Origin: Candidatus Microthrix parvicella Bio17-1
GTDB taxonomy: Bacteria; Actinomycetota; Acidimicrobiia; Acidimicrobiales; Microtrichaceae
Assembly (NCBI RefSeq): GCF_000299415.1
Contig: NZ_AMPG01000004.1
Coordinates: forward strand, 1-64,000
Length of the DNA stretch: 64,000 nucleotides
Direction: 5' to 3'
The notes beneath the pieces were generated by a model, which saw nothing but the letters and a program-made list of their open reading frames with translations, did not search any database and was not told where the DNA came from. Positions 1 to 64,000 of the stretch are shown in pieces (position 1 is the stretch's first letter; every line of letters starts with the position of its first letter). The position numbers and the translations under genes were made by a program.

Positions 1-1
1 G

Positions 2-376
2 GTGTTGTCGGTGGGGTGGTCACCGGACGGGACCAGGCTGGTTTCCGGGTCGAACGATGGGACCATCCGGGTCTGGGACCCCGAGGAGCGCACCGAACTC
101 GGCCGTCTCGAAGGCCACACCGGCGGGGTGTTGTCGGTGGGGTGGTCACCGGACGGCACCCGGCTGGTTTCCGGATCGAACGATGGGACCATCCGGGTGT
201 GGGACCCCAACTCGGGTGATGTGGTCTCGCTCGTTCACCTGGGATTTGCGGTGACTGCACTGGCTCCACGGCCAACCTGTGGGGATGCCTGGCAGCTGGC
301 AGTCGGGTTCGGAATCTGTTGGGTGACCTTGGAGGTTGACGGTTCTTGGGGGTCTTCGAGCGCCCAGCCACTCTGA
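2..376 (+). CDS. WD40-repeat protein, C-terminal fragment
   Basis: This is the 3' end of a gene that begins before the window. The reading frame is open from the first bases to a TGA at 374-376. It contains two WD40 blades, each with the pattern GHTGGVLSVGWSPDGTRLVS followed by GSNDGTIRVWD. The blades are nearly identical in DNA and repeat with a period of 126 bases (42 residues). The last 50 or so residues are not repeats and form a short tail. WD40 propellers are protein-interaction scaffolds, and in actinobacteria they are often fused to NACHT/AAA, kinase or TIR-type modules. The N-terminal partner domain lies outside the window, so the function cannot be stated. Confidence 0.8.
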   Translation: MLSVGWSPDGTRLVSGSNDGTIRVWDPEERTELGRLEGHTGGVLSVGWSPDGTRLVSGSNDGTIRVWDPNSGDVVSLVHLGFAVTALAPRPTCGDAWQLAVGFGICWVTLEVDGSWGSSSAQPL

Positions 377-481
377 GGTGTGCCGACCGCAGTCGGGGCC
401 GGCGTCACCGGTAGCGCGCGATCGATGCGCCACCACCTCGCCCAGCTCAACGTCGCCCGCATGGAGGCGCCGCTCGACCAT

Positions 482-501
482 CCATATGAATTATCATATG
501 G
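482..501. promoter_or_regulatory. Inverted repeat, probable antitoxin operator
   Basis: Two perfect 8-bp arms, CCATATGA and TCATATGG, are separated by ATTA. The AT-rich element stands out from the GC-rich surroundings and ends two bases before the likely ATG of the antitoxin gene. Toxin-antitoxin operons with ribbon-helix-helix antitoxins are commonly autorepressed through such palindromes. The role is inferred from position. Confidence 0.5.
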
Positions 502-503
502 TC

Positions 504-749
504 ATGGCCCGACGTGAAGTCCTTGTCCAACTCGATGACGACCTTGTGGAGCGGCTCGATCGAGTTGCGAGCGAGCAGGGAACCAACCGTTCAGAACTTC
601 TGCGGCGCGGAGCCGCGGCAGTGCTGGAGGCCACCGAGCGTGCCCGTGCCGACCGGGACCTACAGGACGCCTACCGCCGGGTCCCGCAGGATCCGGCCTT
701 CATTGAGTCAGCGGTCCATTTGGGTGCCCAAACGCTCCCAGCGTGGTAG
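504..749 (+). CDS. Ribbon-helix-helix antitoxin (MazE/CopG-like)
   Basis: This 81-residue protein begins MARREVLVQLDDDLVERLDRVA and continues with a helix containing NRSELLRRG, the pattern of a ribbon-helix-helix DNA-binding domain. The C-terminal half (about residues 45-81) is charged and would wrap the toxin. In-frame ATGs also exist at 486 and 498. I prefer 504 because the other two lie inside the inverted repeat and add residues before the usual MxxxxVxxLDD start. The stop overlaps the GTG of the following MazF-like toxin, typical of a translationally coupled antitoxin-toxin pair. It should neutralise the toxin and repress the operon. Confidence 0.75.
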   Translation: MARREVLVQLDDDLVERLDRVASEQGTNRSELLRRGAAAVLEATERARADRDLQDAYRRVPQDPAFIESAVHLGAQTLPAW

Positions 750-1066
750 CCCGTGGCGACGTGATCTGGGCCGATCTGGGCCCTCCCCGTGGCCGACGTC
801 CCCTGTGCGTCCTCACCCGGGACGCCGCCATCAGTGTTCTGACGTCCGTCACTTGTGCCCCGGTCACTCGAACGATCCGAGGCATCCGGAGCGAAGTGGA
901 GATCGGCACGGATGAGGGACTCCCGTCAACCAGCGTGATCGCCTGCGACGCCCTGGTGAGCGTCCCGCTTTCACTGCTCGACGCGCAACCGGTCGGTCAC
1001 CTGGACATGGCCACCCGGGCGAAACTGGATGGGGCGCTGCGATACGCGCTCGACATCCTGTACTGA
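743..1066 (+). CDS. mazF: MazF/PemK-family endoribonuclease toxin
   Basis: The 107-residue protein starts VARGDVIWADLGPPRGRRPLCVLTRD, matching the conserved start of the MazF/PemK fold (RGDIWxxxLxPxxGxRPxxVLxxD). It also has the central VTRTIRGI and EVEIGTDEGLPSTSVIACD strands. Known members are sequence-specific mRNA interferases. The GTG start at 743 overlaps the end of the antitoxin frame by 7 bases. The ORF looks intact, with no frameshift. It ends one base before the converging amine oxidase gene. Target specificity cannot be read from the sequence. Confidence 0.85.
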   Translation: MVARGDVIWADLGPPRGRRPLCVLTRDAAISVLTSVTCAPVTRTIRGIRSEVEIGTDEGLPSTSVIACDALVSVPLSLLDAQPVGHLDMATRAKLDGALRYALDILY

Positions 1067-1067
1067 C

Positions 1068-2432
1068 CTACAGCAGGCGTACGATCTCGGAGGCCGTTGA
1101 CTCGCCCGAGCGGACGGCGCCCTCCATGTAGCCGTTCCACACCGGCGAACACTCGGCGCCCGCCCAGTGGATGCGACCGACCGGCTTACGAAGTGCGTGA
1201 CCGAAGGCGGTCCAGACGCCCGGCGTGAAGTGGGCCCCGTAGCAACCGCGGCTGAACTCCTCGGCCATCCAGTCGCGCTCGATGTACTCGACCGGGTCGG
1301 CGGCCTTGGGCCCGAAATAGCGCACGAAACAGTCGACGGCGGCCTGGCGCCGCTCGGCCAACGGGCGACGCACCCACCTGCGCCCGTCGTTGGCCTCCAT
1401 GAAGCCAACCAAGATGCCCGGCGTGCCCGATGGTGGGGTGTTGTCGAAGACCACCTTCACGGGCCCCTCGTCGGAGGCGACCTGCCCGTTGAGGCCATCG
1501 TTGCGCCAGAACGGCTCGGGATAGACGCAGTACAGCTTCACCACCGACCCGGCCGGCAGCCGTTGAGTGAGCTGGTCCCGCCACGACGGAAGGGCGGGCG
1601 CATAGTCGAGTCGGCCCGCAAGCGTCGGGGGCAACGTGACGATCACCCGGCTCCCCTCGATCACCTCGCCACTGCTGGTGCCCACCCGGACACCCTCGTG
1701 GTCGTGCTCGACGCGTCGCACCGGGGTGGTGAGCCTCACCCGCTCACCCAACTGGTCGGCCATCGTCTCGGCGATGCGCACCGAGCCGCCAACGATGCGA
1801 TCCTGCTGAGCACCTCGATCGGTGGCCAGCAGGGTGTCGAGGTCGGTGCCCGAGTTGGCGTAGAACAGCGCATGCAACGCCGACAGGTCGGCCGACTCGG
1901 TGGAGAACACCGCCTCGCACGCCACCCGAAAATACTCCCGGCCGGTCGGGGTATGCAGGTGACGACGGATCCACGTCTCGAACGTCTGGCCATCGAGCAC
2001 CTTGGCGTTCCTGGTGTTCCACGGCTCGGTGAGCGACACCGTCTTGGCCGCCTTGTTGAACCGGGCCATGCCCTGGCCAAGGTCCGCCAGCACAAACGGG
2101 TTGAGCTTGGGTGTGGCGCCCCGCTTGGACGACATGGACACCCGTTTGCCGCCGAGCTGCACCACCGTCTGACCCCGGTTGTGGGTGGGGAACGTCTCCA
2201 GGCCCAGCTCGGCGATCAGCTCGTACATGCGATCCTGGGTGGGACCCACCCATTGACCGCCAAGTTCGATGGGCGTGCCGTCGGCGGTCTCGCCACCCTC
2301 GGTGCGGCCACCGACCCGGTCACGGGCCTCAAGCACCGTGACGTCGACGCCTCGATCGACCAGCCGCCGGGCAGCGCTCAGCCCCGCCAATCCCGCCCCG
2401 ACGATGATCACCTGGTCGCTGTCAACTGCCAT
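1068..2432 (-). CDS. Flavin-containing amine oxidase
   Basis: This 454-residue protein begins with a Rossmann FAD-binding motif (VIIVGAGLAGLSAARRL, about residues 8-24) followed by VLEARDRVGGRTEG, typical of the monoamine oxidase / polyamine oxidase family. The C-terminal IHWAGAECSPVWNGYMEGAVRSG is the second FAD-contacting motif. Members oxidise primary or polyamines, or related CH-NH groups, with O2 to give aldehyde, ammonia and peroxide. The substrate cannot be told. It lies 21 bases downstream of the HPP-family gene on the same strand, so it may be the distal gene of the Mo-oxidoreductase operon, or independent of it. It converges with mazF. Confidence 0.85.
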   Translation of the reverse strand: MAVDSDQVIIVGAGLAGLSAARRLVDRGVDVTVLEARDRVGGRTEGGETADGTPIELGGQWVGPTQDRMYELIAELGLETFPTHNRGQTVVQLGGKRVSMSSKRGATPKLNPFVLADLGQGMARFNKAAKTVSLTEPWNTRNAKVLDGQTFETWIRRHLHTPTGREYFRVACEAVFSTESADLSALHALFYANSGTDLDTLLATDRGAQQDRIVGGSVRIAETMADQLGERVRLTTPVRRVEHDHEGVRVGTSSGEVIEGSRVIVTLPPTLAGRLDYAPALPSWRDQLTQRLPAGSVVKLYCVYPEPFWRNDGLNGQVASDEGPVKVVFDNTPPSGTPGILVGFMEANDGRRWVRRPLAERRQAAVDCFVRYFGPKAADPVEYIERDWMAEEFSRGCYGAHFTPGVWTAFGHALRKPVGRIHWAGAECSPVWNGYMEGAVRSGESTASEIVRLL

Positions 2433-2453
2433 TTTGCGAACAGTACCGGTCGA

Positions 2454-3110
2454 TCAGCTCAGCTTGGGGGCCCAAGTGGGGTAGTCGATACCGGCGAGCC
2501 GGTTGATCACCATGCCCTGCACCACCATCAGCACGACGGCGATCATCAACACCGTCAGCTGGGCGGGCGTCTTCAGGATGCCGAGCGACACGATCAGCGT
2601 CGTGGCGCCGGCAGGGGGATGGGGCACCTTGAGCCACACCATGAACCCACTGGTGAGGCCGAGCGACACCGCCGCCGCACCGACCCGTGGCCAGGTGACC
2701 TCGGTGGCCAGGGCCGGTGCGGCCTCGGTCAGTCCGAAGATCACCAGCGCCAGGTACCCGGCGGCGACGCCGATCGCGTGGCCGAAGATCGTGTTGCGCG
2801 GGCACGCTGCCGGCAGGGTGGGTGTGTAAAAGAGAAGGAACGCGGTCGGCCCCAACGACGGGAAGATGAATGCCTGGCCGGTTGCGACGGCGGCCATCGA
2901 CATCAGAGCGATCGACAGCACACCGTTGACCAGCGCAAACAGGCCCATCACCGAGGTCTGCGAGTGGCGGCTGACCAGGACGGGGATACGGAAGCGGGTA
3001 CCGAAGCCCTCGACGATGGCGGAGATGTCGCCGCCGATCGGACCGGACCGCGGCGACTTTGTAGCCGTCTCGTTGGGAGAAGGTGTGTTCGGCCTCTTGG
3101 CCCTACTCAT
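2454..3110 (-). CDS. HPP-family integral membrane protein
   Basis: This 218-residue protein has a hydrophilic N-terminus of about 50 residues followed by about four hydrophobic helices. The family signature PHPPAGATTLIV falls near residue 170, between helices 3 and 4. HPP proteins are small four-helix membrane proteins, and plant and cyanobacterial members have been linked to nitrite transport. The start overlaps the preceding small membrane gene by 8 bases. Placement behind a nitrate-reductase-like molybdoenzyme makes a role in nitrite or nitrate handling attractive, but this is inference from context. Confidence 0.8.
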   Translation of the reverse strand: MSRAKRPNTPSPNETATKSPRSGPIGGDISAIVEGFGTRFRIPVLVSRHSQTSVMGLFALVNGVLSIALMSMAAVATGQAFIFPSLGPTAFLLFYTPTLPAACPRNTIFGHAIGVAAGYLALVIFGLTEAAPALATEVTWPRVGAAAVSLGLTSGFMVWLKVPHPPAGATTLIVSLGILKTPAQLTVLMIAVVLMVVQGMVINRLAGIDYPTWAPKLS

Positions 3111-3357
3111 GGGGCATCAACCGTCGAAGCGTCATGACGATGAGCCACAGGCCCACCGACAACCCTGCGGCGGCGCGTGCGAGGCCGGGCTGGTGGGCCA
3201 GTACGCCCTCGACCGCCACCACCAGCAGGAAGATCTGCAACGACACCATCACCAGCAGGTAGGCGGCGATGCCTCCCGAGCGCTTGTAACGCGACCTGTC
3301 GGGAGGGGCTACGGCGGCCCGTCCGATCGCTCGCTTGGTGGTGGTTTGCTCGCTCAT
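3103..3357 (-). CDS. Small membrane protein of the Mo-oxidoreductase operon
   Basis: About 84 residues starting [17 protein letters not shown] basic N-terminal segment is followed by two hydrophobic stretches (AAYLLVMVSLQIFLLVVAVEG and AAGLSVGLWLIVMTL), so two membrane helices are predicted. The ATG overlaps the TGA of the Rieske gene (ATGA at 3354-3357) and the 3' end overlaps the HPP gene, so the reading frame is boxed into the operon. It has no recognised domain. It may be a membrane anchor or assembly partner for the Rieske/ferredoxin module. Confidence 0.6.
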   Translation of the reverse strand: MSEQTTTKRAIGRAAVAPPDRSRYKRSGGIAAYLLVMVSLQIFLLVVAVEGVLAHQPGLARAAAGLSVGLWLIVMTLRRLMPHE

Positions 3358-3896
3358 GTGTCGATCCCCAGTGCCCACACGGTGCTTCCCCGAACCTCGA
3401 CGTCAATTGCCGCCAGCGGGCGGTCTGGCGGCCCGGCGGTGGGCTCGCCGGAGTTGGGGTCGAAGAAGCCGTGGTGGCACGGGCAGAACAGCGTCTCTTC
3501 TTCGGGCTTGTAGTAGACGACGCAGCCCAGGTGGGTGCACTTCTGGGTGAACGCCCGCAGATCGCCGTTGGGCAGGCGCACCAAAATGGCCGGGTCATCG
3601 TCGCCGGGATATTTGAACAGGTACTCGCCGTCCTCGGGGATGTCGCCCACCTCGACGATCGGCATCGCCTTTCCAGAGTTGGCCCGCTGCATCGTGGCCC
3701 ACGTGCCGGCGCCGACCGCACCGGCGGCAAACACGCCGGAGGCGGCGATGAGGTACCGGGTGAAGTCGCGTCTGGCGACAAAGTCCTCGCCTTCGCTGGT
3801 CAGAGGAAACTCGTCGCGCCACAACGGGTCGCCGGGTTGGCCACCCGCAGCGCTGGCACCCGACTTTGCAGGACGGTCGGTCGATTCTTCGCTCAC
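3354..3896 (-). CDS. Rieske [2Fe-2S] protein
   Basis: The 180-residue protein has a polar N-terminus, an RRDF motif followed by a single hydrophobic helix (about residues 47-67), then a Rieske domain with CTHLGC and CPCHHGFFD, which supply the two Cys and two His cluster ligands. The RR-then-helix arrangement is typical of Rieske proteins exported by the Tat route and anchored by the uncleaved helix. The GTG start at 3896 overlaps the TGA of the ferredoxin gene (GTGA). It probably passes electrons between the membrane and the four-cluster ferredoxin and molybdoenzyme encoded upstream. A cytochrome bc-type partner is not encoded nearby. Confidence 0.88.
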
Positions 3897-4510
3897 GACT
3901 CCTCCAATCCAAACGGGTCGTCCTGCCACCCGGCGGTGGGCTGGCCACCCATCACGTCGATGGGGCCGGGGCCGGTGTCGTGCACCACGGTTGCCACCTT
4001 GGTGGGCACCAACTGGCGGCCGAACTGGAACTCGAAGAGCAGTTCGCCGGTGCGGGTCTGCTCGAACTCGGCCGGGGTGCCGAACCAGAGGGCCTCGCTG
4101 GGGCACACCGACGCACACATCGGCGCCTTGCCCACCGAGGTGCGGTCGTAACACATGTCGCACTTCATCATCTGATCGGGCAAGGCGAAGTACTTCGGCA
4201 CCCCGAACGGGCACGCGACCACACAGTTGGAACAACCGATGCAGCGCGGCTTCAACGCCGACTGCACCACGCCGTCCTCGTTCTGTTTGATTGCGTCGGC
4301 CGGGCACACCTCTGCACAGGTGGGGTCCTCACAGTGCATGCACACCATCGGGGCGGTCTGGGTGTTGGCGCCGCGGTCGAGATATTCGAGGTGGATCAGC
4401 GACTGCCCCCGGTGGGTACCGCACTCCTCGCACGCCTGCACGCACGACTCACAACCGATGCAACGGCTCTGGTCGATGACGAACATCTGGTCGGAGATCA
4501 ATGCGCTCAT
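3893..4510 (-). CDS. Four-cluster 4Fe-4S ferredoxin subunit (NrfC/DmsB type)
   Basis: This 205-residue protein carries sixteen cysteines in four ferredoxin-type groups: [28 protein letters not shown] and CDMC..C..C. This is the layout of the electron-transfer subunits that partner molybdopterin oxidoreductases. The start MSALISDQ is fixed by an ATGA overlap with the end of the Mo subunit gene at 4507-4510. It would conduct electrons between the Mo catalytic subunit and the Rieske or NarI-like membrane components. No signal peptide is visible, which favours a cytoplasmic complex. Confidence 0.9.
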
Positions 4511-6741
4511 CGGTGGGCCTTCTCCTGAAGTGTGTGGACCCTGCGGTCCCGGATTTCGACGTGGCCCTCGGCCTTTTCCACTTTGACCGCGCACACCTTG
4601 TACTCGGGGATCTTGGAGATCGGGTCGAGGGCCCGGTTGGTCAACTGATTGGCTGCCTTGTTGCCACCCCAGTGATAAGGGATGAACACCGTGTCGGGTC
4701 GGATGCTTTCCACCACTCGGGCCGGCGTGACCATTTCACCTCGGCGGGAGCTGACACGCACCAGGTCGCCATCGACCACTCCCACCTTGGCGGCCATGCG
4801 GGGATGCATCTCACACAGCGGCTCGGGGTACTGCTCCACCAGCGGTTTGATGCGGCGGGTCTGAGTACCGGAGAGATACTGCGAAATCACCCGTCCCGTG
4901 GTGAGCCACACCGGGTACTCGTCGTCGACCACCTCGGCGGGTGGCCGGTAGGTGATCGGGTGAAAGCGGGCCTTGCCGTCGGGGAACGCGAACTTGCCGC
5001 CCTCATAGAGGCGGGGGGTGCCCGGATGGCCCTCTTCGGGGCAAGGCCAGAAGATGCCCTTTTCGTCGACGATGCGATCCCAGGTCATGCCGTTGTAGTC
5101 GGCGGTGCCCCCGTGAGAGGCCACCTTCATCTCCTCGAACATCTGCTGGGTGTTCGTGTAGTTGAAGTACTTGCCTCGGCCCAGGCGTTTGGCCAACTCG
5201 ACGAAAACCTCCCAATCGCGCCGGGCGTTACCGGGCGGATCGACGGCTGCGTTGATTTTGACCGTGCGGCCCTCGACCGTGGTGACGGTGCCCTCGTCCT
5301 CCTCGTGCAGGGAGCCCGGGAACACGATGTCGGCGTGCTGGGCGGTCTCGGACAAAAAGAAGTCGATATTGCCGTAGAACTCCAGCTTGTCGAGCGCTGC
5401 AGCGGTGAAGTTGGAGTCGGGCAGCGACACGACCGGGTTGAAACAGATCGACAGCAGGCCCTTGATCTCACCTTCGTCGATCGCCTCGATGATCTCCTCG
5501 GCGGTGATGCCCTTTCCTGGGATCTCGTCGACGTCGCAGCCCCACACCGATGCCACGTAGGCGCGGTGTTCGGGGTTCTCGACGTCGCGGTTGCCGGGCA
5601 GTTGGTCACACTTGTGACCCTGCTCGCGCCCGCCCTGGCCGTTGCCCTGGCCGGTGATCGTGGTGACCCCGCAGCCCGGTTTGCCGTACTTGCCGGTGGC
5701 CAGGCCCAGGTTGATGCAGCTGAGCACGTTCTCGACGCCCTTGGACTGGTGCTCGATGCCCCGGGCGTGCAACAGCATGCCGGTGACCGACGTGCCCCAC
5801 AGCCGGGCCGCTTCGATGATGCGGTCGGCGGGCACACCGCACACCTCGGCCGCCCACTCGGGGGTGGCGTCGGCGACCGCTGCCGCCGCCTCGGCGAAGC
5901 CGACGGTGTGAGCGTCGATGTAGTTGTGATCGAGCCAGTCGTTGGCGATCAGCACATGCAGGATCGACGTCATCAGCGCCGAGTCGGTGCCCGGCTTGAG
6001 GCCGAGGAACACGTCGGCCGTGCGGGCCAGCGGGGTGACCCGCGGGTCGGCGACGATCAGCTTGGCGCCGCGGTCGCGGGCCCGCCAGATATAGCTGGTG
6101 GTGATCGGCGCACACTCGGCAACGTTGGCGCCGGCCACGAACACCACGTCGGCCAGCGGGATGTCGCTCCACGGATTCGACGCCCGGTCCATGCCGAGGG
6201 CCTTCTTGTTGCCGGCACCGGCCGACACCATGCACAGCCGGCCGTTGTAGTCGAGGTTGGCGGTCTGCAGCGCCAGCCGGGCGAACTTGCCGATCAGGTA
6301 CGACTTCTCGTTGGTGAGCGAAACGCCGGACAGCATCGCAAAGCTGTCCTTGCCGTAGGTGTCCTGGATGCGACGGATCTCGGCGACCGTTCGGTCGAGT
6401 GCCTGATCCCAGGTGATCTTGCGGAACCCACCGGGCGACGACGGGTCGCGTTCCAGAGGATCGAGGAGACGGTCGGGGTGGCTGCCCTGCAGGTAGCGCT
6501 TCACGCCCTTGGGGCACAGCTTGCCTTCGTTGAACGGGAAGTCGTACCAGGGCTCGAACCCGACGACCTCGTTCTTGGCCACCTTCAGCTTGATACCGCA
6601 CTGTTGGCCGCAGAAGCAGCAGTGGGTCTTGACTTCCTTCTCCACGTCCAGACCGGCGTTCCAGCCACCCGGAGGTGCCTGGTTGAGGTGCGGGCCGTAC
6701 TTCTCGATCAGTTCTTCATCGGTGACGGGCTTCGTTGCCAT
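4507..6741 (-). CDS. Molybdopterin oxidoreductase, nitrate reductase / formate dehydrogenase family
   Basis: This 744-residue catalytic subunit binds an N-terminal [4Fe-4S] cluster (Cys41-x2-Cys44-x3-Cys48-x27-Cys76). A bis-MGD molybdopterin domain follows. The predicted Mo ligand is Cys170 in [11 protein letters not shown], encoded as cysteine, not as UGA. The segment [20 protein letters not shown] and the following [13 protein letters not shown] resemble NarB/NasC-type nitrate reductases and the related FdhA group. A C-terminal molydop-binding domain ([20 protein letters not shown]) is present. No Tat signal is seen, so it is probably cytoplasmic. Start [10 protein letters not shown] is chosen because it has a GGAG upstream. 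Nitrate or formate as substrate is not decided by sequence alone. Confidence 0.88.
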
Positions 6742-6807
6742 TGAGTTGTCACACTCCAGTCGGGTGGTTGAGAAAGATGGGATACGGAGGGTGCACAAGC
6801 AGCGCCC

Positions 6808-7878
6808 TCATCCGAAACCGCCCACTCTGGCGGTTTGGGCCAGCGCCACCTGACCTCGTCGACAGGCCGGGCAGGTGTCCTGCCAGTTGTTGCCTGCCCC
6901 GTCGGAGTAGTCAAAGCCCAACTCGGGCAGAATCTGCTTCAGGTCGGCCACCTGCATCTGGGTGGCGAAGTGCTGCTCGCAGCTTCGACAGGTTTGGCCG
7001 CCGCCCTCCCTGCCTGCATCCTGGTAGAACTTCACGCCCAGGTTGGCGGGACGTTGAAAGATGTGGAACAGCTTGCCGAAGGGGATGTACATCAACCCGA
7101 CGATCACGGTGAGGGCGTGCAGGTTGTTGAGGAACGAGTAGTACTGACCCTCCAGCCACAGCGAGCTGGCGGTCAGGAACAGGCCCGTGATCGACACGGC
7201 GAACAGCCCGGCCAGGGCGGCGAAGTCGCCTGCGCGCTCGACCGCCAGTGCGCCCGGGTCGCCAAGGCGCCGATACAGGAAGATGACCACCCCGGCGATC
7301 ACCAGGAACGCCGAGATGTTCAACAGGTGGAAGATCGTGAAACCGAAGACTGATTCAGCCTTGAAGGTGCCGCTGCCGACGCCAAACAGGAACGCCTCGT
7401 AGCGTCCGCCCGTTTGCCCGACCGACTCGAAGTGCACCCAACCAAAGGTGAGCGGGAAGGTGACCATCGCTGCCAGAATGCAGCCCCAAAACACCAGCTG
7501 GTGGGCAGCCCAGCGGGAGGTTGACCGGCGACGGATGAACCCCTGGCTGAGCAGGTTGGTGACCACCAGCCCCCCAAGGCCCACCACGTTCTTGCCCCGG
7601 CTACCCGAACGCCTGAACGACTGCCAGCCCCGCCTGCTGAGCATCGCGGTCGGGGGACGCTGGATCCAGATGAGGTAGCGGTAGACGGTGGCGAACACGG
7701 CCAGCACCACGCCCACCAGGTAGCCGGCAAGGGCGGCATCAAACCACTTGAGCCCTCCGCTCCCCAGATAGACGAGCACCAACAGCACGACCACGGCGGC
7801 CATGCTCCATGCTGCTGCCCGAAGGTCGACGTTGGACCTCCACGAGCGTGATGCGTGCGTCCGGGCCGGCTGTGTCAC
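6808..7878 (-). CDS. NarI-like membrane subunit with C-terminal Cys-pair motifs
   Basis: This 356-residue protein has about six hydrophobic helices in residues 20-280. Histidines suited to haem binding occur in AAHQLVFWG, IFHLLNIS and NNLHALTVIVGLMYIPFGKLFHIF, as in respiratory nitrate reductase gamma / HdrE-type subunits. The C-terminal 70 residues carry CRSC and CPAC pairs separated by about 40 residues, resembling a zinc ribbon or iron site. It is the first membrane gene of the Mo operon, 66 bases ahead of the catalytic gene. It probably links the complex to the quinone pool. The GTG start has AAGGAG 5 bases upstream and overlaps the stop of the short upstream ORF (GTGA). Confidence 0.75.
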   Translation of the reverse strand: MTQPARTHASRSWRSNVDLRAAAWSMAAVVVLLVLVYLGSGGLKWFDAALAGYLVGVVLAVFATVYRYLIWIQRPPTAMLSRRGWQSFRRSGSRGKNVVGLGGLVVTNLLSQGFIRRRSTSRWAAHQLVFWGCILAAMVTFPLTFGWVHFESVGQTGGRYEAFLFGVGSGTFKAESVFGFTIFHLLNISAFLVIAGVVIFLYRRLGDPGALAVERAGDFAALAGLFAVSITGLFLTASSLWLEGQYYSFLNNLHALTVIVGLMYIPFGKLFHIFQRPANLGVKFYQDAGREGGGQTCRSCEQHFATQMQVADLKQILPELGFDYSDGAGNNWQDTCPACRRGQVALAQTARVGGFG

Positions 7879-8273
7879 TGGGGCTCCTTCTCACTCTGGC
7901 AAGGCCGAACCCTAGTTGCAGAATTCGACCACGTTGGAACCCCACAGGATCCTGCTCGCCGAACCTGCATCATCCCTCCCCCCAGGCGGCGGGAGCAACA
8001 TCGTGACGGTCGGACCAGAGCAGCTACGCCTCCGACAACATCGGCACCGTCCACGAGGGAACATCCACGACCGGCCAACATCGGGCATCCGTCGCTGCCT
8101 TCACAGACCAGCGGTTCGTATCCAGCCTCTTCGAGTACCTCGACCATCACCGGGGGCGCGGCGTTCGCCGGATACTCCAGCAGGACGCGAACCCGGCCAT
8201 CGCTGCGGTGAGGCCACCACGCGGGCGATCGGCGTTTGCGGTCGCTCTGGCCGATGTGCACGCGTAGTTTCAC
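7875..8273 (-). pseudogene. Truncated paralogue of the 8428-8916 gene
   Basis: The first 80 or so residues align with the protein of 8428-8916. Shared features are a basic N-terminus, WPHRSDGRVRVLLEYPA, EEAGYEPLVCEG and CPMLAGRGCSLVDGADVV. After VDGADVV the similarity stops and a low-complexity Arg/Gly/Cys tail follows for about 50 residues. The GTG at 8273 is preferred because GGAGGG lies 8 bases upstream, the same arrangement as in the intact copy. The stop overlaps the GTG of the NarI-like gene, so it may still be translated as a leader to that operon. I regard it as a half-deleted duplicate, although a short functional protein is possible. Confidence 0.5.
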
Positions 8274-8427
8274 GTCCGAATCCCTCCGGATCGATGACTC
8301 CCACTCCACGATGGAACGATTCCCTTAAGTCTGTGTGCCCGATCGTCCTGATGGTAGGGCCCGAGGTCCCTACCCGGATGGTCAAATCCGTTTCACCCCA
8401 GCCACGGCGGGCGGGGCACGCTTTCGG

Positions 8428-8916
8428 TCACTCGGACGTCGCCGGTGGTTCGGGGGAGCAGAGAGGCATCGTGTGTTCGGCGAGAGCAGCGCTCACGGCG
8501 GCGGTGACGGACGACTTCGAGACCGGTGTCCGCAGGTGGATGCTTGGACCGACCAGGTCGGGGTAACGCTCGGAGCTGGGCTCGGTGCACTCGACCACCA
8601 GCGGTACCTCGGGATGGCGGCTTCGAATTGCCGCCGGAAGTTCACGGTCGTCCGACGTGGTCACTCCAAAACCGCTGACCACCACATCGGCGCCGTCCAC
8701 CAGGGCACAGTCGCCGCCGGCCACGATGGGGCAACGCTCGGTGCCTTCACAGATCAGCGTCTCATACCCGGCGTCATCGAGTGCTTTGGCCATCGCCGAG
8801 GGCGTGGAGTGGGCCGGGTATTCAAGCAACACTCGAACCCGGTCATCGCTGCGCTGCGGCCATGCCGACGGCCGTTTTTGACGGCCGCTGTGTTTGGTTC
8901 GCCAGCGTCGCTCCAC
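8428..8916 (-). CDS. Conserved protein of unknown function, receiver-like fold
   Basis: A 162-residue protein. A basic N-terminus (residues 1-25) precedes an alternating beta-alpha pattern: RVRVLLEYPA, AMAKALDDAGYETLICEG, CALVDGADVVVSG, HPEVPLVVEC. This resembles a pseudo-receiver or small Rossmann domain. Three cysteines in CEGTERCPIVAGGDC could bind metal. The acidic pocket and lysine of true receivers are not evident. GAGAGG lies 8 bases before the GTG start. It stands 550 bases upstream of the Mo operon on the same strand, beside its truncated paralogue, so a regulatory role there is possible but unproven. Confidence 0.55.
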   Translation of the reverse strand: MERRWRTKHSGRQKRPSAWPQRSDDRVRVLLEYPAHSTPSAMAKALDDAGYETLICEGTERCPIVAGGDCALVDGADVVVSGFGVTTSDDRELPAAIRSRHPEVPLVVECTEPSSERYPDLVGPSIHLRTPVSKSSVTAAVSAALAEHTMPLCSPEPPATSE

Positions 8917-9000
8917 GTCGAAGTCCTCTCGGGTTGTTAATTCCGGTCCATGGTAGAACTAAACGTACCGAGATTCGGGATCGACGATCGGTGTCATGGG

Positions 9001-9177
9001 TCATAGCCACCACAGCGCGGACTCCAGGAGACCGAAGCCTTGGAAGTCCGGCTCATGACCAAGCGCCGCCCTTCCCGCAGCGAGCACATCCTCCAGGTCG
9101 AGGAACACCACCTCGGGCTCGTTCACATGTCGGCAAGCCGCCGAATGTGGCTCCTCAGCACTCAGCCTCAACGTCAT
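9001..9177 (-). pseudogene. Doc/Fic-type toxin N-terminal remnant
   Basis: A 58-codon ORF. Its middle and end read FLDLEDVLAAGRAALGHEPDFQGFGLLESAL. This matches the N-terminal pattern of death-on-curing (Doc/Fic) toxins, where a helix led by a D-x-x-x-V-L motif is followed by GLLESAL. It then stops at TGA (9001-9003). The HxFxxGNKR active-site region that should lie about 40 residues later is absent downstream. I call it a decayed toxin fragment. It sits among other toxin-antitoxin remnants. The assignment rests on a short match. Confidence 0.4.
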
Positions 9178-9254
9178 GGCCGGCTACAGGCGGTACCGAG
9201 TGGTACCAACCGGTGGCACCCTGCGGGGCCGCGAGGCCCTACGCGGCAGAACCC

Positions 9255-9555
9255 TCACCATTCGGCCGAAAGGTCGAACCTCACGCTCATCAGCGTGACC
9301 ACCTCGCCCTTCAACTGACCTGTCACCAGAACCCGCGGGACGAGAGCCAGCGGCTACCAACGACCGGTAGTCCGGTCGCCCGGGGATGGGTTGAATGAGT
9401 CGCTCGAAGTCCACAGCAAACGATTCAGCAATCTGAGGTAGGTCAACCAACAAGAAGTCGGCGGCACAGAGTTCGCCTTCGGGGCCACGTTCTGCCGGCA
9501 GCTGGGCATCCAGTTACTCGAAGAAGCTGGAATCAACCCGAACCGTGTATCGCAT
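9255..9555 (-). pseudogene. Broken toxin-like gene (in-frame stop and frameshift)
   Basis: ATG at 9555 opens MRYTVRVDSSFFE, then TAA at 9514-9516. The same frame continues LDAQLPAERGPEGELCAADF and LLVDLPQIAESFAVDFERLI to about DYRSLVAAG. The sense then moves to another frame, giving LVPRVLVTGQLKGEVVTL followed by SVRFDLSAEW and TGA at 9255-9257. The total length of 301 bases (not a multiple of 3) fits one net extra base. A CAA-to-TAA change would explain the stop. Restored, it is a protein of about 99 residues starting 4 bases after the upstream small gene, like the toxin of a two-gene toxin-antitoxin operon. The family is not firmly recognised. Confidence 0.5.
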
Positions 9556-9559
9556 GGTG

Positions 9560-9883
9560 TCAACCGTCAGCCGATACTGCCTCCGAGGCAGCAATGTGGC
9601 GTCGGATGTCTGACCGAGCCTCTTCCAGAAGCTCAGGCGGCACCTCGGAGATATCCTTCGCCATACATTGCTTGAAGATGCTGCGCCGCTCGTCGGGGCT
9701 CATCCCCATCAGCTCGTCCGCAGTCCAGACCGATCCGTCGATTTGCCCAGGGTACGCCGGGCCCGATGCAGGATGGAGCGGGTCGCGATCCCCTTTGCTC
9801 ACGGAGGAACCCGGGTCAACACCCAAGGCACCGTCCCGCGCAGTAATTGCGTTTCGCACCAACCTACCCGCCCCGAGAGACAC
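9560..9883 (-). CDS. Small acidic protein, possible antitoxin
   Basis: A 107-residue protein, probably from GTG 9883 (GGGAG just upstream), with a shorter alternative from GTG 9802. The C-terminal 55 residues look conserved: WTADELMGMSPDERRSIFKQCMAKDISEVPPELLEEARSDIRRHIA, helical and strongly charged. I cannot name the family. Short charged proteins of this type paired with a small basic partner are common in toxin-antitoxin operons, and the partner gene 4 bases downstream is inactivated. If that pairing is right, this is an orphaned antitoxin. Confidence 0.5.
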   Translation of the reverse strand: MSLGAGRLVRNAITARDGALGVDPGSSVSKGDRDPLHPASGPAYPGQIDGSVWTADELMGMSPDERRSIFKQCMAKDISEVPPELLEEARSDIRRHIAASEAVSADG

Positions 9884-9910
9884 CTACTCCCACGATTCCG
9901 CCAACGCCTA

Positions 9911-11686
9911 TCAACCCTCGGCCACCTCGTCGGTGGCCCAGCGGACCTCGGAGTAGGCGTTGGTCAGCGGCATACGCCGGTCGCGGCCGAAGGCCTTCTT
10001 GGTGACCCGCAGCGCAAACGGGGTCTGCCGACGCTTGAACTCGTTGCGATCAACCAGGCGGGCCACCCACCGGGCCAACTCGGGATCGGCACCGGAGGCG
10101 AGCAACTCCTCCACGGTGAAGTCGTTGTCGACGTACCGCTCCAACACAGGGTCGAGCTGGTCGTAGGCGGGCAGGCTTTGGTCGTCGCGCTGGTCGGGCC
10201 GAAGCTCGGCCGACGGCGCCTTGCTGATGGTGTGCTCGGGTATGGGCGGTGTTTCACCCCGCTCGATCGCCAACTGGTTGCGCCACCGTGCCAGCCGAAA
10301 CACCCGGGTCTTGTAGACATCGCCGATTGGTGCAAGGGCCCCATTGCTGTCGCCGTAGAGCGTCGAGTAGCCGACGGCGAACTCCGACTTGTTGCCGGTG
10401 GCCAGTGCAAGCCACCCGAACTTGTTGCACAGCGCCATCACCAGGGTGCCCCGAATGCGGGCCTGGAGGTTCTCCTCGGTCAGATCTGCCTCGGCTGCCC
10501 CGAAGCTGCCCGCCAGGCCGTCCATGAACGAGTGGTACATGTCGGCGATGGCCACGGTGCGGTAGTCGAGCCCCAAGGTGGCCGCCAGCACCTCAGCATC
10601 GTCGCGGCTGTGATTGGAGGAGTGCTGTGACGGCATCGATACGGCGTGCACGCGCTCGGGGCCAAGCGCGTCAGCGGCCAACACGGCCACCAGCGCCGAG
10701 TCGATGCCCCCTGAGAGCCCGAGGCAGGCGTCGGTGAACCCGCCCTTTGCGAAGTAGTCGGCCAAACCGAGGCGCAGCGCCTCCCACACCTCGGCGTCCG
10801 GCGGCAGGGCGAGTGCAACCATGGGTGGGTCGATGACGGAACGAGCGGTGTGGTTGGGAGCGCTGGGCATCGCGACATCGTGTGGTTCGATCGTCACCAA
10901 GGGCAGCGCCACCTCCAGCCCACGAGGGTCCAGCTCCAGATCGACGATCATCAGGTCGTCGACAAACTGCGGCGCCCTTGCCAACACCTCGCCGTGGCGG
11001 TCGACCACCATGGACCCACCGTCGAAAATCAGTTCGTCCTGGGCCCCGACCTGGTTGACATAGGCCACCGGGACTCCTGCGCTTCGGGCACGGTCGGACA
11101 AAAGCTGCTCCCGCAGCTCCAACCTGTCCTCCTGATACGGCGAGGCGTTCAGGCTGATGAGCACGTCGGCACCCGCCGCCGACTGCTGGGTGGGCGGACC
11201 GTCGACGTACCAGATGTCCTCGCAGATCGACACGCCGACCACCAGCCCGCCGATGGAGAACAGCGGCTGGTCCTCAGGCCCCGCCGTGAAGTAGCGGTCC
11301 TCGTCAAATACGCCGTAGTTGGGCAGGCGCTGCTTTTGATAGCGGCCATGGACCTTGCCACCTGCCGCGACCGCCACGGTGTTGGCCGTGCGGATACCGC
11401 CGACCGAGTCGACCGCCAGGTGATCGTCGGCGTAACCGAGCAGTGCCACGCACCTACCGGTTCGTGCAACCACACGATCGAGCGCCTCGACGTTGTCCTC
11501 AAGAAAGCCCCGCCGGATCAGCAGATCCTCGGAGGGATATCCGGGCACGGCCAACTCGGGAAACGCCACCAGGTCGCATCCCGCGGCTTCGGCCTGGTCG
11601 TACAACTCGCCCAGCCGGGCCACGTTGCCCGCCAGATTGCCCACGTGCGGGTTCATTTGGCCGAGGGCGACGCGCAGCGTGGACAT
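9911..11686 (-). CDS. nadE: Glutamine-dependent NAD+ synthetase
   Basis: A 591-residue two-domain enzyme. The N-terminal nitrilase-type glutaminase (about residues 1-270) has FPELAVPGYPSEDLL with the catalytic Glu and GVSICEDIW with the catalytic Cys. The C-terminal synthetase (about 290-591) has the ATP-pyrophosphatase loop LGLSGGIDSALVA. The enzyme converts nicotinic acid adenine dinucleotide to NAD+ using ammonia released from glutamine. Length and domain order match the actinobacterial NadE type. It lies 72 bases downstream of glnII on the same strand, so it may share nitrogen-responsive transcription with it. Confidence 0.95.
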   Translation of the reverse strand: MSTLRVALGQMNPHVGNLAGNVARLGELYDQAEAAGCDLVAFPELAVPGYPSEDLLIRRGFLEDNVEALDRVVARTGRCVALLGYADDHLAVDSVGGIRTANTVAVAAGGKVHGRYQKQRLPNYGVFDEDRYFTAGPEDQPLFSIGGLVVGVSICEDIWYVDGPPTQQSAAGADVLISLNASPYQEDRLELREQLLSDRARSAGVPVAYVNQVGAQDELIFDGGSMVVDRHGEVLARAPQFVDDLMIVDLELDPRGLEVALPLVTIEPHDVAMPSAPNHTARSVIDPPMVALALPPDAEVWEALRLGLADYFAKGGFTDACLGLSGGIDSALVAVLAADALGPERVHAVSMPSQHSSNHSRDDAEVLAATLGLDYRTVAIADMYHSFMDGLAGSFGAAEADLTEENLQARIRGTLVMALCNKFGWLALATGNKSEFAVGYSTLYGDSNGALAPIGDVYKTRVFRLARWRNQLAIERGETPPIPEHTISKAPSAELRPDQRDDQSLPAYDQLDPVLERYVDNDFTVEELLASGADPELARWVARLVDRNEFKRRQTPFALRVTKKAFGRDRRMPLTNAYSEVRWATDEVAEG

Positions 11687-11758
11687 GATCCGACACTACC
11701 GAGCGCCCTCGCGCCATCAATGTGCCCACACGCAACCAGGCTGCACCGGCAGGCTCAA

Positions 11759-12778
11759 CTACCGCTTGGACCAATCGGAACAGACGGTGTTGGTCATCAA
11801 CGCCGCCACCTCGTAGGGATCGATGTTGGCGTTGGGGCGGCGATCCTCGATGTAGCCCTTCTGGTCTTGAGCCACCTGCCACGGGATGCGTACCGAAGCG
11901 CCACGGTCGGAGACGCCGTAGCGGTACTCCGAGTAGTGGGCGGTCTCGTGGTCGCCGGTGAGTCGATCCTCGTAGCCGTGGCCGTAGGCGGCCAGGTGCT
12001 CCTCGATCTTGCCGGGAGCACCGAGCGATTCACATGCGGCGATGACCGCGTCGTAGCCCTCCCGCATGGCCTTGGTGGAGAAGTTGGTGTGGCAACCGGC
12101 GCCGTTCCAGTCGCCCTCGATCGGCTTGGCCGAGATCGACGCGTTGACGTTGAAGTCCTCGGCGATCCGGTACAGCAGGTAGCGGGCCATCCACATGTGA
12201 TCGCCAACCTCAACGGTGCCCACCGGGCCGATCTGAAACTCCCACTGGCCCAGCATCACCTCGGCATTGGTGCCCGAGATGGCCAGGCCGGCGGCCAGGC
12301 AGGCATCGGTGTGAGCCTCCACGATCTGGCGACCGGCGATCTCGATCGCACCCACCCCGCAGTAATAAGGACCCTGGGGGGCGGGGTAGTAGTACCCGGC
12401 TCGTGGCCACCCCATCGGTCGGCCCTCCTCGAAGAACGTGTACTCCTGCTCCATGCCGAACCACGGCTCCTGGTCGGCGTAGCTCTTGGCCATCTCGACT
12501 GCGGCCGCCCGCCTGTTGGTCGGGTGCGGCTGCATCGTGTCGGGCACCAGCACCTCGCACAGCACCAGCTTGTCGTCGCCGCCCCGGATCGGGTCGGGGG
12601 TGATGAACACCGGGCTGAGCACGCAATCGCTGTTGGCCCCCTGAGCCTGGTTGGTCGAGGAACCGTCAAAGCCCCACACGCCCACCTCGGCACCATCGGG
12701 GAGGATCTTGGTCTTGGAACGCATCAGCGGCACGGGCTCGGTGCCGTCGATCCAGATGTACTCGGCGCGGTAGGCCAT
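11759..12778 (-). CDS. glnII: Glutamine synthetase type II
   Basis: A 339-residue enzyme of the eukaryotic-like GSII class, as found in Streptomyces, Frankia and rhizobia. Recognisable blocks are MAYRAEYIWIDG, GFDGSSTNQAQG, WFGMEQEYTFFE (metal-binding glutamates), GTNAEVMLGQWEFQ and GDWNGAGCHTNFST. It condenses glutamate and ammonia with ATP to glutamine in the cytoplasm. Its length is normal for GSII. It is transcribed divergently from glnA across a 168-base gap. GSII enzymes are usually made under nitrogen limitation, and GlnR controls them in Streptomyces. Confidence 0.96.
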   Translation of the reverse strand: MAYRAEYIWIDGTEPVPLMRSKTKILPDGAEVGVWGFDGSSTNQAQGANSDCVLSPVFITPDPIRGGDDKLVLCEVLVPDTMQPHPTNRRAAAVEMAKSYADQEPWFGMEQEYTFFEEGRPMGWPRAGYYYPAPQGPYYCGVGAIEIAGRQIVEAHTDACLAAGLAISGTNAEVMLGQWEFQIGPVGTVEVGDHMWMARYLLYRIAEDFNVNASISAKPIEGDWNGAGCHTNFSTKAMREGYDAVIAACESLGAPGKIEEHLAAYGHGYEDRLTGDHETAHYSEYRYGVSDRGASVRIPWQVAQDQKGYIEDRRPNANIDPYEVAALMTNTVCSDWSKR

Positions 12779-12946
12779 GGTGACTCCTCAAGTTGGCGGC
12801 GCTCGACGCGCCGGGGGATGGCAGGGCCTCAGCATGCGTTCGCCGGGTTTCGCCGGCATTGCGCAAATGTCACGGGAATGTGAACAGATGGCCTCCGAGC
12901 CTCAAATCGGGTGGAATCAACCCATCGACGTGGTGAACTGGGCACC
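12779..12946. promoter_or_regulatory. Divergent glnII-glnA control region
   Basis: This 168-base gap must hold the promoters for both glutamine synthetase genes. At 12869-12885 the bases GTCAC and GTGAAC begin 11 apart, which partly resembles the GTnAC-n6-GAAAC half-box bound by GlnR in Streptomyces. The second half matches poorly, so this is a weak candidate. No convincing -35/-10 pair was picked out. Confidence 0.35.
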
Positions 12947-14290
12947 ATGAACGGCCCGACGCACAGCAATTACGTCCTGCGCACCGTCGAGGAGCGTGGC
13001 ATTCGGCTGATCCGACTGTGGTTCTGCGACGTGCTGGGCCACATGAAGTCGGTGGCCATCTCGCCGGTCGAGCTGGAGATCGTCTTCGAGGAGGGCCTCC
13101 AGTTCGACGGGTCGGCGATCGACGGGTTCTCCCGCGTGTACGAGAGCGACGTGTTGGCCCGCCCCGACCCGTCGAGTTTCGGGGTGCTCCGGGGTGGCGA
13201 GGACGGCGGTCCTGCCACCGCCGCCATGTTCTGTGACATTGAAACCCTCGACGGCGAACCATTCTCCGGCGACCCAAGGGCGGTCCTGCGTCGTGTGATG
13301 GCCGAAACCCGCGCTGAGGGGTACGAGTTCATGTGCGCTCCCGAGGTGGAGTTCTTCTACTTCGCCTCGGGCGACCCTGGTCACCAGCCGCAGCCGCTGG
13401 ACGAGGCCAGCTACTTCGATCTCACGATCAGCGAAGTGGCCTCCGACCTTCGGCGCCGCACCATCGGCCGCCTGGAGGCGATGGCGATCCCCGTGGAGTA
13501 CTCGTTCCACGAGGACGGCAACAGCCAGCACGAAATCGACCTCACCTGGGACGACGGCCTCTCGATGGCCGACAACATCATGACGCTGCGCATGGTGGTT
13601 CGGGAGGAGGCCCACGTGGAGGGCGTGCACGCCACCTTCATGCCAAAGCCGCTCTCCGGTCAACAGGGCTCCGGCATGCATACCCACATGTCGCTGTTTC
13701 AAGACGACACCAACGCCTTTCACGATCCCGACGACCAGTACGGCCTGTCGGAGGTGGGCCGGGCCTTCGTGGCCGGACTGCTGCGCCACGCATCGGAGAT
13801 CACCGCAGTGACCAACCAGTTGGTGAACAGCTACAAGCGGCTTGTGCCCGGTTTCGAGGCACCCAACACGATCAGCTGGGCCCGCAACAACCGCTCGGCG
13901 CTGGTGCGCATCCCGCGCCACAAGGCGGGCAAGCACGTGTCCACCCGGGTGGAATACCGGGCACCCGACCCCGCATGCAACCCGTATTTGGCCTTCGCCC
14001 TCATCCTTGCCGCCGGCATGAAGGGGGTGCGGGAGGGCTACGAGCTGCCACCGGAGGCTCCCGACAACCTGCACCGGCTCTCCGATGCGGAACGGTCGGC
14101 CCTCGGTATCGGCACGCTCCCCCGGTCGCTGGCCCAGGCGTTGGAAGACATGGAATCGTCGCAGTTGGTTCAGGACACACTGGGCCCACACATCTTCGAA
14201 TGGTTCGTGCGCAACAAGTACTCCGAGTGGGCCGACTACAAGGCCCACGTCAGCCAGTTCGAACTCGATCGCTACCTCAGGGCCTGGTGA
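12947..14290 (+). CDS. glnA: Glutamine synthetase type I (GlnA2-like)
   Basis: A 447-residue GSI-alpha-type enzyme. It contains FDGSAIDGFSRVYESD, APEVEFFYF, the HTHMSLFQD motif, NSYKRLVPGFEAPNTISWA and VEYRAPDPACNPYLAFALILAAG. The overall pattern follows mycobacterial GlnA2. The adenylylation-loop tyrosine region typical of GSI-beta is not obvious, so regulation by adenylylation is unlikely. The start MNGPTHSNYVL is chosen from family alignment, because an upstream in-frame ATG at 12911 adds unrelated residues. It is followed 48 bases later by the glnR-like gene on the same strand. A gamma-glutamyl-polyamine or related ligase activity is an alternative within this family. Confidence 0.92.
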   Translation: MNGPTHSNYVLRTVEERGIRLIRLWFCDVLGHMKSVAISPVELEIVFEEGLQFDGSAIDGFSRVYESDVLARPDPSSFGVLRGGEDGGPATAAMFCDIETLDGEPFSGDPRAVLRRVMAETRAEGYEFMCAPEVEFFYFASGDPGHQPQPLDEASYFDLTISEVASDLRRRTIGRLEAMAIPVEYSFHEDGNSQHEIDLTWDDGLSMADNIMTLRMVVREEAHVEGVHATFMPKPLSGQQGSGMHTHMSLFQDDTNAFHDPDDQYGLSEVGRAFVAGLLRHASEITAVTNQLVNSYKRLVPGFEAPNTISWARNNRSALVRIPRHKAGKHVSTRVEYRAPDPACNPYLAFALILAAGMKGVREGYELPPEAPDNLHRLSDAERSALGIGTLPRSLAQALEDMESSQLVQDTLGPHIFEWFVRNKYSEWADYKAHVSQFELDRYLRAW

Positions 14291-14338
14291 CCGGGTGGTG
14301 AGCGAACCGTCGAGTCGGCCGCCCGACGGGCGCCCCTC

Positions 14339-15079
14339 ATGACCCACCCGTCCGGTGAACTGTTGGTGCACCCGGCACCTTCCCCCGAGCTGGCACGACT
14401 GTTGGATTTCGCCGGCCTGCGTTGGGTGACGGTGGCCGACGACTTGGCGGCACGTAATGCTGCCGGCACGCCGTCGGGAGCCATCGTGAGCCTTGGGGAC
14501 GGCGACCCCCGTGCGGTCGACGATGAGACAATGGCCAACGAACGTGACCCGGCTTGGCCAGTGCTCGAAGCGTTGACGCGTCGCGACCCCCCCGTGTCGG
14601 CGGTCGTGGTACTGGTCCGGGGAAACCGGCTGGGTGAGCTGGCCGGACGCGACGAGCTGTTCGCCGACTTCTGCCTCACCCCGTTTCACCCAACCGAGTT
14701 GGAGGCCCGTCTGACTCATCTGCTGGCGGTCTCGACAGGCTCGCCCATCGGACGTTCCACGGCCGGTCCCGACGTTACCGACCTGGTGCACTGCGGCCCG
14801 CTGGTGCTGAACACGGAGAGTTACCAGGCGCGCATCGCCGACCGTGCGTTGGACCTCACCTACATGGAGTACGAACTGCTTCGATTTCTGGCCGAGCGCC
14901 CCGAGAAGGTGCACAGCCGCGAGGTGCTCCTCAGCCAGGTGTGGGGATACGACTACTTCGGCGGCGCCCGCACGGTGGACGTACACATCCGACGGCTGCG
15001 TTCCAAGCTGGGCGAGGAGCACGCAAGGATGATCCAGACGGTGCGCTCGGTGGGTTACCGGTTCGGACGAGCCGACTGA
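14339..15079 (+). CDS. glnR: OmpR-family regulator, GlnR-like
   Basis: A 246-residue protein with a divergent receiver-like domain (about residues 1-130) and a winged-helix DNA-binding domain (about 150-246). The latter reads LDLTYMEYELLRFLA, VWGYDYFGGARTVDVHIRRLRSKLG and TVRSVGYRF, almost word for word like GlnR. The receiver lacks a clear acidic pocket and phosphorylatable Asp, as is typical of the orphan GlnR type. In Streptomyces and mycobacteria GlnR activates glnA, glnII, amtB and nitrate assimilation genes. The location directly behind glnA and near glnII supports the call. No histidine kinase gene is adjacent. Confidence 0.82.
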   Translation: MTHPSGELLVHPAPSPELARLLDFAGLRWVTVADDLAARNAAGTPSGAIVSLGDGDPRAVDDETMANERDPAWPVLEALTRRDPPVSAVVVLVRGNRLGELAGRDELFADFCLTPFHPTELEARLTHLLAVSTGSPIGRSTAGPDVTDLVHCGPLVLNTESYQARIADRALDLTYMEYELLRFLAERPEKVHSREVLLSQVWGYDYFGGARTVDVHIRRLRSKLGEEHARMIQTVRSVGYRFGRAD

Positions 15080-15089
15080 TTTCGGTGAG

Positions 15090-15248
15090 TTACTTGTTGA
15101 GCTCGATCAACTCGGAGCCCTCGTTGCGGACCTCGCCGTCAACGGTCAGTGTCTGACCGAAGGCCGCTGCGATGAGCGGACTGGACGCCAGCACCAGCAC
15201 GGGGATGACCACCAACAGAACGATCACGATGATGACTGCACCAACCAT
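15090..15248 (-). CDS. Small single-helix membrane protein (52 aa)
   Basis: A short ORF, MVGAVIIVIVLLVVIPVLVL at the N-terminus, then a hydrophilic tail ending RNEGSELIELNK. The first 20 or so residues form one strong membrane helix with no basic residues before it. It converges with the glnR-like gene, ending 11 bases from that stop. The codon pattern and the sharp helix-then-polar design suggest a real protein, but no family is recognised. Confidence 0.5.
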   Translation of the reverse strand: MVGAVIIVIVLLVVIPVLVLASSPLIAAAFGQTLTVDGEVRNEGSELIELNK

Positions 15249-15311
15249 GGAGCTCAGCCTACCTTCACCACGACACGTGCAACTGAACGTGAGCGGCCAG
15301 GCCTCGCATCG

Positions 15312-15692
15312 CTACAGCACGGCCTCCTGGCGTTCGCTGTCGACGACGGGCCGGTAGGCCCACGCCTCGATCTCCATCAGTGCGCCTGCCGGCAAGGCCG
15401 ACACGGCGACGGCCGAGCGGGCTGGACGGTGGGCTCCAAAGAAGGCGACGTAGTGCTCGTTGATCACCCCGTAATCGTCCATCGACACCATGAACACGGT
15501 GGTTTTCATCACATCGGTCGGCTTGAGTCCCGCCTCGGCCAGGCGAAGGCCCAGGTTGGCCAGGGCCGCATCGCACTGGGGGCCGAGGCCATCCACCATG
15601 ACGTTGTCCACCAGGCCGATCTGTCCGGAGGTCACCACCCACTCCCCCGCCTCAACCCACGGTGAATACGGCCCAATCGGATCTGCGCTCAT
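15312..15692 (-). CDS. RidA-family enamine/imine deaminase
   Basis: A 126-residue protein with the YjgF/YER057c/UK114 pattern: IGPYSPWVEAGEWVVTSGQIG, a middle LKPTDVMKTTVFMVSMDDYGVINEHY, and the C-terminal PARSAVAVSALPAGALMEIEAWA. Arg in the PARSAV segment is the expected substrate-carboxylate ligand of RidA. Family members form homotrimers and hydrolyse reactive 2-aminoacrylate and similar enamines released by PLP enzymes. It lies downstream of the ATP-grasp gene on the same strand, 41 bases away. The exact subgroup is not decided. Confidence 0.85.
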   Translation of the reverse strand: MSADPIGPYSPWVEAGEWVVTSGQIGLVDNVMVDGLGPQCDAALANLGLRLAEAGLKPTDVMKTTVFMVSMDDYGVINEHYVAFFGAHRPARSAVAVSALPAGALMEIEAWAYRPVVDSERQEAVL

Positions 15693-15733
15693 GCCCCTCA
15701 GGCTGTCACATACATCTTCTCAAGGGACGTGGT

Positions 15734-16747
15734 TCAAGGGTCAAGGGTCAGCAACAAGGCCGCCTCGTAGACCGACTCGGCACGCGCCCACCATTCCGAT
15801 GATTCCGCCGCCAGGCGTTCCAACATGACGCCCGAGTTGACCTCGAGCACTTCCCGCCCGGCACTGGAATCCACGATGTCGACCGAGCAGAACACCGCGC
15901 CCAGCTCAGCGGCGGCCCCAAGACCCAGAGCGGCCAGCGATTCGGCTTCCGGGCCCGGACGCACCAACACCGGCGAGGATCCGGCCCCCAGATTGTGACG
16001 AAGGCCAAGGTGGGTGACCTCTCCGGCGACGGGAACGTGGGCCAGCAACGTCGGATCGTGAGTATCGAGCCAGTCGCGCACAACGTCGGGCGTCACGTCG
16101 CCGGCCACCACCGACTGAGCCACCAATTCCACAACCGCCGATCGTCCATCACCAACCACGTTGGGGCGATCTTTGCGATAGATCAGCGGTGCTGCTCCGT
16201 CGACCACCACCACGCGATGCTCGGCGGTGACCTCACGCCAGGGGCCCACCGCAGCGCCACGGTGGCGGGCGAGGATGGCGGTCAGCGCAGACTCGGCGGC
16301 CGATCGTTCCGCGGCGCGTTGCACGTTGGCGCCACCGGTGCCATCGTTTGGTTTGACCACCAGGGGCCACCCGAAACGATCAATGATCTGGTCCAGGCGT
16401 TCGCCGACCGAGTTCTGGCCCACCCAGGACGCGAAGCTCGGCTCGATCACCAACTCGTGAGGAACCATCGGCAGGCCGACGCGACCGAGCAGATCTGCCG
16501 TGGCCACCTTGTCATCGCAGATCAGGGCAACCGCCGACGGGTTGGCGTCGAACGAGTAGCCGTACATGCCAACCCGGTGGCCCGCCCGGTCGGTCAGGCG
16601 CACCACCCAGTCGCCACCACCGGCCTGCATGCGCCAGCCGTGGGCATCGGCCAAACGGGCGCACATGTTGACCAGCGCCCGGCCCCCGTTGCGGGCGGGT
16701 GCGTCAGGCACGTGCACGCCCGCAGGCCCGTCCTGGTTGTGGGTCAT
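15734..16747 (-). CDS. ATP-grasp ligase, cyanophycin synthetase / RimK type
   Basis: A 337-residue ATP-grasp enzyme. Visible elements are ALICDDKVATADLLGRVGLPMVPHELV (substrate-adjacent helix), WPLVVKPNDGTGGANVQRA (ATP-grasp lysine and glycine loop), YRKDRPNVVGDGRSAVVELV (a motif shared with cyanophycin synthetase and GshF) and a terminal DIVDSS..VLEVNSGVML metal site. It would join a carboxylate to an amine or thiol through an acyl phosphate. The Mur-ligase half of cyanophycin synthetase is absent, so it is not a full CphA. Start MTHNQDGPAG is 7 bases past the end of the upstream fused redox gene. The substrate is unknown. Confidence 0.75.
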   Translation of the reverse strand: MTHNQDGPAGVHVPDAPARNGGRALVNMCARLADAHGWRMQAGGGDWVVRLTDRAGHRVGMYGYSFDANPSAVALICDDKVATADLLGRVGLPMVPHELVIEPSFASWVGQNSVGERLDQIIDRFGWPLVVKPNDGTGGANVQRAAERSAAESALTAILARHRGAAVGPWREVTAEHRVVVVDGAAPLIYRKDRPNVVGDGRSAVVELVAQSVVAGDVTPDVVRDWLDTHDPTLLAHVPVAGEVTHLGLRHNLGAGSSPVLVRPGPEAESLAALGLGAAAELGAVFCSVDIVDSSAGREVLEVNSGVMLERLAAESSEWWARAESVYEAALLLTLDP

Positions 16748-16754
16748 CTCCGCA

Positions 16755-18437
16755 TCATGGTCGGCACGTCCACGGGAGCGACCCAAGCGGCCAGGCAGGG
16801 GCCCATCCGCCCGCCGACCATGCGGCCGCCGCAGTCGCGGCAAAGACCGCGCCGCCGACTGGCACGGCTGGATCGGTTGCCACATCGTGGTCGATCGTGA
16901 CGGTCACCTGCGGCAGCTCCGAAGCCTTCAGAATGCCGAACGACCTGACGGTGAGATCCTGCGGGATCCCTTCGGCATCGACTGCCAGGCCCTCGGAGGC
17001 CACCCAGGACAACCCGGCGTGGACGGCACCGATGACGTACGAGCGCAGCACCACGGCGTCCAGTGGTGCGCCTGCCGAGACGGTGACATCGATGCCTTCG
17101 GGCCCGAAGGCCGTGATTCGGGCGCGGCCACCCTCGGGCCCGATGACGTTCACCTCGTCGGGCCGGGTTTCGGCGAGCGCCACTGCCAGCACCTGCGCCT
17201 CTGCCCATCCGGCGCCGCGCAACTCCGCCGAGGTGGGGGGCCCGAGAACGGGCACCACCTCGACGTCAACATCCGGCAGCACCGACACGATTCGTTCGAT
17301 CACCGGGGCGACGTCGGCCCCACCCGACCACCCGACCAGCACACGGCCACTGCCGTCGGCGCGCAGTCCCGCGGCGATGGGAGGCCGCTTGGCGCCGCGC
17401 CGCACCACGTCCTCCCGGCTGAACAGCACCCGCACCGGCTCTCCCAGGCGGTCGGCCCACTCGCGCGCCACCTTGGCGACGTCGTTCTCATCGGAGCCTT
17501 CAACCTTGCCGCCGAAGGCGCCGCCGTTGGCCAGCGGGGTGGCGGGTTCGCCGCCTGGCACGCACCACGAGGCATCGGTTTCCAGGTAGGCGGGCTCGAT
17601 CCACGAGGTCGCCAGGCGCACCGCCCAGTCGCCGTCGGGCACCTCCAACGGCGGCTCGGCCACGACGGTTGAACGCCGTCCCTGTACCTTGCCTGAGGCC
17701 ATCCGTGCCTCGGCCAGGGTGGCTGCCACCGTCCACCCGCCATCGCCGTCGGGGACGACCACCCGAGCACCTTCGGGCGCCGTGTCGGCGGCAAACCCAG
17801 CCGACCCGGCAACGACGGTTGCTCCAACGGACTGGGCACTTCCACCTTCGATGACGGCCCGGAACGAGGCCCTCGTGACGGCATCGGCGTCCCGATCGGG
17901 CGCCGTCAGTTCGCCGAGCCCCACCGCCGCCTCGGTGATGGTCTGCCAGCCCGTGCAGCGGCACAAGTGGGCCGCTAATGCCCGATGGACAACGGGTGCG
18001 GAGAGCCCGGGCGCCCCGGTCGGGCCCAGTGGGTCGGCCGGCTCGGGCGAAGCCTCCGAACCAGTCGCCACGGTGGTGGCCCGGTTGGCCGTTTTGATCG
18101 CCAGTCCCTCCAGGCGGCACACGATGCCAGGGGTACAAAACCCGCATTGGGAAGCCCCGGTGGCAAGAAAGGCCTCGGTCCACAGCCGACGCCGTTCGGG
18201 GTCAAGCCCGTCAAACGTGGTGATCCAGCGTCCGGCAAGGCGCCGCACCGGCGTCACGCAGGCCACCCTCGGGGCGCCGTCCACCAGCACGGTGCAACAA
18301 CCGCATTGGCCTTGAGGACTGCACCCGTCTTTGGCCGAGGTCACACCGGCGACGTCACGGAGTGCGTCCAACAACGTTGGAGTTCCTGCGGGAACCTCGA
18401 TTTCGCGTCCGTCGACGGTCAGCCTGACCAAACTCAC
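16755..18437 (-). CDS. Short fused [2Fe-2S] / molybdenum-hydroxylase-like protein
   Basis: A 560-residue protein. Residues 1-75 are a plant-type ferredoxin domain (Cys39, 45, 48 and 60). Residues 85-175 form the four-helix [2Fe-2S] domain (CGFC at 98-101, CRC at 159-161). The remainder is a compressed xanthine-dehydrogenase-like domain with GGAFGGK at 305-311. In known enzymes the Mo subunit alone is about 750 residues. Here the hammerhead domain and much of the Mo-binding region are missing, and the catalytic Glu motif near the C-terminus is not found. The GTG start is placed by homology, and erpA lies 34 bases upstream. Mo binding and activity are uncertain. Confidence 0.7.
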   Translation of the reverse strand: MSLVRLTVDGREIEVPAGTPTLLDALRDVAGVTSAKDGCSPQGQCGCCTVLVDGAPRVACVTPVRRLAGRWITTFDGLDPERRRLWTEAFLATGASQCGFCTPGIVCRLEGLAIKTANRATTVATGSEASPEPADPLGPTGAPGLSAPVVHRALAAHLCRCTGWQTITEAAVGLGELTAPDRDADAVTRASFRAVIEGGSAQSVGATVVAGSAGFAADTAPEGARVVVPDGDGGWTVAATLAEARMASGKVQGRRSTVVAEPPLEVPDGDWAVRLATSWIEPAYLETDASWCVPGGEPATPLANGGAFGGKVEGSDENDVAKVAREWADRLGEPVRVLFSREDVVRRGAKRPPIAAGLRADGSGRVLVGWSGGADVAPVIERIVSVLPDVDVEVVPVLGPPTSAELRGAGWAEAQVLAVALAETRPDEVNVIGPEGGRARITAFGPEGIDVTVSAGAPLDAVVLRSYVIGAVHAGLSWVASEGLAVDAEGIPQDLTVRSFGILKASELPQVTVTIDHDVATDPAVPVGGAVFAATAAAAWSAGGWAPAWPLGSLPWTCRP

Positions 18438-18471
18438 AGCGGTGCCGGAGGTCGTCGGATGCGGCGGTCGC

Positions 18472-18789
18472 TCAGCTGAAGGACGAGCCGCAGCCGCAGG
18501 TGCGCTGCGCGTTGGGGTTGGTGATGGCGAAGCCGCTCTCCATGCCGTCCTTGTAATCAAGTGTGGCGCCGTCGAGCATCTCTGCAGAGGAGGGGTCGCT
18601 CACGACCTTGATCGAGCCGTAGGCCTTGGAGACATCCTCGGCGTCGGTCTCAGAGTCGAAGAACATCTCGTAGGAGAAGCCGGAACAGCCGCCGGGCCTG
18701 ACGGCCACGCGCAGGGCCAAACCGTCATCGCCCTCCGCCTCGATGAGCTGTTGAACCTTCTCGGCTGCGTTGTCGGTAAGCGTGATCAT
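18472..18789 (-). CDS. erpA: Iron-sulfur cluster insertion protein, ErpA/IscA family
   Basis: A 105-residue A-type carrier with the three conserved cysteines: GGCSGFSYEM near residue 35 and TCGCGSSFS at the C-terminus. These proteins carry [2Fe-2S] or [4Fe-4S] clusters to apo-targets. The next gene on the strand encodes a protein with two [2Fe-2S] domains, so a delivery relationship is plausible. Length and motif spacing are normal for the family. The 193 bases upstream, to the aldehyde dehydrogenase end, contain no gene that I can see. Confidence 0.93.
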   Translation of the reverse strand: MITLTDNAAEKVQQLIEAEGDDGLALRVAVRPGGCSGFSYEMFFDSETDAEDVSKAYGSIKVVSDPSSAEMLDGATLDYKDGMESGFAITNPNAQRTCGCGSSFS

Positions 18790-18982
18790 GTGTCGACTCC
18801 CAAGGATCGGCGGGCCCGCGTGGTGCCATGGTAGCGACCAGGTGCCGTGCGGTCACGGGCAGGTGCAGCCCAGGCTACCGAGTCCGATCCCCGCGAGTTC
18901 GGTCGCCGTCGCAAACTCGACACGACGGCCCACCGTCGCGTGGCTCAACCGGCCACCGTGCTCCCGTGGGTCTGGCCGAGAC

Positions 18983-20485
18983 CTACCCGGGAAACGCGTC
19001 CTCATCGGCATAGGGGAACCATTCGGGGTCGGGCCGGGCCTCCGGCGCGATCATCACCATCTTCGAGCGGCGAAACTGCTCCAGGCCCTCGATGCCCAAC
19101 TCGCGTCCGCTTCCAGTGAGCTTACGACCGCCGAAGGCGACGGCGTCGTTGTCGTTCAGCGGTGTGTTCACCCAGACAATGCCGGTTTCCAGTTCGTGCA
19201 CCGCCCGGAAGGCCTCGGCAAGGTCCTCGGTATAGATGTTGGCCCCCAGCCCCACCTCGGAATCGTTGGCCAGTGCAATCGCCTCGTCCAGGCTGCTCAC
19301 CCGGCACACGGGCGCCAGCGGCCCGAAGGTCTCGCCGTGCATCAGGTCCATCTCGTGGGTCACCTCCAACACGGTCGGCTCGTAGAACCAGCCGGTGGGA
19401 AACGCCTCGGGCCGCTTGCCGCCGCACAGCACGGCGGCGCCCTGTTCAACCGCTCGGGCCACGATGGCCTCCACACGTTGCCGCTCACCCTCGGACGCCA
19501 TCGGGCCCAGGTCCACCCGCTCGAGCCCACTGCCCAACCGCAGCGATCGAGCTTCGATGACCAGGCCCTCGACGAACTCGTCGAAAACGTCATCGTGCAC
19601 ATAGAACCGCTCGGCCGAGGTGCACACCTGTCCACAGTTGAGGAAGGCCGCAAAGGCCGCACCACGGGCCACCATGTCGATGGGAGCCGACGGCATCACG
19701 ATGAACGGATCGTTGCCTGACGCCTCGATCAGCACCGGCTTGAAGCGCTCCGCGGCGGTTCGGGCAACGGCCTGGGCGGCCGTGACACTGCCCGTGAACG
19801 CAACCGCATGGGTGTCGGGGTGACCGACGAGCGCCGCCCCCACCTCGGCGCCTCCGGTGAGCACCTGCACCAAACCCGGCGGAAGCACCGAAAACGCCTC
19901 CATCAGGGCCAGCAGCGTCATGGGCGTCAGTTCGGATGGCTTGACGATCACGGCGTTGCCCGCAGCCAACGACGCGGCGGCCTGCCAGCCGAACAACAAC
20001 ACCGGAAAGTTGAATGGCACGATTGAAACCACCGTGCCCAACGGTTCCTTCAGGGTCAGGTGGGTCTGCCCCGGCAGCGCAGCACCGGCCACCCTGCCTT
20101 GATCGTGGCGGGCCAACTCGGCGTAGTAGCGAAGGGACGATGCCGACGTTCCGCCCTCCCAGTTGGACTCCACAAAGGGCTTGCCCATCTCGCGGGTCAT
20201 CACCTCGCCCACCAAGGGGGCAACCTCGGCCAGTGCGGTGGCCACCTCGTGCAATGCCTCGGTGCGTTCCAATGCACTGAGCGCCCACCAGGCCCGTTGG
20301 GCCCGCATCGCGGCAGCAACGGCGGTGTCGATCTCGGCGGTCGTTGCCTCGGCAAAGACGGCGCAGATCTGCTCGGTGGCCGGATCGATCACCGGCGTCG
20401 TCGGTCCCTCACCCGCCACCAGAACCCCATCGATGAAGTGCTGCCCCGACAGGTTGGCCATCAACACCGTGACGTCGCTGCTCAT
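18983..20485 (-). CDS. NAD(P)-dependent aldehyde dehydrogenase
   Basis: A 500-residue ALDH-superfamily enzyme. Signatures are VVSIVPFNFPVLLFGW, NAVIVKPSELTP, VAFTGSVTAAQAV (cofactor loop), LIEASGNDP (catalytic Glu) and FLNCGQVCTSAERFYV (nucleophilic Cys). It oxidises an aldehyde to the acid. The overall style is closest to succinate-semialdehyde or betaine-aldehyde type enzymes, but the substrate cannot be assigned. It stands apart from its neighbours, with 62 bases to the SufR-like gene upstream, and may be transcribed with it. Confidence 0.92.
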   Translation of the reverse strand: MSSDVTVLMANLSGQHFIDGVLVAGEGPTTPVIDPATEQICAVFAEATTAEIDTAVAAAMRAQRAWWALSALERTEALHEVATALAEVAPLVGEVMTREMGKPFVESNWEGGTSASSLRYYAELARHDQGRVAGAALPGQTHLTLKEPLGTVVSIVPFNFPVLLFGWQAAASLAAGNAVIVKPSELTPMTLLALMEAFSVLPPGLVQVLTGGAEVGAALVGHPDTHAVAFTGSVTAAQAVARTAAERFKPVLIEASGNDPFIVMPSAPIDMVARGAAFAAFLNCGQVCTSAERFYVHDDVFDEFVEGLVIEARSLRLGSGLERVDLGPMASEGERQRVEAIVARAVEQGAAVLCGGKRPEAFPTGWFYEPTVLEVTHEMDLMHGETFGPLAPVCRVSSLDEAIALANDSEVGLGANIYTEDLAEAFRAVHELETGIVWVNTPLNDNDAVAFGGRKLTGSGRELGIEGLEQFRRSKMVMIAPEARPDPEWFPYADEDAFPG

Positions 20486-20547
20486 CTGTATCCCCCGGTC
20501 GTGCTGAGGGGAGGAGGTTATGCGGTGGGTGGAGGCCTGGGTCGGGC

Positions 20548-21228
20548 CTACGCGTCGATCGACACCTGTTCGGTTTGGGGGACGTCGAGCACGACACAGC
20601 AGGGTTGGCGGGCGGTTCGATCGTGAAAGTCGACGGGGACGTCATCACCGCGCGCCTCGAGCAGCCCTTCGATGAGGCCGCGGTGCAGCGAGCACACCAA
20701 CTCTGGGTTGGCCTCGGCCAGCTCGGAGAACGGGCAATGCCCGAACCAAATCCAGCTTGCATCGTCCTCGGCCGCCACGACTTCGGGGTCGAATCCCCAG
20801 TCGCTCAGCAGCGCCTTGGTGGCCTCCAGGGCGTCACCGTGCCGGCCCGACGCCAGCGTGCGTCCATGAGACCGACCGACCTCGGCGGCATCCTCGCCCG
20901 ACAGGCCCGCCTCGGATGCCAGCGCCAGCAGCATGCCCGCAATCGCCGGATACACCGGCGGTTCCAAACCCAGGCTGGGGGCGTCCGCGGCCAGGGAGTA
21001 CAGGTGCTGAGGACGGCCCACGCCACCGCTGGTTCGAGGTCGCACCTGCAACAATCCGAGCTCGCGCATGCGTTCCAGGTGGGGGCGCACCGTATTGGGG
21101 TGCAGATCGAGCAGCTTGGCCACGTCCGAGGTGGAGCGGGGTGACGGCGAACGCGCCAGCTCCAGATAGATGGCGTATCGGGTGTTGTCGCCGAGCGCTT
21201 TGAACATCGCCAATTGGTCGGACTTCAC
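20548..21228 (-). CDS. SufR-like iron-sulfur-sensing transcriptional regulator
   Basis: A 226-residue protein. An N-terminal winged helix (FKALGDNTRYAIYLELA, LHPNTVRPHLERMRELGLLQV) is followed by a ligand domain with cysteines in GHCPF, PELVCSLHRG and a C-terminal QPCCVV. The HCPFxxL..NPxxVCxLHRGxxxG block is the cluster-binding pattern of SufR, which represses the suf operon when it holds a [4Fe-4S] cluster. It is divergent from mrp, with only 39 bases between the start codons, so one operator could control both. The suf genes themselves are not in the window. A related sensor with another ligand is possible. Confidence 0.72.
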   Translation of the reverse strand: MKSDQLAMFKALGDNTRYAIYLELARSPSPRSTSDVAKLLDLHPNTVRPHLERMRELGLLQVRPRTSGGVGRPQHLYSLAADAPSLGLEPPVYPAIAGMLLALASEAGLSGEDAAEVGRSHGRTLASGRHGDALEATKALLSDWGFDPEVVAAEDDASWIWFGHCPFSELAEANPELVCSLHRGLIEGLLEARGDDVPVDFHDRTARQPCCVVLDVPQTEQVSIDA

Positions 21229-21267
21229 GACTCCAGTTTACACGGCCACCGCCAGTAGAATGTGGTC

Positions 21268-22653
21268 ATGGCGACTCCGGCCCCTCTCCCAGCGCCCTCC
21301 GAAGACGAGGTTATGGCCATGCTCACCCACGTGATCGACCCGGAGTTGGGGGCCGACATCGTTGAGCTCGGCATGGCGCGTGACGTGGTGGTCGCATCAC
21401 CGGAGCAGCTCCCCAAGCGGGTGTCACGCATCGTGTTGAGCCGCACCGACAGCGGGCCCGACCGGGGTTCGGGTGGCACGTCCGATGGTGCGGTGGTCGT
21501 GGTCACACTGGCGCTCACCACAGCCGGTTGTCCCCTTCGGGCGCAGCTGCGCAGGGACATCATCGAACGGGTCGGTTCGCTGCCCGGGGTCGCCGAGGTG
21601 CGCATCAACTGGGCGGAGATGACCCAGGACGAGAAGGCTGCCGCCATGGCCATCGCCCGCAAGCGGGCCGTCGAGCGGGCACCGGACGACCTGTTTGGCG
21701 AGCAGACCCGGGCCATCCTGGTGGCCTCGGGCAAGGGCGGTGTCGGCAAGTCGTCGGTGACCGCAAACCTGGCCGTCGCCCTGGCCGGACGAGGCTTCAC
21801 CGTCGGTGTGGTCGATGCGGACATCTGGGGGTTTTCCATTCCTCGGATGCTGGGCATCGATGGACGCCTCGAGGCCGCCGAGGATGCCGCACCCACCGGC
21901 GGCGACAACCACGACAGCGAGGTTTCCTCGTCCGCCAAGATCCGGCCACACGGCATTTCAATCCCCGGCATTTCCAGCCCCGGTGTGGGATCGTCGCCGG
22001 GCCGCATCGAGGCGGTCTCGATGGGGTTCCTGGTGGACGACGAATCGGTGGCCTTGATGTGGCGCGGGCTGATGTTGCAACGAGCCGTGCAGCACTTCTT
22101 GGAGGACGTCGCCTGGGGCGACCTGGACTACCTGCTGGTGGACCTGCCTCCAGGTACCGGCGATGTGCAGATGGGCCTGGCCCGACTGCTGCCTCGTGCC
22201 GAACTGCTCGTGGTGACCACCCCATCGGTGGCGGCAAGCAGGGTGGCCCGTCGGGCCGTGTCGATGGCTCGCAAGAACTATCTGCGCGTGATCGGAGTGG
22301 TGGAAAACCTGTCGCACTACGTGGCCCCCGACGGGTCGGTCCACGAGATCTTCGGGTCGGGTGGCGGCGACTATCTGGCCCACGAGGCAGGCGTCCCCCT
22401 CCTGGGGAAGATCCCCATCGAGCAGGCGGTGGCGACCGGCGGCGACGACGGCAAGCCCGTCGCGCTGCAACTCGGCGCCACCCGCCCGGGCTCCGGCAAC
22501 GACCCCGCAATCGGGGCGGGACCGGCAGCACTGGCGTTCGGTGCCCTGGCCCGGCTCATTGCCACCGAGGTGTCACCCCCCATCGAGATGACGAGCTGCA
22601 CCGCCCACATTGCCCAGCCCGTCCCCAGCGAGACCGCCGTTCAGATCGGCTGA
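21268..22653 (+). CDS. mrp: Mrp/ApbC-type P-loop Fe-S carrier
   Basis: A 461-residue protein. Residues 1-125 form a MIP18/DUF59-type domain (VIDPELGADIVELGM, TAGCPLRAQL). The Mrp/NBP35 ATPase follows, with a deviant Walker A (ILVASGKGGVGKSSVTANLAVAL) and VDADIWGFSIPRMLG. Later come YLLVDLPPGTGDVQMGL and RRAVSMARKNYLRVIGVVENLS. The CPxC motif of many family members is not apparent. It probably carries Fe-S clusters. A GTG at 21262 is an alternative start. Divergence from the SufR-like regulator supports the iron-sulfur role. A stretch near residues 205-240 (PTGGDNHDSEVSSS and onward) looks like a lineage-specific insertion. Confidence 0.88.
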   Translation: MATPAPLPAPSEDEVMAMLTHVIDPELGADIVELGMARDVVVASPEQLPKRVSRIVLSRTDSGPDRGSGGTSDGAVVVVTLALTTAGCPLRAQLRRDIIERVGSLPGVAEVRINWAEMTQDEKAAAMAIARKRAVERAPDDLFGEQTRAILVASGKGGVGKSSVTANLAVALAGRGFTVGVVDADIWGFSIPRMLGIDGRLEAAEDAAPTGGDNHDSEVSSSAKIRPHGISIPGISSPGVGSSPGRIEAVSMGFLVDDESVALMWRGLMLQRAVQHFLEDVAWGDLDYLLVDLPPGTGDVQMGLARLLPRAELLVVTTPSVAASRVARRAVSMARKNYLRVIGVVENLSHYVAPDGSVHEIFGSGGGDYLAHEAGVPLLGKIPIEQAVATGGDDGKPVALQLGATRPGSGNDPAIGAGPAALAFGALARLIATEVSPPIEMTSCTAHIAQPVPSETAVQIG

Positions 22654-22666
22654 CGCCGAGACCCGG

Positions 22667-23533
22667 TCAGTCCAGCGGGGCGGCGGTTTCCGCATCGAAG
22701 CGGCTGCCATCGGGCAGCCGAATCACCAGGCGCTTGCCCTCGGTGATGAGTTCCGGCGTCACGGCCGTCGGGTCATCACGCCCATCCAACGCCACCAAGG
22801 CTTCGGTGGCGGTTGTAAACCGGTTCAACCAGTGCATGGTGACCACGGTTGGGAAGATCATGGTGATCGTGCCCGCGGCCGCCTCCGCCAAAGCCTGCGC
22901 CGGTGCCACCCAACGGGTCGACACCAGCTCGACATCGTCATGCAACGCCACCTGGCGGGGCGGCGCCAACGCCACGTAGAAGCGCGTGTCGTATCGGCGG
23001 TTGGCACCCAGCGGGGTGGTCCAGCGCGACAAGGGCATCAGCCGGTCGACCTGCAACACCAGGTCTTCGGCCACGCACAGCTGACCCATGTTGGCCGAGC
23101 CCGAGTCGATCAACTCACGCCACGACGGGGTGCTCGACGGGGCCGCTCCGGGAATCAGCCCGTCGATCAGCCGAGCCGCCTCGGGTTCCTGCAGCGACAC
23201 GGTGTGCTCTTGATGGCTGCGTCGGGCCAGCAGCAACCCTGCCTCTTCGAACGCCTCCCGAACCGCTGCCACCCTCGGGGCCAGTTCCCAACCGGGCCGC
23301 AGCGACGCATGGGCGATCCGAGGCTGGACGACGGGATCGTCGTCGGGGTCCACCGCACCCCCCGGAAACACGTAGGCCCCGCCCACGAAGTCCGAGTCGA
23401 GGTTGCGGCGCATCATCAGCACCTCGAGGCCGGGCCCCGGAGTGCCGGTGGGTTCGGTTCCATCACTGTCCCGCAGCAGCACGACGGTGGCCGCATCCAG
23501 CACGGGCACCGACTCCGGGTTCTCTGCAATCAT
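22667..23533 (-). CDS. NUDIX hydrolase (NUDT19/RppH-like long form)
   Basis: A 288-residue protein with DAATVVLLRD, GGAYVFPGGAVDPDDD and a Nudix helix REAFEEAGLLL (compare GX5EX7REUXEEXGU). Between the glycines and the REAFEEAG box lies a longer-than-usual insert, as in the NUDT7/NUDT19 coenzyme A diphosphatase group. The C-terminal part (STRWVAPAQALAEAAAGTITMIFPT) matches that group too. It would cleave a nucleoside diphosphate-X. GTG at 23569 is an alternative start. It converges with mrp and diverges from selA with an 83-base gap. Confidence 0.8.
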   Translation of the reverse strand: MIAENPESVPVLDAATVVLLRDSDGTEPTGTPGPGLEVLMMRRNLDSDFVGGAYVFPGGAVDPDDDPVVQPRIAHASLRPGWELAPRVAAVREAFEEAGLLLARRSHQEHTVSLQEPEAARLIDGLIPGAAPSSTPSWRELIDSGSANMGQLCVAEDLVLQVDRLMPLSRWTTPLGANRRYDTRFYVALAPPRQVALHDDVELVSTRWVAPAQALAEAAAGTITMIFPTVVTMHWLNRFTTATEALVALDGRDDPTAVTPELITEGKRLVIRLPDGSRFDAETAAPLD

Positions 23534-23616
23534 TCCGACAGGCACGGGCGACCACGCTACTCGCAGCACTCACGTCCCATGCCTCCCCCACCGAATCCAC
23601 AACTAACCTGCCGCGC

Positions 23617-24933
23617 GTGCATCCGCCCTCGATCGATCGCCTGGCCCGGGCCCATGCCGGCTCCGGGTTGCCCCACCCAACCCTGGTGGGGCTGGCCCGC
23701 CGGGTGGTGGCCGAGGTGCCCGCCGACCAGGTCGAGGGGGTCCTCGACTCGGCCGTCGCCAAGCGGGTGGCCCTTGAGGCCCGGGAGGTGATCAACGGCA
23801 CCGGCGTGTTGCTGCACACCAACCTTGGGCGGTCCCCGGTGTCGGCGTCGGGCAACGACCGATACACCAACCTGGAGTTCAGCCTGGCCGACGGTGGGCG
23901 CGGCCCCCGGGCTGCGGCGGTGACCGACCTGGCCACCATGCTCACCGGCGCCGAGGCCGCACTGGTGGTCAACAACTGCGCCGCGGCTGTCATGTTGGCG
24001 TTGGCCACGCTGGCCAACGAACGGGGCGTCATCGTCAGTCGCGGCGAACTGGTGGAGATCGGCGGGGGGTTTCGGGTTCCGGACGTGCTGGCCCAGTCGG
24101 GCGCCACGCTGGTGGAGGTGGGCACCACCAACCGAACCAACGTGGGCGACCTCGTCACGGCCCTAGAGCCCAACGGTGGTGCGGCCGATCCGCCGGTGGC
24201 CATGGTGCTCAAGGTTCATCAGTCCAACTACCGCATCATCGGCTTCACCGAATCGGTCTCGGTGGCCCAGGCGCGAGAGGCGGCGCCGGACGAGGTGGTG
24301 GTGATGGCCGATCTCGGCTCTGGTCTGCTGGACGCGCGGTGCCAATGGTTGGCCGGGGGGCCTCCATCCTGGCTGGGCGACGAGCCCGGGGTCGCCCAGG
24401 TCCTTGCGGACGGGGCCGATCTGGTGGCCGTGAGCGGCGACAAGCTGATGGGCGGGCCCCAGGCAGGGTTGCTGGTGGGCCGTGCCGACCTCGTGGATCG
24501 CTGCGCCCGCCACCCACTGATGCGGGCCGTTCGTTGCGGCGGCGGCACGCTGAGGATGCTCGAACGCACCCTCACGGCCTACGCCAACCGCGACCTGGAC
24601 GGATTGCCGTTCTGGTCCTTGGCCACCACCACCTGCGATGCCCTGCGGCAACGCGGAGCCTCGATCCTGACCCAACTCCCCAACGACCGGTCCGTCGAGA
24701 TGATCGACACGGTGGCCACCACCGGTGGCGGAACCCTGCCGGGCGCCGACATCGCGTCCGTCGGCCTGGCGCTACCGGGTGACCGCGTGGCCGCCTTGCG
24801 GGCGTCCGAGCCACCGGTGATCGCTCGGGCGGCCGAGGGAACCACCGTGATCGACCTGCGCACTGTTTTTTCCGACCAGGACGCTCCTGTTACGGCTGCG
24901 CTGGCCCGGCTGCTCGACCTCACGCGGGCATGA
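23617..24933 (+). CDS. selA: L-seryl-tRNA(Sec) selenium transferase
   Basis: A 438-residue PLP enzyme. Characteristic blocks are REVINGTGVLLHTNLGRSP, VVNNCAAAVMLAL, VSRGELVEIGGGFRVPDV, VEVGTTNRTNVGDL, KVHQSNYRIIGFTE, MADLGSGLLD and VAVSGDKLMGGPQAGLLVGR, where Lys carries PLP. It converts Ser-tRNA(Sec) to Sec-tRNA(Sec) using selenophosphate. The GTG start at 23617 is chosen because it gives the expected N-terminus, whereas the open frame extends further upstream without homology. It is followed by selB after a 49-base spacer holding a small ORF. selD and selC were not found in the window. Confidence 0.95.
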   Translation: MHPPSIDRLARAHAGSGLPHPTLVGLARRVVAEVPADQVEGVLDSAVAKRVALEAREVINGTGVLLHTNLGRSPVSASGNDRYTNLEFSLADGGRGPRAAAVTDLATMLTGAEAALVVNNCAAAVMLALATLANERGVIVSRGELVEIGGGFRVPDVLAQSGATLVEVGTTNRTNVGDLVTALEPNGGAADPPVAMVLKVHQSNYRIIGFTESVSVAQAREAAPDEVVVMADLGSGLLDARCQWLAGGPPSWLGDEPGVAQVLADGADLVAVSGDKLMGGPQAGLLVGRADLVDRCARHPLMRAVRCGGGTLRMLERTLTAYANRDLDGLPFWSLATTTCDALRQRGASILTQLPNDRSVEMIDTVATTGGGTLPGADIASVGLALPGDRVAALRASEPPVIARAAEGTTVIDLRTVFSDQDAPVTAALARLLDLTRA

Positions 24934-24986
24934 ACGCCGGCAACCGGACCACCACGGCCTCCGCCACAGGCCCGGACACACCATGA
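24930..24986 (+). other. Mini-ORF linking selA and selB
   Basis: ATG at 24930 overlaps the selA stop (ATGA). The frame runs MNAGNRTTTASATGPDTP and ends with a TGA at 24984-24986 that overlaps the ATG of selB (ATGA at 24983). An 18-codon ORF therefore bridges the two genes with a four-base overlap at each end. It may simply couple translation by re-initiation. No function is known, and chance is possible. Confidence 0.3.
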
Positions 24987-26743
24987 CGGTGCTCGGCACG
25001 GCAGGCCACGTCGACCACGGAAAGTCCACCCTGGTACGCGCCCTCACCGGCGTCGATCCAGACACGCTCGCCACCGAGCGGGAGCGCGGGCTGACGATCG
25101 ATCTGGGCTTCGCCGTGGCCCCGCTGCCATCGGGTCACCGGGTGCATCTGGTCGACGTTCCCGGCCACGTCAGGTTTCTGAAGAACATGCTGGCCGGCGC
25201 CGGCGCTGTGTCCGGGGCGATCTTCGTGGTCGATGCGCTGGAGGGCCCTCGGGCACAGAGCATCGAGCACTTGCGGCTCCTCGAACTACTCGGCGTGCAT
25301 GAAGGTGTGGTGGTCATCACGAAGGCCGACCTCGTCAGCGCCGACCGACTCGATGATGCAACCTTGGAAACCCTCGTGCTGCTCGAGGGCTCACCGCTCG
25401 CCGACGCCGACCCCATCGTCGTCGACTCGGTGTCGGGGCGGGGTCTGGACACGCTGCGCCAGGCCTTGGACACCCTCGTCGAGCGGATTGAGAAGGGCAA
25501 CCAGGCCGGCCGAGCCGGCGCCGGCCGAACCCGACTCTGGGTGGACCGGGCATTCACGGCCGCCGGGGCGGGCACCGTCGTCGCCGGGTCACTTACCGGG
25601 ACGGCACTCGAGGTGGGTGACACGATCGAGCTGCAACCCGGTGGAGGGACGGCACGCATCCGCGAGCTCCACTCCGATCATGCAGCGGTCGACCGGGCCG
25701 ATCCGGGTAACCGCTACGCCATGGCACTCAGCGGAGTTGCCCGCAGCCAGGTCGGACGCGGCATCGCGGTGGTGAGGCCCGATGACTGGTGGCCAACGAC
25801 CATGGTGGACGCTTCGGTCAGCGTGCTGGGCGACCTCGACCATGAGCTGTCCCGCCGCGGAGCCCACGTGCTGCACCTGGGCTCCGGCGAGTGGCCGGTA
25901 CGCGTGCGGGTGCTTGGCTCCGACGCAATCGAACCGGGTGACCAAGGGTTCCTTCGCCTCCACCTGCCTCGGCCGCTTCCGCTGGCACCCGGCGACCACT
26001 ACGTACTGCGTGAGAGTGGCCGTGGCGAGACGATGGGCGGCGGCACCATTTTGGAGGTGGACCCACAGCGGCGCGCAGCGGTGGCCCTCCCCAGCGCCGA
26101 TCCTCAACGGGTGATCTCCGACCGAGGCTGGGTGAGCTCCCGGGACTTTCGTCGACTGACCGGCTGCGACCGTGCACCCGACCTCGGCGACTGGCTGGTG
26201 GACATCGATGTCCGCGTGGAGGCCGAGCGTGCACTGGTTGCCCGGGTGGAGTCGGCAGGAGCCGTCGGGCTGGCGCTGGCCGAACTCTCCGGGCACGACC
26301 GGGTGTTGGCCGATTCGCTGGGCCGGAACGGCGACCACCTCGAAGTGCGTGACGATCGCCTGGTGCTCCCGGGCACCGTGCTGCATCACCCATGGCTCGA
26401 CGAGGTGGCGGCCGGGGGGTTCGATCCACCTCCCCCATCGGGCATCGACCCGGCTGCCCTGCGCAGCTGGGTGGCCGACGGACGACTCGTCAAGGTGGGC
26501 GAGGTGTGGTGGTCGGCCGAAGCGATCGGCGAGGCGGCCCGCCGCCTTGCCACCGAACTCTCCGCCCATCCAGACGGCATCACCGTGGCCGAGGTGCGCG
26601 ATGCGCTCGACAGCTCCCGCAAACCCACCCTGGCGCTGTTGGGCCTGTTCGACGAACGTGGCCTCACCCGACGACGTGACGATCTACGCATTCGTGGGCC
26701 CCGCCTCGACGCGGTTGCCAACGGGCACCCCATCAACACCTAA
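24983..26743 (+). CDS. selB: Selenocysteine-specific elongation factor
   Basis: A 586-residue translational GTPase. The G domain has GTAGHVDHGKSTLV (P-loop), RERGLTIDLGFA, DVPGHVRF and ITKAD. Domains II and III follow, then C-terminal winged helices (about residues 390-586) with PDGITVAEVRDALDSSRKPTLALLGLFDERGLTRR, which bind the SECIS RNA hairpin. It delivers Sec-tRNA(Sec) to UGA codons. The length is near that of other bacterial SelB proteins. Together with selA it indicates that this organism makes at least one selenoprotein, but no selenoprotein gene was identified in the window. Confidence 0.95.
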   Translation: MTVLGTAGHVDHGKSTLVRALTGVDPDTLATERERGLTIDLGFAVAPLPSGHRVHLVDVPGHVRFLKNMLAGAGAVSGAIFVVDALEGPRAQSIEHLRLLELLGVHEGVVVITKADLVSADRLDDATLETLVLLEGSPLADADPIVVDSVSGRGLDTLRQALDTLVERIEKGNQAGRAGAGRTRLWVDRAFTAAGAGTVVAGSLTGTALEVGDTIELQPGGGTARIRELHSDHAAVDRADPGNRYAMALSGVARSQVGRGIAVVRPDDWWPTTMVDASVSVLGDLDHELSRRGAHVLHLGSGEWPVRVRVLGSDAIEPGDQGFLRLHLPRPLPLAPGDHYVLRESGRGETMGGGTILEVDPQRRAAVALPSADPQRVISDRGWVSSRDFRRLTGCDRAPDLGDWLVDIDVRVEAERALVARVESAGAVGLALAELSGHDRVLADSLGRNGDHLEVRDDRLVLPGTVLHHPWLDEVAAGGFDPPPPSGIDPAALRSWVADGRLVKVGEVWWSAEAIGEAARRLATELSAHPDGITVAEVRDALDSSRKPTLALLGLFDERGLTRRRDDLRIRGPRLDAVANGHPINT

Positions 26744-26768
26744 ATCGCCGGCGGCGGCCCCACCGGCG

Positions 26769-27038
26769 TCAGCTGGCGGCCAATTGACGCTCCATCATCG
26801 ACTTGCGCTCAGACTCACTGAGTCCACCCCAGATTCCATGCGACTCGCGAATTTCCATCGCATAGCTCAGGCAATCGGATCGAACCGGACAGATCCCACA
26901 AATAGCCTTGGCACGACGTTCCCGCTCGAGACGATCGTGCTTGCGCTCCGACTGACTCGGTGGAAAGAAAACCTCGGACTGTGGACCACGACAGGCGGCC
27001 TGCAACTGCCAGGCAACCGGCGACAACTGAATGCTCAC
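26769..27038 (-). CDS. WhiB-family iron-sulfur transcription factor
   Basis: An 89-residue protein with the four cluster cysteines: AACRGP near residue 15, then AICGICPVRSDCLSYA. It also has the turn motif GIWGGLSESERKSM followed by a short basic-polar tail. GTG at 27038 is used because GGGGGAAGA lies just upstream, while the in-frame extension to 27140 lacks conservation. WhiB proteins bind a [4Fe-4S] cluster and act with the principal sigma factor. In mycobacteria WhiB4 sits beside the Rv3679-Rv3680 ArsA pair. Here a WhiB gene is one gene away from a similar pair, but whether it is the WhiB4 or WhiB1/2 type is not decided. Confidence 0.88.
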   Translation of the reverse strand: MSIQLSPVAWQLQAACRGPQSEVFFPPSQSERKHDRLERERRAKAICGICPVRSDCLSYAMEIRESHGIWGGLSESERKSMMERQLAAS

Positions 27039-27069
27039 GCTCTTCCCCCGATGAGCTCGCTGGTGATTA

Positions 27070-27091
27070 GGCTTACGACTGTAGGTAAGCC
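27070..27091. promoter_or_regulatory. Inverted repeat upstream of whiB
   Basis: Seven-base arms GGCTTAC and GTAAGCC flank an 8-base spacer, 32 to 53 bases upstream of the whiB start. On the minus strand a TTGACT lies about 30 bases further upstream. The repeat may be an operator or a leader hairpin. No binding protein is implied by the sequence. Confidence 0.35.
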
Positions 27092-27197
27092 GACCCGTCG
27101 TCCGAAAGTCAACAGGCAAAGAATCAACGATTTCGGCCACCCCGGGCCAAAGCGGTCGCCGGTCATGGGGCGGCCCGCCCGCACCACCAGCCCCGGA

Positions 27198-28589
27198 TCA
27201 GCGCTTGCGCATCTCCCGGTAGTCCTTGGCGCCGCCCGCTTCCGGCTCCACCTCCAACAGCAGGCCGTCCACCTCGACCACCCGGGCTCGATCCCCTACC
27301 GCCAGCGGGGTGGAGCGGTTGGCCCGGGCCTTCCACAGCGCGCCCTGAACCCGAACGGTGCCCTCGGGATCCACGGCCTCGGTCACATCCCCCAGTTCGC
27401 CCACCATCCAGGTGCGTCCGATGGTGGGCGTGCCAAAGCGGGCCCGCACCATCGAGGGCATGCCCGAGAACATGACCGACGCCATTCCCACGATGCCGAC
27501 CGCCACGGCGATCCACGGGAACGGGACACCATCAAACAGGGTGAGCGAGCCGATCGTGAAGCCGACCATGCCCACGCCCGCCCAGAACCGCGGGATGCCG
27601 GTTTGCACGTCGACGGCAAAGGCCACCGTCGATGCCACCAACAACGCCACCGCCCAGTTGCGCACCGGCAACACCCCAAGGCCGTATCCGCCCAGCAGCA
27701 ACGCGACGGCACCCACCACGCCGGCCACCCCGACCCCGGCCGTAAAGAACTCAAACAACAACAGGCCCAACCCGATCACAAAGGCCAGGTACGCGACTGC
27801 CGGGCTGGCCGCGGTGTGCAGCAACTGACTGGGCAGGTCCAGCTTGACGAAACGCACCTTGGTCACCGGCACTCGTTGTTGCTTGCCGTCAACCGTCTCC
27901 ACCTTGGTGTCGAACCAGTCCAGGCGGCCAAGCGCGTCCACCAACACCGGCGCCGTCGAGTCGACCAGGCCCGCCTTCTGGGCCTCCTCCGCCCCGATGG
28001 GCGTGTCCAGCAACGCAGGGTCCGATGGCAGGAGGTTCCCGAACTCGTCGGGGTCCAGCCGCTGGGTGCGGTCGAAGCGCAACGTGGAGCCCGGAGCCTG
28101 GGATGCACTGGGACTGAGGGTGACCAGCTCGGCTGCCCCACCGTTGGCCTCCGAGCCACTGGGGCCGACCCATACGGCCAGCTTCTTCGAGAACCGGTCG
28201 AGCCGACGGGCCAGGTTGGTGAACTCTGCGTCGGAGAGCACCACTCCGGGGCTGTCGATCTGCAACACCACCCCCACAAAATCCTCCCGTCCCAGCGCCT
28301 CGTCCAGACGATCGATAATGCTGTCCGCCACCAACGGATCGATCAGACCGGTGACCGTCACCAACGTGACACAGCCGGCCTTGCCACAGTCCTGACTCGG
28401 GGATGCCTGCGACGGCGTCAGCTGCGTGATCTGCGACGACGGCGCCGCCTGCGTTGTCTGCGAGGCGCCGGCGGTCGAGGCCCCCACCAGCCCCACGAGC
28501 GCGGCCAACGACCCCACCACCAACGCTGCGCCCACCACGACGCGGACGGCCCGGCGGGGCTCAAAGACTGGTTGAACTAGTGTGCCCAC
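27198..28589 (-). CDS. NfeD-family membrane protein (ClpP-class domain)
   Basis: A 463-residue protein. A signal-like helix (residues 14-35) precedes a Ser/Thr/Gln-rich linker, a ClpP/SppA-like region (VTVTGLIDPLVADSIIDRL, VVLQIDSPGVVLS), about four membrane helices (residues 260-370) and a C-terminal OB-fold NfeD domain. In active NfeD proteases the nucleophile lies in an APSGARAASAG-like stretch. Here it reads GPSGSEANGGAAEL, with no serine at that place, so proteolysis may be lost. GTG at 28589 is chosen because GGAGG lies 8 bases upstream. It is divergent from the ArsA pair, with start codons 23 bases apart. Confidence 0.75.
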   Translation of the reverse strand: MGTLVQPVFEPRRAVRVVVGAALVVGSLAALVGLVGASTAGASQTTQAAPSSQITQLTPSQASPSQDCGKAGCVTLVTVTGLIDPLVADSIIDRLDEALGREDFVGVVLQIDSPGVVLSDAEFTNLARRLDRFSKKLAVWVGPSGSEANGGAAELVTLSPSASQAPGSTLRFDRTQRLDPDEFGNLLPSDPALLDTPIGAEEAQKAGLVDSTAPVLVDALGRLDWFDTKVETVDGKQQRVPVTKVRFVKLDLPSQLLHTAASPAVAYLAFVIGLGLLLFEFFTAGVGVAGVVGAVALLLGGYGLGVLPVRNWAVALLVASTVAFAVDVQTGIPRFWAGVGMVGFTIGSLTLFDGVPFPWIAVAVGIVGMASVMFSGMPSMVRARFGTPTIGRTWMVGELGDVTEAVDPEGTVRVQGALWKARANRSTPLAVGDRARVVEVDGLLLEVEPEAGGAKDYREMRKR

Positions 28590-28612
28590 AGGCAGGCCTC
28601 CGAGGGGAGAAC

Positions 28613-29581
28613 GTGGATTCGACGCAGTTCTTCGCTGCATCCCGACTCATCATCGTTGCTGGCAAGGGTGGCGTCGGCAAGACGACGGCCAGCGCTGCCC
28701 TGGCGGTTGCCGCCGCCCGGAGCGGCCTGTCAGTGCTTTTGGTGGAGTTGGAGGGCAAAACCGGGCTCTCGCGCCTCTTGGGTTGCGAACCCCTTGGTTA
28801 CGAACCCGTCCAGGTACCGCTGCCCGGTGAGGTTACGGGTTCGCTGACCGCAAGGCTGATCACTCCCGACGAGGCACTGCTTGACTACCTTGCCGACCAT
28901 GGGCTGAAACGGGTGGGCAGGGCCATGGTGAGTTCGGGCATTCTCGAGATCGTCTCGACCTCCACCCCCGGCATTCGCGACCTGCTGGTGCTGGGCAAGA
29001 TTCGCCAACTGGAAACCGAGGGGGCCGCCGACCTGATCATCCTCGACGCTCCCGCAGCCGGTCACGCCATCACGTTCCTGCGCAGCGCCACCGGCATTGC
29101 CGAGGCGGCCACCAGTGGGGCGTTGCACAGCCAGGCCACCGAGGCCCTCGCCATGCTGGGCGACCCCACCCGCACCCGGGTCATGCTGGCGACGCTGCCG
29201 GAGGAGACCCCCATCAACGAACTGATCGACACCGCGTACAGCCTGGAGGAGGACGTGGGCGTGATGCTCGGTCCGGTCATCATCAACGGCACGTGGCCGC
29301 CTCTGCCAGGGCTGGAGACGGACGTTGAGCAGGCAGCCAAAGCTGCCGACGTGTCCCTCACCGACGACGAGGTCGTCTCGCTGGGTTCGGCAGGGGCCTA
29401 CCGGACCGAACGCTGCGACATGCAACAGGGTCAACTGGCTCGCCTCGCACGGGAACTGCCACTCACCACCCTCAACCTGGACTTCGTGTTCACCAACGAA
29501 CTCGACCAGAGCGATCTCACCCGGTTGGCAGACGAGCTCCTGGCCGGAATCGATGCCCTCGACCCAGCCCTGACCGACTGA
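28613..29581 (+). CDS. ArsA/Get3-like ATPase, first of a pair (Rv3679-like)
   Basis: A 322-residue P-loop ATPase with a KGGxGKT deviant Walker A (IIVAGKGGVGKTTASAALAVAAA), a switch region VLLVELEGKTGLSRLLG and a hydrolysis motif LIILDAPAAGH. It resembles mycobacterial Rv3679. With Rv3680 that protein forms a heteromeric ArsA-like complex affecting envelope and stress physiology. GTG at 28613 follows a GGGGAG 5 bases upstream. The second ATPase starts 11 bases after this stop. No arsenite pump gene (arsB) is nearby, so arsenic transport is unlikely to be the role. Confidence 0.85.
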   Translation: MDSTQFFAASRLIIVAGKGGVGKTTASAALAVAAARSGLSVLLVELEGKTGLSRLLGCEPLGYEPVQVPLPGEVTGSLTARLITPDEALLDYLADHGLKRVGRAMVSSGILEIVSTSTPGIRDLLVLGKIRQLETEGAADLIILDAPAAGHAITFLRSATGIAEAATSGALHSQATEALAMLGDPTRTRVMLATLPEETPINELIDTAYSLEEDVGVMLGPVIINGTWPPLPGLETDVEQAAKAADVSLTDDEVVSLGSAGAYRTERCDMQQGQLARLARELPLTTLNLDFVFTNELDQSDLTRLADELLAGIDALDPALTD

Positions 29582-29592
29582 GAGCAGGCGCC

Positions 29593-30747
29593 ATGAGCCC
29601 CACCAAGTCGGTGCCTGACGGCCCCCCTCCCCACGACCCGGCCGACCCGGCAGACATGACCCAACTGGTGGACACCGCCGAGGTGATCATCTGTTGCGGA
29701 TCGGGAGGCGTGGGCAAGACCACCACCGCCGCCGTGATCGGGCTCGCCGCTGCGGAACGGGGACGCCGGGTCGCCGTGGTCACCATCGACCCGGCCCGCC
29801 GCCTGGCCGATGCGCTGGGTCTTGACCACATCGGGGCTGAACCGGCCCGTATCACCGGCCAATGGCCCGGCGAACTGTGGGCGCTGATGTTGGACGCCAA
29901 GTCCACCTTCGACTCGCTGGTGACCCGCTACGCGGCGGATGAGGATCAGGCAAACCGAATACTGGTCAATCCCTTTTATCGCAACATCTCAGGCACCCTC
30001 TCGGGCACCCAGGAGTACATGGCATCCGAGAAGCTCTACGAGTTGCATCGCAACGAGGCCTTCGACCTCGTGGTCGTCGACACTCCACCCACACGCAATG
30101 CACTCGACTTTCTGGAAGCACCGGAGCGACTCTCACGGTTCCTCAATCACCGGCTGTACCGGGTGGTCACCGCTCCCAGTCGCGGCTTGCTGAAGATGTT
30201 CAATGCCGCCACCGCCGCCCTGCTGCGCCAGGTGGGCAAAGTGGTTGGCTCCGAAGTGATCAGCGATGCCGTGGCGTTCTTTCAGGCCTTCGAGGGCATG
30301 GAGGAGGGCTTCAGGCTTCGGGCCAACGCGGTGACCGAGCTGTTCGCCGACCCGAGGTGTGCCTTCGTGCTGATCACCGCCCCCCGGGAGGACTCAGTGG
30401 CCGAGGCCCGCTACTTCGCACATCGGCTGCTCGATGACGGCATCAACATCAAAGCGTTGATCGTCAACCGCATGCACCCCCCGTTCGGCGAAGCCGACCC
30501 GGCGGCCGACGAGGCCGCGCTGACGGCGTTGCAGCACTCGCCGGGCGGCGAGGCAATGATCGACTACCACCGTGCGCGCTGCGACCTCCGGCGACTCGCT
30601 CGGGAGGAACGCTCCAACCTGGCCGAACTCACCGCCCAGGTGGGCTCGGCGGCGGTGGTGTACGTCCCCTCGCTTGCAACCGACGTACACGACGTCGAAG
30701 GGCTCAAGCGGGTTGGCCGATCGCTGCTGAGCAGCGATCCGTCCTGA
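29593..30747 (+). CDS. ArsA/Get3-like ATPase, second of a pair (Rv3680-like)
   Basis: A 384-residue ATPase. Its P-loop is CCGSGGVGKTTTAAV, in which the signature lysine of the KGGxGKT motif is replaced by serine. The same change occurs, as I recall, in Rv3680. Other motifs are VVTIDPARRLADALGL and LVVVDTPPTRNALDFLEAP. Loss of the intermonomer lysine in one subunit suggests an asymmetric heterodimer with the first ATPase, which keeps it. A Pro-rich N-terminal tail of about 30 residues precedes the fold. It is probably co-transcribed with the first gene. Confidence 0.87.
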   Translation: MSPTKSVPDGPPPHDPADPADMTQLVDTAEVIICCGSGGVGKTTTAAVIGLAAAERGRRVAVVTIDPARRLADALGLDHIGAEPARITGQWPGELWALMLDAKSTFDSLVTRYAADEDQANRILVNPFYRNISGTLSGTQEYMASEKLYELHRNEAFDLVVVDTPPTRNALDFLEAPERLSRFLNHRLYRVVTAPSRGLLKMFNAATAALLRQVGKVVGSEVISDAVAFFQAFEGMEEGFRLRANAVTELFADPRCAFVLITAPREDSVAEARYFAHRLLDDGINIKALIVNRMHPPFGEADPAADEAALTALQHSPGGEAMIDYHRARCDLRRLAREERSNLAELTAQVGSAAVVYVPSLATDVHDVEGLKRVGRSLLSSDPS

Positions 30748-30775
30748 GGCCCCACGGCTCTTCAACCCAACCGGG

Positions 30776-31120
30776 TCAGCCCTGCTCACCCGACTTCAAC
30801 GACAGTCGGGCCTCGTCCACGCTGCCCACCACCGACACGATCTTGTCGAAACCGGTGGTTTGCAGCAGGCGCACCAGCGTGCTTCGGTTACACGACACCA
30901 CGATGTCTCCGCCCGCATCTCGGGTGCGACGTATTCCCCCCGCCAGCGCTCCGAGCCCGGCAGAGTCCATAAACGGCACTCCCGACAGGTCGATGATGAC
31001 GTTGCCCTTCGTGGCGGCTTCGGTCAGCCGCTCTCGAAAGGCAGGCACGGTATAGGCATCCAGGTCGCCAACCGGTTGACACACCGTGACCCCATCTGCG
31101 TGTTCGATCTCGATCTCCAA
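30776..31120 (-). CDS. STAS-domain anti-anti-sigma factor
   Basis: A 114-residue single STAS domain with PVGDLDAYTVPAFRERL and IIDLSGVPFMDSAGLGAL, where the Ser of MDSAGL is the usual phosphorylation site for a partner-switching kinase. A TTG start is used because GGGGGGAG precedes it by 8 bases and no better start exists. Such proteins bind an RsbW-type kinase when unphosphorylated and thereby release a sigma factor. No RsbW-like kinase or cognate sigma gene is adjacent. It is divergent from a receiver-domain gene across a repeat-containing spacer. Confidence 0.85.
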   Translation of the reverse strand: MEIEIEHADGVTVCQPVGDLDAYTVPAFRERLTEAATKGNVIIDLSGVPFMDSAGLGALAGGIRRTRDAGGDIVVSCNRSTLVRLLQTTGFDKIVSVVGSVDEARLSLKSGEQG

Positions 31121-31233
31121 CGATCCACTCCCCCCACATGAGCGTCACCGACGAAAGCTGCTCAGACACGATGACGTTTCGAGACTCTAGATCGTCGGCC
31201 ACCAATCGGGTAGCCCCCCGGCGACAGCTCACT

Positions 31234-31335
31234 ACTCCAGCCTCACCCCACACACGTCGAAACCCAACAGGTTCATCGGAGCCCCACACTCCAGCCTCAC
31301 CCCACACACGTCGAAACCCAACAGGTTCATCGGAG
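31234..31335. repeat. Tandem 48-bp direct repeat, two copies
   Basis: Two identical 48-base copies (31234-31281 and 31288-31335), both beginning ACTCCAGCCTCACCCC and ending CAGGTTCATCGGAG, are separated by 6 bases (period 54). They lie between the divergent STAS and receiver genes, and the second copy ends 21 bases before the receiver start. No ORF spanning them looks real. They could be regulator sites or a small genomic repeat family. Confidence 0.9.
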
Positions 31336-31356
31336 ACTCGGGCTGCACTACGATGG

Positions 31357-31785
31357 ATGGTCGTGGAGTACGTGCTGGTCGCGACCGATTCCGATGCCCT
31401 CGCCGACGATGTGGACGCCACCCTGGGCGACGACCGCTGTGAGGTCGGTCGGGTCAACAGCGGGGCGGAGGTGTTCGGTGCGGTGCGGGAGCGCCAACCC
31501 GACCTGGTGGTGCTCGACCTGCAGATCGGCAACATGGGTGGCATGGCCACCTCGTTGCACCTGCGCAACGAGGAGGGCGGCCGGCGGTTGGCTCCCCAGC
31601 GGATCCTTCTCCTGCTCGACCGGGGCGCCGACGTGTTCCTGGCCGGGCAGTCCGAGGCGGACGGCTGGATGATTAAGCCGATCGACTCATTCCGCCTCCG
31701 TCGGGCCGCAGCGGCTGTTGCGGCCGGGCGAGGCTGGTTCGAACACGCCGACGGCACCATCGACGAGGGCGAACCCGCCGTCTGA
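31357..31785 (+). CDS. Single-domain response-regulator receiver protein
   Basis: A 142-residue protein with a receiver fold: YVLVATDSDALADDVDATL (acidic residues after strand 1), PDLVVLDLQIGNMGGM (phospho-acceptor Asp in VLDL) and DGWMIKPIDSFRL (conserved Lys). No output domain follows, so it would act by protein-protein contact, like CheY or Spo0F types. Its divergent neighbour is a STAS protein, and stand-alone receivers and STAS proteins can belong to one partner-switching circuit. GTG at 31363 is an alternative start. Confidence 0.75.
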   Translation: MVVEYVLVATDSDALADDVDATLGDDRCEVGRVNSGAEVFGAVRERQPDLVVLDLQIGNMGGMATSLHLRNEEGGRRLAPQRILLLLDRGADVFLAGQSEADGWMIKPIDSFRLRRAAAAVAAGRGWFEHADGTIDEGEPAV

Positions 31786-31872
31786 GCTGATCTCGACACC
31801 GGCGGCCACACGCAACCGTGCCGCCGTTCCCCCACCTCTCTTTCGTGACCGGCCCGAGCTGAGCCAAGCCCC

Positions 31873-33252
31873 TCAGGTGAGACCGAGCCGCTCGGAGAGG
31901 TCGCTGCGGAACACCCCGCGGGGATCCACCGACGCCCGCACCTCTCGCCAATCGTCCAGCCTCGGGTACATCACCGGGAGCAGCTCCGGTCTCATGCGGG
32001 CATCCTTGGCCAGGTAGATCCGACCTCCCGCCTCGGCAACCTGCTCGTCGAGTCGATCCAACAGCCGGGGCAGGTCCGGGTCGCCCACCGGCACATCCAC
32101 TGCCAAGGTCCATCCGGCCGTCGGAAAGGACAGCGGCGCCTGGTTGCCCGGCCCCAAACGCTTCAGCACGGTCAGAAACGACCGGCCCCCGGTTTGGGTG
32201 AACTGGCGCATGATCCCCGCCAAAACGTCGGTGGCGGTGTCGGGCACCACGCACTGCCACTGCAGGAACCCGTTGGGCCCGTAGATGCGGTTCCAGGACC
32301 CCAGCAGGTCCAATGGGTGAAAGAAGGTTGGGATCGAGTTGATGACCTGCTTTGGACGCCTGGGGGCCTTGCGGTACCACACCTCATTGAACGCCCGAAT
32401 GGACACCGGGTTGAGCACCACCGGCGGCGGGGTCACCGGCACGTCCACCGGCAGCCCGGGGTCGAACGCGAACGGCCGATCTGACCATCGGCGGGGCAGC
32501 TCCTCGGGACGGGCAAACCGTCCCGAGGTGATCACCGAACGTCCGGCGCCGGCACCGCCGGCGGCAAGGTCCAACCACGCAACCGTGTACTCGGCCTCGC
32601 GGTCCAGTTCGATCAGGCGGGCAATCGAGTCGCTCAAGTTGGTGGTGCGCTCGGCCAAGACCACCAGGCGCGACGAGGTGATCGGCTGGGCCTGAAATGT
32701 GACCTCCTCGATGACCCCGGTCAATCCCATGCCACCAACCGTGGCCCAGTACAAGGACGCCTCCGCGTGAGGACCGATGACCCGTCGTTCGCCGTCGGCG
32801 GTGCGTAAGACCATCGAGGTGACGTGCGACCCAAACGACCCATGCCGATGATGGTTCTTGCCGTGGATATCAGCGGCGATGGCCCCGCCCAGGGTGACAA
32901 ACCGCGTGCCCGGGGTGACCGGCACGAAGTAGCCCCGTGGCACCAAAACCCGCAACACGGTGTCGATGCTGGTGCCGGCCCGGACCCTGCACTCGCCCGT
33001 CTCGACGTCGAGTTCAACGTCGGTCAGACCGGTCAGGTCCACCACTCGGCCCCCCGCCCGCTGGGCAGCGTCGCCATAGGAGCGTCCCAGCCCGCGGGCC
33101 ACCATGCCCCGCGCGGGCGGGTCGGCCAACGCCGCGGTCAACTCGGCCGCCGAGGCCGGTGCCAACACCTCGGCTCGGGTGGGGCTGGTTCGGCCCCAGC
33201 CGCTCAGCAGCGCAGTGCGCTGCGGTTCAGGAAAAGAATACGCCCGCGCCAT
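31873..33252 (-). CDS. dprE1: Decaprenylphosphoryl-beta-D-ribose oxidase (DprE1)
   Basis: A 459-residue FAD-dependent oxidase. Conserved parts are GLGRSYGDAAQRAGG (FAD-binding PCMH domain), HGKNHHRHGSFGSHV, ATVGGMGLTGVIEEVTF, FHPLDLLGSWNRIYGPNGFLQWQ and LGPGNQAPLSFPTAGWTLAVDV. The last aligns with the mycobacterial RNQAPLSFPIPGWNICVDF, so the cysteine known as Cys387 there is Ala384 here (codon GCA at 32101-32103). It oxidises decaprenylphosphoryl-ribose at C2 in arabinan precursor synthesis. The start overlaps the upstream ubiA gene by 26 bases. The DprE2 partner is two genes upstream. Confidence 0.92.
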   Translation of the reverse strand: MARAYSFPEPQRTALLSGWGRTSPTRAEVLAPASAAELTAALADPPARGMVARGLGRSYGDAAQRAGGRVVDLTGLTDVELDVETGECRVRAGTSIDTVLRVLVPRGYFVPVTPGTRFVTLGGAIAADIHGKNHHRHGSFGSHVTSMVLRTADGERRVIGPHAEASLYWATVGGMGLTGVIEEVTFQAQPITSSRLVVLAERTTNLSDSIARLIELDREAEYTVAWLDLAAGGAGAGRSVITSGRFARPEELPRRWSDRPFAFDPGLPVDVPVTPPPVVLNPVSIRAFNEVWYRKAPRRPKQVINSIPTFFHPLDLLGSWNRIYGPNGFLQWQCVVPDTATDVLAGIMRQFTQTGGRSFLTVLKRLGPGNQAPLSFPTAGWTLAVDVPVGDPDLPRLLDRLDEQVAEAGGRIYLAKDARMRPELLPVMYPRLDDWREVRASVDPRGVFRSDLSERLGLT

Positions 33253-34117
33253 ACACACCCATCCATACCAGCGACAGCACCAGCATCTGACGATCACGAA
33301 CCAACACGTACTCCGGCTCGGCCGCCTCGCCCCGATCGACGATCAGCACGAATCGCAGCACCGCTGCGGCGAACGGCGCCAGGGACACCTTGAACAGCAC
33401 ATCCCCGGCACCACCCTGCGTGGCGATCGCCGAGTCGAATGCCCAGAGGGCATATCCGGCCAACGCCAGGGATGCCGCGATCACCTCAACCGAGCGCAGG
33501 TATCCGGAGGTGTACTCGGTCAGCACAGGCCGGGTGGCACCCGTGTCGCCCAGGTGCGCCAGTTCGGACGAACGCTTGCCGGTCACCATCAGCAGCGCAC
33601 CGGCGGACACCACCACGAAAAACCAGGGCGAGATGGGCACATCGGCCGCAACGGCGCCGGCTACGGCCCGCACAACGAAACCGGCAGCGACCGCCACCAG
33701 CTCGATCACCGCAAGGTGTTTCAGCCACAGCGAGTACGACGTGGTCAGCACCACGTAACCCAAGACGACCCACACCAGGTGTGGCCTGAGCAGCGATACA
33801 GCGATGGCTCCGGCCAACGTGGCCAGTCCCCACACAATGCCGACACCCACCGGAACAGCACCCGAGGCGAAGGGGCGATGCCGCTTACGGGGGTGGACCC
33901 GATCCTGCTCGAGATCACGCAGGTCGTTGAGCACATAGGTGGCACCTGCGGCCAGGCTGAACGCAACGAACGCAATCACCACGTCGATCACGCCCTCGAC
34001 GCTGCCCAACACCCCCGCGCCCAGCGGGGCCGCCAGCACCAACAGGTTCTTGGTCCATTGTTGGGGTCGCAGCGACCGGATCAGACCGACGAGCAGCGAA
34101 GTTGGTCGCTCGCTCAC
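33227..34117 (-). CDS. ubiA: UbiA-type decaprenyl-phosphate phosphoribosyltransferase
   Basis: A 296-residue integral membrane prenyltransferase with about eight to nine helices. The motif TYVLNDLRDLEQDRVHPRKRHRPFASG contains the NDxxDxxxD metal site and the HPxKxxRP sequence shared with mycobacterial Rv3806c. That enzyme attaches 5-phosphoribose to decaprenyl phosphate, the step before DprE1/DprE2. Placement between dprE2 (ATGA overlap) and dprE1 (26-base overlap) supports this specific role over ubiquinone or menaquinone synthesis. Confidence 0.88.
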   Translation of the reverse strand: MSERPTSLLVGLIRSLRPQQWTKNLLVLAAPLGAGVLGSVEGVIDVVIAFVAFSLAAGATYVLNDLRDLEQDRVHPRKRHRPFASGAVPVGVGIVWGLATLAGAIAVSLLRPHLVWVVLGYVVLTTSYSLWLKHLAVIELVAVAAGFVVRAVAGAVAADVPISPWFFVVVSAGALLMVTGKRSSELAHLGDTGATRPVLTEYTSGYLRSVEVIAASLALAGYALWAFDSAIATQGGAGDVLFKVSLAPFAAAVLRFVLIVDRGEAAEPEYVLVRDRQMLVLSLVWMGVYGAGVFFS

Positions 34118-34932
34118 CGCTTCGAGATCTTGCGCCAGATCGGTCCGGGCATGACCGAGAGCACACCGAAGACACCCTGAAGCGGCGCCGGAGCCCAGAT
34201 CACCCTGCGGCCCCTGAGCAGACCCACCACGGCGGCCTCGGCCACCTCATCCGGGTCGGCGCTGAAGGGTTGCTCCTCCATGCCTTCGGTCATCCGGGTG
34301 CGAACGAAGCCCGGACGCAGAACCGACACTCGCACCCCCGTGCCCTCAAGGTCGTCGGACAGACCCCTTCCGAACGCGTCCAACCCCGCCTTGGTGGAGC
34401 CATACAGATAGTTCGAGGCCCGAGGGCGAACCGCAGCCACCGACGAGATCATCAGCATGCGTCCGTGTCCCTGGCTGCGTAGCTGAGCTGCTGCGGCCAG
34501 ACTGGCCGATACCGCCCCGGCAAAATTCACGTCGACCAGTGCCGCGGCGCCGACCGGATCGTCCACCAACGACCCCTGATCGCCGAGCTGACCATGGGCC
34601 ACCATCACCAGGTCGAGGTCTCCGACGGCCTCGACGGCGTTGGCCACCACGGCCTCGTGCTGGTCGTGCCTGACGGCGTCGAACTCCACGACGTGCACCG
34701 TGAGGCCTGCGCCTTCCAGCTCGGCCCGGGCTTCGGCCACCCGGGCGGAGTTGGGATCGCGCACCGCAACGACCACCTGCCGCAAACGGCCGACGCTCAG
34801 TTTGTTGGCGATGGCCAGCGCGATCTCCGAGGTGCCGCCGAAGATCAGGGCGGTGCGCGGCTCGGCGTGGGCGTCTTCCAAGGCGGGTTCCTTCGTCTCA
34901 AGCACCCGATCAACGGGGGATCGGCCCAACAA
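34114..34932 (-). CDS. dprE2: SDR-family decaprenylphosphoryl-2-keto-ribose reductase (DprE2)
   Basis: A short-chain dehydrogenase/reductase of up to 272 residues. TALIFGGTSEIALAIANKL is the cofactor-binding glycine loop, MLMISSVAAVRPRASNYLYGSTKAGLDAF holds the catalytic Ser and YxxxK, and VLRPGFVRTRMTEG follows. The IFGGTSEIALAIA start matches DprE2. It reduces the 2-keto intermediate to decaprenylphosphoryl-arabinose. The start is uncertain, since GTG at 34905 is an alternative that removes a non-conserved N-terminus. It is the first gene of the dprE2-ubiA-dprE1 set, and the 161 bases up to the tRNA likely hold its promoter. Confidence 0.88.
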   Translation of the reverse strand: MLGRSPVDRVLETKEPALEDAHAEPRTALIFGGTSEIALAIANKLSVGRLRQVVVAVRDPNSARVAEARAELEGAGLTVHVVEFDAVRHDQHEAVVANAVEAVGDLDLVMVAHGQLGDQGSLVDDPVGAAALVDVNFAGAVSASLAAAAQLRSQGHGRMLMISSVAAVRPRASNYLYGSTKAGLDAFGRGLSDDLEGTGVRVSVLRPGFVRTRMTEGMEEQPFSADPDEVAEAAVVGLLRGRRVIWAPAPLQGVFGVLSVMPGPIWRKISKR

Positions 34933-35093
34933 ACCCTACCGGAGGTTCGCAGATTGACCGGTTACCCGGCGCTGCCACCCGAGCTGGCCTTCCCTGCCCG
35001 ACCCTGATGCACCTCGGAAGCCATGGAACCCGAGCCCCAATCCAAACGCATTGTCGTGATCAGCCGATCCAGCGTTAGCATGTGGCCCTACTC

Positions 35094-35168
35094 CGGGGAG
35101 TAGCGCAGCTTGGTTAGCGCGCCACGTTCGGGACGTGGAGGCCGGGAGTTCAAATCTCCCCTCCCCGA
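35094..35168 (+). tRNA. tRNA-Pro (anticodon CGG)
   Basis: The acceptor arm CGGGGAG (35094-35100) pairs with CTCCCCG (35161-35167). The anticodon stem CCACG/CGTGG encloses TTCGGGA, so the anticodon is CGG at 35129-35131. The T arm GGGAG-TTCAAAT-CTCCC is at 35144-35160. The D arm uses GCGC/GCGC. No CCA is encoded, and the base after the discriminator A is C. Confidence 0.95.
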
Positions 35169-35218
35169 CTGCGTCGAGCTTCAGGGAGTCACCGGCGGGT
35201 GACCCCTGAGGCTCGCAG
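35169..35218 (+). terminator. Stem-loop after tRNA-Pro
   Basis: Immediately after the tRNA, GAGCTTCAGGGAGTCACC pairs with GGTGACCCCTGAGGCTC across a GGCG loop, with one U-G wobble and one bulged A. Flanking CTGC/GCAG can extend the stem. There is no following T-run, so it resembles the U-poor terminators suggested for actinobacteria, or a tRNA 3'-processing hairpin. Confidence 0.5.
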
Positions 35219-35252
35219 CCCGCCTTCGGATCCAAGTGCTGTACTGAGGCCC

Positions 35253-35507
35253 ATGGAACTCGCTGAGGTTCAGACCCTGATGGATCGCCTGTATGGCGAC
35301 GCGGACCGCGAGCGCGGAGTACCCGCCACGGTGGCGTGGCTCTGTGAGGAGCTGGGTGAGCTGGCTCAGGCGGTGCGCAAGGGCACCCGGGCCCAGCAGG
35401 TGCACGAGTTCGGTGATGTACTGGCCTGGCTGGCGTCGCTGGCCAACCAATGCGGCATCACGCTGGACGAGGCCATGGAGCGCTACGTCAACGACCCGCC
35501 GGTGTAA
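35253..35507 (+). CDS. MazG-like nucleotide pyrophosphohydrolase
   Basis: An 84-residue, all-helical protein. It carries EELGELAQAVRKG and EFGDVLAWLASLANQCGI, the EExxE..ExxD metal-binding pattern of single MazG domains. Such enzymes hydrolyse NTPs or dNTPs, often non-canonical ones, to monophosphates. The start MELAEVQTL at 35253 is preferred over an upstream in-frame ATG because conservation starts there. It converges with asd, with 28 bases between the stops. Confidence 0.82.
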   Translation: MELAEVQTLMDRLYGDADRERGVPATVAWLCEELGELAQAVRKGTRAQQVHEFGDVLAWLASLANQCGITLDEAMERYVNDPPV

Positions 35508-35535
35508 TCGGCACAAGTCCGGTTGGGAGCGTTCC

Positions 35536-36636
<1,101 letters not shown>

Positions 36637-37878
36637 CTACCCCCCGAACTCCACGGCGTCGTCGCCCTGTCCCAGACCGAAGCGCTTGTGCAGCACCATG
36701 ACAGCACGCTCGGCGTCGGCCTCCGCAACCACGCAACTGATGCGGATCGTGGAGGTGGAGATCATGTCGATGTTGATTTCGTTGGCGGCCAACGTCTCGA
36801 ACATTGCCGCCGCGACCCCCGGATGCGACTTCATACCCGCCCCGATCACGCTGACCCGGGCGATGTCGGAGCTCGCTGACACCCCGCTTGCCCCAAGCTC
36901 GCCCAGCAACCCGTTGACCCCGGCCAAGGTGGCCTCCAGCTCATCGTGGGGCACCGTAAAGGAAATATCGGTCTTGTGATCCTCCGAGGTGTTCTGCACG
37001 ATCATGTCCACGTTGACCTGCCGCTCCGCCAGCGACCGGAACAGCGTTCCGGCCACCCCCGGGCGATCGGGCAGGCTGGCCACGGTCACCTTGGCCTGGC
37101 TCGGGTCGTGCGTGATGCCTCGGATGACGGCTTGTTCCATGTCGGGTTCCTCCTCGACGATCCAGGTGCCCGGTTCCCACGTGAACGCCGAGCGAACGTG
37201 CAGCGAAACCCCATGGCGTGAGGCGTACTCCACCGATCGCATCGCAGGCTTGGGGCAGCCGGTGGCGCACATCTCCAACATCTCGTCGAAGCTGATGCGC
37301 TTGATCTTGGTGGCCTCGGGCACGAGGCGGGGGTCGGTGGTGAACACGCCCGAGACATCGGTGTACAACTCACAACTGTCCGCTCCGAGCATCTCGGCCA
37401 GCGCCACCGCGGTGGTGTCCGATCCGCCGCGGCCGAGAAACGTCACGTCGCCGTCGGTTGAATAGCCCTGCGAGCCGGCCACCACCGGCACCTGACCGGC
37501 TTCGAGTGCCGATCGAATGCGGTCGCCCTTGACCTCCACGATCTTGGCCGACGTGTGGTTGGTGTCGGTGATGAAACCGGCCTGACTCCCGGTGAACGAC
37601 GCTGCCGGCACTCCAATATCGGCAAGCGCCATCGATACCAGGGCAACCGCCTTGCGCTCACCGGCCGTGATCAACATATCCATCTCGCGTCCCGGCCGGT
37701 TGGACGACACGTCCTTGGCCAGCGCCAGCAGGTGATCGGTCTCCTTGCCCATCGCCGACACCACGAGCACGACGCGATCGCCGCGCCGACGAGTGCGCGC
37801 CACGTTGTCGGCCACCTGACGGATTCGATCCGCGTCGGCAACCGAGGTGCCTCCGAACTTCTGCACAACCGTCTTCAC
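36637..37878 (-). CDS. lysC: Aspartate kinase
   Basis: A 413-residue enzyme. MKTVVQKFGGTSVADADRI opens the amino-acid kinase domain, GRGGSDTTAVALAEML and YTDVSGVFTTDPR form the ATP/aspartate site, and two ACT domains follow (about residues 265-413) with SLPDRPGVAGTLFRSLAERQVNVDMIVQN and MKSHPGVAAAMFETLAANEINIDMISTS. It phosphorylates aspartate and is probably feedback-regulated by lysine and threonine through the ACT domains. In many actinobacteria an internal start gives a separate beta subunit containing the ACT part. Confidence 0.96.
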   Translation of the reverse strand: MKTVVQKFGGTSVADADRIRQVADNVARTRRRGDRVVLVVSAMGKETDHLLALAKDVSSNRPGREMDMLITAGERKAVALVSMALADIGVPAASFTGSQAGFITDTNHTSAKIVEVKGDRIRSALEAGQVPVVAGSQGYSTDGDVTFLGRGGSDTTAVALAEMLGADSCELYTDVSGVFTTDPRLVPEATKIKRISFDEMLEMCATGCPKPAMRSVEYASRHGVSLHVRSAFTWEPGTWIVEEEPDMEQAVIRGITHDPSQAKVTVASLPDRPGVAGTLFRSLAERQVNVDMIVQNTSEDHKTDISFTVPHDELEATLAGVNGLLGELGASGVSASSDIARVSVIGAGMKSHPGVAAAMFETLAANEINIDMISTSTIRISCVVAEADAERAVMVLHKRFGLGQGDDAVEFGG

Positions 37879-37973
37879 AGCCCATCCAGGCTACACGGTG
37901 GTGGATCATCTTCTTTCGGGACCGTCTCCCGGGCGAGGCATATCGCCGCGCGGCAACGGTAGGGTTGCCCGCC

Positions 37974-38780
37974 GTGGGTACCGAGCGACGAGAACGCCAA
38001 AAGGAACAGCACCGTCAACACCAGGAGTCGGTTCGCACCGCCCTCAAGCGTGAGCAGCGCCGCCGCAACCTGATCGGCGGGGTTGCGGCACTCGCCGTGT
38101 TGGCCGTCATCGGCGTTGCCACATGGGCCCTGTTTGGCGACGACAACACCTCGTCATCGCCGTCGCCCGAGAGCGAGACCGCAGCGGAGGCGGTCTCCGA
38201 ACTGCCCTGCCCACCCAAGGACGGCACGCCCAAGCGCATCACCACCTTCGATGCCCCACCCAAGATGTGTATCGACCCCACGCAGACCTACACCGCCAAG
38301 GTCGCAACCAGCGAGGGCGACTTCACGGTTGCCTTGGACGCCAAGGCAGCCCCCAACACCGTCAACAATTTCGTGGTACTGGCCCGATCACACTTCTACG
38401 ACGGCATCCCGTTTCACCGCATCGTCCCCGACTTCGTCATCCAGGGCGGCGACCCCACCGACACCGCTGACCTCACGCAACTGGGTGGCGGGGGCCCGGG
38501 CTACACCATCGCCGAGGAGCCCCCTGCCGACGGCCTCTATGCGCCCTACGACCTGGCCATGGCCAAGACCCAGGAGCCCAACAGCACCGGGTCGCAGTTC
38601 TTCGTGGTCACCGGCGACCCGGCACCACTCAACTCCAGCCCCACCTACTCGCTGTTCGGCAAGGTGACCGACGGCAAGGACGTCGTCGACAAGATCGGCA
38701 ACCAAAAGGTGAGTGGTCCCAATGGCGACACCCCGGAACAAGCCGTGAAAATCGAATCGATCACGATTTCCGAGAAGTAA
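37974..38780 (+). CDS. Membrane-anchored cyclophilin-type peptidyl-prolyl isomerase
   Basis: A 268-residue protein. A basic N-terminal region of 30 residues precedes one membrane helix (LIGGVAALAVLAVIGVATWALF), a Ser/Glu-rich linker and a cyclophilin domain (about residues 95-265). The domain has APNTVNNFVVLARSHFYDGIPFHRIVPDFVIQGGDP and NSTGSQFFVVTG. The catalytic Arg of FHRI is present. It would catalyse proline isomerisation outside the membrane. The GTG at 37974 has AGGG upstream, and a TTG at 37965 is possible. It is divergent from lysC and converges with the S51-like gene. Confidence 0.88.
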   Translation: MGTERRERQKEQHRQHQESVRTALKREQRRRNLIGGVAALAVLAVIGVATWALFGDDNTSSSPSPESETAAEAVSELPCPPKDGTPKRITTFDAPPKMCIDPTQTYTAKVATSEGDFTVALDAKAAPNTVNNFVVLARSHFYDGIPFHRIVPDFVIQGGDPTDTADLTQLGGGGPGYTIAEEPPADGLYAPYDLAMAKTQEPNSTGSQFFVVTGDPAPLNSSPTYSLFGKVTDGKDVVDKIGNQKVSGPNGDTPEQAVKIESITISEK

Positions 38781-38790
38781 CGACGCCCAC

Positions 38791-39468
38791 TCAGCGATGC
38801 AGGTCGGCGGGCAGATCCGCCACCTCGGCCTGATGGGCATCAACGTAGACCGCCACCCGGCCCGGCCCCTCGGCGCTCCACGACCCGCCTGGGGATCTCA
38901 CCAGCGCCGTCTGAGCGTCCAGGCCCACCACCGGCAGACCGGACGGCGCCAGCGACACCGTGCGGTGCAGCGTCTCGGCGGACCAACGCTCGTAGCGCGG
39001 CAGGACGGTCAGGGTGTTGATCAGGTCGAGTCCCACCGTGAACGCTCCGCCTCGGGGATCGGGCAGCGCGTCGCAGAACACCGACGCAGCTTCGCCGGCT
39101 CCCACCAACGTGGCGCCCCGCTCGAATGCGTCGATCACGGCATCCCACAGCGGGGTATCGAACAACACCGACCGCAGGTGCATGGGCGAGCCCCCGGTGA
39201 GATACAGCCACTTGGCCGACGCGGCGCGCTCAGCCCATTCGGGCTCGAACGCCTGGGCCCGCTGGTACACCGGAAGGACGTTGATGGACAGGCCCAGCGC
39301 GCCTAACGACCGTTCGGCGCGCTCCACCCGGGCGCCGGGATTCTCGTAGGCCGTCGCCGTCGGAAGGATGGACACCTCGGTCGCCGAAGATTCCTTCGCC
39401 AGCGCGGCATCCAGGGTGACACCCTCGGTCCATTCGGCTCCGCCCAGCAGGGCCAGCGTTCCGCTCAT
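38791..39468 (-). CDS. Peptidase-S51 / cyanophycinase-like protein, probably inactive
   Basis: A 225-residue protein starting MSGTLALLGGAEWTEGVTLD. The fold resembles class-I glutamine amidotransferase-like S51 peptidases: LPTATAYENPGARVERAERSL, then KWLYLTGGSPMHLRSVL, then a nucleophile-elbow position. In active S51 enzymes this elbow is GxSAGA with a catalytic Ser. Here it reads GAGEAASVFCD, without that Ser. It may therefore bind rather than cleave its ligand, or use another residue. A good GGAG lies 6 bases before the ATG. No cyanophycin synthetase gene is adjacent. Family assignment is moderate. Confidence 0.6.
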   Translation of the reverse strand: MSGTLALLGGAEWTEGVTLDAALAKESSATEVSILPTATAYENPGARVERAERSLGALGLSINVLPVYQRAQAFEPEWAERAASAKWLYLTGGSPMHLRSVLFDTPLWDAVIDAFERGATLVGAGEAASVFCDALPDPRGGAFTVGLDLINTLTVLPRYERWSAETLHRTVSLAPSGLPVVGLDAQTALVRSPGGSWSAEGPGRVAVYVDAHQAEVADLPADLHR

Positions 39469-39553
39469 CTCAGCTCCTTCGAGGTGGACCGAGATGCTGC
39501 CACACAGGCCCGGCATGGCACGAGACGCCCCATGGTCTGTACCCTCCGGCGCC

Positions 39554-40405
39554 ATGACTACACGCGTTGGCATTATCGGATCGGGAATCATGGGCTCAGG
39601 CATCGCCGAGGTGGCGAGCCGGGCGGGCTACGAGGTGATCCTGCGCTCACGCAAGCAGGAATCGGCGGATGCCACGCTGGCCAAGATGGACTCCAATCTG
39701 AAGCGTGCGGTCGACAAGGGTCGGCTTTCCGAGGAGGACCACGCCGCCATCCTGGGTCGGGTCACCGCCACGGCCGACCTGTCGGCCGTCGCCGACTGCG
39801 ACCTGGTGATCGAATCGGTCGTCGAGGATCTCGCCACCAAGTCCGCCCTGTTCACCGAACTCGATCAGGTGTGCGGACCCGACACGATCCTGGCAACCAA
39901 CACCTCGACCCTGGCGGTCACCGAGTTGGCGGTTGCCACCGGGCGCCCGGACAAGGTCTGCGGCATTCACTTTTTCAACCCCGCGACGGCGATGAAGCTG
40001 GTCGAGATCGTGACGCCGATGACGGCGAGCGACGAGACGATCGAGGCCGCGGTCGCCTTCGCCACCAAGTGCGGCAAGGATCCGGTCAAGGTGGCCGACC
40101 GGGCCGGGTTCATCGTCAACCACCTGCTGTTCCCGTACCTCAACAACGCCGTACGCATGCTGGAGAACGGCACCGCCAGCCGCGAGCACATCGACCAGGC
40201 GATGATGGGCGGTTGCAACTTCCCGATGGGCCCCCTGGCGCTGCTCGATCTGGTGGGCCTGGACACGTCCGTCGCCATTCTCGATGCCCTGTATGACGAG
40301 TTTGGCGACCACCATTACCGGGTGGTGCCGCTGCTGCGTCGCATGGTGACCGCCGGATACCTGGGTCGAAAGTCCGGTCAGGGCTTCTACGACTACAGCA
40401 GGTAG
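39554..40405 (+). CDS. 3-hydroxyacyl-CoA (3-hydroxybutyryl-CoA) dehydrogenase
   Basis: A 283-residue enzyme with RVGIIGSGIMGSGIAEVASRAGYEVIL (NAD-binding), CDLVIESVVEDLATK, ATNTSTLAVTELA, GIHFFNPATAMKLVEIV (catalytic His) and ADRAGFIVNHLLFPYLNNAVRMLENG. It interconverts 3-hydroxyacyl-CoA and 3-oxoacyl-CoA in short-chain fatty acid or butanoate metabolism. The length is typical of stand-alone Hbd/FadB2 proteins, without the hydratase fusion. It is divergent from the S51-like gene. The 32-base gap to aat suggests possible co-transcription. Confidence 0.93.
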   Translation: MTTRVGIIGSGIMGSGIAEVASRAGYEVILRSRKQESADATLAKMDSNLKRAVDKGRLSEEDHAAILGRVTATADLSAVADCDLVIESVVEDLATKSALFTELDQVCGPDTILATNTSTLAVTELAVATGRPDKVCGIHFFNPATAMKLVEIVTPMTASDETIEAAVAFATKCGKDPVKVADRAGFIVNHLLFPYLNNAVRMLENGTASREHIDQAMMGGCNFPMGPLALLDLVGLDTSVAILDALYDEFGDHHYRVVPLLRRMVTAGYLGRKSGQGFYDYSR

Positions 40406-40437
40406 CGGCTCGTTTCGGATCGCAGGGCGGTGGGTCA

Positions 40438-41202
40438 ATGGACCTGATGTGGAGCTTTCCCCGGCCCGACCCCGACGCTGACGACCTGGTTGCCGCCGGC
40501 GCCGACCTGCGACCCGAGACATTGGTGGCCGCCTACGCCGCCGGGTATTTCCCGATGCCACTCGTCCACAGCCCGCTGGACCTGCTCCGACGCGCCGGAA
40601 CGGACGCCCCCGGGTTCGGCTGGTACTCGCCAAGGCACCGGGGCGTGCTGCGTCCCGAGGCTCTGGTGGTGTCGGGGTCGCTGGCGAGGGCGACGCGTCG
40701 GTACCACCTCAGCGTCAACGGAGCGTTCGAGACGGTGATCGAGCGCTGTGGGGATCCCGCCCGTCGAGGTCACTGGATCACCGCTGAGATCGTCGAGGCC
40801 TACGAGCGCCTTCACGCGCTTGGCATTGCTCACAGCGTGGAGGTCTGGGACGCGGACGACCAACTGGTCGGCGGCGTGTACGGCGTCTCGCTGGGTGCGC
40901 TCTTCGCCGGCGAATCCATGTTCCACTCTGCACGTGACGCCTCCAAGGTGGCACTGGTTGGGCTGGTCACCCTGCTCACCGAAGAGCGCACCGCGGGCAA
41001 AATGTTGATCGACACGCAGTGGCAGACGGACCACCTGGCGTCCCTCGGCATCGAGGAGTGGGATCGCGAGCGGTACCTCGACGGGCTCCCCGCGCTGACT
41101 TCCACCAATCCGCCGGACGTCGCCCGCTGGGCGGCCACACCAACCGAATTCACGCAGCGAACCCGAGCCAGAGCCACAGCGCTTCGATCGACCCGTCGGT
41201 AG
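40438..41202 (+). CDS. aat: Leucyl/phenylalanyl-tRNA-protein transferase
   Basis: A 254-residue protein. The diagnostic pieces are AAYAAGYFPMPL, GFGWYSPRHRGVL, GHWITAEIVEAYERLHALGIAHSVEVWD, GVYGVSLGALFAGESMFHSARDASKVALVGL and MLIDTQWQTDHLASLGI. The enzyme adds Leu or Phe from tRNA to proteins with N-terminal Lys or Arg, feeding them to ClpS/ClpAP-type degradation. ClpS is not in the window. The N-terminal extension before the core is short, as in other actinobacterial copies. Confidence 0.93.
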   Translation: MDLMWSFPRPDPDADDLVAAGADLRPETLVAAYAAGYFPMPLVHSPLDLLRRAGTDAPGFGWYSPRHRGVLRPEALVVSGSLARATRRYHLSVNGAFETVIERCGDPARRGHWITAEIVEAYERLHALGIAHSVEVWDADDQLVGGVYGVSLGALFAGESMFHSARDASKVALVGLVTLLTEERTAGKMLIDTQWQTDHLASLGIEEWDRERYLDGLPALTSTNPPDVARWAATPTEFTQRTRARATALRSTRR

Positions 41203-41212
41203 GCTCGGCCTC

Positions 41213-41761
41213 ATGGGAGTTCACCACGTCGCCTACGCAACCGCCGACCTGGACGCCACTCACCGCTTTTACACCGAGATCATGGGATTCTCGCTGGTGA
41301 AGACGGTGTCGGCGCCCACACCCCAGGGTGGCTGGGCAAAGCACCTGTTCTATGCCACCACACCCCCAGGCCATGTGGGCAGTCCAGGCATGATCGCGTT
41401 TTGGGACCTGCACATCCCCGACCTGGAGCCGCCCAAAACCGCCATCTCGGTCGACCTGGGCCTACCCGACTGGGTCAACCACCTGGCCTTCGACGCCGTC
41501 AACGAGCAGCGTTTCGCAGCCAAACGCGACGCCATGATGAACGCCGGGTTGGAGGTGGTCGAACTGGACCACGAATTCTGTCGCAGTGTGTACGCCCACG
41601 ATCCCAACGGCATCCTGGTGGAGTGGTGCCTGGACGTGCGACCATTCACCGCCGCTGAGGCCACCCAGGCCGAGACCAAGCGTCTGGCCGAGCAGCCCGA
41701 GTTTGATGACCTGCCCGACCTGGTCTCCTACCAGGCCGCTACCGAGCCTCAGATCCCGTGA
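41213..41761 (+). CDS. VOC-family (glyoxalase/dioxygenase-like) protein
   Basis: A 182-residue protein with a vicinal-oxygen-chelate fold. The first module is MGVHHVAYATADLDATHRFYTEIMGFSLV and the second contains NHLAFDAVNE..FCRSVYAHDPNGILVEWCLD. Metal ligands would be the first-module His, the NHLAF His and the Glu of LVEW. Members include glyoxalase, extradiol dioxygenase and epimerase types, so the reaction is unknown. The gene begins 10 bases after aat and ends just before a converging methyltransferase. Confidence 0.8.
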   Translation: MGVHHVAYATADLDATHRFYTEIMGFSLVKTVSAPTPQGGWAKHLFYATTPPGHVGSPGMIAFWDLHIPDLEPPKTAISVDLGLPDWVNHLAFDAVNEQRFAAKRDAMMNAGLEVVELDHEFCRSVYAHDPNGILVEWCLDVRPFTAAEATQAETKRLAEQPEFDDLPDLVSYQAATEPQIP

Positions 41762-41762
41762 T

Positions 41763-42377
41763 TCAGGGCGTGTGGCGCGGGCGCCTGTGCACCGCCACCA
41801 CGTAGCCACCGTCCGGGTCGAACACCTGTCGATCCCAGGTGCTCCAGCGTTCCACCGGCACCAATCCAGCCGCCTCGCAGTCGGCATCGAAGCAGTCGAG
41901 CGGGTAGCGCCCGGCCTGAAGCTGAAACCCGCAGATCAGCGCGCCTCCCGGCACCAGGTGGGCCGCCAGGTTGGCGACGGTCGCCGTTTCCGTTCCGGGC
42001 GCCAGGAAGATCATGACGTTGCCCGCGGCCACCACCACGTCGAACCGGCGAGCCTCAGCCGTGTCGTCGGCGATGACCAGGGTGGAGATGTCACCGATGA
42101 GCCACTCGCCGTCGGGGTCACGCGCCACCGCAGCAGCCAACATGCCCCGGTCGGCATCGACACCCACCGACTCGATGCCACGCCGCCGGAGTTCCATCGC
42201 CACCCGTCCGGTGCCGCATCCCGCATCGAGGACGGACCGGGGCTGGAAGCCGGCGACAAACGTGGCCTCGCCGTGCACGTCCTCGCCCGAGGCCGCCAGC
42301 CGCGCAAAGCGCTCGTCGTAGGCGGCTCCTCGCGGGCCGTCGGTCGTGGCCCACCGTGAACTCGCCTGCTGACCCAT
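41763..42377 (-). CDS. Class-I SAM-dependent methyltransferase
   Basis: A 204-residue protein with SVLDAGCGTGRVAMELRRRGIESVGVDADRGML (SAM-binding motif I and the acidic ribose ligand), FDVVVAAGNVMIFL (motif II/IV) and LVPGGALICGFQL. It is of the small UbiE/Methyltransf_25 type. The substrate is unknown. ATG 42377 is favoured because GGGAG lies 4 bases upstream, although the frame is open to 42401. It follows a small membrane-protein gene on the same strand. Confidence 0.83.
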   Translation of the reverse strand: MGQQASSRWATTDGPRGAAYDERFARLAASGEDVHGEATFVAGFQPRSVLDAGCGTGRVAMELRRRGIESVGVDADRGMLAAAVARDPDGEWLIGDISTLVIADDTAEARRFDVVVAAGNVMIFLAPGTETATVANLAAHLVPGGALICGFQLQAGRYPLDCFDADCEAAGLVPVERWSTWDRQVFDPDGGYVVAVHRRPRHTP

Positions 42378-42393
42378 CGCGCTCCCGTGCATC

Positions 42394-42678
42394 TCAACCA
42401 ATCGTGATGTGACCGTAGATCACGCAGAACCCGGCGGCGTCGACCAACAGGATGCTGCCCACCACGGCCAGCACCACCCGACGACGCCAGCCACCCACGA
42501 CTTCGGCCCTGCTTCCGGGCTGGGGCATGTACCAGTCGGGCAACAGCTCAAACTCGTGCCCACCGGTCAACTCGTCAAAGCTCACCGCGTTGTCGGGCAC
42601 CTCAACATCAGGGTCGGCTGCCAGCGCCTGAGTGACCAACTCGTCGGCGTCCACCGACACTTCATCATCAACGCGCAC
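42394..42678 (-). CDS. Small single-pass membrane protein
   Basis: A 94-residue protein. The first 65 residues are acidic and hydrophilic (DDEVSVDADELVTQALAADPDVEVPDN), followed by basic WRRRVVLAV and one hydrophobic helix to the C-terminus. The orientation is probably N-terminus inside, as a tail-anchored-like protein. No family is recognised. It ends 16 bases before the methyltransferase start. Confidence 0.55.
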   Translation of the reverse strand: MRVDDEVSVDADELVTQALAADPDVEVPDNAVSFDELTGGHEFELLPDWYMPQPGSRAEVVGGWRRRVVLAVVGSILLVDAAGFCVIYGHITIG

Positions 42679-42771
42679 CTCTCGAACCTATCCCCATGAA
42701 AGCCAACCTCCGGCGCGGCACCGCCGTCGCTGAGGCCGGCTACGTTGGTGTCTCCACAACAGGGAGACCAC

Positions 42772-43482
42772 GTGAAGAAGCCACTCGTCATCGCGCTGGC
42801 CGTAGCCGGCGCTCTCGTCATCGCGGTGGGCGGCGGCATTGCCTTCTGGGCCCTCAATGATTCAGCCGAGGACGAGTTCCAGCTCAGCGAGACCAACGGC
42901 GGAGCCAACACCTCGGTCACCACGGCGGCGGCGCCAAAGGAGTCCGTCGACGAGGCGGAGGCAACGACCTGGAAGGTCGCTGAGGGCAGCCAGGCCGGTT
43001 ACCGCATTGACGAGGTCCTGCGAGGTTTGGAGAAGACCGCCACCGCACGAACCGAGGACGTCGCAGGCAGTCTGACGCTGAAGGCCAACACGGTCAGCGA
43101 CGTCACCGTGACCGTCCAGACCGGCACGCTCACCTCCGATGCAGCTCTACGCGACGACCGCGTGCGAGCCGACTACCTCCAGACCGATCAGTTTCCGGAG
43201 GCGACCTTCACCCTGGACGGGCCCTTGGAGCTGCCCGGAGAACCCACGGTGGGCGACCCGGTGTCCATGGAGGCCGAGGGGACGCTGAAACTGCATGGCG
43301 TGACCAAGGACGTAGCCGTCAAGCTCGATGCGCAGCTCACGGCCAAGGACCAACTCGAGGTCGTGGGGTCCACGCCGATCGCCCTCGCCGACTACAAAAT
43401 CGAGGTGCCCGACATCTCCGGCATCGTGAAGGCCGCCCCGAACGGCACCCTCGAGTTCAAACTGCAGCTCACCCCGGCCTGA
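42772..43482 (+). CDS. YceI-family lipid-binding-like protein, membrane anchored
   Basis: A 236-residue protein. An N-terminal helix (KKPLVIALAVAGALVIAVGGGIAFWAL) is followed by a Thr/Ala-rich linker and a YceI lipocalin-like beta-barrel (about residues 70-236). Strands include LTLKANTVSDVTVTVQTGTL, DDRVRADYLQTDQFPEATFTL and GTLKLHGVTKDVAVKLDAQL. YceI proteins bind isoprenoid or lipid molecules in a barrel outside the cytoplasm. GTG at 42772 has AGGGAG 5 bases upstream. It converges with the acyl-CoA ligase. Confidence 0.85.
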   Translation: MKKPLVIALAVAGALVIAVGGGIAFWALNDSAEDEFQLSETNGGANTSVTTAAAPKESVDEAEATTWKVAEGSQAGYRIDEVLRGLEKTATARTEDVAGSLTLKANTVSDVTVTVQTGTLTSDAALRDDRVRADYLQTDQFPEATFTLDGPLELPGEPTVGDPVSMEAEGTLKLHGVTKDVAVKLDAQLTAKDQLEVVGSTPIALADYKIEVPDISGIVKAAPNGTLEFKLQLTPA

Positions 43483-43518
43483 GCCGGTCACAGGCACCGA
43501 AGGTCGGCGGCTCGAGCC

Positions 43519-45111
43519 TCAGCGGGGTTCCGGGGTCCACGGTACATCCGCGTAGGTCTCCCGCAGCTTGAACTTCAGCACCTTGCGCAACGTTTCGTTT
43601 CGCGGCAGGGCCTCGACGACCTCAAGCTGCTCGGGGATCTTGCGGGTCATCAGCCCTGCGGCGTTGAGATGAGCAGACATTTCGGCAAATGTCAGGTCGT
43701 CAACGCCCTCAGCCCGTTCCACGACGGCGGCAACGCGTTCGCCGCGATCCTCGTCCGGCAAGCCGATGACGGCAACATCGGCCACTTTGGGGTGGGTGAA
43801 GAGCAGATCCTCCACCTCCTTCGCCGAGATGTTCTCACCCTTGCGGATGATCACATCCTTCAGGCGCCCGGTCAGCGCAAGGTGGCCATCGTCTCGCAGG
43901 ATGCCCAGGTCGCCGGTGCGGAACCAACCCTCGTCGTCGAACGCGGCTGCGGTTGCCTCCGCGTCGGTGTAGCCCAAGCACACCATGGGGCCCTTGAGGC
44001 GAACCTCGCCCTCCTGCCCGGTCGATGCCACCGAGCCGTCCTCGGTGACGATGCGAACCTCGCATCCAGGCACCGGGGCCCCCTCGGTGTTGGCCAATTG
44101 CTCCTCGGTGTCGCGGGGCGACCCCTGTGCAATCATCGGCACCTCGGTCATGCCGTATCCGTGGCACACCGGTACACCGATCTCATCGCGAATGCGGGCG
44201 GCCAACTCGGGCGGCTTGGGGGCGCCTCCGCCGGAGATCAGCTTCAACGTGGGAATGAACTTCGTCCCCGGGGTCTTGGCCTGCTCGGCCAGGAACATCT
44301 GGTAGAACGCCGTCGAGCCGCCGATCATCGTCACGCCATAGCGGTTGTACGTCTCGACGGCGGCGGGCGGGTTGAATGCCCCGATGAGTACAAACGGAAA
44401 CCCGGAGTGCAGACACATGATCAGGTAGTCGGGTCCTGCGATGTGGGCATACGGAAACGCCATCGACCCGACATCGTCGGCGCCCAGGTCGACCGCTGCC
44501 GCCAGGCCTCGCCCACCGGCCAACAACGTGGCGTCGGTGTGGCGCACGCCCTTGGGCTCGGACGTGGTGCCCGACGTGTAATAGATCCAGCGCACCGCGG
44601 TGGCCGGGTCGTCAGGCGGCGCAAAAGGCGCCAGAGTAGCGGCATCGCCCGTAGGGCGACCGTCGGCCAGGCTGAGCACGCACGGGCGGGCTGCACCGTC
44701 CACGTCGTCACCTTCCAGGCTGTCGAGCACCCCGGCGGTCATCGCCTCAAAGTCGGTACCCATCCACTCGCCGGGCACGATCACCAACTCGGGACGGGTA
44801 CGCCTGATGGCCACCCCCAGCTCGCGCTCCCGGTAGATGTGCAGGATCGGGTTCTGCAGCGCACCGAGGCGGGCCAGTGCCAGCGAGGTGACAACGGCAT
44901 CGATCGTGGTCGGCAACTGCCAGGTGACCGGCGTGTTTTCGCCGATGCCCATCGCGGCCAGCCCGGCGGCGGTGCTCAGTGCCGCGTCGCGCAGTTGGAC
45001 ACAGGTGAGCTTGGTATCCGCCTCGTCGATGAGCATTACGGCGTCGGGTGTGGCCTGCGCCCGTGCCTCAACCAGTTCCCAGATCGTGTCGGCGGTCTCC
45101 GGTGTGCTCAC
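43519..45111 (-). CDS. AMP-dependent acyl-CoA synthetase (FadD-like)
   Basis: A 530-residue adenylating enzyme. Motifs are YYTSGTTSEPKGVRHTD (phosphate loop), CHGYGMTEVPM, WFRTGDLGILRDDGHLALTGRLKDVIIRKGENIS and a C-terminal Lys region NETLRKVLKFKLRE. It activates a carboxylate to acyl-AMP and then acyl-CoA. The similarity pattern suits medium/long-chain or cyclohexanecarboxylate-type ligases, but the substrate is not assignable. GTG at 45111 is chosen because of the GGGGA upstream. The next gene upstream on the strand is dnaB, 71 bases away. Confidence 0.9.
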   Translation of the reverse strand: MSTPETADTIWELVEARAQATPDAVMLIDEADTKLTCVQLRDAALSTAAGLAAMGIGENTPVTWQLPTTIDAVVTSLALARLGALQNPILHIYRERELGVAIRRTRPELVIVPGEWMGTDFEAMTAGVLDSLEGDDVDGAARPCVLSLADGRPTGDAATLAPFAPPDDPATAVRWIYYTSGTTSEPKGVRHTDATLLAGGRGLAAAVDLGADDVGSMAFPYAHIAGPDYLIMCLHSGFPFVLIGAFNPPAAVETYNRYGVTMIGGSTAFYQMFLAEQAKTPGTKFIPTLKLISGGGAPKPPELAARIRDEIGVPVCHGYGMTEVPMIAQGSPRDTEEQLANTEGAPVPGCEVRIVTEDGSVASTGQEGEVRLKGPMVCLGYTDAEATAAAFDDEGWFRTGDLGILRDDGHLALTGRLKDVIIRKGENISAKEVEDLLFTHPKVADVAVIGLPDEDRGERVAAVVERAEGVDDLTFAEMSAHLNAAGLMTRKIPEQLEVVEALPRNETLRKVLKFKLRETYADVPWTPEPR

Positions 45112-45182
45112 GCTGTCCCCTTTGGAGGGGCGCCACCGCCCCAATCGACTGGGGCGAAGATTAGTGGCTCGCCCCGGGAGGC

Positions 45183-46592
45183 CTACCCCTCTTCCCGTGC
45201 CTCGTTCTCAAACAGGGTGTGGTGGGGCAGGAACACCAGACGGCAGGTGCCGGTGGGACCGGCCCGGTGCTTGGAGATGTTCACCTCGGCCAGGCCGGCA
45301 TCGGGGGTGTCCGGGTTGTACACCTCGTCCCGGTAGAGGAACAGCACCACGTCGGCGTCCTGTTCGATCGAGCCCGACTCCCGCAGGTCCGACAGCATGG
45401 GGCGCTTGTCGGCCCGCTGCTCCAGCGAGCGGGACAGCTGGGACAGCGCCAGCACCGGCGTGTCGATCTCACGTGCCAGCACCTTGAGGCCGCGGCTGAT
45501 CTCGGCGATCTCGGTTTGACGGTTTTCGGCCCTGCCCGGCCCACTCATCAATTGGAGGTAATCGACGACGATCAGGCCAAGGGATCCGCCCAGCTCCGAT
45601 TTGAGCCGGCGGGCTTTTGCCCGCAATTCCATCACGGTCAGGTTGGCGTTGTCATCGATCCACAAATCGGCGTCGCCCAGGCGCCCCAACGAACGGGTGA
45701 TGCGGTTCCAGTCCGCGTCGGACACCTTGCCGTTCCGCAGGTGGCTGGAGTCGACCCGCGCGTCCATGGAGACCAGGCGCTGGGTGAGCTCGAGATGGCT
45801 CATTTCCAGGCTGAAGTACACCGCCGACTTGCCCGATGCCATCGCCGCGTTGCGTGCGATGGCCAGGGCCAGGGCGGTCTTTCCCATGGCCGGACGGGCC
45901 CCAAGCACGATCAGCGCGCCGGGTTGGAGGCCATAGAGCTTGGTGTCCAGGTCGGTGAAGCCCGTGGGGGTGCCGGTGACCGCACCCGCCTGCTCGTACA
46001 TCTGCTCGAATCGATCGAGCGTGTCGCCCAGCAGATCACGCAACGGCACCAGGGTGTCGGTGACCCGGCGCTGGGCAACCCGGTAGATCAGCGACTCGGC
46101 GGTATCCATGGTGGAGGCCACGTCGTCGGCCGGTTGAAAGCCCAACTCGGAGATCTCCGACGCGGTCGCGATCAGACGCCGCAGGAGGGCGTTCTCCTCG
46201 ACCACCTTGGCGTAATGGACCGCGTTGGACACCGCTGCCGCCGAGCCCTGCAACTCGATGAGCGTGCCGGCGCCGCCGATGGCGTCCAGCAGGCCGTTGC
46301 GGGTCAGTTGGTCGGCCACCAAGACGGAGTCGACCGGCGAACCCGCGGCGTAGAGACCGGCGATGGCATCGAACACGTGGCTGTGGGACGGTTGATAAAA
46401 ATCGGCTGCCTCCAAGCGTTGCATCGCATCGCCGATGGCCGAAGGACTCAGCAACATCGCGCCCAGTAGCGACCGTTCTGCCGCCAGGTTGTGCGGAGGC
46501 TGGCGGCCGGAATGTCCGGCAATCCGAACCGGTCCGCCGGAACCGCCGTTGGCACCTTGCGGCTCGGCGCGTTGTGAGAATGTTGCCGTCAT
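45183..46592 (-). CDS. dnaB: Replicative DNA helicase DnaB
   Basis: A 469-residue helicase. The N-terminal primase-interacting domain (PHNLAAERSLLGAMLLSPSAIGDAM) is followed by the RecA-like ATPase with GARPAMGKTALALAIA (Walker A), LIVVDYLQLMSG (Walker B), LSQLSRSLEQRADKRPMLSDLRESGSIEQDAD and KHRAGPTG. There is no intein, unlike several mycobacterial DnaB genes. The start at 46592 is chosen from the family N-terminus, with only a weak ribosome-binding site. It is downstream of rpsF-ssb-rpsR-rplI, the usual actinobacterial order. Confidence 0.96.
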   Translation of the reverse strand: MTATFSQRAEPQGANGGSGGPVRIAGHSGRQPPHNLAAERSLLGAMLLSPSAIGDAMQRLEAADFYQPSHSHVFDAIAGLYAAGSPVDSVLVADQLTRNGLLDAIGGAGTLIELQGSAAAVSNAVHYAKVVEENALLRRLIATASEISELGFQPADDVASTMDTAESLIYRVAQRRVTDTLVPLRDLLGDTLDRFEQMYEQAGAVTGTPTGFTDLDTKLYGLQPGALIVLGARPAMGKTALALAIARNAAMASGKSAVYFSLEMSHLELTQRLVSMDARVDSSHLRNGKVSDADWNRITRSLGRLGDADLWIDDNANLTVMELRAKARRLKSELGGSLGLIVVDYLQLMSGPGRAENRQTEIAEISRGLKVLAREIDTPVLALSQLSRSLEQRADKRPMLSDLRESGSIEQDADVVLFLYRDEVYNPDTPDAGLAEVNISKHRAGPTGTCRLVFLPHHTLFENEAREEG

Positions 46593-46711
46593 CGTTGAGC
46601 TCGGCTCATGAGAACTGCTGCGCCCATACGATCTCCGTTGGTCTCCGGGTGTGCTCAGGCCATTGTGACCCGTGCCGGTGACAGTCAAAGAAGGTCACAG
46701 GCAGAACACCG

Positions 46712-46733
46712 TTGTCCACACCAACTGTGGATC
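46712..46733. promoter_or_regulatory. DnaA-box-like sites upstream of dnaB
   Basis: TTGTCCACA (46712-46720) equals the DnaA-box consensus used in Streptomyces and mycobacteria. Four bases later AACTGTGGA, an inverted near-match (TCCACAGTT on the other strand), follows. Further TCCACAG elements occur in the palindrome at 46770-46801. A cluster ahead of dnaB could titrate or respond to DnaA. This is a sequence match only. Confidence 0.4.
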
Positions 46734-46769
46734 GTTGGGAGGAGTCTGCGGGTACCGGTCAACAAAACG

Positions 46770-46801
46770 CACAGGTCCTCCACAGCTGTGGAGGACCTGT
46801 G
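46770..46801. terminator. 32-bp perfect palindrome between rplI and dnaB
   Basis: Sixteen-base arms with no unpaired base; the centre is CCTCCACAGCTGTGGAGG. On the minus strand it lies 59 bases after the rplI stop and is followed by GTTTTGTTG. As RNA it would form a stem of about 14 bp with an AGCT loop, consistent with a factor-independent terminator or attenuator for the ribosomal-protein operon. A protein-binding role is also possible because it contains two TCCACAG (DnaA-like) half-sites. Confidence 0.55.
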
Positions 46802-46859
46802 GAAATCTTTTCACGATCCCACCCGCGCTCTGACGGGCGGGTACTGCCGGGGTCAACCG

Positions 46860-47309
46860 CTAGGCGGCGACGACCTCAACATTCACCGGGAACGCCACGT
46901 CGTTGTGCGGCTGCACGGTGACGGTGTGGGCGCCCAGGGTGCGCAGGTGTTGATCCTCGATCGAAATGTGCTTCCGATCGATCGAAAAGCCGGTTTGCTC
47001 CTCGATGGCCTCAGCCACATCCGCGTTGGTGATCGAACCAAAGAGCTTGCCCGAGTCACCGGCCTTGGCTGGGATCGTGATGGCCGCGGTCACCAACTTC
47101 TTCGCCATGTCCTCGGCCTCCTCACGCGCTGCGGCATCGCGCTGGTCGCGACCGCGACGCATGGCGTCGGCCTGAGCGGCGGCGCCGGCGGTGGACGGCA
47201 TGGCAAGGTGCTGCGGGATCAGGTAGTTGCGGGCATACCCGTCAGCGACTTCAACAAGGTCGCCCCGCTTTCCCAAATCGGCCAGGTCGGCTCGCAGGAT
47301 CAGCTTCAC
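46860..47309 (-). CDS. rplI: 50S ribosomal protein L9
   Basis: A 149-residue protein. The N-terminal [36 protein letters not shown] is the L9 rRNA-binding signature. A long connecting helix and the C-terminal domain follow, with [15 protein letters not shown] and [11 protein letters not shown]. The start overlaps the rpsR stop by 4 bases (ATGA). It is a structural part of the large subunit near the L1 stalk base. Confidence 0.97.
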
Positions 47310-47761
47310 GACGTGACCTCCGTGGTCTCCAGTGGGCTCGACTCCGTTGAGGAGGCGTCGTCACCGGTCGAAGCGGACCCGCCACGGTCACCGCGATCCC
47401 CGCGATCTCCGCGGTCGCCACGATCCCCGCGATCACCGCGGTCGCCACGATCACCGCGATCGTCACGGTCACGGCCGCCACGGCCACCGCCGCCACCCCG
47501 ATGGGTGGTCACGCGGTTCGTGTACGGCAACAGAGCCATCTCGCGAGCGCTGCGGATGGCAACCGCCACCTGGCGCTGCTGCTGGGTGTTGTTGCCGGTT
47601 ACTCGGCGGGCACGGATCTTGGCTCGGTCGGACTGGAAGCGACGCAGCAGGTTGACGTCCTTCCAATCGACGTACTCGATGCTCTCCGTGTTGAGAATCG
47701 ACACCTTTTTCTTGGTGCGACGGCCCGACTCTTTGGGCTTGGGGCGGCGTGGTCGTGCCAT
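47306..47761 (-). CDS. rpsR: 30S ribosomal protein S18 with long Gly-Asp-Arg-rich tail
   Basis: A 151-residue protein. Residues 1-88 are S18: [56 protein letters not shown]. All zinc-binding cysteines of classical S18 are absent ([11 protein letters not shown] replaces the CPFC region), so it is the zinc-free type. Residues 89-151 form an extension: a glycine run, then about eight consecutive Gly-Asp-Arg triplets (coded at about 47381-47461), then a Ser/Thr/Glu tail. Usual S18 proteins are 75-90 residues. The ATG overlaps the ssb stop by one base. It binds S6 on the small-subunit platform. Confidence 0.93.
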
Positions 47762-48225
47762 TAGAAGGGCTCCTCGTCGTAGTTGTATCCAGCGGGGGGT
47801 GCACTCGGCGGCGGGGCTGCGGCACTGCCGCCACCTCCACCGGGTCCGGCGTCGCCGGCGCTGCGCTTTTCGTTTTTGGTGACCTGAGCGGACGCCCACC
47901 GAAGGCTGGGGGCGATCTCGTCGGCCACAATCTCCACCTTGGAGCGCCGATCGCCCTCGGGGCCGTCCCAGCTGCGCTGGTCCAGGCGACCGGTAACGAT
48001 CACCCGCGTGCCTTTGGGGCAGGATTCGGACACGTTCTCACCAAGTTGTGCCCAGGCCACGATGTCGAAAAACGACGTGGCCTCTTCCCACTCGTTGGTC
48101 TGGCGGTTCTGCCAGCGTCGATTGACTGCAACGCCAAAGTTGGCGACGGCCTGACCGCTGGGGGTGAACCTCAGCTCAGGGTCACGGGTGACGTTGCCGA
48201 TGATGGTGACGGTGTTGGTTGCCAT
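47761..48225 (-). CDS. ssb: Single-stranded DNA-binding protein
   Basis: A 154-residue SSB. The OB-fold (residues 1-110) has [53 protein letters not shown] and [16 protein letters not shown] Gly/Pro/Ala-rich linker and the acidic tip YDEEPF that recruits partner proteins follow. It coats single-stranded DNA in replication and repair. The position between rpsF and rpsR is the standard bacterial arrangement. Confidence 0.97.
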
Positions 48226-48236
48226 GACGGACCTCC

Positions 48237-48572
48237 TCAGTCCTCCGCTGCCATCGCGGCCAGGCTGCGGCGCTCAGCCTCGGCCTCGGGCAGTCGGATC
48301 AGCTTGTGACGGACGACCTCGTCCGCCAGCCTGAGAAAGCGGTCCATGGGGTCGAGTTTGGCCGGGTCGGCCGTGAACTCGAACACCACGTAGTACCCCT
48401 CTGCCTTATGGTTGATCAGGTAGGCGAACTTGCGTCGCCCCCACCGATCGGTGCTGGACAGCTCTCCGCCGGCCGCTCCGATCAATTCTTCGACCCGATC
48501 GACGACGACCTTGTTTTCAGCGTCGGCAACATCGGCATCGATGATCACCATCAACTCGTAAGCGCGGTTCAT
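48237..48572 (-). CDS. rpsF: 30S ribosomal protein S6
   Basis: A 111-residue protein: MNRAYELMVIIDADVAD, WGRRKFAYLINHKAEGYYVVFEF and a C-terminal helix with HKLIRLPEAEAERR. It forms a heterodimer with S18 in the 30S platform. An AGGGAGG stands 7 bases before the ATG. It is the first gene of the rpsF-ssb-rpsR-rplI operon. The 206 bases upstream contain hairpins that may form the leader. Confidence 0.96.
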   Translation of the reverse strand: MNRAYELMVIIDADVADAENKVVVDRVEELIGAAGGELSSTDRWGRRKFAYLINHKAEGYYVVFEFTADPAKLDPMDRFLRLADEVVRHKLIRLPEAEAERRSLAAMAAED

Positions 48573-48583
48573 ATATGTACCTC

Positions 48584-48630
48584 CCTGTGGACCACGGCAC
48601 TCGGCCGTTCGGACCCCGGAATCTCCGGGG
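48584..48630 (-). promoter_or_regulatory. rpsF leader with two small hairpins
   Basis: In the minus-strand leader, CCCCGGA and TCCGGGG flank a 3-base loop (48614-48630). Closer to the ribosome-binding site ACGGC/GCCGT encloses CGAGT. The S6:S18 complex is known to bind rpsF leaders of many bacteria and repress translation. These hairpins are candidates, but the conserved bulge was not established. Confidence 0.25.
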
Positions 48631-48778
48631 CCAGGGGATTGCGCAAGGCGCCGAGCATAGGGCGTTGGAATACCAACTTCCTCATCGGGTCAGCATGACA
48701 GAGCACGGTGACAATCGGCTGGGTCGTGCACCCCGGTACCCGCACCCCCACCGTGAGGCGGGAGCAGCGAGTCGACGG

Positions 48779-49633
48779 CTACCGACCGCCGCCGTAGATC
48801 GCCAGCGTGTCGGTGGTGGCCTGCGACGCATGGTAGGTCTCGGCCTCGGAGGGAAAGGCGCCCGACCTCACATCGACCACGTACTCGCCGACGGCTCCCG
48901 AGAGCAGTTCGAAGCCCTGCGCATAGCGCCGCACGAACTTGGGGGGACGGGCCGGGTCGAGACCCAGGAGGTCCCCAAACACCAGCACCTGACCGTCGGT
49001 TCCCGAGCCGGCGCCAATGCCGATGGTGGGAACGTTGACCGACTCCGTGACCAGGTTGGCCACCACATCGGGGATCGCCTCCAACACGATGGCGAAGCAA
49101 CCCGCGTGCTCGAGCGCCTTGGCCTCCTCCACCAGGGCCATGGCCGCATCGGAACTCTTGGCCTGCACCCGAAACCCGCCAAGCGCGTGCATCGACTGGG
49201 GGGTCAACCCCAGGTGACCCATGACGGGAATCTCAGCATCGACGATGGCATCGATCACCGACACCCGCTTGGCGCCACCCTCCAACTTGACCGCTTGGGC
49301 ACCGGCACGGATCAGCGACGCGGCGTTGCGCACCGCATCATGACGACCGGTGTGGTAGCTCATCCATGGCAGGTCGCCCACGACGAGCGCCTCAGGCCTG
49401 GCCCGAGCGACCGCTGCGGTGTGATGCACCATGTCGTCGATGGTCACCTGAAGGGTGTCCTCGTATCCGAGGGCAACCATGGCCAACGAGTCTCCGACGA
49501 GGATCATGTCGACACCGCCGGCATCGGCGATGCGGGCCGTCGGGGCGTCGTGCGCCGTAATCATCACCAGCGGCTCGGCGCCGTCACGCACCTTGCGGGC
49601 GCGAATCTGAGGAACGGTCGGACGGTCACTCAT
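48779..49633 (-). CDS. panB: 3-methyl-2-oxobutanoate hydroxymethyltransferase
   Basis: A 284-residue TIM-barrel enzyme with PLVMITAHDAPTARIADAGGVDMILVGDSLAMVALGY, GDLPWMSY, AVKLEGGAKRVSVIDAI, VMGHLGLTPQSMHALGGFRVQ and the metal/ketopantoate residues in these loops. It makes ketopantoate from 2-oxoisovalerate and methylene-tetrahydrofolate, the first step of pantothenate synthesis. AGGAGG lies 6 bases before the ATG. panC is not adjacent. It lies upstream of rpsF on the same strand but is probably a separate unit. Confidence 0.95.
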   Translation of the reverse strand: MSDRPTVPQIRARKVRDGAEPLVMITAHDAPTARIADAGGVDMILVGDSLAMVALGYEDTLQVTIDDMVHHTAAVARARPEALVVGDLPWMSYHTGRHDAVRNAASLIRAGAQAVKLEGGAKRVSVIDAIVDAEIPVMGHLGLTPQSMHALGGFRVQAKSSDAAMALVEEAKALEHAGCFAIVLEAIPDVVANLVTESVNVPTIGIGAGSGTDGQVLVFGDLLGLDPARPPKFVRRYAQGFELLSGAVGEYVVDVRSGAFPSEAETYHASQATTDTLAIYGGGR

Positions 49634-49773
49634 TTTGCCTCCTAGGGTCCAGCGCCCGAAGGCTGCCGGCCGGAATGGATCAGCATAGCCCAGCAAAGCA
49701 CCCGCCGATCGGCGCTCCCGCCCGCAGGTCACCCAAGGGAGGTGTCCGTGTTTCCGCGGGTATCGTTCCACGC

Positions 49774-49983
49774 ATGAACCCAACGGTCCGGGACCCGTCG
49801 TCGTCGGACACCGACTGCCAAAACTGCGGGTCGACCGGCCTCCCCACCGAACCGGTGCAGCGGGTTTATTGCAGCCCGGAATCGCCCTCCGACCTTGATG
49901 CGGCCACCATTGATAACGAAATCGAGGTGTGGTGCGCAGCCTGCGTGGCCAACTATCCACACCTGGCGGTCAAACCGGGCTGA
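49774..49983 (+). CDS. Small zinc-ribbon-like protein
   Basis: A 69-residue acidic protein with CQNCGS (about residue 15), a lone Cys in VYCSPES and WCAACVANYP near the C-terminus, so two Cys pairs could bind one zinc. The middle is Asp/Glu-rich. It is divergent from panB and converges with ponA (5 bases between the stops). No family is recognised. The paired CxxC motifs support a real gene. Confidence 0.5.
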   Translation: MNPTVRDPSSSDTDCQNCGSTGLPTEPVQRVYCSPESPSDLDAATIDNEIEVWCAACVANYPHLAVKPG

Positions 49984-49988
49984 CGCGC

Positions 49989-52454
49989 CTACCCGGCGTC
50001 GGACCCGTCGGCGGTCCCGCCCGTGTCACCGGTTCCGCCGGTGGTCGAGCCATCGGTTGTGCCCCCGGTTGTGCCCCCGGTTGTGCCCCCGGTGGTGTCA
50101 CCGACTTCGGGTGCCGGCGGTGCATCGGACGTCGGGGTGGGCGCTGCAGTCGCCTCCGGAGCGGGCGGTTCGGGGTTGGCGGGTGCAGACCCGTCGGTAG
50201 TCGAACCGGCCGGCGAACCACCGCCCGTCGATGATGAGCCACCGGAGGTGCTCAAGCTGGGTCCGGCGCCCGTCGGCGACGTGCCCGACCCACTCGACGA
50301 ACCTCCTGTGGTTCCCGTGGACGACGAGCCCCCCGCGGCCGCACCACCGTCGGTGGGTACCCCCGGCACACCAAACGGACCCGCGTACTCGGGCACACCC
50401 TCGTCATCCAACACGAGGTTGCCATCCTTGTCGGTGACCGGGATCCGCGGCTGGTCCGGTCCGGTCTCGACCTTGGGTCCCCCGTTGGCCACGGCAAACT
50501 CGCAGCCCGGATCGTCGTCGGCCACCTGGCTCATCAGGTCATGCCAGATCCGTGCTGGAACGTTGGAGCCGGTGACCGTCTTCTCGCCATCGACGTTGGT
50601 CATCTTCTGCTGACCCGCCGGGTAGCCCATCCACACCACGTTGGCGATGTTGCAGGTGAACCCGGCAAACCACGCGTCGCGGCTGTCCTGTGTCGTGCCG
50701 GTCTTACCGGCGGACTGGGTGATGGCCAGCGCCGAGTTGCGACCCGAACCATCGTCGGTCACCACTCCTCGCAGCGCCGATGACACCGACTTCGCCACGG
50801 CCGGGTCCATCACGGAACGACGGGTGATGTTGCCGGTGTCGCCGACGTCCCACAGCTTCGTGCCGTCGGGTCCGTCGATGTGGGAGACCAGGAACGGTTC
50901 GGTGTAGGTACCGTCATTGTCAAAGGTGAGGTAGGCGGCCGCCAACGCCTCCGGCGACACTTCGCTGGTGCCCAGCACCAGGGACGGGTCGGGATTGAAC
51001 TTGCCCAGGCCCAGCTCAGCGGCCAGCTTGACCACCTGCTCGGGGGTCACGGTCTCCATCATCTGGGCGTAGGCGGTGTTGATCGACTTCTTGGTCGCCT
51101 GTCGAACGGTCACCCGACCGGCATCGAGGAAGCCGTAGTTGTCCACCTTCCAGTCGGTGCCGTCGATGTTGGCTCCGGGCACCATCAACCGGGGCGGGGC
51201 GTCGTAGGTACTGTCCAGGCTGTAGCCCTGCCGGATGTACTCGGCCAGAACGATCGCCTTGAACGTCGAGCCCGGCTGACGCCCGGATCCGCCGCCTTCG
51301 GACCCCAAAGCCAGGTTCACCTGGCTGCGGTCGTAGTCGCGGCCCCCCACCATCACCCGCACGGCCCCGAACTTGTCCAGGGTCACCATGGCGCCGTCCG
51401 GATCACCCGCCGGGTCCGGGAGGCGGCCATAGATGGCTGCATAGGCCTTCTTCTGCCACTCGGGGTTGATCGTCGTGTAGATGCGAACGCCCCCCTCGTT
51501 GACCAGTTCCTTGGCCTGAGCGTCCCCACCCAAGAGCTTCTTCGCCTGATCGCGGGCCTGCACCAGGATGAACTCGTAACCCGCGTCCTTGAGGTCCTTT
51601 GGAATGCCGGTGAAGTTGCGCGGTGTGTTTCGGTTGACGTCACCGGCTTGTCGGTCGGAGGTCACCACCAACAGCTTCTTTTCCCGTTCGTAGTCGGCCT
51701 TGGGCAGATACCCCTCCTCCACCATGGCCGCGAGCACCGAATTGCGCACCTGAACCGCTGTCTCTTGATGTTCGGTGGGTTCGGCCCGAGCCGGGTTTCG
51801 CACCAACCCCACCAGAAAAGCCGCCTCCGAAGCTGTGAGCTCGGACGCCGGCTTGTCGAAGTACACCCGGGCCGCCGCTTCGATGCCCGTGGCCGAGCGC
51901 CCGTAGAAGGCCTGATTCAGGTAGTTCTCAAGGATCTTCTGCTTGGTCATCGAGCGCTCGAGCTTGATCGCCAGCACCGATTCCTGCACCTTGCGCACCA
52001 ACGAGCGCTTGTTGGTCAAGTAGGCCAACTTCACGTACTGCTGGGTAATCGTGGAGCCGCCCTGCAGGCTGCCTCCGCCCTTCGAGTTTTGGTAGAGACC
52101 GCGGGCGATACCGAAGGGATCGAGACCTTGGTGCTCAAAGAACTTGCGGTCCTCCGAGGCCACCACCGCCTGCTTCACCACCATGGGAATGTCGTCGTAG
52201 GCCAGCGGACTGCTTTCCGTGCCGGAGAAGATCTGCCCGGCCGCATTGTCGATGCTGCAGGTGCCAACCGGCACCGACGCGTCGCAGATCAAGGAGGTGT
52301 TCGCCAACGGATTGGTGATCTCTTCGGGGAGATCGACCTGGTCGAGCAGGCGCCACACACCGCCGGCACCCAGTACGACGACGACCACTGCTGCAAACCA
52401 AAAACGGCGGCTCCGCCAAAACAGGCTGCGGCGGGCGGGGGGCTGGGAGGACAT
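49989..52454 (-). CDS. ponA: Bifunctional penicillin-binding protein (class A PBP)
   Basis: An 821-residue protein. A basic cytoplasmic tail and one membrane helix (residues 17-35) precede the glycosyltransferase domain (VVASEDRKFFEHQGLDPFGIARG, GGSTITQQYVKLAYLTNKRSLVRKVQESVLAIKLERSM). The transpeptidase domain has QPGSTFKAIV (SxxK serine), KSINTAYA (SxN) and SAGKTGTT (KTG). The last 130 or so residues are Ser/Gly/Pro/Thr-rich, ending in GGTTGGTTGG-type repeats. It polymerises and crosslinks peptidoglycan. Association with the DUF5318 gene and the rpsF operon matches the mycobacterial ponA1 neighbourhood. Confidence 0.95.
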   Translation of the reverse strand: MSSQPPARRSLFWRSRRFWFAAVVVVVLGAGGVWRLLDQVDLPEEITNPLANTSLICDASVPVGTCSIDNAAGQIFSGTESSPLAYDDIPMVVKQAVVASEDRKFFEHQGLDPFGIARGLYQNSKGGGSLQGGSTITQQYVKLAYLTNKRSLVRKVQESVLAIKLERSMTKQKILENYLNQAFYGRSATGIEAAARVYFDKPASELTASEAAFLVGLVRNPARAEPTEHQETAVQVRNSVLAAMVEEGYLPKADYEREKKLLVVTSDRQAGDVNRNTPRNFTGIPKDLKDAGYEFILVQARDQAKKLLGGDAQAKELVNEGGVRIYTTINPEWQKKAYAAIYGRLPDPAGDPDGAMVTLDKFGAVRVMVGGRDYDRSQVNLALGSEGGGSGRQPGSTFKAIVLAEYIRQGYSLDSTYDAPPRLMVPGANIDGTDWKVDNYGFLDAGRVTVRQATKKSINTAYAQMMETVTPEQVVKLAAELGLGKFNPDPSLVLGTSEVSPEALAAAYLTFDNDGTYTEPFLVSHIDGPDGTKLWDVGDTGNITRRSVMDPAVAKSVSSALRGVVTDDGSGRNSALAITQSAGKTGTTQDSRDAWFAGFTCNIANVVWMGYPAGQQKMTNVDGEKTVTGSNVPARIWHDLMSQVADDDPGCEFAVANGGPKVETGPDQPRIPVTDKDGNLVLDDEGVPEYAGPFGVPGVPTDGGAAAGGSSSTGTTGGSSSGSGTSPTGAGPSLSTSGGSSSTGGGSPAGSTTDGSAPANPEPPAPEATAAPTPTSDAPPAPEVGDTTGGTTGGTTGGTTDGSTTGGTGDTGGTADGSDAG

Positions 52455-52522
52455 GACGCTTCCATTTTGGCCGCTGCGGCGGGCTGACGGGGAGCACACC
52501 CCTTAGACGTGCCATTTGGCAC

Positions 52523-52945
52523 TCAGGTTGGGGACACCCAACCTGGTGAGATGACGGACGGAATCACGAAGCTTCGCAGCAGGTGATTCCATGCGCACGA
52601 GGTACAAACCTCCACCACGTAACACCGAAAATCACCTTTTCGACGTCCGATTCGGTTCATTTCCTTGGCCGAGGCCACCACTCGGCCGCCCGAGGGAAGA
52701 CGGGGCCCAAAAACGAACCGGACGAGGCGCAGACGATCCGGCGACCTGCACACCGGGCACTCCTCCCCCGCCGATTCCGAGCAGCCCAACGCCACCCGCA
52801 TCAACTCCCGTTGGGCATCGCACACCTCGGCGCGGTCAACCTCGCCGGCGGCCAGGCTGCGAAGCGTGGACCGGCGCGTGAGGCGATAGTCCACCTCCCC
52901 CGAGGGCGACGTGCGCCCTTGAAGCCGGGCAAAAAGCTGCTCCAC
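52523..52945 (-). CDS. DUF5318-family protein
   Basis: A 140-residue protein, probably from the GTG of VEQLFARLQG. It contains GEVDRAEVCDAQRELMRVA, EECPVCRSPDRLRLVRFVFGPRLPSGGRVV and RCYVVEVCTSCAWNHLLRSFVI, with CPVC and CTSC pairs suited to zinc. This matches the actinobacterial DUF5318 family, found next to ponA1 in mycobacteria (Rv0049). Its function is unknown. The conserved link suggests a role in cell-wall growth or its control. It lies 68 bases upstream of ponA on the same strand. Confidence 0.78.
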   Translation of the reverse strand: MEQLFARLQGRTSPSGEVDYRLTRRSTLRSLAAGEVDRAEVCDAQRELMRVALGCSESAGEECPVCRSPDRLRLVRFVFGPRLPSGGRVVASAKEMNRIGRRKGDFRCYVVEVCTSCAWNHLLRSFVIPSVISPGWVSPT

Positions 52946-53075
52946 GGTTCGACAACCTACCCCTCGACTCAGCGAACCAGAACCGGCGGCGTCACGAACA
53001 CCTGGCATCACCCCGCCTCCAGCCCCGGCCATCACCATCACCCCACCAGGCCGGTCACAGCGACAGACTGGGATC

Positions 53076-53894
53076 GTGTCCAGCCTCGACAATCGCACCG
53101 TGTTGCACCGCACCCGCCGTCACCCGTCGGCCGGCAACCTCGGCCCGCGCCCGCTGCTCCTGGCCCCGGGAACCCCGCCCCCGGGGCTTCCACCCACCAG
53201 CTTCCCCCACGGTCTCAGCCAGCAGACCAACTTCGTCGAGTTTGGCCCCGACCTTGACCATTCCACCCACCAACGCCTCCTGGGCAATCTGGAGGGGCGA
53301 CGGGTGCTCGAGCTTGGGGCCGGAGCGGGGGCCGGCTCGGTGGCCATGGCCCGGGCCGGGGCGCGGGTGATCGCGGTCGAGCCGTCTCCTGCCCGGCTCA
53401 GTCGCGCTCGGGCGCTGGCCGAGGACGCCGAGGTCAGGGTGGAGTTTCATCAGGCCGACCTCGCCGACCTGGCCTTCATTCGGGCCGACAGCGTGGACCT
53501 GTGCGTGTCGATCTATGCCATGGCCCAGGAGCTCGACCCCAGCCGGGTCTTTCGCCAGGTGCATCGGGTGCTGCGGCCGGATGGGGCGTTCCTGCTGTCG
53601 CTTCCGCACCCGGTGGCGCACCTCACCGAGCCGGACGACTACGAGCGACCGGTCTTATCCACGCCGTACCCGTCCGCCGGCACCATCCGGTGGCGGGTGG
53701 CGGGGGAACAGGGCGAGGTGTTGTTGCACCCAATCGCCGAGGTGTTCACCATGTTGGGACGGGCCAATTTCCGGGTCGACACGCTGGCCGAACCGTTTCC
53801 GGTTCCCGGCTCCGCCAACTCTCAGCATTGCCACCCCGCCCGTCGCTGGTTGCCCGAGACCGTCATCTTTCGGGGTCGCAAGGACGGCCGCTGA
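53076..53894 (+). CDS. Class-I SAM-dependent methyltransferase
   Basis: A 272-residue protein starting with GTG. A Pro-rich N-terminal region of about 60 residues is followed by RRVLELGAGAGAGSVAMARAGARVIAVEPSPARLSRAR (motif I and ribose-binding Glu), DSVDLCVSIYAMAQEL, VHRVLRPDGAFLLSLPHPVAHL and a C-terminal region with RVAGEQGEVLLHPIAEVFTML. The LSLPHP..L pattern resembles methyltransferases of the UbiG/Methyltransf_11 group. The substrate is unknown. It is divergent from the DUF5318 gene and converges with pcnA. Confidence 0.85.
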   Translation: MSSLDNRTVLHRTRRHPSAGNLGPRPLLLAPGTPPPGLPPTSFPHGLSQQTNFVEFGPDLDHSTHQRLLGNLEGRRVLELGAGAGAGSVAMARAGARVIAVEPSPARLSRARALAEDAEVRVEFHQADLADLAFIRADSVDLCVSIYAMAQELDPSRVFRQVHRVLRPDGAFLLSLPHPVAHLTEPDDYERPVLSTPYPSAGTIRWRVAGEQGEVLLHPIAEVFTMLGRANFRVDTLAEPFPVPGSANSQHCHPARRWLPETVIFRGRKDGR

Positions 53895-53907
53895 GCAGTC
53901 CGCCTCT

Positions 53908-55290
53908 TCAGGCGTTCTGCCCGGCCCACCACGCCCGTAGCTCCACCTCGGCCCGTTCGGGTTCAAGCGGGCCGTGCTCAAGGCGCAGCTCCAACAGGTG
54001 GGCCAGTGCCCGGCCCACGACCGGACCCGGTTCGATACCCAACAGCCGAATGACGTCCTTGCCGTCAAGGTCCGGTCGGAGGGCCGCCAACTCCTCCTCG
54101 GCAGCCAGGACCGCAATGCGCTCCTCGAGGGAATCCATGCGGTCGCTGAGCTGCTCGGCTTTGCGACGATTTCGGGTGGTGCAATCCGACCGTGTGAGGT
54201 CGATCAAGCGGTCCAACAGCGGGCCGGCATCGCGCACGAAGCGACGAACCGCCGAGTCGGTCCAACCCATCTGGTAGGTGTGAAACCGCAGGTGCAGGTA
54301 CACCAGCCGGCTCACATCGGCCACCAGTTCATTGGAGTACTTCAACTCCCGCATCCGCCGTTTGGTCATGCGTGCGCCAACGACCTCATGGTGGTGAAAG
54401 CTCACCTTGCCCGAGTCAAACGAGCGAGTATCCGGCTTTCCGACGTCGTGAAACAGCGCCCCGAGACGAACGATCAGTTCGGGTTGGGTCTTGGCCACCA
54501 CGGCGATGGTGTGGGCCAGCACATCCTTGTGCCGGTGGATGGGATCCTGTTCCACCCGCATGGCCGGCAGCTCGGGGAAGAACTGGTCCGCCAGGTTGGT
54601 GTCGTGCAGAAACCACAGCCCCGGCGAGGGATCGGGAACAACGATCAACTTGTTCAGCTCGTCCCGAATGCGCTCCGCCGACACGATCGACAGCCGCTCG
54701 GCCATCTCGGTGCACGCCGCGACGATGTCGTCGTCGGGCACCAGCCCATGAGAGGCGATGAAGCGGGCGGCTCGCATCATGCGCAGCGGGTCCTCACCAA
54801 AGGAGATGTGAGGGCCCGATGGAGTCACCAGCCTGGATGCCGCCAGGTCGGCCGCGCCTTCGAAGGGATCGATCAGCTCGGGGGCGGATCCCGTCACTTC
54901 GAGTGCCATGGCGTTCACCGTGAAGTCCCGCCGGGCCAAATCGTCGATGATGTTGGTGGAGAAGGTCACCTCCGGCTTTCGACTCGCAGGGTGGTACACC
55001 TCGGCCCGATGCGTGGTGATCTCCACCGTGACGCCGAAGACCTTGGCGCCGATCGTGCCGAAACGCTCGCCCTGGGTCCACAACGCGTCGACCCAGCCAT
55101 CCAGCGCCGCTTTGATCGCCTCCGGCGACGCCTCGGTGGTGAAGTCAAGGTCGTCGGGCAGGCGGTCGCTGCCAAGCAGCAGGTCGCGAACCGACCCCCC
55201 AACCAGATAGAGGCGGTGCCCGCGGCCGGCGAAGCGCTCGGCCAGAGGAGCGAGTTGGTCCAGCAGAGTCGCCAGTCGGGGTGGAATCAC
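53908..55290 (-). CDS. pcnA: CCA tRNA nucleotidyltransferase
   Basis: A 460-residue class-II nucleotidyltransferase. RLYLVGGSVRDLLLGSDRLPDDLDFTTEA holds the GGxVRD and DxD catalytic motifs. The fold continues with RRDFTVNAMAL and DPLRMMRAARFIASHG. An HD domain follows (HKDVLAHTIAVV, LGALFHDVGKPDTR). It adds or repairs the 3' CCA of tRNAs, consistent with the tRNA-Pro here lacking an encoded CCA. In mycobacteria pcnA (Rv3907c) also lies near the DUF6049-mviN-sigM-trxB cluster, as here. Confidence 0.94.
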   Translation of the reverse strand: MIPPRLATLLDQLAPLAERFAGRGHRLYLVGGSVRDLLLGSDRLPDDLDFTTEASPEAIKAALDGWVDALWTQGERFGTIGAKVFGVTVEITTHRAEVYHPASRKPEVTFSTNIIDDLARRDFTVNAMALEVTGSAPELIDPFEGAADLAASRLVTPSGPHISFGEDPLRMMRAARFIASHGLVPDDDIVAACTEMAERLSIVSAERIRDELNKLIVVPDPSPGLWFLHDTNLADQFFPELPAMRVEQDPIHRHKDVLAHTIAVVAKTQPELIVRLGALFHDVGKPDTRSFDSGKVSFHHHEVVGARMTKRRMRELKYSNELVADVSRLVYLHLRFHTYQMGWTDSAVRRFVRDAGPLLDRLIDLTRSDCTTRNRRKAEQLSDRMDSLEERIAVLAAEEELAALRPDLDGKDVIRLLGIEPGPVVGRALAHLLELRLEHGPLEPERAEVELRAWWAGQNA

Positions 55291-55349
55291 CCGGAGAACG
55301 CTACAAGCGCTTTGATGATCACCCCACTTGCTGTGGTTGGCGGTCGTGG

Positions 55350-56390
55350 CTATGTCGGGAGTCCAAGCCGGGCTCGAGCCTCGGTAAGGTTCGCCACCAG
55401 CTCCGAGCCCGGGCCACCACCGGAATACCCATCGACGGGATCCAGCCCCGCATCGGTGAGGGACGACAGCGTGGCGCGCACCGAGTCCCTCAGACCCTCC
55501 AGGTCGTAGCCTCCCTCGAGAAACAGGATGCGGCGTCCCGGCCTCGACCAGCCCATCAGCTCAGTGGTCAACAAGCCGAAGTCGGCGTCGGTGAGTGCCA
55601 GACCACAAAGCGGGTCCCGACGATGAGCATCGTAGCCGGCGGAGATCAACACCCACGTGGGGTCGAACGCCTCGATGGCCGCCCCCACGGGCCCGGCCAG
55701 CGACGCCAGATAGTGCTCGATGGTGGCCCCCGATGGCAGCGGCACGTTGACGGTGTTGCCCAAGCCGGCGCCCCGCCCCATCTCGCCCAATGCCCCAGTG
55801 CCGGGATACTGCGGCCACTCGTGCCAGCTCACCACCATCACGTCATCCCGGTCATAGAAGATGTCCTGGGTGCCATTGCCGTGGTGGGCGTCGAAGTCAG
55901 CGATCAACACCCGCTCGCCCCGCTGGGCCAGCGCGGCGGCGCTCACCGCCACATTGTTGAACAGACAAAACCCCATTGCGGTGGTGTGGGTGGCGTGGTG
56001 CCCGGGGGGCCGCACCACACAGAAGGCCGAGTCCAGGTCTCGTGCCGTCGTTCCGGAACCCTCGGCGTCAAGCAGCTCGATGGCGGACAAGCCCGACCCC
56101 GCGCCAAATAGCGCTGCCGGTAGTGATGCGGCCACCACCGGCGTGTCGGCATCCAGCGACCCACCGCCCGAGCCGCACACCACCCGGATACGGGCCACGT
56201 GTTCGGGTGTGTGCACCATGTGCAGCTCATCGTCGGTGGCCTGGCGAGCCTCGACGAATCGCAGTGCCCCATCCAGCTCCGGGTCGCTGAGCGCCGCCGT
56301 GGTCGCCGTGAGCCGGGCGGCCCGTTCGGGATGCCATTGGCCGGTGTCGTGGCGGACGGATGACTCGCTTCGGACCACCAGCACCGTCAT
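55350..56390 (-). CDS. Histone-deacetylase-family (acetoin utilisation/APAH-like) hydrolase
   Basis: A 346-residue zinc hydrolase. The family motifs are HDTGQWHPERAARLTAT, VRPPGHHATHTTAMGFCLFNNVAVSA (the tandem His), VLIADFDAHHGNGTQDIFYDRDDVMVVSWHEWPQYPGTG (zinc Asp/His) and ISAGYDAHRRDPL (zinc Asp). Bacterial members deacetylate polyamines, acetoin-pathway proteins or other acetylated substrates. The substrate here is unknown. It converges with no gene and is divergent from the GNAT gene, which is interesting as an acetylase/deacetylase neighbour pair. Confidence 0.88.
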   Translation of the reverse strand: MTVLVVRSESSVRHDTGQWHPERAARLTATTAALSDPELDGALRFVEARQATDDELHMVHTPEHVARIRVVCGSGGGSLDADTPVVAASLPAALFGAGSGLSAIELLDAEGSGTTARDLDSAFCVVRPPGHHATHTTAMGFCLFNNVAVSAAALAQRGERVLIADFDAHHGNGTQDIFYDRDDVMVVSWHEWPQYPGTGALGEMGRGAGLGNTVNVPLPSGATIEHYLASLAGPVGAAIEAFDPTWVLISAGYDAHRRDPLCGLALTDADFGLLTTELMGWSRPGRRILFLEGGYDLEGLRDSVRATLSSLTDAGLDPVDGYSGGGPGSELVANLTEARARLGLPT

Positions 56391-56569
56391 TGGAGCTCCC
56401 TTTGTTGGGTGCGCTCACCGTAGCGGAGCACCAGGGCGTCAGATCGCGCCGACCGCAACCCGAGAGCAAGTCGGCAGACCGCTGAGAGCACTATCCTCGA
56501 ACCCGGGGTCCTCACCGGGCACCACCGGCTCACCCACCACGTCCCATCACGAGGTTCACCACGAGCACC

Positions 56570-57292
56570 ATGGCCCGCTCCTCAACACTCGCCTGGCGCG
56601 GAGAACGCTTCCGGGTCACGCCATGGCGAGGTGTTCCCATGACCGCCCAGCTGGCGGTGGATGCCCGCGGCGCGCATCCCAGCGTGGCAGGCGTGGGTCG
56701 GTGCGTGGCCGACGCAACCGAGCGCGGCTTTGACCGAATCCTCACTGCGGCATTGCACCGGGACGACTTGTTTCCCTTCGTCCATCACGGATTCGAACCT
56801 GTGGAGGAGCTGGTCGTGCTCGCACACGACCTGATCGAGGTGCCCGTGGCGCCGGCCTACAGGTTGCGATCGTTTCGACTTCGCTACCGCAACGAGGTAC
56901 TCGAGGTCGACCAGCGCTCGTTCGAGGAGTTCTGGCAACTGGACTCCGGCGGCCTGGATGAGGCGTTCGGCGCAACACCGCGCGCCCGAGGGCGCCTGAT
57001 TCGTGATGCCGGCGGGGTAGTGGCCTACAGCGTGGTCGGGCTCGCCGGTGCCGAGGCCTTCATCCAACGTCTGGCCGTGGACCCGGCACACCAGGGCGTG
57101 GGTCTGGGTCGGGCGCTGACGGCCGACGCTCTTGGTTGGGCCAAGATCCGCTCGGCCAGGGTGGCGTTCGTCAATACCCAGGCCACCAACACCGCGGCCC
57201 TGGGACTGTACGAACGACTGGGATTCGAGCGCCGTCGGGCCCCGTTGACGGTCATGGAACTCCACCTCGCCGGACGCGACACGCCACGATGA
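56570..57292 (+). CDS. GNAT-family N-acetyltransferase
   Basis: A 240-residue protein with a GNAT core in the C-terminal half: AEAFIQRLAVDPAHQGVGLGRALTADALGWAKI (acetyl-CoA pyrophosphate loop Q-x-x-G-x-G/A), then ARVAFVNTQATNTAALGLYERLGFERR. The N-terminal 110 residues include HHGFEPVEELVVLAHDL, reminiscent of a second, degenerate GNAT lobe. It ends in an ATGA overlap with the DUF6049 gene and therefore probably leads that operon. The acceptor is unknown. Confidence 0.83.
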   Translation: MARSSTLAWRGERFRVTPWRGVPMTAQLAVDARGAHPSVAGVGRCVADATERGFDRILTAALHRDDLFPFVHHGFEPVEELVVLAHDLIEVPVAPAYRLRSFRLRYRNEVLEVDQRSFEEFWQLDSGGLDEAFGATPRARGRLIRDAGGVVAYSVVGLAGAEAFIQRLAVDPAHQGVGLGRALTADALGWAKIRSARVAFVNTQATNTAALGLYERLGFERRRAPLTVMELHLAGRDTPR

Positions 57293-59454
57293 CGACCCGG
57301 CAGGTTCACCGGCTGGTGGTGGGGATGATGATGCTGCTGCTCACCACGATCGGGCTCCCGGTCGGGACCGGCGGTGCGGTCGGGGCCGACGGTGCGGTTG
57401 CGACCAGCCGGGGAGCGGCGCCACAAGAGACCCTGCGCATCCTGCACACCACCACCTTCGTGCCGGCCGACGGAACCTTCACCTTCACCGTCGACACATC
57501 CAGGCTGCGCCTCACCGACGAACTCGCCTGGACCGTGCACAGCCTGGTGACCAACAACACCGACGCCGTGCGGGAGGCGCTGAACGTCGAGCCTGGGCCG
57601 CCCCTGCGGGCCGAACAACGTGCCACCATCGGTGCGCTGGATGCGATGGGGTCAGGCTCGACCACGCCTCGGACCCCGGGCCAACAGGCCATCGACGAGA
57701 CCACCGTGGCGATCCCGGTGCGGGCCACCTCCACCGGTGGCGACCGGGTCTTCCTGCCAGACACCGGCATCTATCCGGTCAGCGTACGAGTCCTTCGGGA
57801 CGGCAACGTCCTCGACGAATCGACGATCCCGCTCGTTCGCCTGTCCCAGAAACCAACGAGTCGTCAGCGCCTGGTGCACCTTGTTGGCACCGTGGAAGCC
57901 TCGCCGGTTCTTCAGGTGGACGGCACGATCAAGGCATCGCCGGCAGATCTTGCAACACTCGCTGCGCTGACCGACCAGTTGTCGGGCCTGCCGGGCGATG
58001 GCGAAGGCATCGACCCCAACGGGACCGAACCACCCATGTCGGTGTCCATGCCCGCCGAGCTGGTTGACGACCTCGCACGATCCGACTCGGCCACCGATAC
58101 CCAGGCGGTCTCCGCCTTGACGAAGGTTGCCGATCGGGTCACCTGGAGTTCCTCACCGTACGTGTCGTTGGACCTCGGCGCGTGGGCTGCGGCCGACGTG
58201 GCTCAGAATCCCGCATTGACGCTCAGCTATGACACGGCGGCCGGCCGGCTGGCCGGCGTGCTCGGCGTCGAGGTGGCCATCGGCCTCGTACCCACCGATT
58301 CGACGATGGCGGCGCCAACGGTGGGGTTTCTCGCCGACCGGGGCGCGACCGGCATCCTGGTCAAGCCGGCCGGATCAGCGTCAAACTCCCTTCCCTCCAC
58401 CGCCTTCTCAATGGTCGGAACCTCGGCACCCGAGTCGGCCCGCCCACCTCGTCAAATTGAACTCACCACCGACTCGGATGCGCCGACGACACGGCGCTCG
58501 CTTCCGGCCCTGACCATGACCGAATTTGATGCTTCGGTCCTCGACGAGGTCCCCTCTGACGCAGCAGTGGTGGCCCGCGAGTTGGCCATCCTGAGCGCCG
58601 ACCCGCTCAACTCACCGACGCCGGCCAACGGGTCCGCCACCCCCGTTGATACCTCGCCTTTCGACGTCGTCGCGCTTCGGGTCCCGCCATTGCTCGACGG
58701 ACAGCAGATCGCCAACCTGGTCGAGTCGTTGAATTCGGCGGACGGCGTGTTGGCACCCACCGGCGTGAGCGGCGTGGCCGCGGCCCTCAATCAGCAGCTC
58801 CAGGCGCCTCAAACCAATCGCGATGTGGTGCTTCGACCTGCCTCCAGCCTCGGCCTGGGGGCTCTGGAGCCGGCCACCTACCGAGCCCAGCAGGCGATCA
58901 ACGCCGCAAACAGCCTGGTGGCCGACGATCCAGGCCTGTCGAGTGCCCAGCGTCAGGTCCTGATCGCCCCCAATCGGCGATTGAGCGTCGAACGGGCGCA
59001 GGCCTACGCACAGTCCGCCCGGGGTGCGGCCCAGGACATTCTGGACGCGGTGACCCTTCGGGACGTGTCCACCATCACCTTGGCAGCACGCAAAACCAAG
59101 GTGCCCTTTCGGTTTCGCAATCAGTTGCAGCAGCCGGTCACCGTTTCACTTCGAATCCGATCCGATCGTCTTCGGCTGAGCGATGCAGGGCCTGACGACC
59201 GGCTCGATCTGGTGCTGCCTCCGGGCCAGAGCACCTCGGAGGTGTCGGTGGAGGTGCTTACTTCCGGCGTCTTTGCTGTAACTGCGGACGTGATGACCTC
59301 GTCGGGCAACGAGGTACTTCAACGCCAGGAGTTCCAGGTGCGGTCGCGCGCCTTCTCGGGCGTCGGGGTGGCCCTCTCGGCCGCATCGCTCCTGGTGCTC
59401 GGGATGTGGTGGCTGCGCACGGCACTGGCGAAACGGCGCGAGGCGGCCAAGTAA
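57289..59454 (+). CDS. DUF6049-family secreted, membrane-anchored protein
   Basis: A 721-residue protein. A signal peptide (VHRLVVGMMMLLLTTIGLPVGTGGAVGADG, residues 6-35) precedes a large extracytoplasmic region. That region includes a possible polysaccharide-deacetylase-like barrel part (residues 200-420) and an Ig-like segment near the C-terminus (VPFRFRNQLQQPVTVSLRIRSD). One C-terminal helix (VALSAASLLVLGMWWLRTAL) and basic residues follow. It corresponds to mycobacterial Rv3909, which precedes mviN. The function is unknown, and a role in cell-wall assembly is inferred from conserved neighbours. It is coupled to the GNAT gene. Confidence 0.78.
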   Translation: MTTRQVHRLVVGMMMLLLTTIGLPVGTGGAVGADGAVATSRGAAPQETLRILHTTTFVPADGTFTFTVDTSRLRLTDELAWTVHSLVTNNTDAVREALNVEPGPPLRAEQRATIGALDAMGSGSTTPRTPGQQAIDETTVAIPVRATSTGGDRVFLPDTGIYPVSVRVLRDGNVLDESTIPLVRLSQKPTSRQRLVHLVGTVEASPVLQVDGTIKASPADLATLAALTDQLSGLPGDGEGIDPNGTEPPMSVSMPAELVDDLARSDSATDTQAVSALTKVADRVTWSSSPYVSLDLGAWAAADVAQNPALTLSYDTAAGRLAGVLGVEVAIGLVPTDSTMAAPTVGFLADRGATGILVKPAGSASNSLPSTAFSMVGTSAPESARPPRQIELTTDSDAPTTRRSLPALTMTEFDASVLDEVPSDAAVVARELAILSADPLNSPTPANGSATPVDTSPFDVVALRVPPLLDGQQIANLVESLNSADGVLAPTGVSGVAAALNQQLQAPQTNRDVVLRPASSLGLGALEPATYRAQQAINAANSLVADDPGLSSAQRQVLIAPNRRLSVERAQAYAQSARGAAQDILDAVTLRDVSTITLAARKTKVPFRFRNQLQQPVTVSLRIRSDRLRLSDAGPDDRLDLVLPPGQSTSEVSVEVLTSGVFAVTADVMTSSGNEVLQRQEFQVRSRAFSGVGVALSAASLLVLGMWWLRTALAKRREAAK

Positions 59455-59524
59455 CCAACGGTTCGCATGCATGGCACCCGGCCATGGCTCAAGATGGGGC
59501 GTGGGACCAGTAGCCTTCACCCCC

Positions 59525-61036
59525 ATGCCCGGGAACGCGACCGACTCGCCTTCCCCGTCGGCCGACTACATGCCAGGTGCCATGCTCGGCAACCGGTACC
59601 GTTTGGAACGCAAGGTTGGAACCGGCGGGATGGCGCAGGTGTGGGAAGCCTCCGACCTCGTTTTGGATCGTCGCGTCGCAGTCAAGATCCTCCACCCGCA
59701 CCTGGCCACCGACACGTCGGTGGAACGCTTCCGACGCGAGGCCATTGCCGCCGCCCGGTTGGGCCATCCCAACGTCGTCTCAATCTTCGACACCATTTCG
59801 GAGAACGGGGTCGAGGCGATCGTGATGGAGTTGGTCGACGGAACCACGTTGCGCCAACACCTCGACCGTCACCAGCGCCTCAGCCCCGACGACGCACTGC
59901 ATATCGGTACCTCGGTCTGCGATGCCCTTGCCGCCGCTCACGCTTCCGACCTCGTTCACCGTGACATCAAACCGGCCAACATCCTGCTGTGTCGGGATGG
60001 ACGGGTGAAGATCGCCGATTTCGGCATCGCCAAGGCCACCGCAGGCGACGGGCTGACACGCGAAGGCACACTGGTGGGCACGGCCGCCTACCTTGCCCCG
60101 GAACAGGTGGAGGGCGCTGAGGTTGATGGGCGCTCCGACCTGTACGCCTTGGGGCTGGTGCTCTACGAGGCCCTCACCGGGTCGCTGCCGTTCTCCGGCG
60201 ACACCGACGCAGCGGTCGCGCTGGCCCGGCTTCGAGTCACCCCACCGAACGCCCACCGGGTGCGCAGCGCCGTGCCCCGGGCCTCGGCCGCTGTGATCGC
60301 CCGAGCGCTGGCTCGAAACCCCGACGACCGATATCCCGACGCCGCGTCGATGCGGCGAGCACTCCTCGAGGCGGGCACCGGTGAGGTGGGCACACTCGAT
60401 GCCATGCCGGTGGCCACCGATGGCGGTGACGATCCCACCCCCACGAACGAGACGTCCAACTTCTCCACCGAGCGACGGTGGCTGGTGCCGGCCCTGGCGA
60501 TCTTGCTGGTGGGTACCGCGCTGCTCGTTTCGGCCACGCTGTTCAGCGGCGGAAGTGCCAAGCCGTCACCGACGACCCAACCGGACAATTCCCAGGTCGA
60601 GGCCACGATCATCGGCGCCCAGGACGTCGACCCCGCCGGCGATCAGGTGGAGCACCCGGACGAACTCAAGAACAGCCATGACGGCAACGCCGACACCAGC
60701 TGGTCGACCGAGAGCTACGGCTCTGCGGATCTGGGCACCAAACCCGGCGTCGGCATCGCCTGGGTGGTGAACGACGCCCTCATCGAACGTTTGGAACTCA
60801 CCTCGCCATCGCGTGGCTGGTCGGGCGACGTGTACGTACTGGAGACTCAGCAGGACCTGGCGAACTTCGATCCAAACTCCGGGGCCGATGCGAGGCCGAT
60901 CGGCCCGGTGACCGACGACGACACCACGGTGAACCTCCAAGGGCGGCAAGGTGAGGTCGTCCTGTTGTGGATCACCGACCTGGGCGACCCCAAGCCGGGC
61001 GAGGACCTTCCGTTCTCGGTTCGAATCGCCGATGCC
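59525..61036 (+). CDS. Transmembrane Ser/Thr protein kinase with extracytoplasmic domain
   Basis: The protein has 512 residues (the stop codon extends to 61060). The kinase domain (residues 24-285) has GTGGMAQVW, VAVKIL (Lys54), a helix-C Glu at 73, HRDIKPANILL (Asp147, Asn152), DFGIAK (Asp165) and APEQ, so all catalytic residues are kept. One membrane helix (319-340) leads to an outside domain (358-512) with a discoidin/galactose-binding look (HDGNADTSWSTESYG, LELTSPSRGWSGDVYVLET). In mycobacteria this position is held by MviN, whose C-terminal part is a pseudokinase plus a similar outer domain. Here no MurJ flippase domain precedes it. Start ATG 59525 is by homology. Confidence 0.85.
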
Positions 61037-61056
61037 AGGATCATTTCACAGCAATC

Positions 61057-61731
61057 ATGACGTCTTCCCGGCGAGCCGGGGCCACCGACGACGAGCTGGT
61101 CGCGTGGGCTCAAGGCGGGGACCGTCTCGCCATCGAGGTTCTGCTGCGACGTCATTACGACCGGCTCTATGCCGTGTGTCGCGGCGTGGTGGGCCTCGGT
61201 GATGCCGATGACGCGACCCAGGCCACCATGATGGGCATCGTTGGAGGCCTGGCCCGGTTTGACGGACGAGCCAAATTCACCACCTGGAGCCATCGGGTGG
61301 CCGTGAACGCGGCGCTGGACGAACTGAGGCGCCGCACACGTCGACCCGTGCCCCACGACCCGCGAGAAACGTCCGGTGACGAGAAACACCCGGGCCAGGG
61401 GGAACTCGAGCGGGCCCGTGCCACGTCCAATGAGACGATGCTGAACCATGGCCGCACACAAGGCGCCGACCCCGACGGTGGCGACCCCGCCCAGGCGGTC
61501 GCCGACCGGGCTCTGGTGGAGGCCGCGTTGGCAGCCCTGCCCGATGAGTTCCGCATACCGCTGGTTCTGGCCGAATACGGCGGCCTGGAGTACACCGAGA
61601 TTGCCGAGGTGATTGGCGTGCCGGTCGGTACGGTGCGCAGCCGCATCGCACGCGCCCGACGTCGCATTGCGGTTCATCCCGGCTCAAATCACCAGAAGCA
61701 GCCCGCTGCCAAAGATCGGGAGCGCTCGTGA
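61057..61731 (+). CDS. ECF-type RNA polymerase sigma factor (SigM-like)
   Basis: A 224-residue protein with region 2 (DELVAWAQGGDRLAIEVLLRRHYDRLYAVCRGVVGLGDADDATQATMMGIVGGLARFDGRAKFTTWSHRVAVNAALDELRRR) and region 4 (ALAALPDEFRIPLVLAEYGGLEYTEIAEVIGVPVGTVRSRIARARRRI). A polar linker of about 60 residues separates them, longer than usual. The ATG overlaps the kinase stop and its own stop overlaps the next gene (GTGA), so kinase, sigma and the membrane protein form one operon. The position equals sigM of mycobacteria, between mviN and trxB. Confidence 0.9.
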   Translation: MTSSRRAGATDDELVAWAQGGDRLAIEVLLRRHYDRLYAVCRGVVGLGDADDATQATMMGIVGGLARFDGRAKFTTWSHRVAVNAALDELRRRTRRPVPHDPRETSGDEKHPGQGELERARATSNETMLNHGRTQGADPDGGDPAQAVADRALVEAALAALPDEFRIPLVLAEYGGLEYTEIAEVIGVPVGTVRSRIARARRRIAVHPGSNHQKQPAAKDRERS

Positions 61732-62282
61732 GCGACGAACCACTCCGCCCCGGTGCGCTGGGGCCACCACCCCAGCCCGAGCCCTCCGTCCGCGAGGCCG
61801 CCATTGCGTCCTCCTTGACCCGATTCGACGAGCTGATCGTCGACGGTCGCCTGACCGAGGGCAATGAACCTCACTCACGGTCCGATGGGTCGATGCCCTC
61901 CTCCGCACCCGTCGACGAATTGGCACAAGTTCGAGAGCGTCGTCAGGCCCGGCGTTCCAACTCACCTCGATGGCTGGTGGCGGCGGTGGTGGCGTTGGTG
62001 GTGGGCATCGGCGGAGCAGTCGTCGCTCAGTCGATGGGGGGTTCCAACCCTGAAGCCGCCAACACCGCGGCGCAGGCTGAATCGGCCCCGGTCTCCGACA
62101 GCGCCGCGCAAAGCGGAGCGCAGGAGAAGGGCGCGCAGACCGAAGCACAACCAACCGGGCTTCCGGCCGCGCAGCCACCCGCTCCCCAGGGTGCCCAAGC
62201 TGACACTGCGACGTTCCCGACCTGGCTGTGTCGGCTCGTGGCGCCATTCCGCGTGTCCGGCTGCGCCGAGAACCAGCCGTAA
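61728..62282 (+). CDS. Probable membrane anti-sigma factor
   Basis: A 184-residue protein. The cytoplasmic part of about 75 residues includes SVREAAIASSLTRFDELIVDGRL, a helix-turn-helix amphipathic stretch that could hold the sigma factor. One membrane helix (WLVAAVVALVVGIGGAVVAQS) and an Ala/Gln/Pro-rich outer tail with a terminal disulfide-capable Cys pair (WLCRLVAPFRVSGC) follow. The zinc-binding HxxxCxxC of ZAS anti-sigma proteins is absent. The GTGA overlap with the sigma gene and the topology support the anti-sigma call. Confidence 0.6.
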   Translation: MSDEPLRPGALGPPPQPEPSVREAAIASSLTRFDELIVDGRLTEGNEPHSRSDGSMPSSAPVDELAQVRERRQARRSNSPRWLVAAVVALVVGIGGAVVAQSMGGSNPEAANTAAQAESAPVSDSAAQSGAQEKGAQTEAQPTGLPAAQPPAPQGAQADTATFPTWLCRLVAPFRVSGCAENQP

Positions 62283-62320
62283 CTGGGCATCGAGGTCGCT
62301 GCGCCTCATAGGCTGGCACG

Positions 62321-62674
62321 ATGGCCACGTCACCTGCTGCCACACACGATCCACCGTCAGCGCCCGCTGGGCCCTCCGGCACCCAAAGCCACGGCGATGC
62401 CCACTGGGCGGACCAGGTCGCAGACCTGATCGTCGACACCGTCGATCGCGTGCGCGACCGTACGGTGACCCCGGCGCACGCACTCGCCAAATATGTGGTG
62501 TACGGCGCGGTGATCGCAGTGCTGATTCTTCCGCTCCTGGTGTTCACCCTGGTGGCGCTGGTTCGGATCATGGATGCCTTCATCCCCGGCAGCGTCTGGA
62601 TCCCCTACCTCATCCTCGGCCTGGCCTTCGGTTTTGGTGGCGTTTTCCTTTGGTCCAAACGGCACCCTAAATGA
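62321..62674 (+). CDS. Small two-helix membrane protein
   Basis: A 117-residue protein. The hydrophilic N-terminus (45 residues, Pro/Ser/His-rich) is followed by VADLIVDTVDRVRDRTVTPAHALAKYVVYGAVIAVLILPLLVFTLVALVRIM and a second helix IPYLILGLAFGFGGVFLW. The C-terminus is basic. The stop overlaps the trxB start (ATGA), so it is translationally coupled to trxB. No family is assigned, though its appearance resembles DUF-type phage-holin-superfamily-like proteins. Confidence 0.6.
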   Translation: MATSPAATHDPPSAPAGPSGTQSHGDAHWADQVADLIVDTVDRVRDRTVTPAHALAKYVVYGAVIAVLILPLLVFTLVALVRIMDAFIPGSVWIPYLILGLAFGFGGVFLWSKRHPK

Positions 62675-63636
62675 GCACTATTCATCGCAAGGTTCTCATC
62701 ATCGGCTCTGGTCCAGCGGGGCTGACTGCCGGCATCTACACGTCTCGGGCCCAACTCGAACCGCTTCTCGTCGAGGGCGAGCCGTCATCGACCTCGGACC
62801 AACCCGGGGGGCAGTTGATGCTCACCACCGAAGTCGAGAACTTCCCTGGCTTTCCTGATCAGGTGCAAGGCCCTGATCTCATGAACAACATGCGGGTGCA
62901 GGCGCAGCATTTCGGCACCGAGATCATCACCGCCAAGGTGTCCAAGGTGGACTTCTCCGCCGAACCCCACCGTTTGTGGGTCGGTGACCCCGACGCGGCC
63001 GAACCCACCTACACGGCCGATGCGGTCATCGTGGCAACCGGCGCTCAGGCCCTCATGCTGGGCCTTGATGCCGAATGGCGCCTGATGGGCCGAGGGGTCT
63101 CCACCTGCGCCACGTGCGACGGCTTCTTCTTCCGTGAACGCGATGTTGCTGTCGTGGGCGGCGGCGACTCGGCCATGGAGGAGGCGCTGTTCCTGGCCCG
63201 AATGGCCGGTTCGGTCACCGTCATTCACCGACGCGGCGAGCTGCGCGCATCCAAGATCATGGCCGAACGGGCGTTGGCCCACCCCAAGATCTCGTTCGTG
63301 TGGAACACCCTGGTTGAAGATCTCGTTGGCGACGAGGCCTTGGAAGGGCTGCTCCTTCGCGATGTGACCAGTGGTACCACGCGGACGCTGCCCATGGCCG
63401 GGCTGTTCGTCGCCATCGGCCACCGTCCCAACACCGACCTGTTCATCGGCCACCTCGATGCCGACGACGCCGGCTACCTGATCACCCAAGCCGATGGTTC
63501 CCAGACGTCGGTGGAGGGTGTCTTTGCCTGCGGCGACGTTCAGGACGAGACCTACCGTCAAGCCATCACGGCGGCCGGGAGTGGATGCATGGCGGCCATC
63601 GACGCCGAACGCTGGCTTGAGAGCCGCGGAGAATAG
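62671..63636 (+). CDS. trxB: Thioredoxin reductase
   Basis: A 321-residue flavoprotein. KVLIIGSGPAGLTAGIYTSRAQLEPLLVEG binds FAD, GVSTCATCDGFFFRERDVAVVGGGDSAMEEALFLARM holds the redox-active CATC and the NADPH-binding glycines, and GVFACGDVQDETYRQAITAAGSGCMAAIDAERWL is the C-terminal FAD motif. It reduces thioredoxin with NADPH. The thioredoxin gene follows after 86 bases, the common actinobacterial trxB-trxA pair. Confidence 0.97.
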   Translation: MSTIHRKVLIIGSGPAGLTAGIYTSRAQLEPLLVEGEPSSTSDQPGGQLMLTTEVENFPGFPDQVQGPDLMNNMRVQAQHFGTEIITAKVSKVDFSAEPHRLWVGDPDAAEPTYTADAVIVATGAQALMLGLDAEWRLMGRGVSTCATCDGFFFRERDVAVVGGGDSAMEEALFLARMAGSVTVIHRRGELRASKIMAERALAHPKISFVWNTLVEDLVGDEALEGLLLRDVTSGTTRTLPMAGLFVAIGHRPNTDLFIGHLDADDAGYLITQADGSQTSVEGVFACGDVQDETYRQAITAAGSGCMAAIDAERWLESRGE

Positions 63637-63722
63637 GCAAACCACTCGTCCCGCTTGACTGCGGGAATGCGGCGGCCATCCACATCGTTGTCACCAGTTC
63701 ACCCCTCAAAAACGGAGCCCCC

Positions 63723-64000
63723 ATGTCCGCAGCGATCACCCATCTCACCAACTCAAGCTTTTCCGAGGAGGTCACCGGCAGCGACCTTCCCGTCCTGGTG
63801 GACTTTTGGGCGGAATGGTGTGGACCGTGCAAGACGATTGCTCCGGTCCTCGAGGAACTTGCGCAAGAACACGGCGACAAACTGCGGATCGCCAAGGTGG
63901 ACGTCGATTCCGAGCAGGCGCTGGCCTTGCGTTTCGGCATCCAGGGCATCCCCACCATGATCGTGTTCTCCAACGGCGAACCCGAACTTCGCATCACCGG
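63723..64000 (+). CDS. trxA: Thioredoxin, 5' part (cut by window edge)
   Basis: The first 92 residues of a thioredoxin. PVLVDFWAEWCGPCKTIAPVLEELAQEHG contains the WCGPC active site, followed by RIAKVDVDSEQALALRFGIQGIPTMIVFSNGE with the cis-Pro. The active-site cysteine codon is TGT, not UGA. ATG at 63723 has GGAG 6 bases upstream. Reduced by TrxB encoded just upstream. The last 15 to 20 residues lie beyond the window. Confidence 0.95.
   Translation, partial: MSAAITHLTNSSFSEEVTGSDLPVLVDFWAEWCGPCKTIAPVLEELAQEHGDKLRIAKVDVDSEQALALRFGIQGIPTMIVFSNGEPELRIT

Follow-up and report, generated by a model that had tools for sequence, protein, structure and literature searches.

A conserved shortened relative of fused xanthine dehydrogenases in Acidimicrobiia that probably works without the molybdenum cofactor

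The locus and its genes

The window, that is the whole stretch of 64,000 nucleotides analysed here (contig NZ_AMPG01000004.1 of Candidatus Microthrix parvicella Bio17-1, the genome of which comprises 4.2 Mb in 13 contigs), contains on the minus strand a coding sequence for a protein of 560 aa (16755..18437), with a GTG start at 18437 and a TGA stop codon at 16757-16755. The protein begins with a plant-type [2Fe-2S] domain (residues 1-73; 18219..18437, minus strand; Pfam Fer2/Fer2_4) that has Cys 39, 45, 48, and 60 as well as an extra Cys 47, followed by a second [2Fe-2S] domain (residues 74-171; 17925..18218, minus strand; Pfam Fer2_2) with Cys 98, 101, 159, and 161. The Pfam matches of both domains pass the cut-off (Fer2_4/Fer2 at residues 4-65, Fer2_2 at 74-171). 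The remainder, from about residue 190 to 560 (16758..17870, minus strand), is a shortened remnant of the molybdenum (Mo) domain, recognized by a colinear profile match to full-length relatives and by VIA matches. An earlier note on this DNA had described two complete [2Fe-2S] domains joined to a shortened Mo half, and the reading frame and Pfam agree with that description.

Regarding profile matches in the Mo half of the window protein, MoCoBD_1 (16.1 bits) and MoCoBD_2 (14.7 bits) both remain below the gathering score, which is 27. A hammerhead domain was not found by Pfam at E<=1. The cut-off of PF20256 was passed by two relatives, in genomes G023 (30.3 bits) and G003 (27.9 bits). The best NCBIfam match of the window protein was TIGR03311, the selenium-dependent xanthine dehydrogenase (XDH) type, covering positions 3-111 only; its 108.2 bits fall short of the 830.45 bits that this curated model, 848 positions long, requires.

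The gene encoding an ErpA-like A-type Fe-S carrier (18472..18789, minus strand; PF01521) ends 34 bp upstream of the short coding sequence; this carrier passes TIGR00049 and scores 113.5 bits against the ErpA equivalog, slightly below the cut-off of 117. On the other side, a RimK-like ATP-grasp gene identified with Pfam and NCBIfam (15734..16747, minus strand; ATG at 16747) begins 7 bp past the stop codon of the short gene and is inserted between it and a RidA-family gene (15312..15692, minus strand; PF01042). A gene for an Mrp/NUBPL-type Fe-S carrier (21262..22653, plus strand; PF10609) lies divergently. Further genes noted in the window are an ArsR-type regulator (20548-21228, minus strand) with several C-terminal cysteines and a weak match to SufR (27 bits against a cut-off of 179), relatives of which occur in 16/100 loci, and putative SelA-like and SelB-like genes (~23700-26743, plus strand), named by eye, for which blast found relatives in 2/100 and 6/100 short-gene loci, respectively. 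One tRNA, tRNA-Pro, is present in the window.

Extent of the short family and selection

A single open frame of the short type was found in all of the 100 loci compared, the other proteins being 45-58% identical to the window protein. Dropping one duplicate left 99 distinct short proteins of 468-583 aa after trimming (median 522), one of which (L045) has its first 45 residues missing; because 80 of the 100 loci were taken as the best 80 of 520 relatives, this uniform length describes a selected sample. The search for proteins of the same length and fusion order that had been proposed for this locus was thus rewarded, with 99 distinct sequences sharing the short form.

In an evenly drawn set of 296 Acidimicrobiia genomes, the class to which the window belongs, the short gene was detected in at least 108 (E 3e-48 or better; counted by eye), a lower bound in which absence may be a miss, since only four first-look candidates were scored per genome. 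The next group of matches, starting at about 2e-37, consisted of small subunits of ordinary enzymes. Among 396 genomes of the phylum, a set that includes members of the class itself, 27 matches were obtained at E<=1e-60, all within the class; 26 were full length or nearly so, and one (G039) covered just the N-terminal portion of a full-length protein. Where close relatives come from named records, these mostly carry the label Acidimicrobiales or Acidimicrobiia. Among plasmids a single record matched, a Se-dependent XDH of Enterococcus faecalis, with 30% of the query covered.

The short gene is under purifying selection in both halves: dN/dS was 0.009-0.26 across both halves in five short-gene pairs, a sixth pair being saturated and giving no value. 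For the pair from genomes G129 and G138, amino-acid changes were few in both halves, with dN/dS of ~0.06 and ~0.10 (C-half ~0.10) at a saturated dS of ~2.4. The idea that truncation, mis-assembly or decay of an XDH gene produced the short form, for which length alone and the lack of the gene in many genomes of the class would speak, was rejected as extremely improbable, given these dN/dS values, the single open frame in 100/100 loci and the grouping of 31 short proteins in one clade (see below).

Kinship with fused xanthine dehydrogenases

Matches to TIGR03311 at E<=1e-40 were present in 191/247 genomes of the class, the cut-off was passed in 23, and many of the weaker matches were other XDH subunits. 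The full-length comparison set comprised 31 proteins of the same class (P0001, L119-L148) of 848-872 aa, which score 820-870 bits against TIGR03311. Profiles of the short and the full-length proteins align colinearly over 517 columns (E 1.5e-95). In a tree of the FeS region, which took in 25 of the 99 short sequences and six other short ones, these 31 short proteins formed one clade (99/92) and the 31 full-length proteins another (80/90), and under midpoint rooting both were set apart together from nine other small subunits (100/98). Profile match and tree support common descent of the short form with the TIGR03311 type, and a single origin of the short form fits the tree.

The two types have in common the FeS-FeS-Mo order in one chain, as in the fused XDH of the TIGR03311 type (Se_dep_XDH), the KDGCxPxGQCGxC motif of the first cluster domain, GGAFGGK and an HM...TxRSxG segment. 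They differ in length (848-872 aa versus a median of 522) and in that the full-length relatives keep all cofactor motifs and KGVGE (31/31). Because the short clade adjoins full-length fused proteins of the same class, the fusion is inherited, the shrinkage new. Of the new architecture by fusion and shortening that the earlier note had suggested, the shortening thus stands and is family-wide, while the fusion is shared with the full-length relatives, and the aldehyde oxidoreductase (AOR) of Desulfovibrio gigas is fused too.

Residues lost, kept and gained

Relative to P0001, the short protein lacks blocks at approximately residues 187-228, 236-244, 290-297, 304-331, 353-367, 371-390, 476-492, 551-596, 599-606, 618-649, and 656-746, although the borders of these blocks and the placement of residue 529 depend on the aligner, three alignments disagreeing over the central part of the Mo half. 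The deleted blocks take in most of GGQGVWDDR, the MGQG loop and TTGSRGT. Five motifs of the cofactor or active site, MGQG, GQ[IV][EH]G, KG[VM]GE, GG[QT]xx[FW], and GSR[GA]T, were each found in 0/99 short and 31/31 full-length proteins; the cofactor-site motifs of the xanthine oxidase family (GGQxxW, MGQG, GSRxT, GQxEG) are thus absent from the short family. In structures of the xanthine oxidase family the lost motifs contact the cofactor.

KGVGE is gone from the short proteins, and GQ-I/V-E-G has turned into RSYxIG, part of the segment RSYxIGAxH (residues 465-473; 17019..17045, minus strand) identified in the family alignment. In that alignment residue 529, a Gly in the window protein (16851..16853, minus strand), lies near the lost catalytic Glu; this alignment-dependent site is D in 91, E in 5, A in 2, and G in 1 (the window protein) of 99 sequences, and three proteins (L102, L103, L108) end in this region without the acid. 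The conserved catalytic Glu is Glu869 in D. gigas AOR (PMC4726530, PMC3877041) and Glu1261 in bovine xanthine oxidoreductase (XOR; PMC4726530), and it seems to have no counterpart in the short family.

All eight cluster cysteines are kept, in 98-99/99 short proteins for the first domain and 99/99 for the second, and binding of two [2Fe-2S] clusters, as in the xanthine oxidase family, is predicted from them. The Mo half retains GGAFGGK (residues 305-311; 17505..17525, minus strand), seen in the sequence and conserved in the family alignment as GGAFG-x-K, so that GGAFGGK is indeed kept and the catalytic-Glu motif KG[VM]GE lost, as had been read from the window sequence. A loop with R407 (98/99) and E413 (99/99) is the counterpart of RGFGxNQ (17199..17219, minus strand). 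In full-length enzymes GGAFG-x-K and this R/E loop sit at the cofactor. H473, E482 and T-x-R-S occur in 99/99 short proteins. Residues fixed in the short family and rare in full-length proteins include W164, W279, D288, W291, C292, E413, S466, and Y467, among others; W291-C292 (17561..17566, minus strand; W in 99/99 and C in 96/99 short proteins) is not fixed in the full-length relatives.

Predicted structure

The structure model of the window protein had a mean pLDDT of 90.0 and a pTM of 0.92. With VIA-align, 498 residues of the model were superposed on residues 1-906 of D. gigas AOR (1sij; Z 22.6, rmsd 3.2) and 500 residues on rat XOR 4yrw (Z 23.1), a tie with D. gigas AOR; residues ~181-560 match Mo subunits of XDH (VIA, Z ~17). 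The top Foldseek match was 1sij too (E 2.9e-19, TM 0.65 by query, rmsd 10.6 over a gapped alignment). The modelled protein thus keeps the fold and the domain order of the xanthine oxidase family.

D. gigas AOR (907 residues) resembles the short protein in fold and order over 498 residues, but it is a Mo enzyme with the catalytic Glu869 (PMC4726530, PMC3877041), whereas the short protein is without the motifs. PMC6487702 describes rat XOR 4yrw as free of the molybdenum cofactor (Moco) and aldehyde oxidase (AOX) as retaining its fold without Moco; in 4yrw and human AOX1 G1269R, as in the model of the short protein, the fold survives without the cofactor. However, 4yrw is a deletion construct and AOX1 G1269R an inactive natural variant, both of Mo enzymes, while the short protein represents a conserved family.

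Gene neighbourhood

The survey of neighbours covered 116 loci, 115 of which had at least 500 bp downstream. RidA, a candidate partner of the short protein, is the usual immediate downstream neighbour, located within 3 kb in 105/115 loci and within 100 bp in 89/115. An ErpA-like gene lies upstream on the same strand within 3 kb in 94/110 loci, though within 100 bp in just 25/110, and a fixed operon with the ErpA-like gene was rejected on these figures. Relatives of the Mrp/NUBPL-type carrier were found in 68/100 loci, a count made with short flanks in many. The gap between the ErpA-like and the short gene measured 500-1400 bp in 47 loci. An opposite-strand ORF whose product resembles a secreted thioredoxin-like protein or lipoprotein with CxxxxC was seen in this gap in five of six loci inspected (L003, L005, L006, L007, L009), and a relative of it adjoins the ErpA-like gene in 6/24 genomes without the short gene.

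These 24 genomes were chosen as apparently without the short gene, where absence can be a miss, and with one ErpA-like match each. The short gene was missing around the ErpA-like gene in all of them, whereas Mrp was present in 21 and RidA in 17, arranged as usual; in two (L184, L185) more than 1 kb lies between, and two others (L183, L202) are short contigs. No RidA gene was found beside the full-length relatives in 31/31 loci (~1.5 kb flanks). An old neighbourhood of Fe-S-related genes thus includes the short gene as a member that can be removed, and because the erpA-ridA order exists also where the short gene is absent, neighbours do not prove a pathway, although the arrangement is compatible with a role there. 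The earlier note had supposed one pathway with the ATP-grasp enzyme and ErpA. The ATP-grasp gene was dropped as a candidate since it adjoins the short gene solely in the window's own locus (1/100), and ErpA is an old neighbour, often not adjacent, which stays where the short gene is absent, so that the proposal is rejected for the ATP-grasp enzyme and not supported for ErpA.

Molybdenum cofactor pathway in carriers of the short gene

Among the 296 genomes of the class, MoaC was detected in 259 and MoaA (PF06463) in 243. MoaA was detected in 95 of the 108 genomes with the short gene and in none of the other 13 (by eye); conversely, the short gene was present in 95/243 MoaA-positive versus 13/53 MoaA-negative genomes (by eye), which shows no clear link between the short gene and Moco in this set. 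MoeA was absent in all six of the MoaA-negative short-gene genomes checked (G129, G138, G313, G060, G087, G126). These absences are not independent, because the MoaA, MoaC and MoeA genes lie within 3 kb of one another in genome G000 and one assembly gap could hide all of them.

The strongest cases are the congeneric species G129 and G138, with genomes 96-97% complete, which have the short gene, while MoaA, MoaC, and MoeA were undetected and TIGR03311-type matches at E<=1e-40 were lacking. MoaA, MoeA, and TIGR03311-type matches at E<=1e-40 were likewise undetected in G087 and G126. Some carrier species thus appear, from gene content, to be unable to make Moco. As a separate observation, G087 and G126 carry a MoaC match (E 1e-43 and 1e-44) although neither MoaA nor MoeA was detected; this MoaC-like protein may be left over or may have been put to a new use. 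Genome G060 was discounted as a Moco-less genome, since XDH-type matches are present though Moco genes were undetected and an assembly gap is likely; G313 is a weak case, with MoaC in its congeners G214 and G281.

Discussion

The computations show kinship with full-length enzymes, deletions, retention of the cluster ligands, purifying selection and carriers in which no Moco pathway was detected. On this basis we favour, at a probability of roughly 0.6, the reading that the short protein is a Moco-free two-cluster electron-transfer protein descended from a fused molybdenum hydroxylase of the TIGR03311 type. By our own estimate it is very probable that the protein holds no Moco and, given that, fairly likely that it functions as a relay. 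The suggestion of the earlier note, perhaps an electron-transfer or non-Mo enzyme, accordingly remains the best reading, with five motifs in 0/99 proteins and eight cluster cysteines kept. The ancestor would have been a fused molybdenum hydroxylase of the selenium-dependent XDH type that lost ~300-350 residues inside its Mo half, a loss that would have taken away most cofactor-holding loops and the catalytic Glu and left the core scaffold and both [2Fe-2S] domains. Both clusters would be assembled, to judge from the cysteines, and would relay single electrons between a putative donor and acceptor, with the remodelled former Mo half possibly serving as a docking surface. Some ligand may sit at the former Mo site, because GGAFG-x-K and the R/E loop are still conserved.

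The chief alternative is that the protein is itself a redox enzyme, in which the remodelled Mo pocket (GGAFG-x-K, R407/E413, W291-C292) would bind another ligand or substrate and the clusters would carry electrons. The retained loops, the residues that the short family alone has fixed (W279, W291, C292, D288, E413, S466, Y467) and purifying selection on the C-half are consistent with such an enzyme, but Pfam and NCBIfam revealed no known cofactor motif in the C-half, and position 529 varies, with the acid lost from the window protein as well as from L102, L103, and L108; we regard this explanation as unlikely. The same remaining loops, GGAFGGK and the R/E loop, together with the MoaA genes of most carriers (95/108, by eye), which count against a Moco-free relay, would suit a protein that has remained a molybdenum enzyme by way of a minimal cofactor site. 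With five motifs lost in 99/99 proteins and the gene kept in G129 and G138, where MoaA, MoaC, and MoeA were undetected, a minimal Mo site has little probability.

Two further explanations take up the neighbouring genes. Instead of carrying electrons, the protein might carry Fe-S clusters for the adjoining ErpA-like and Mrp-like proteins or help in their maturation. This would agree with the ErpA-like gene within 3 kb upstream in 94/110 loci and the Mrp relatives in 68/100, but genomes that lack the short gene have the same neighbours side by side, and the cluster domains appear to be of the stable XDH type with full Cys sets, not of the labile carrier type, so that such a helper seems quite improbable. 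It is also improbable, if conceivable, that the protein, free of Moco, donates electrons from its two clusters to Fe-S assembly on ErpA-like or Mrp-like carriers, as anamorsin's counterpart in bacteria, and that it would have arisen by one conversion event and outlived the Moco pathway in some lineages. We raise it because of the neighbourhood and the analogy with anamorsin/NUBP1: human anamorsin has two [2Fe-2S] clusters and acts with NUBP1, as described in PMC10108433, and would be like the short protein in having two such clusters on an enzyme-like scaffold with an Mrp/NUBPL-type protein as partner or nearby. The comparison concerns how the proteins may work, and no kinship is claimed.

Among the titles listed by searches of the open-access literature, none describes the short family, although a description may still be in print. 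A molybdenum cofactor is the defining feature of the xanthine oxidase family. If the Moco-free relay reading is true, a selected and widespread branch of it, in carriers described as soil and water bacteria, dropped the cofactor site yet kept the scaffold and the iron-sulfur domains, and annotations that name such proteins XDH-like enzymes would need correction. The short family would then offer a natural test of the two-cluster module without its catalytic centre, and would illustrate the conversion of a large metalloenzyme to another use.
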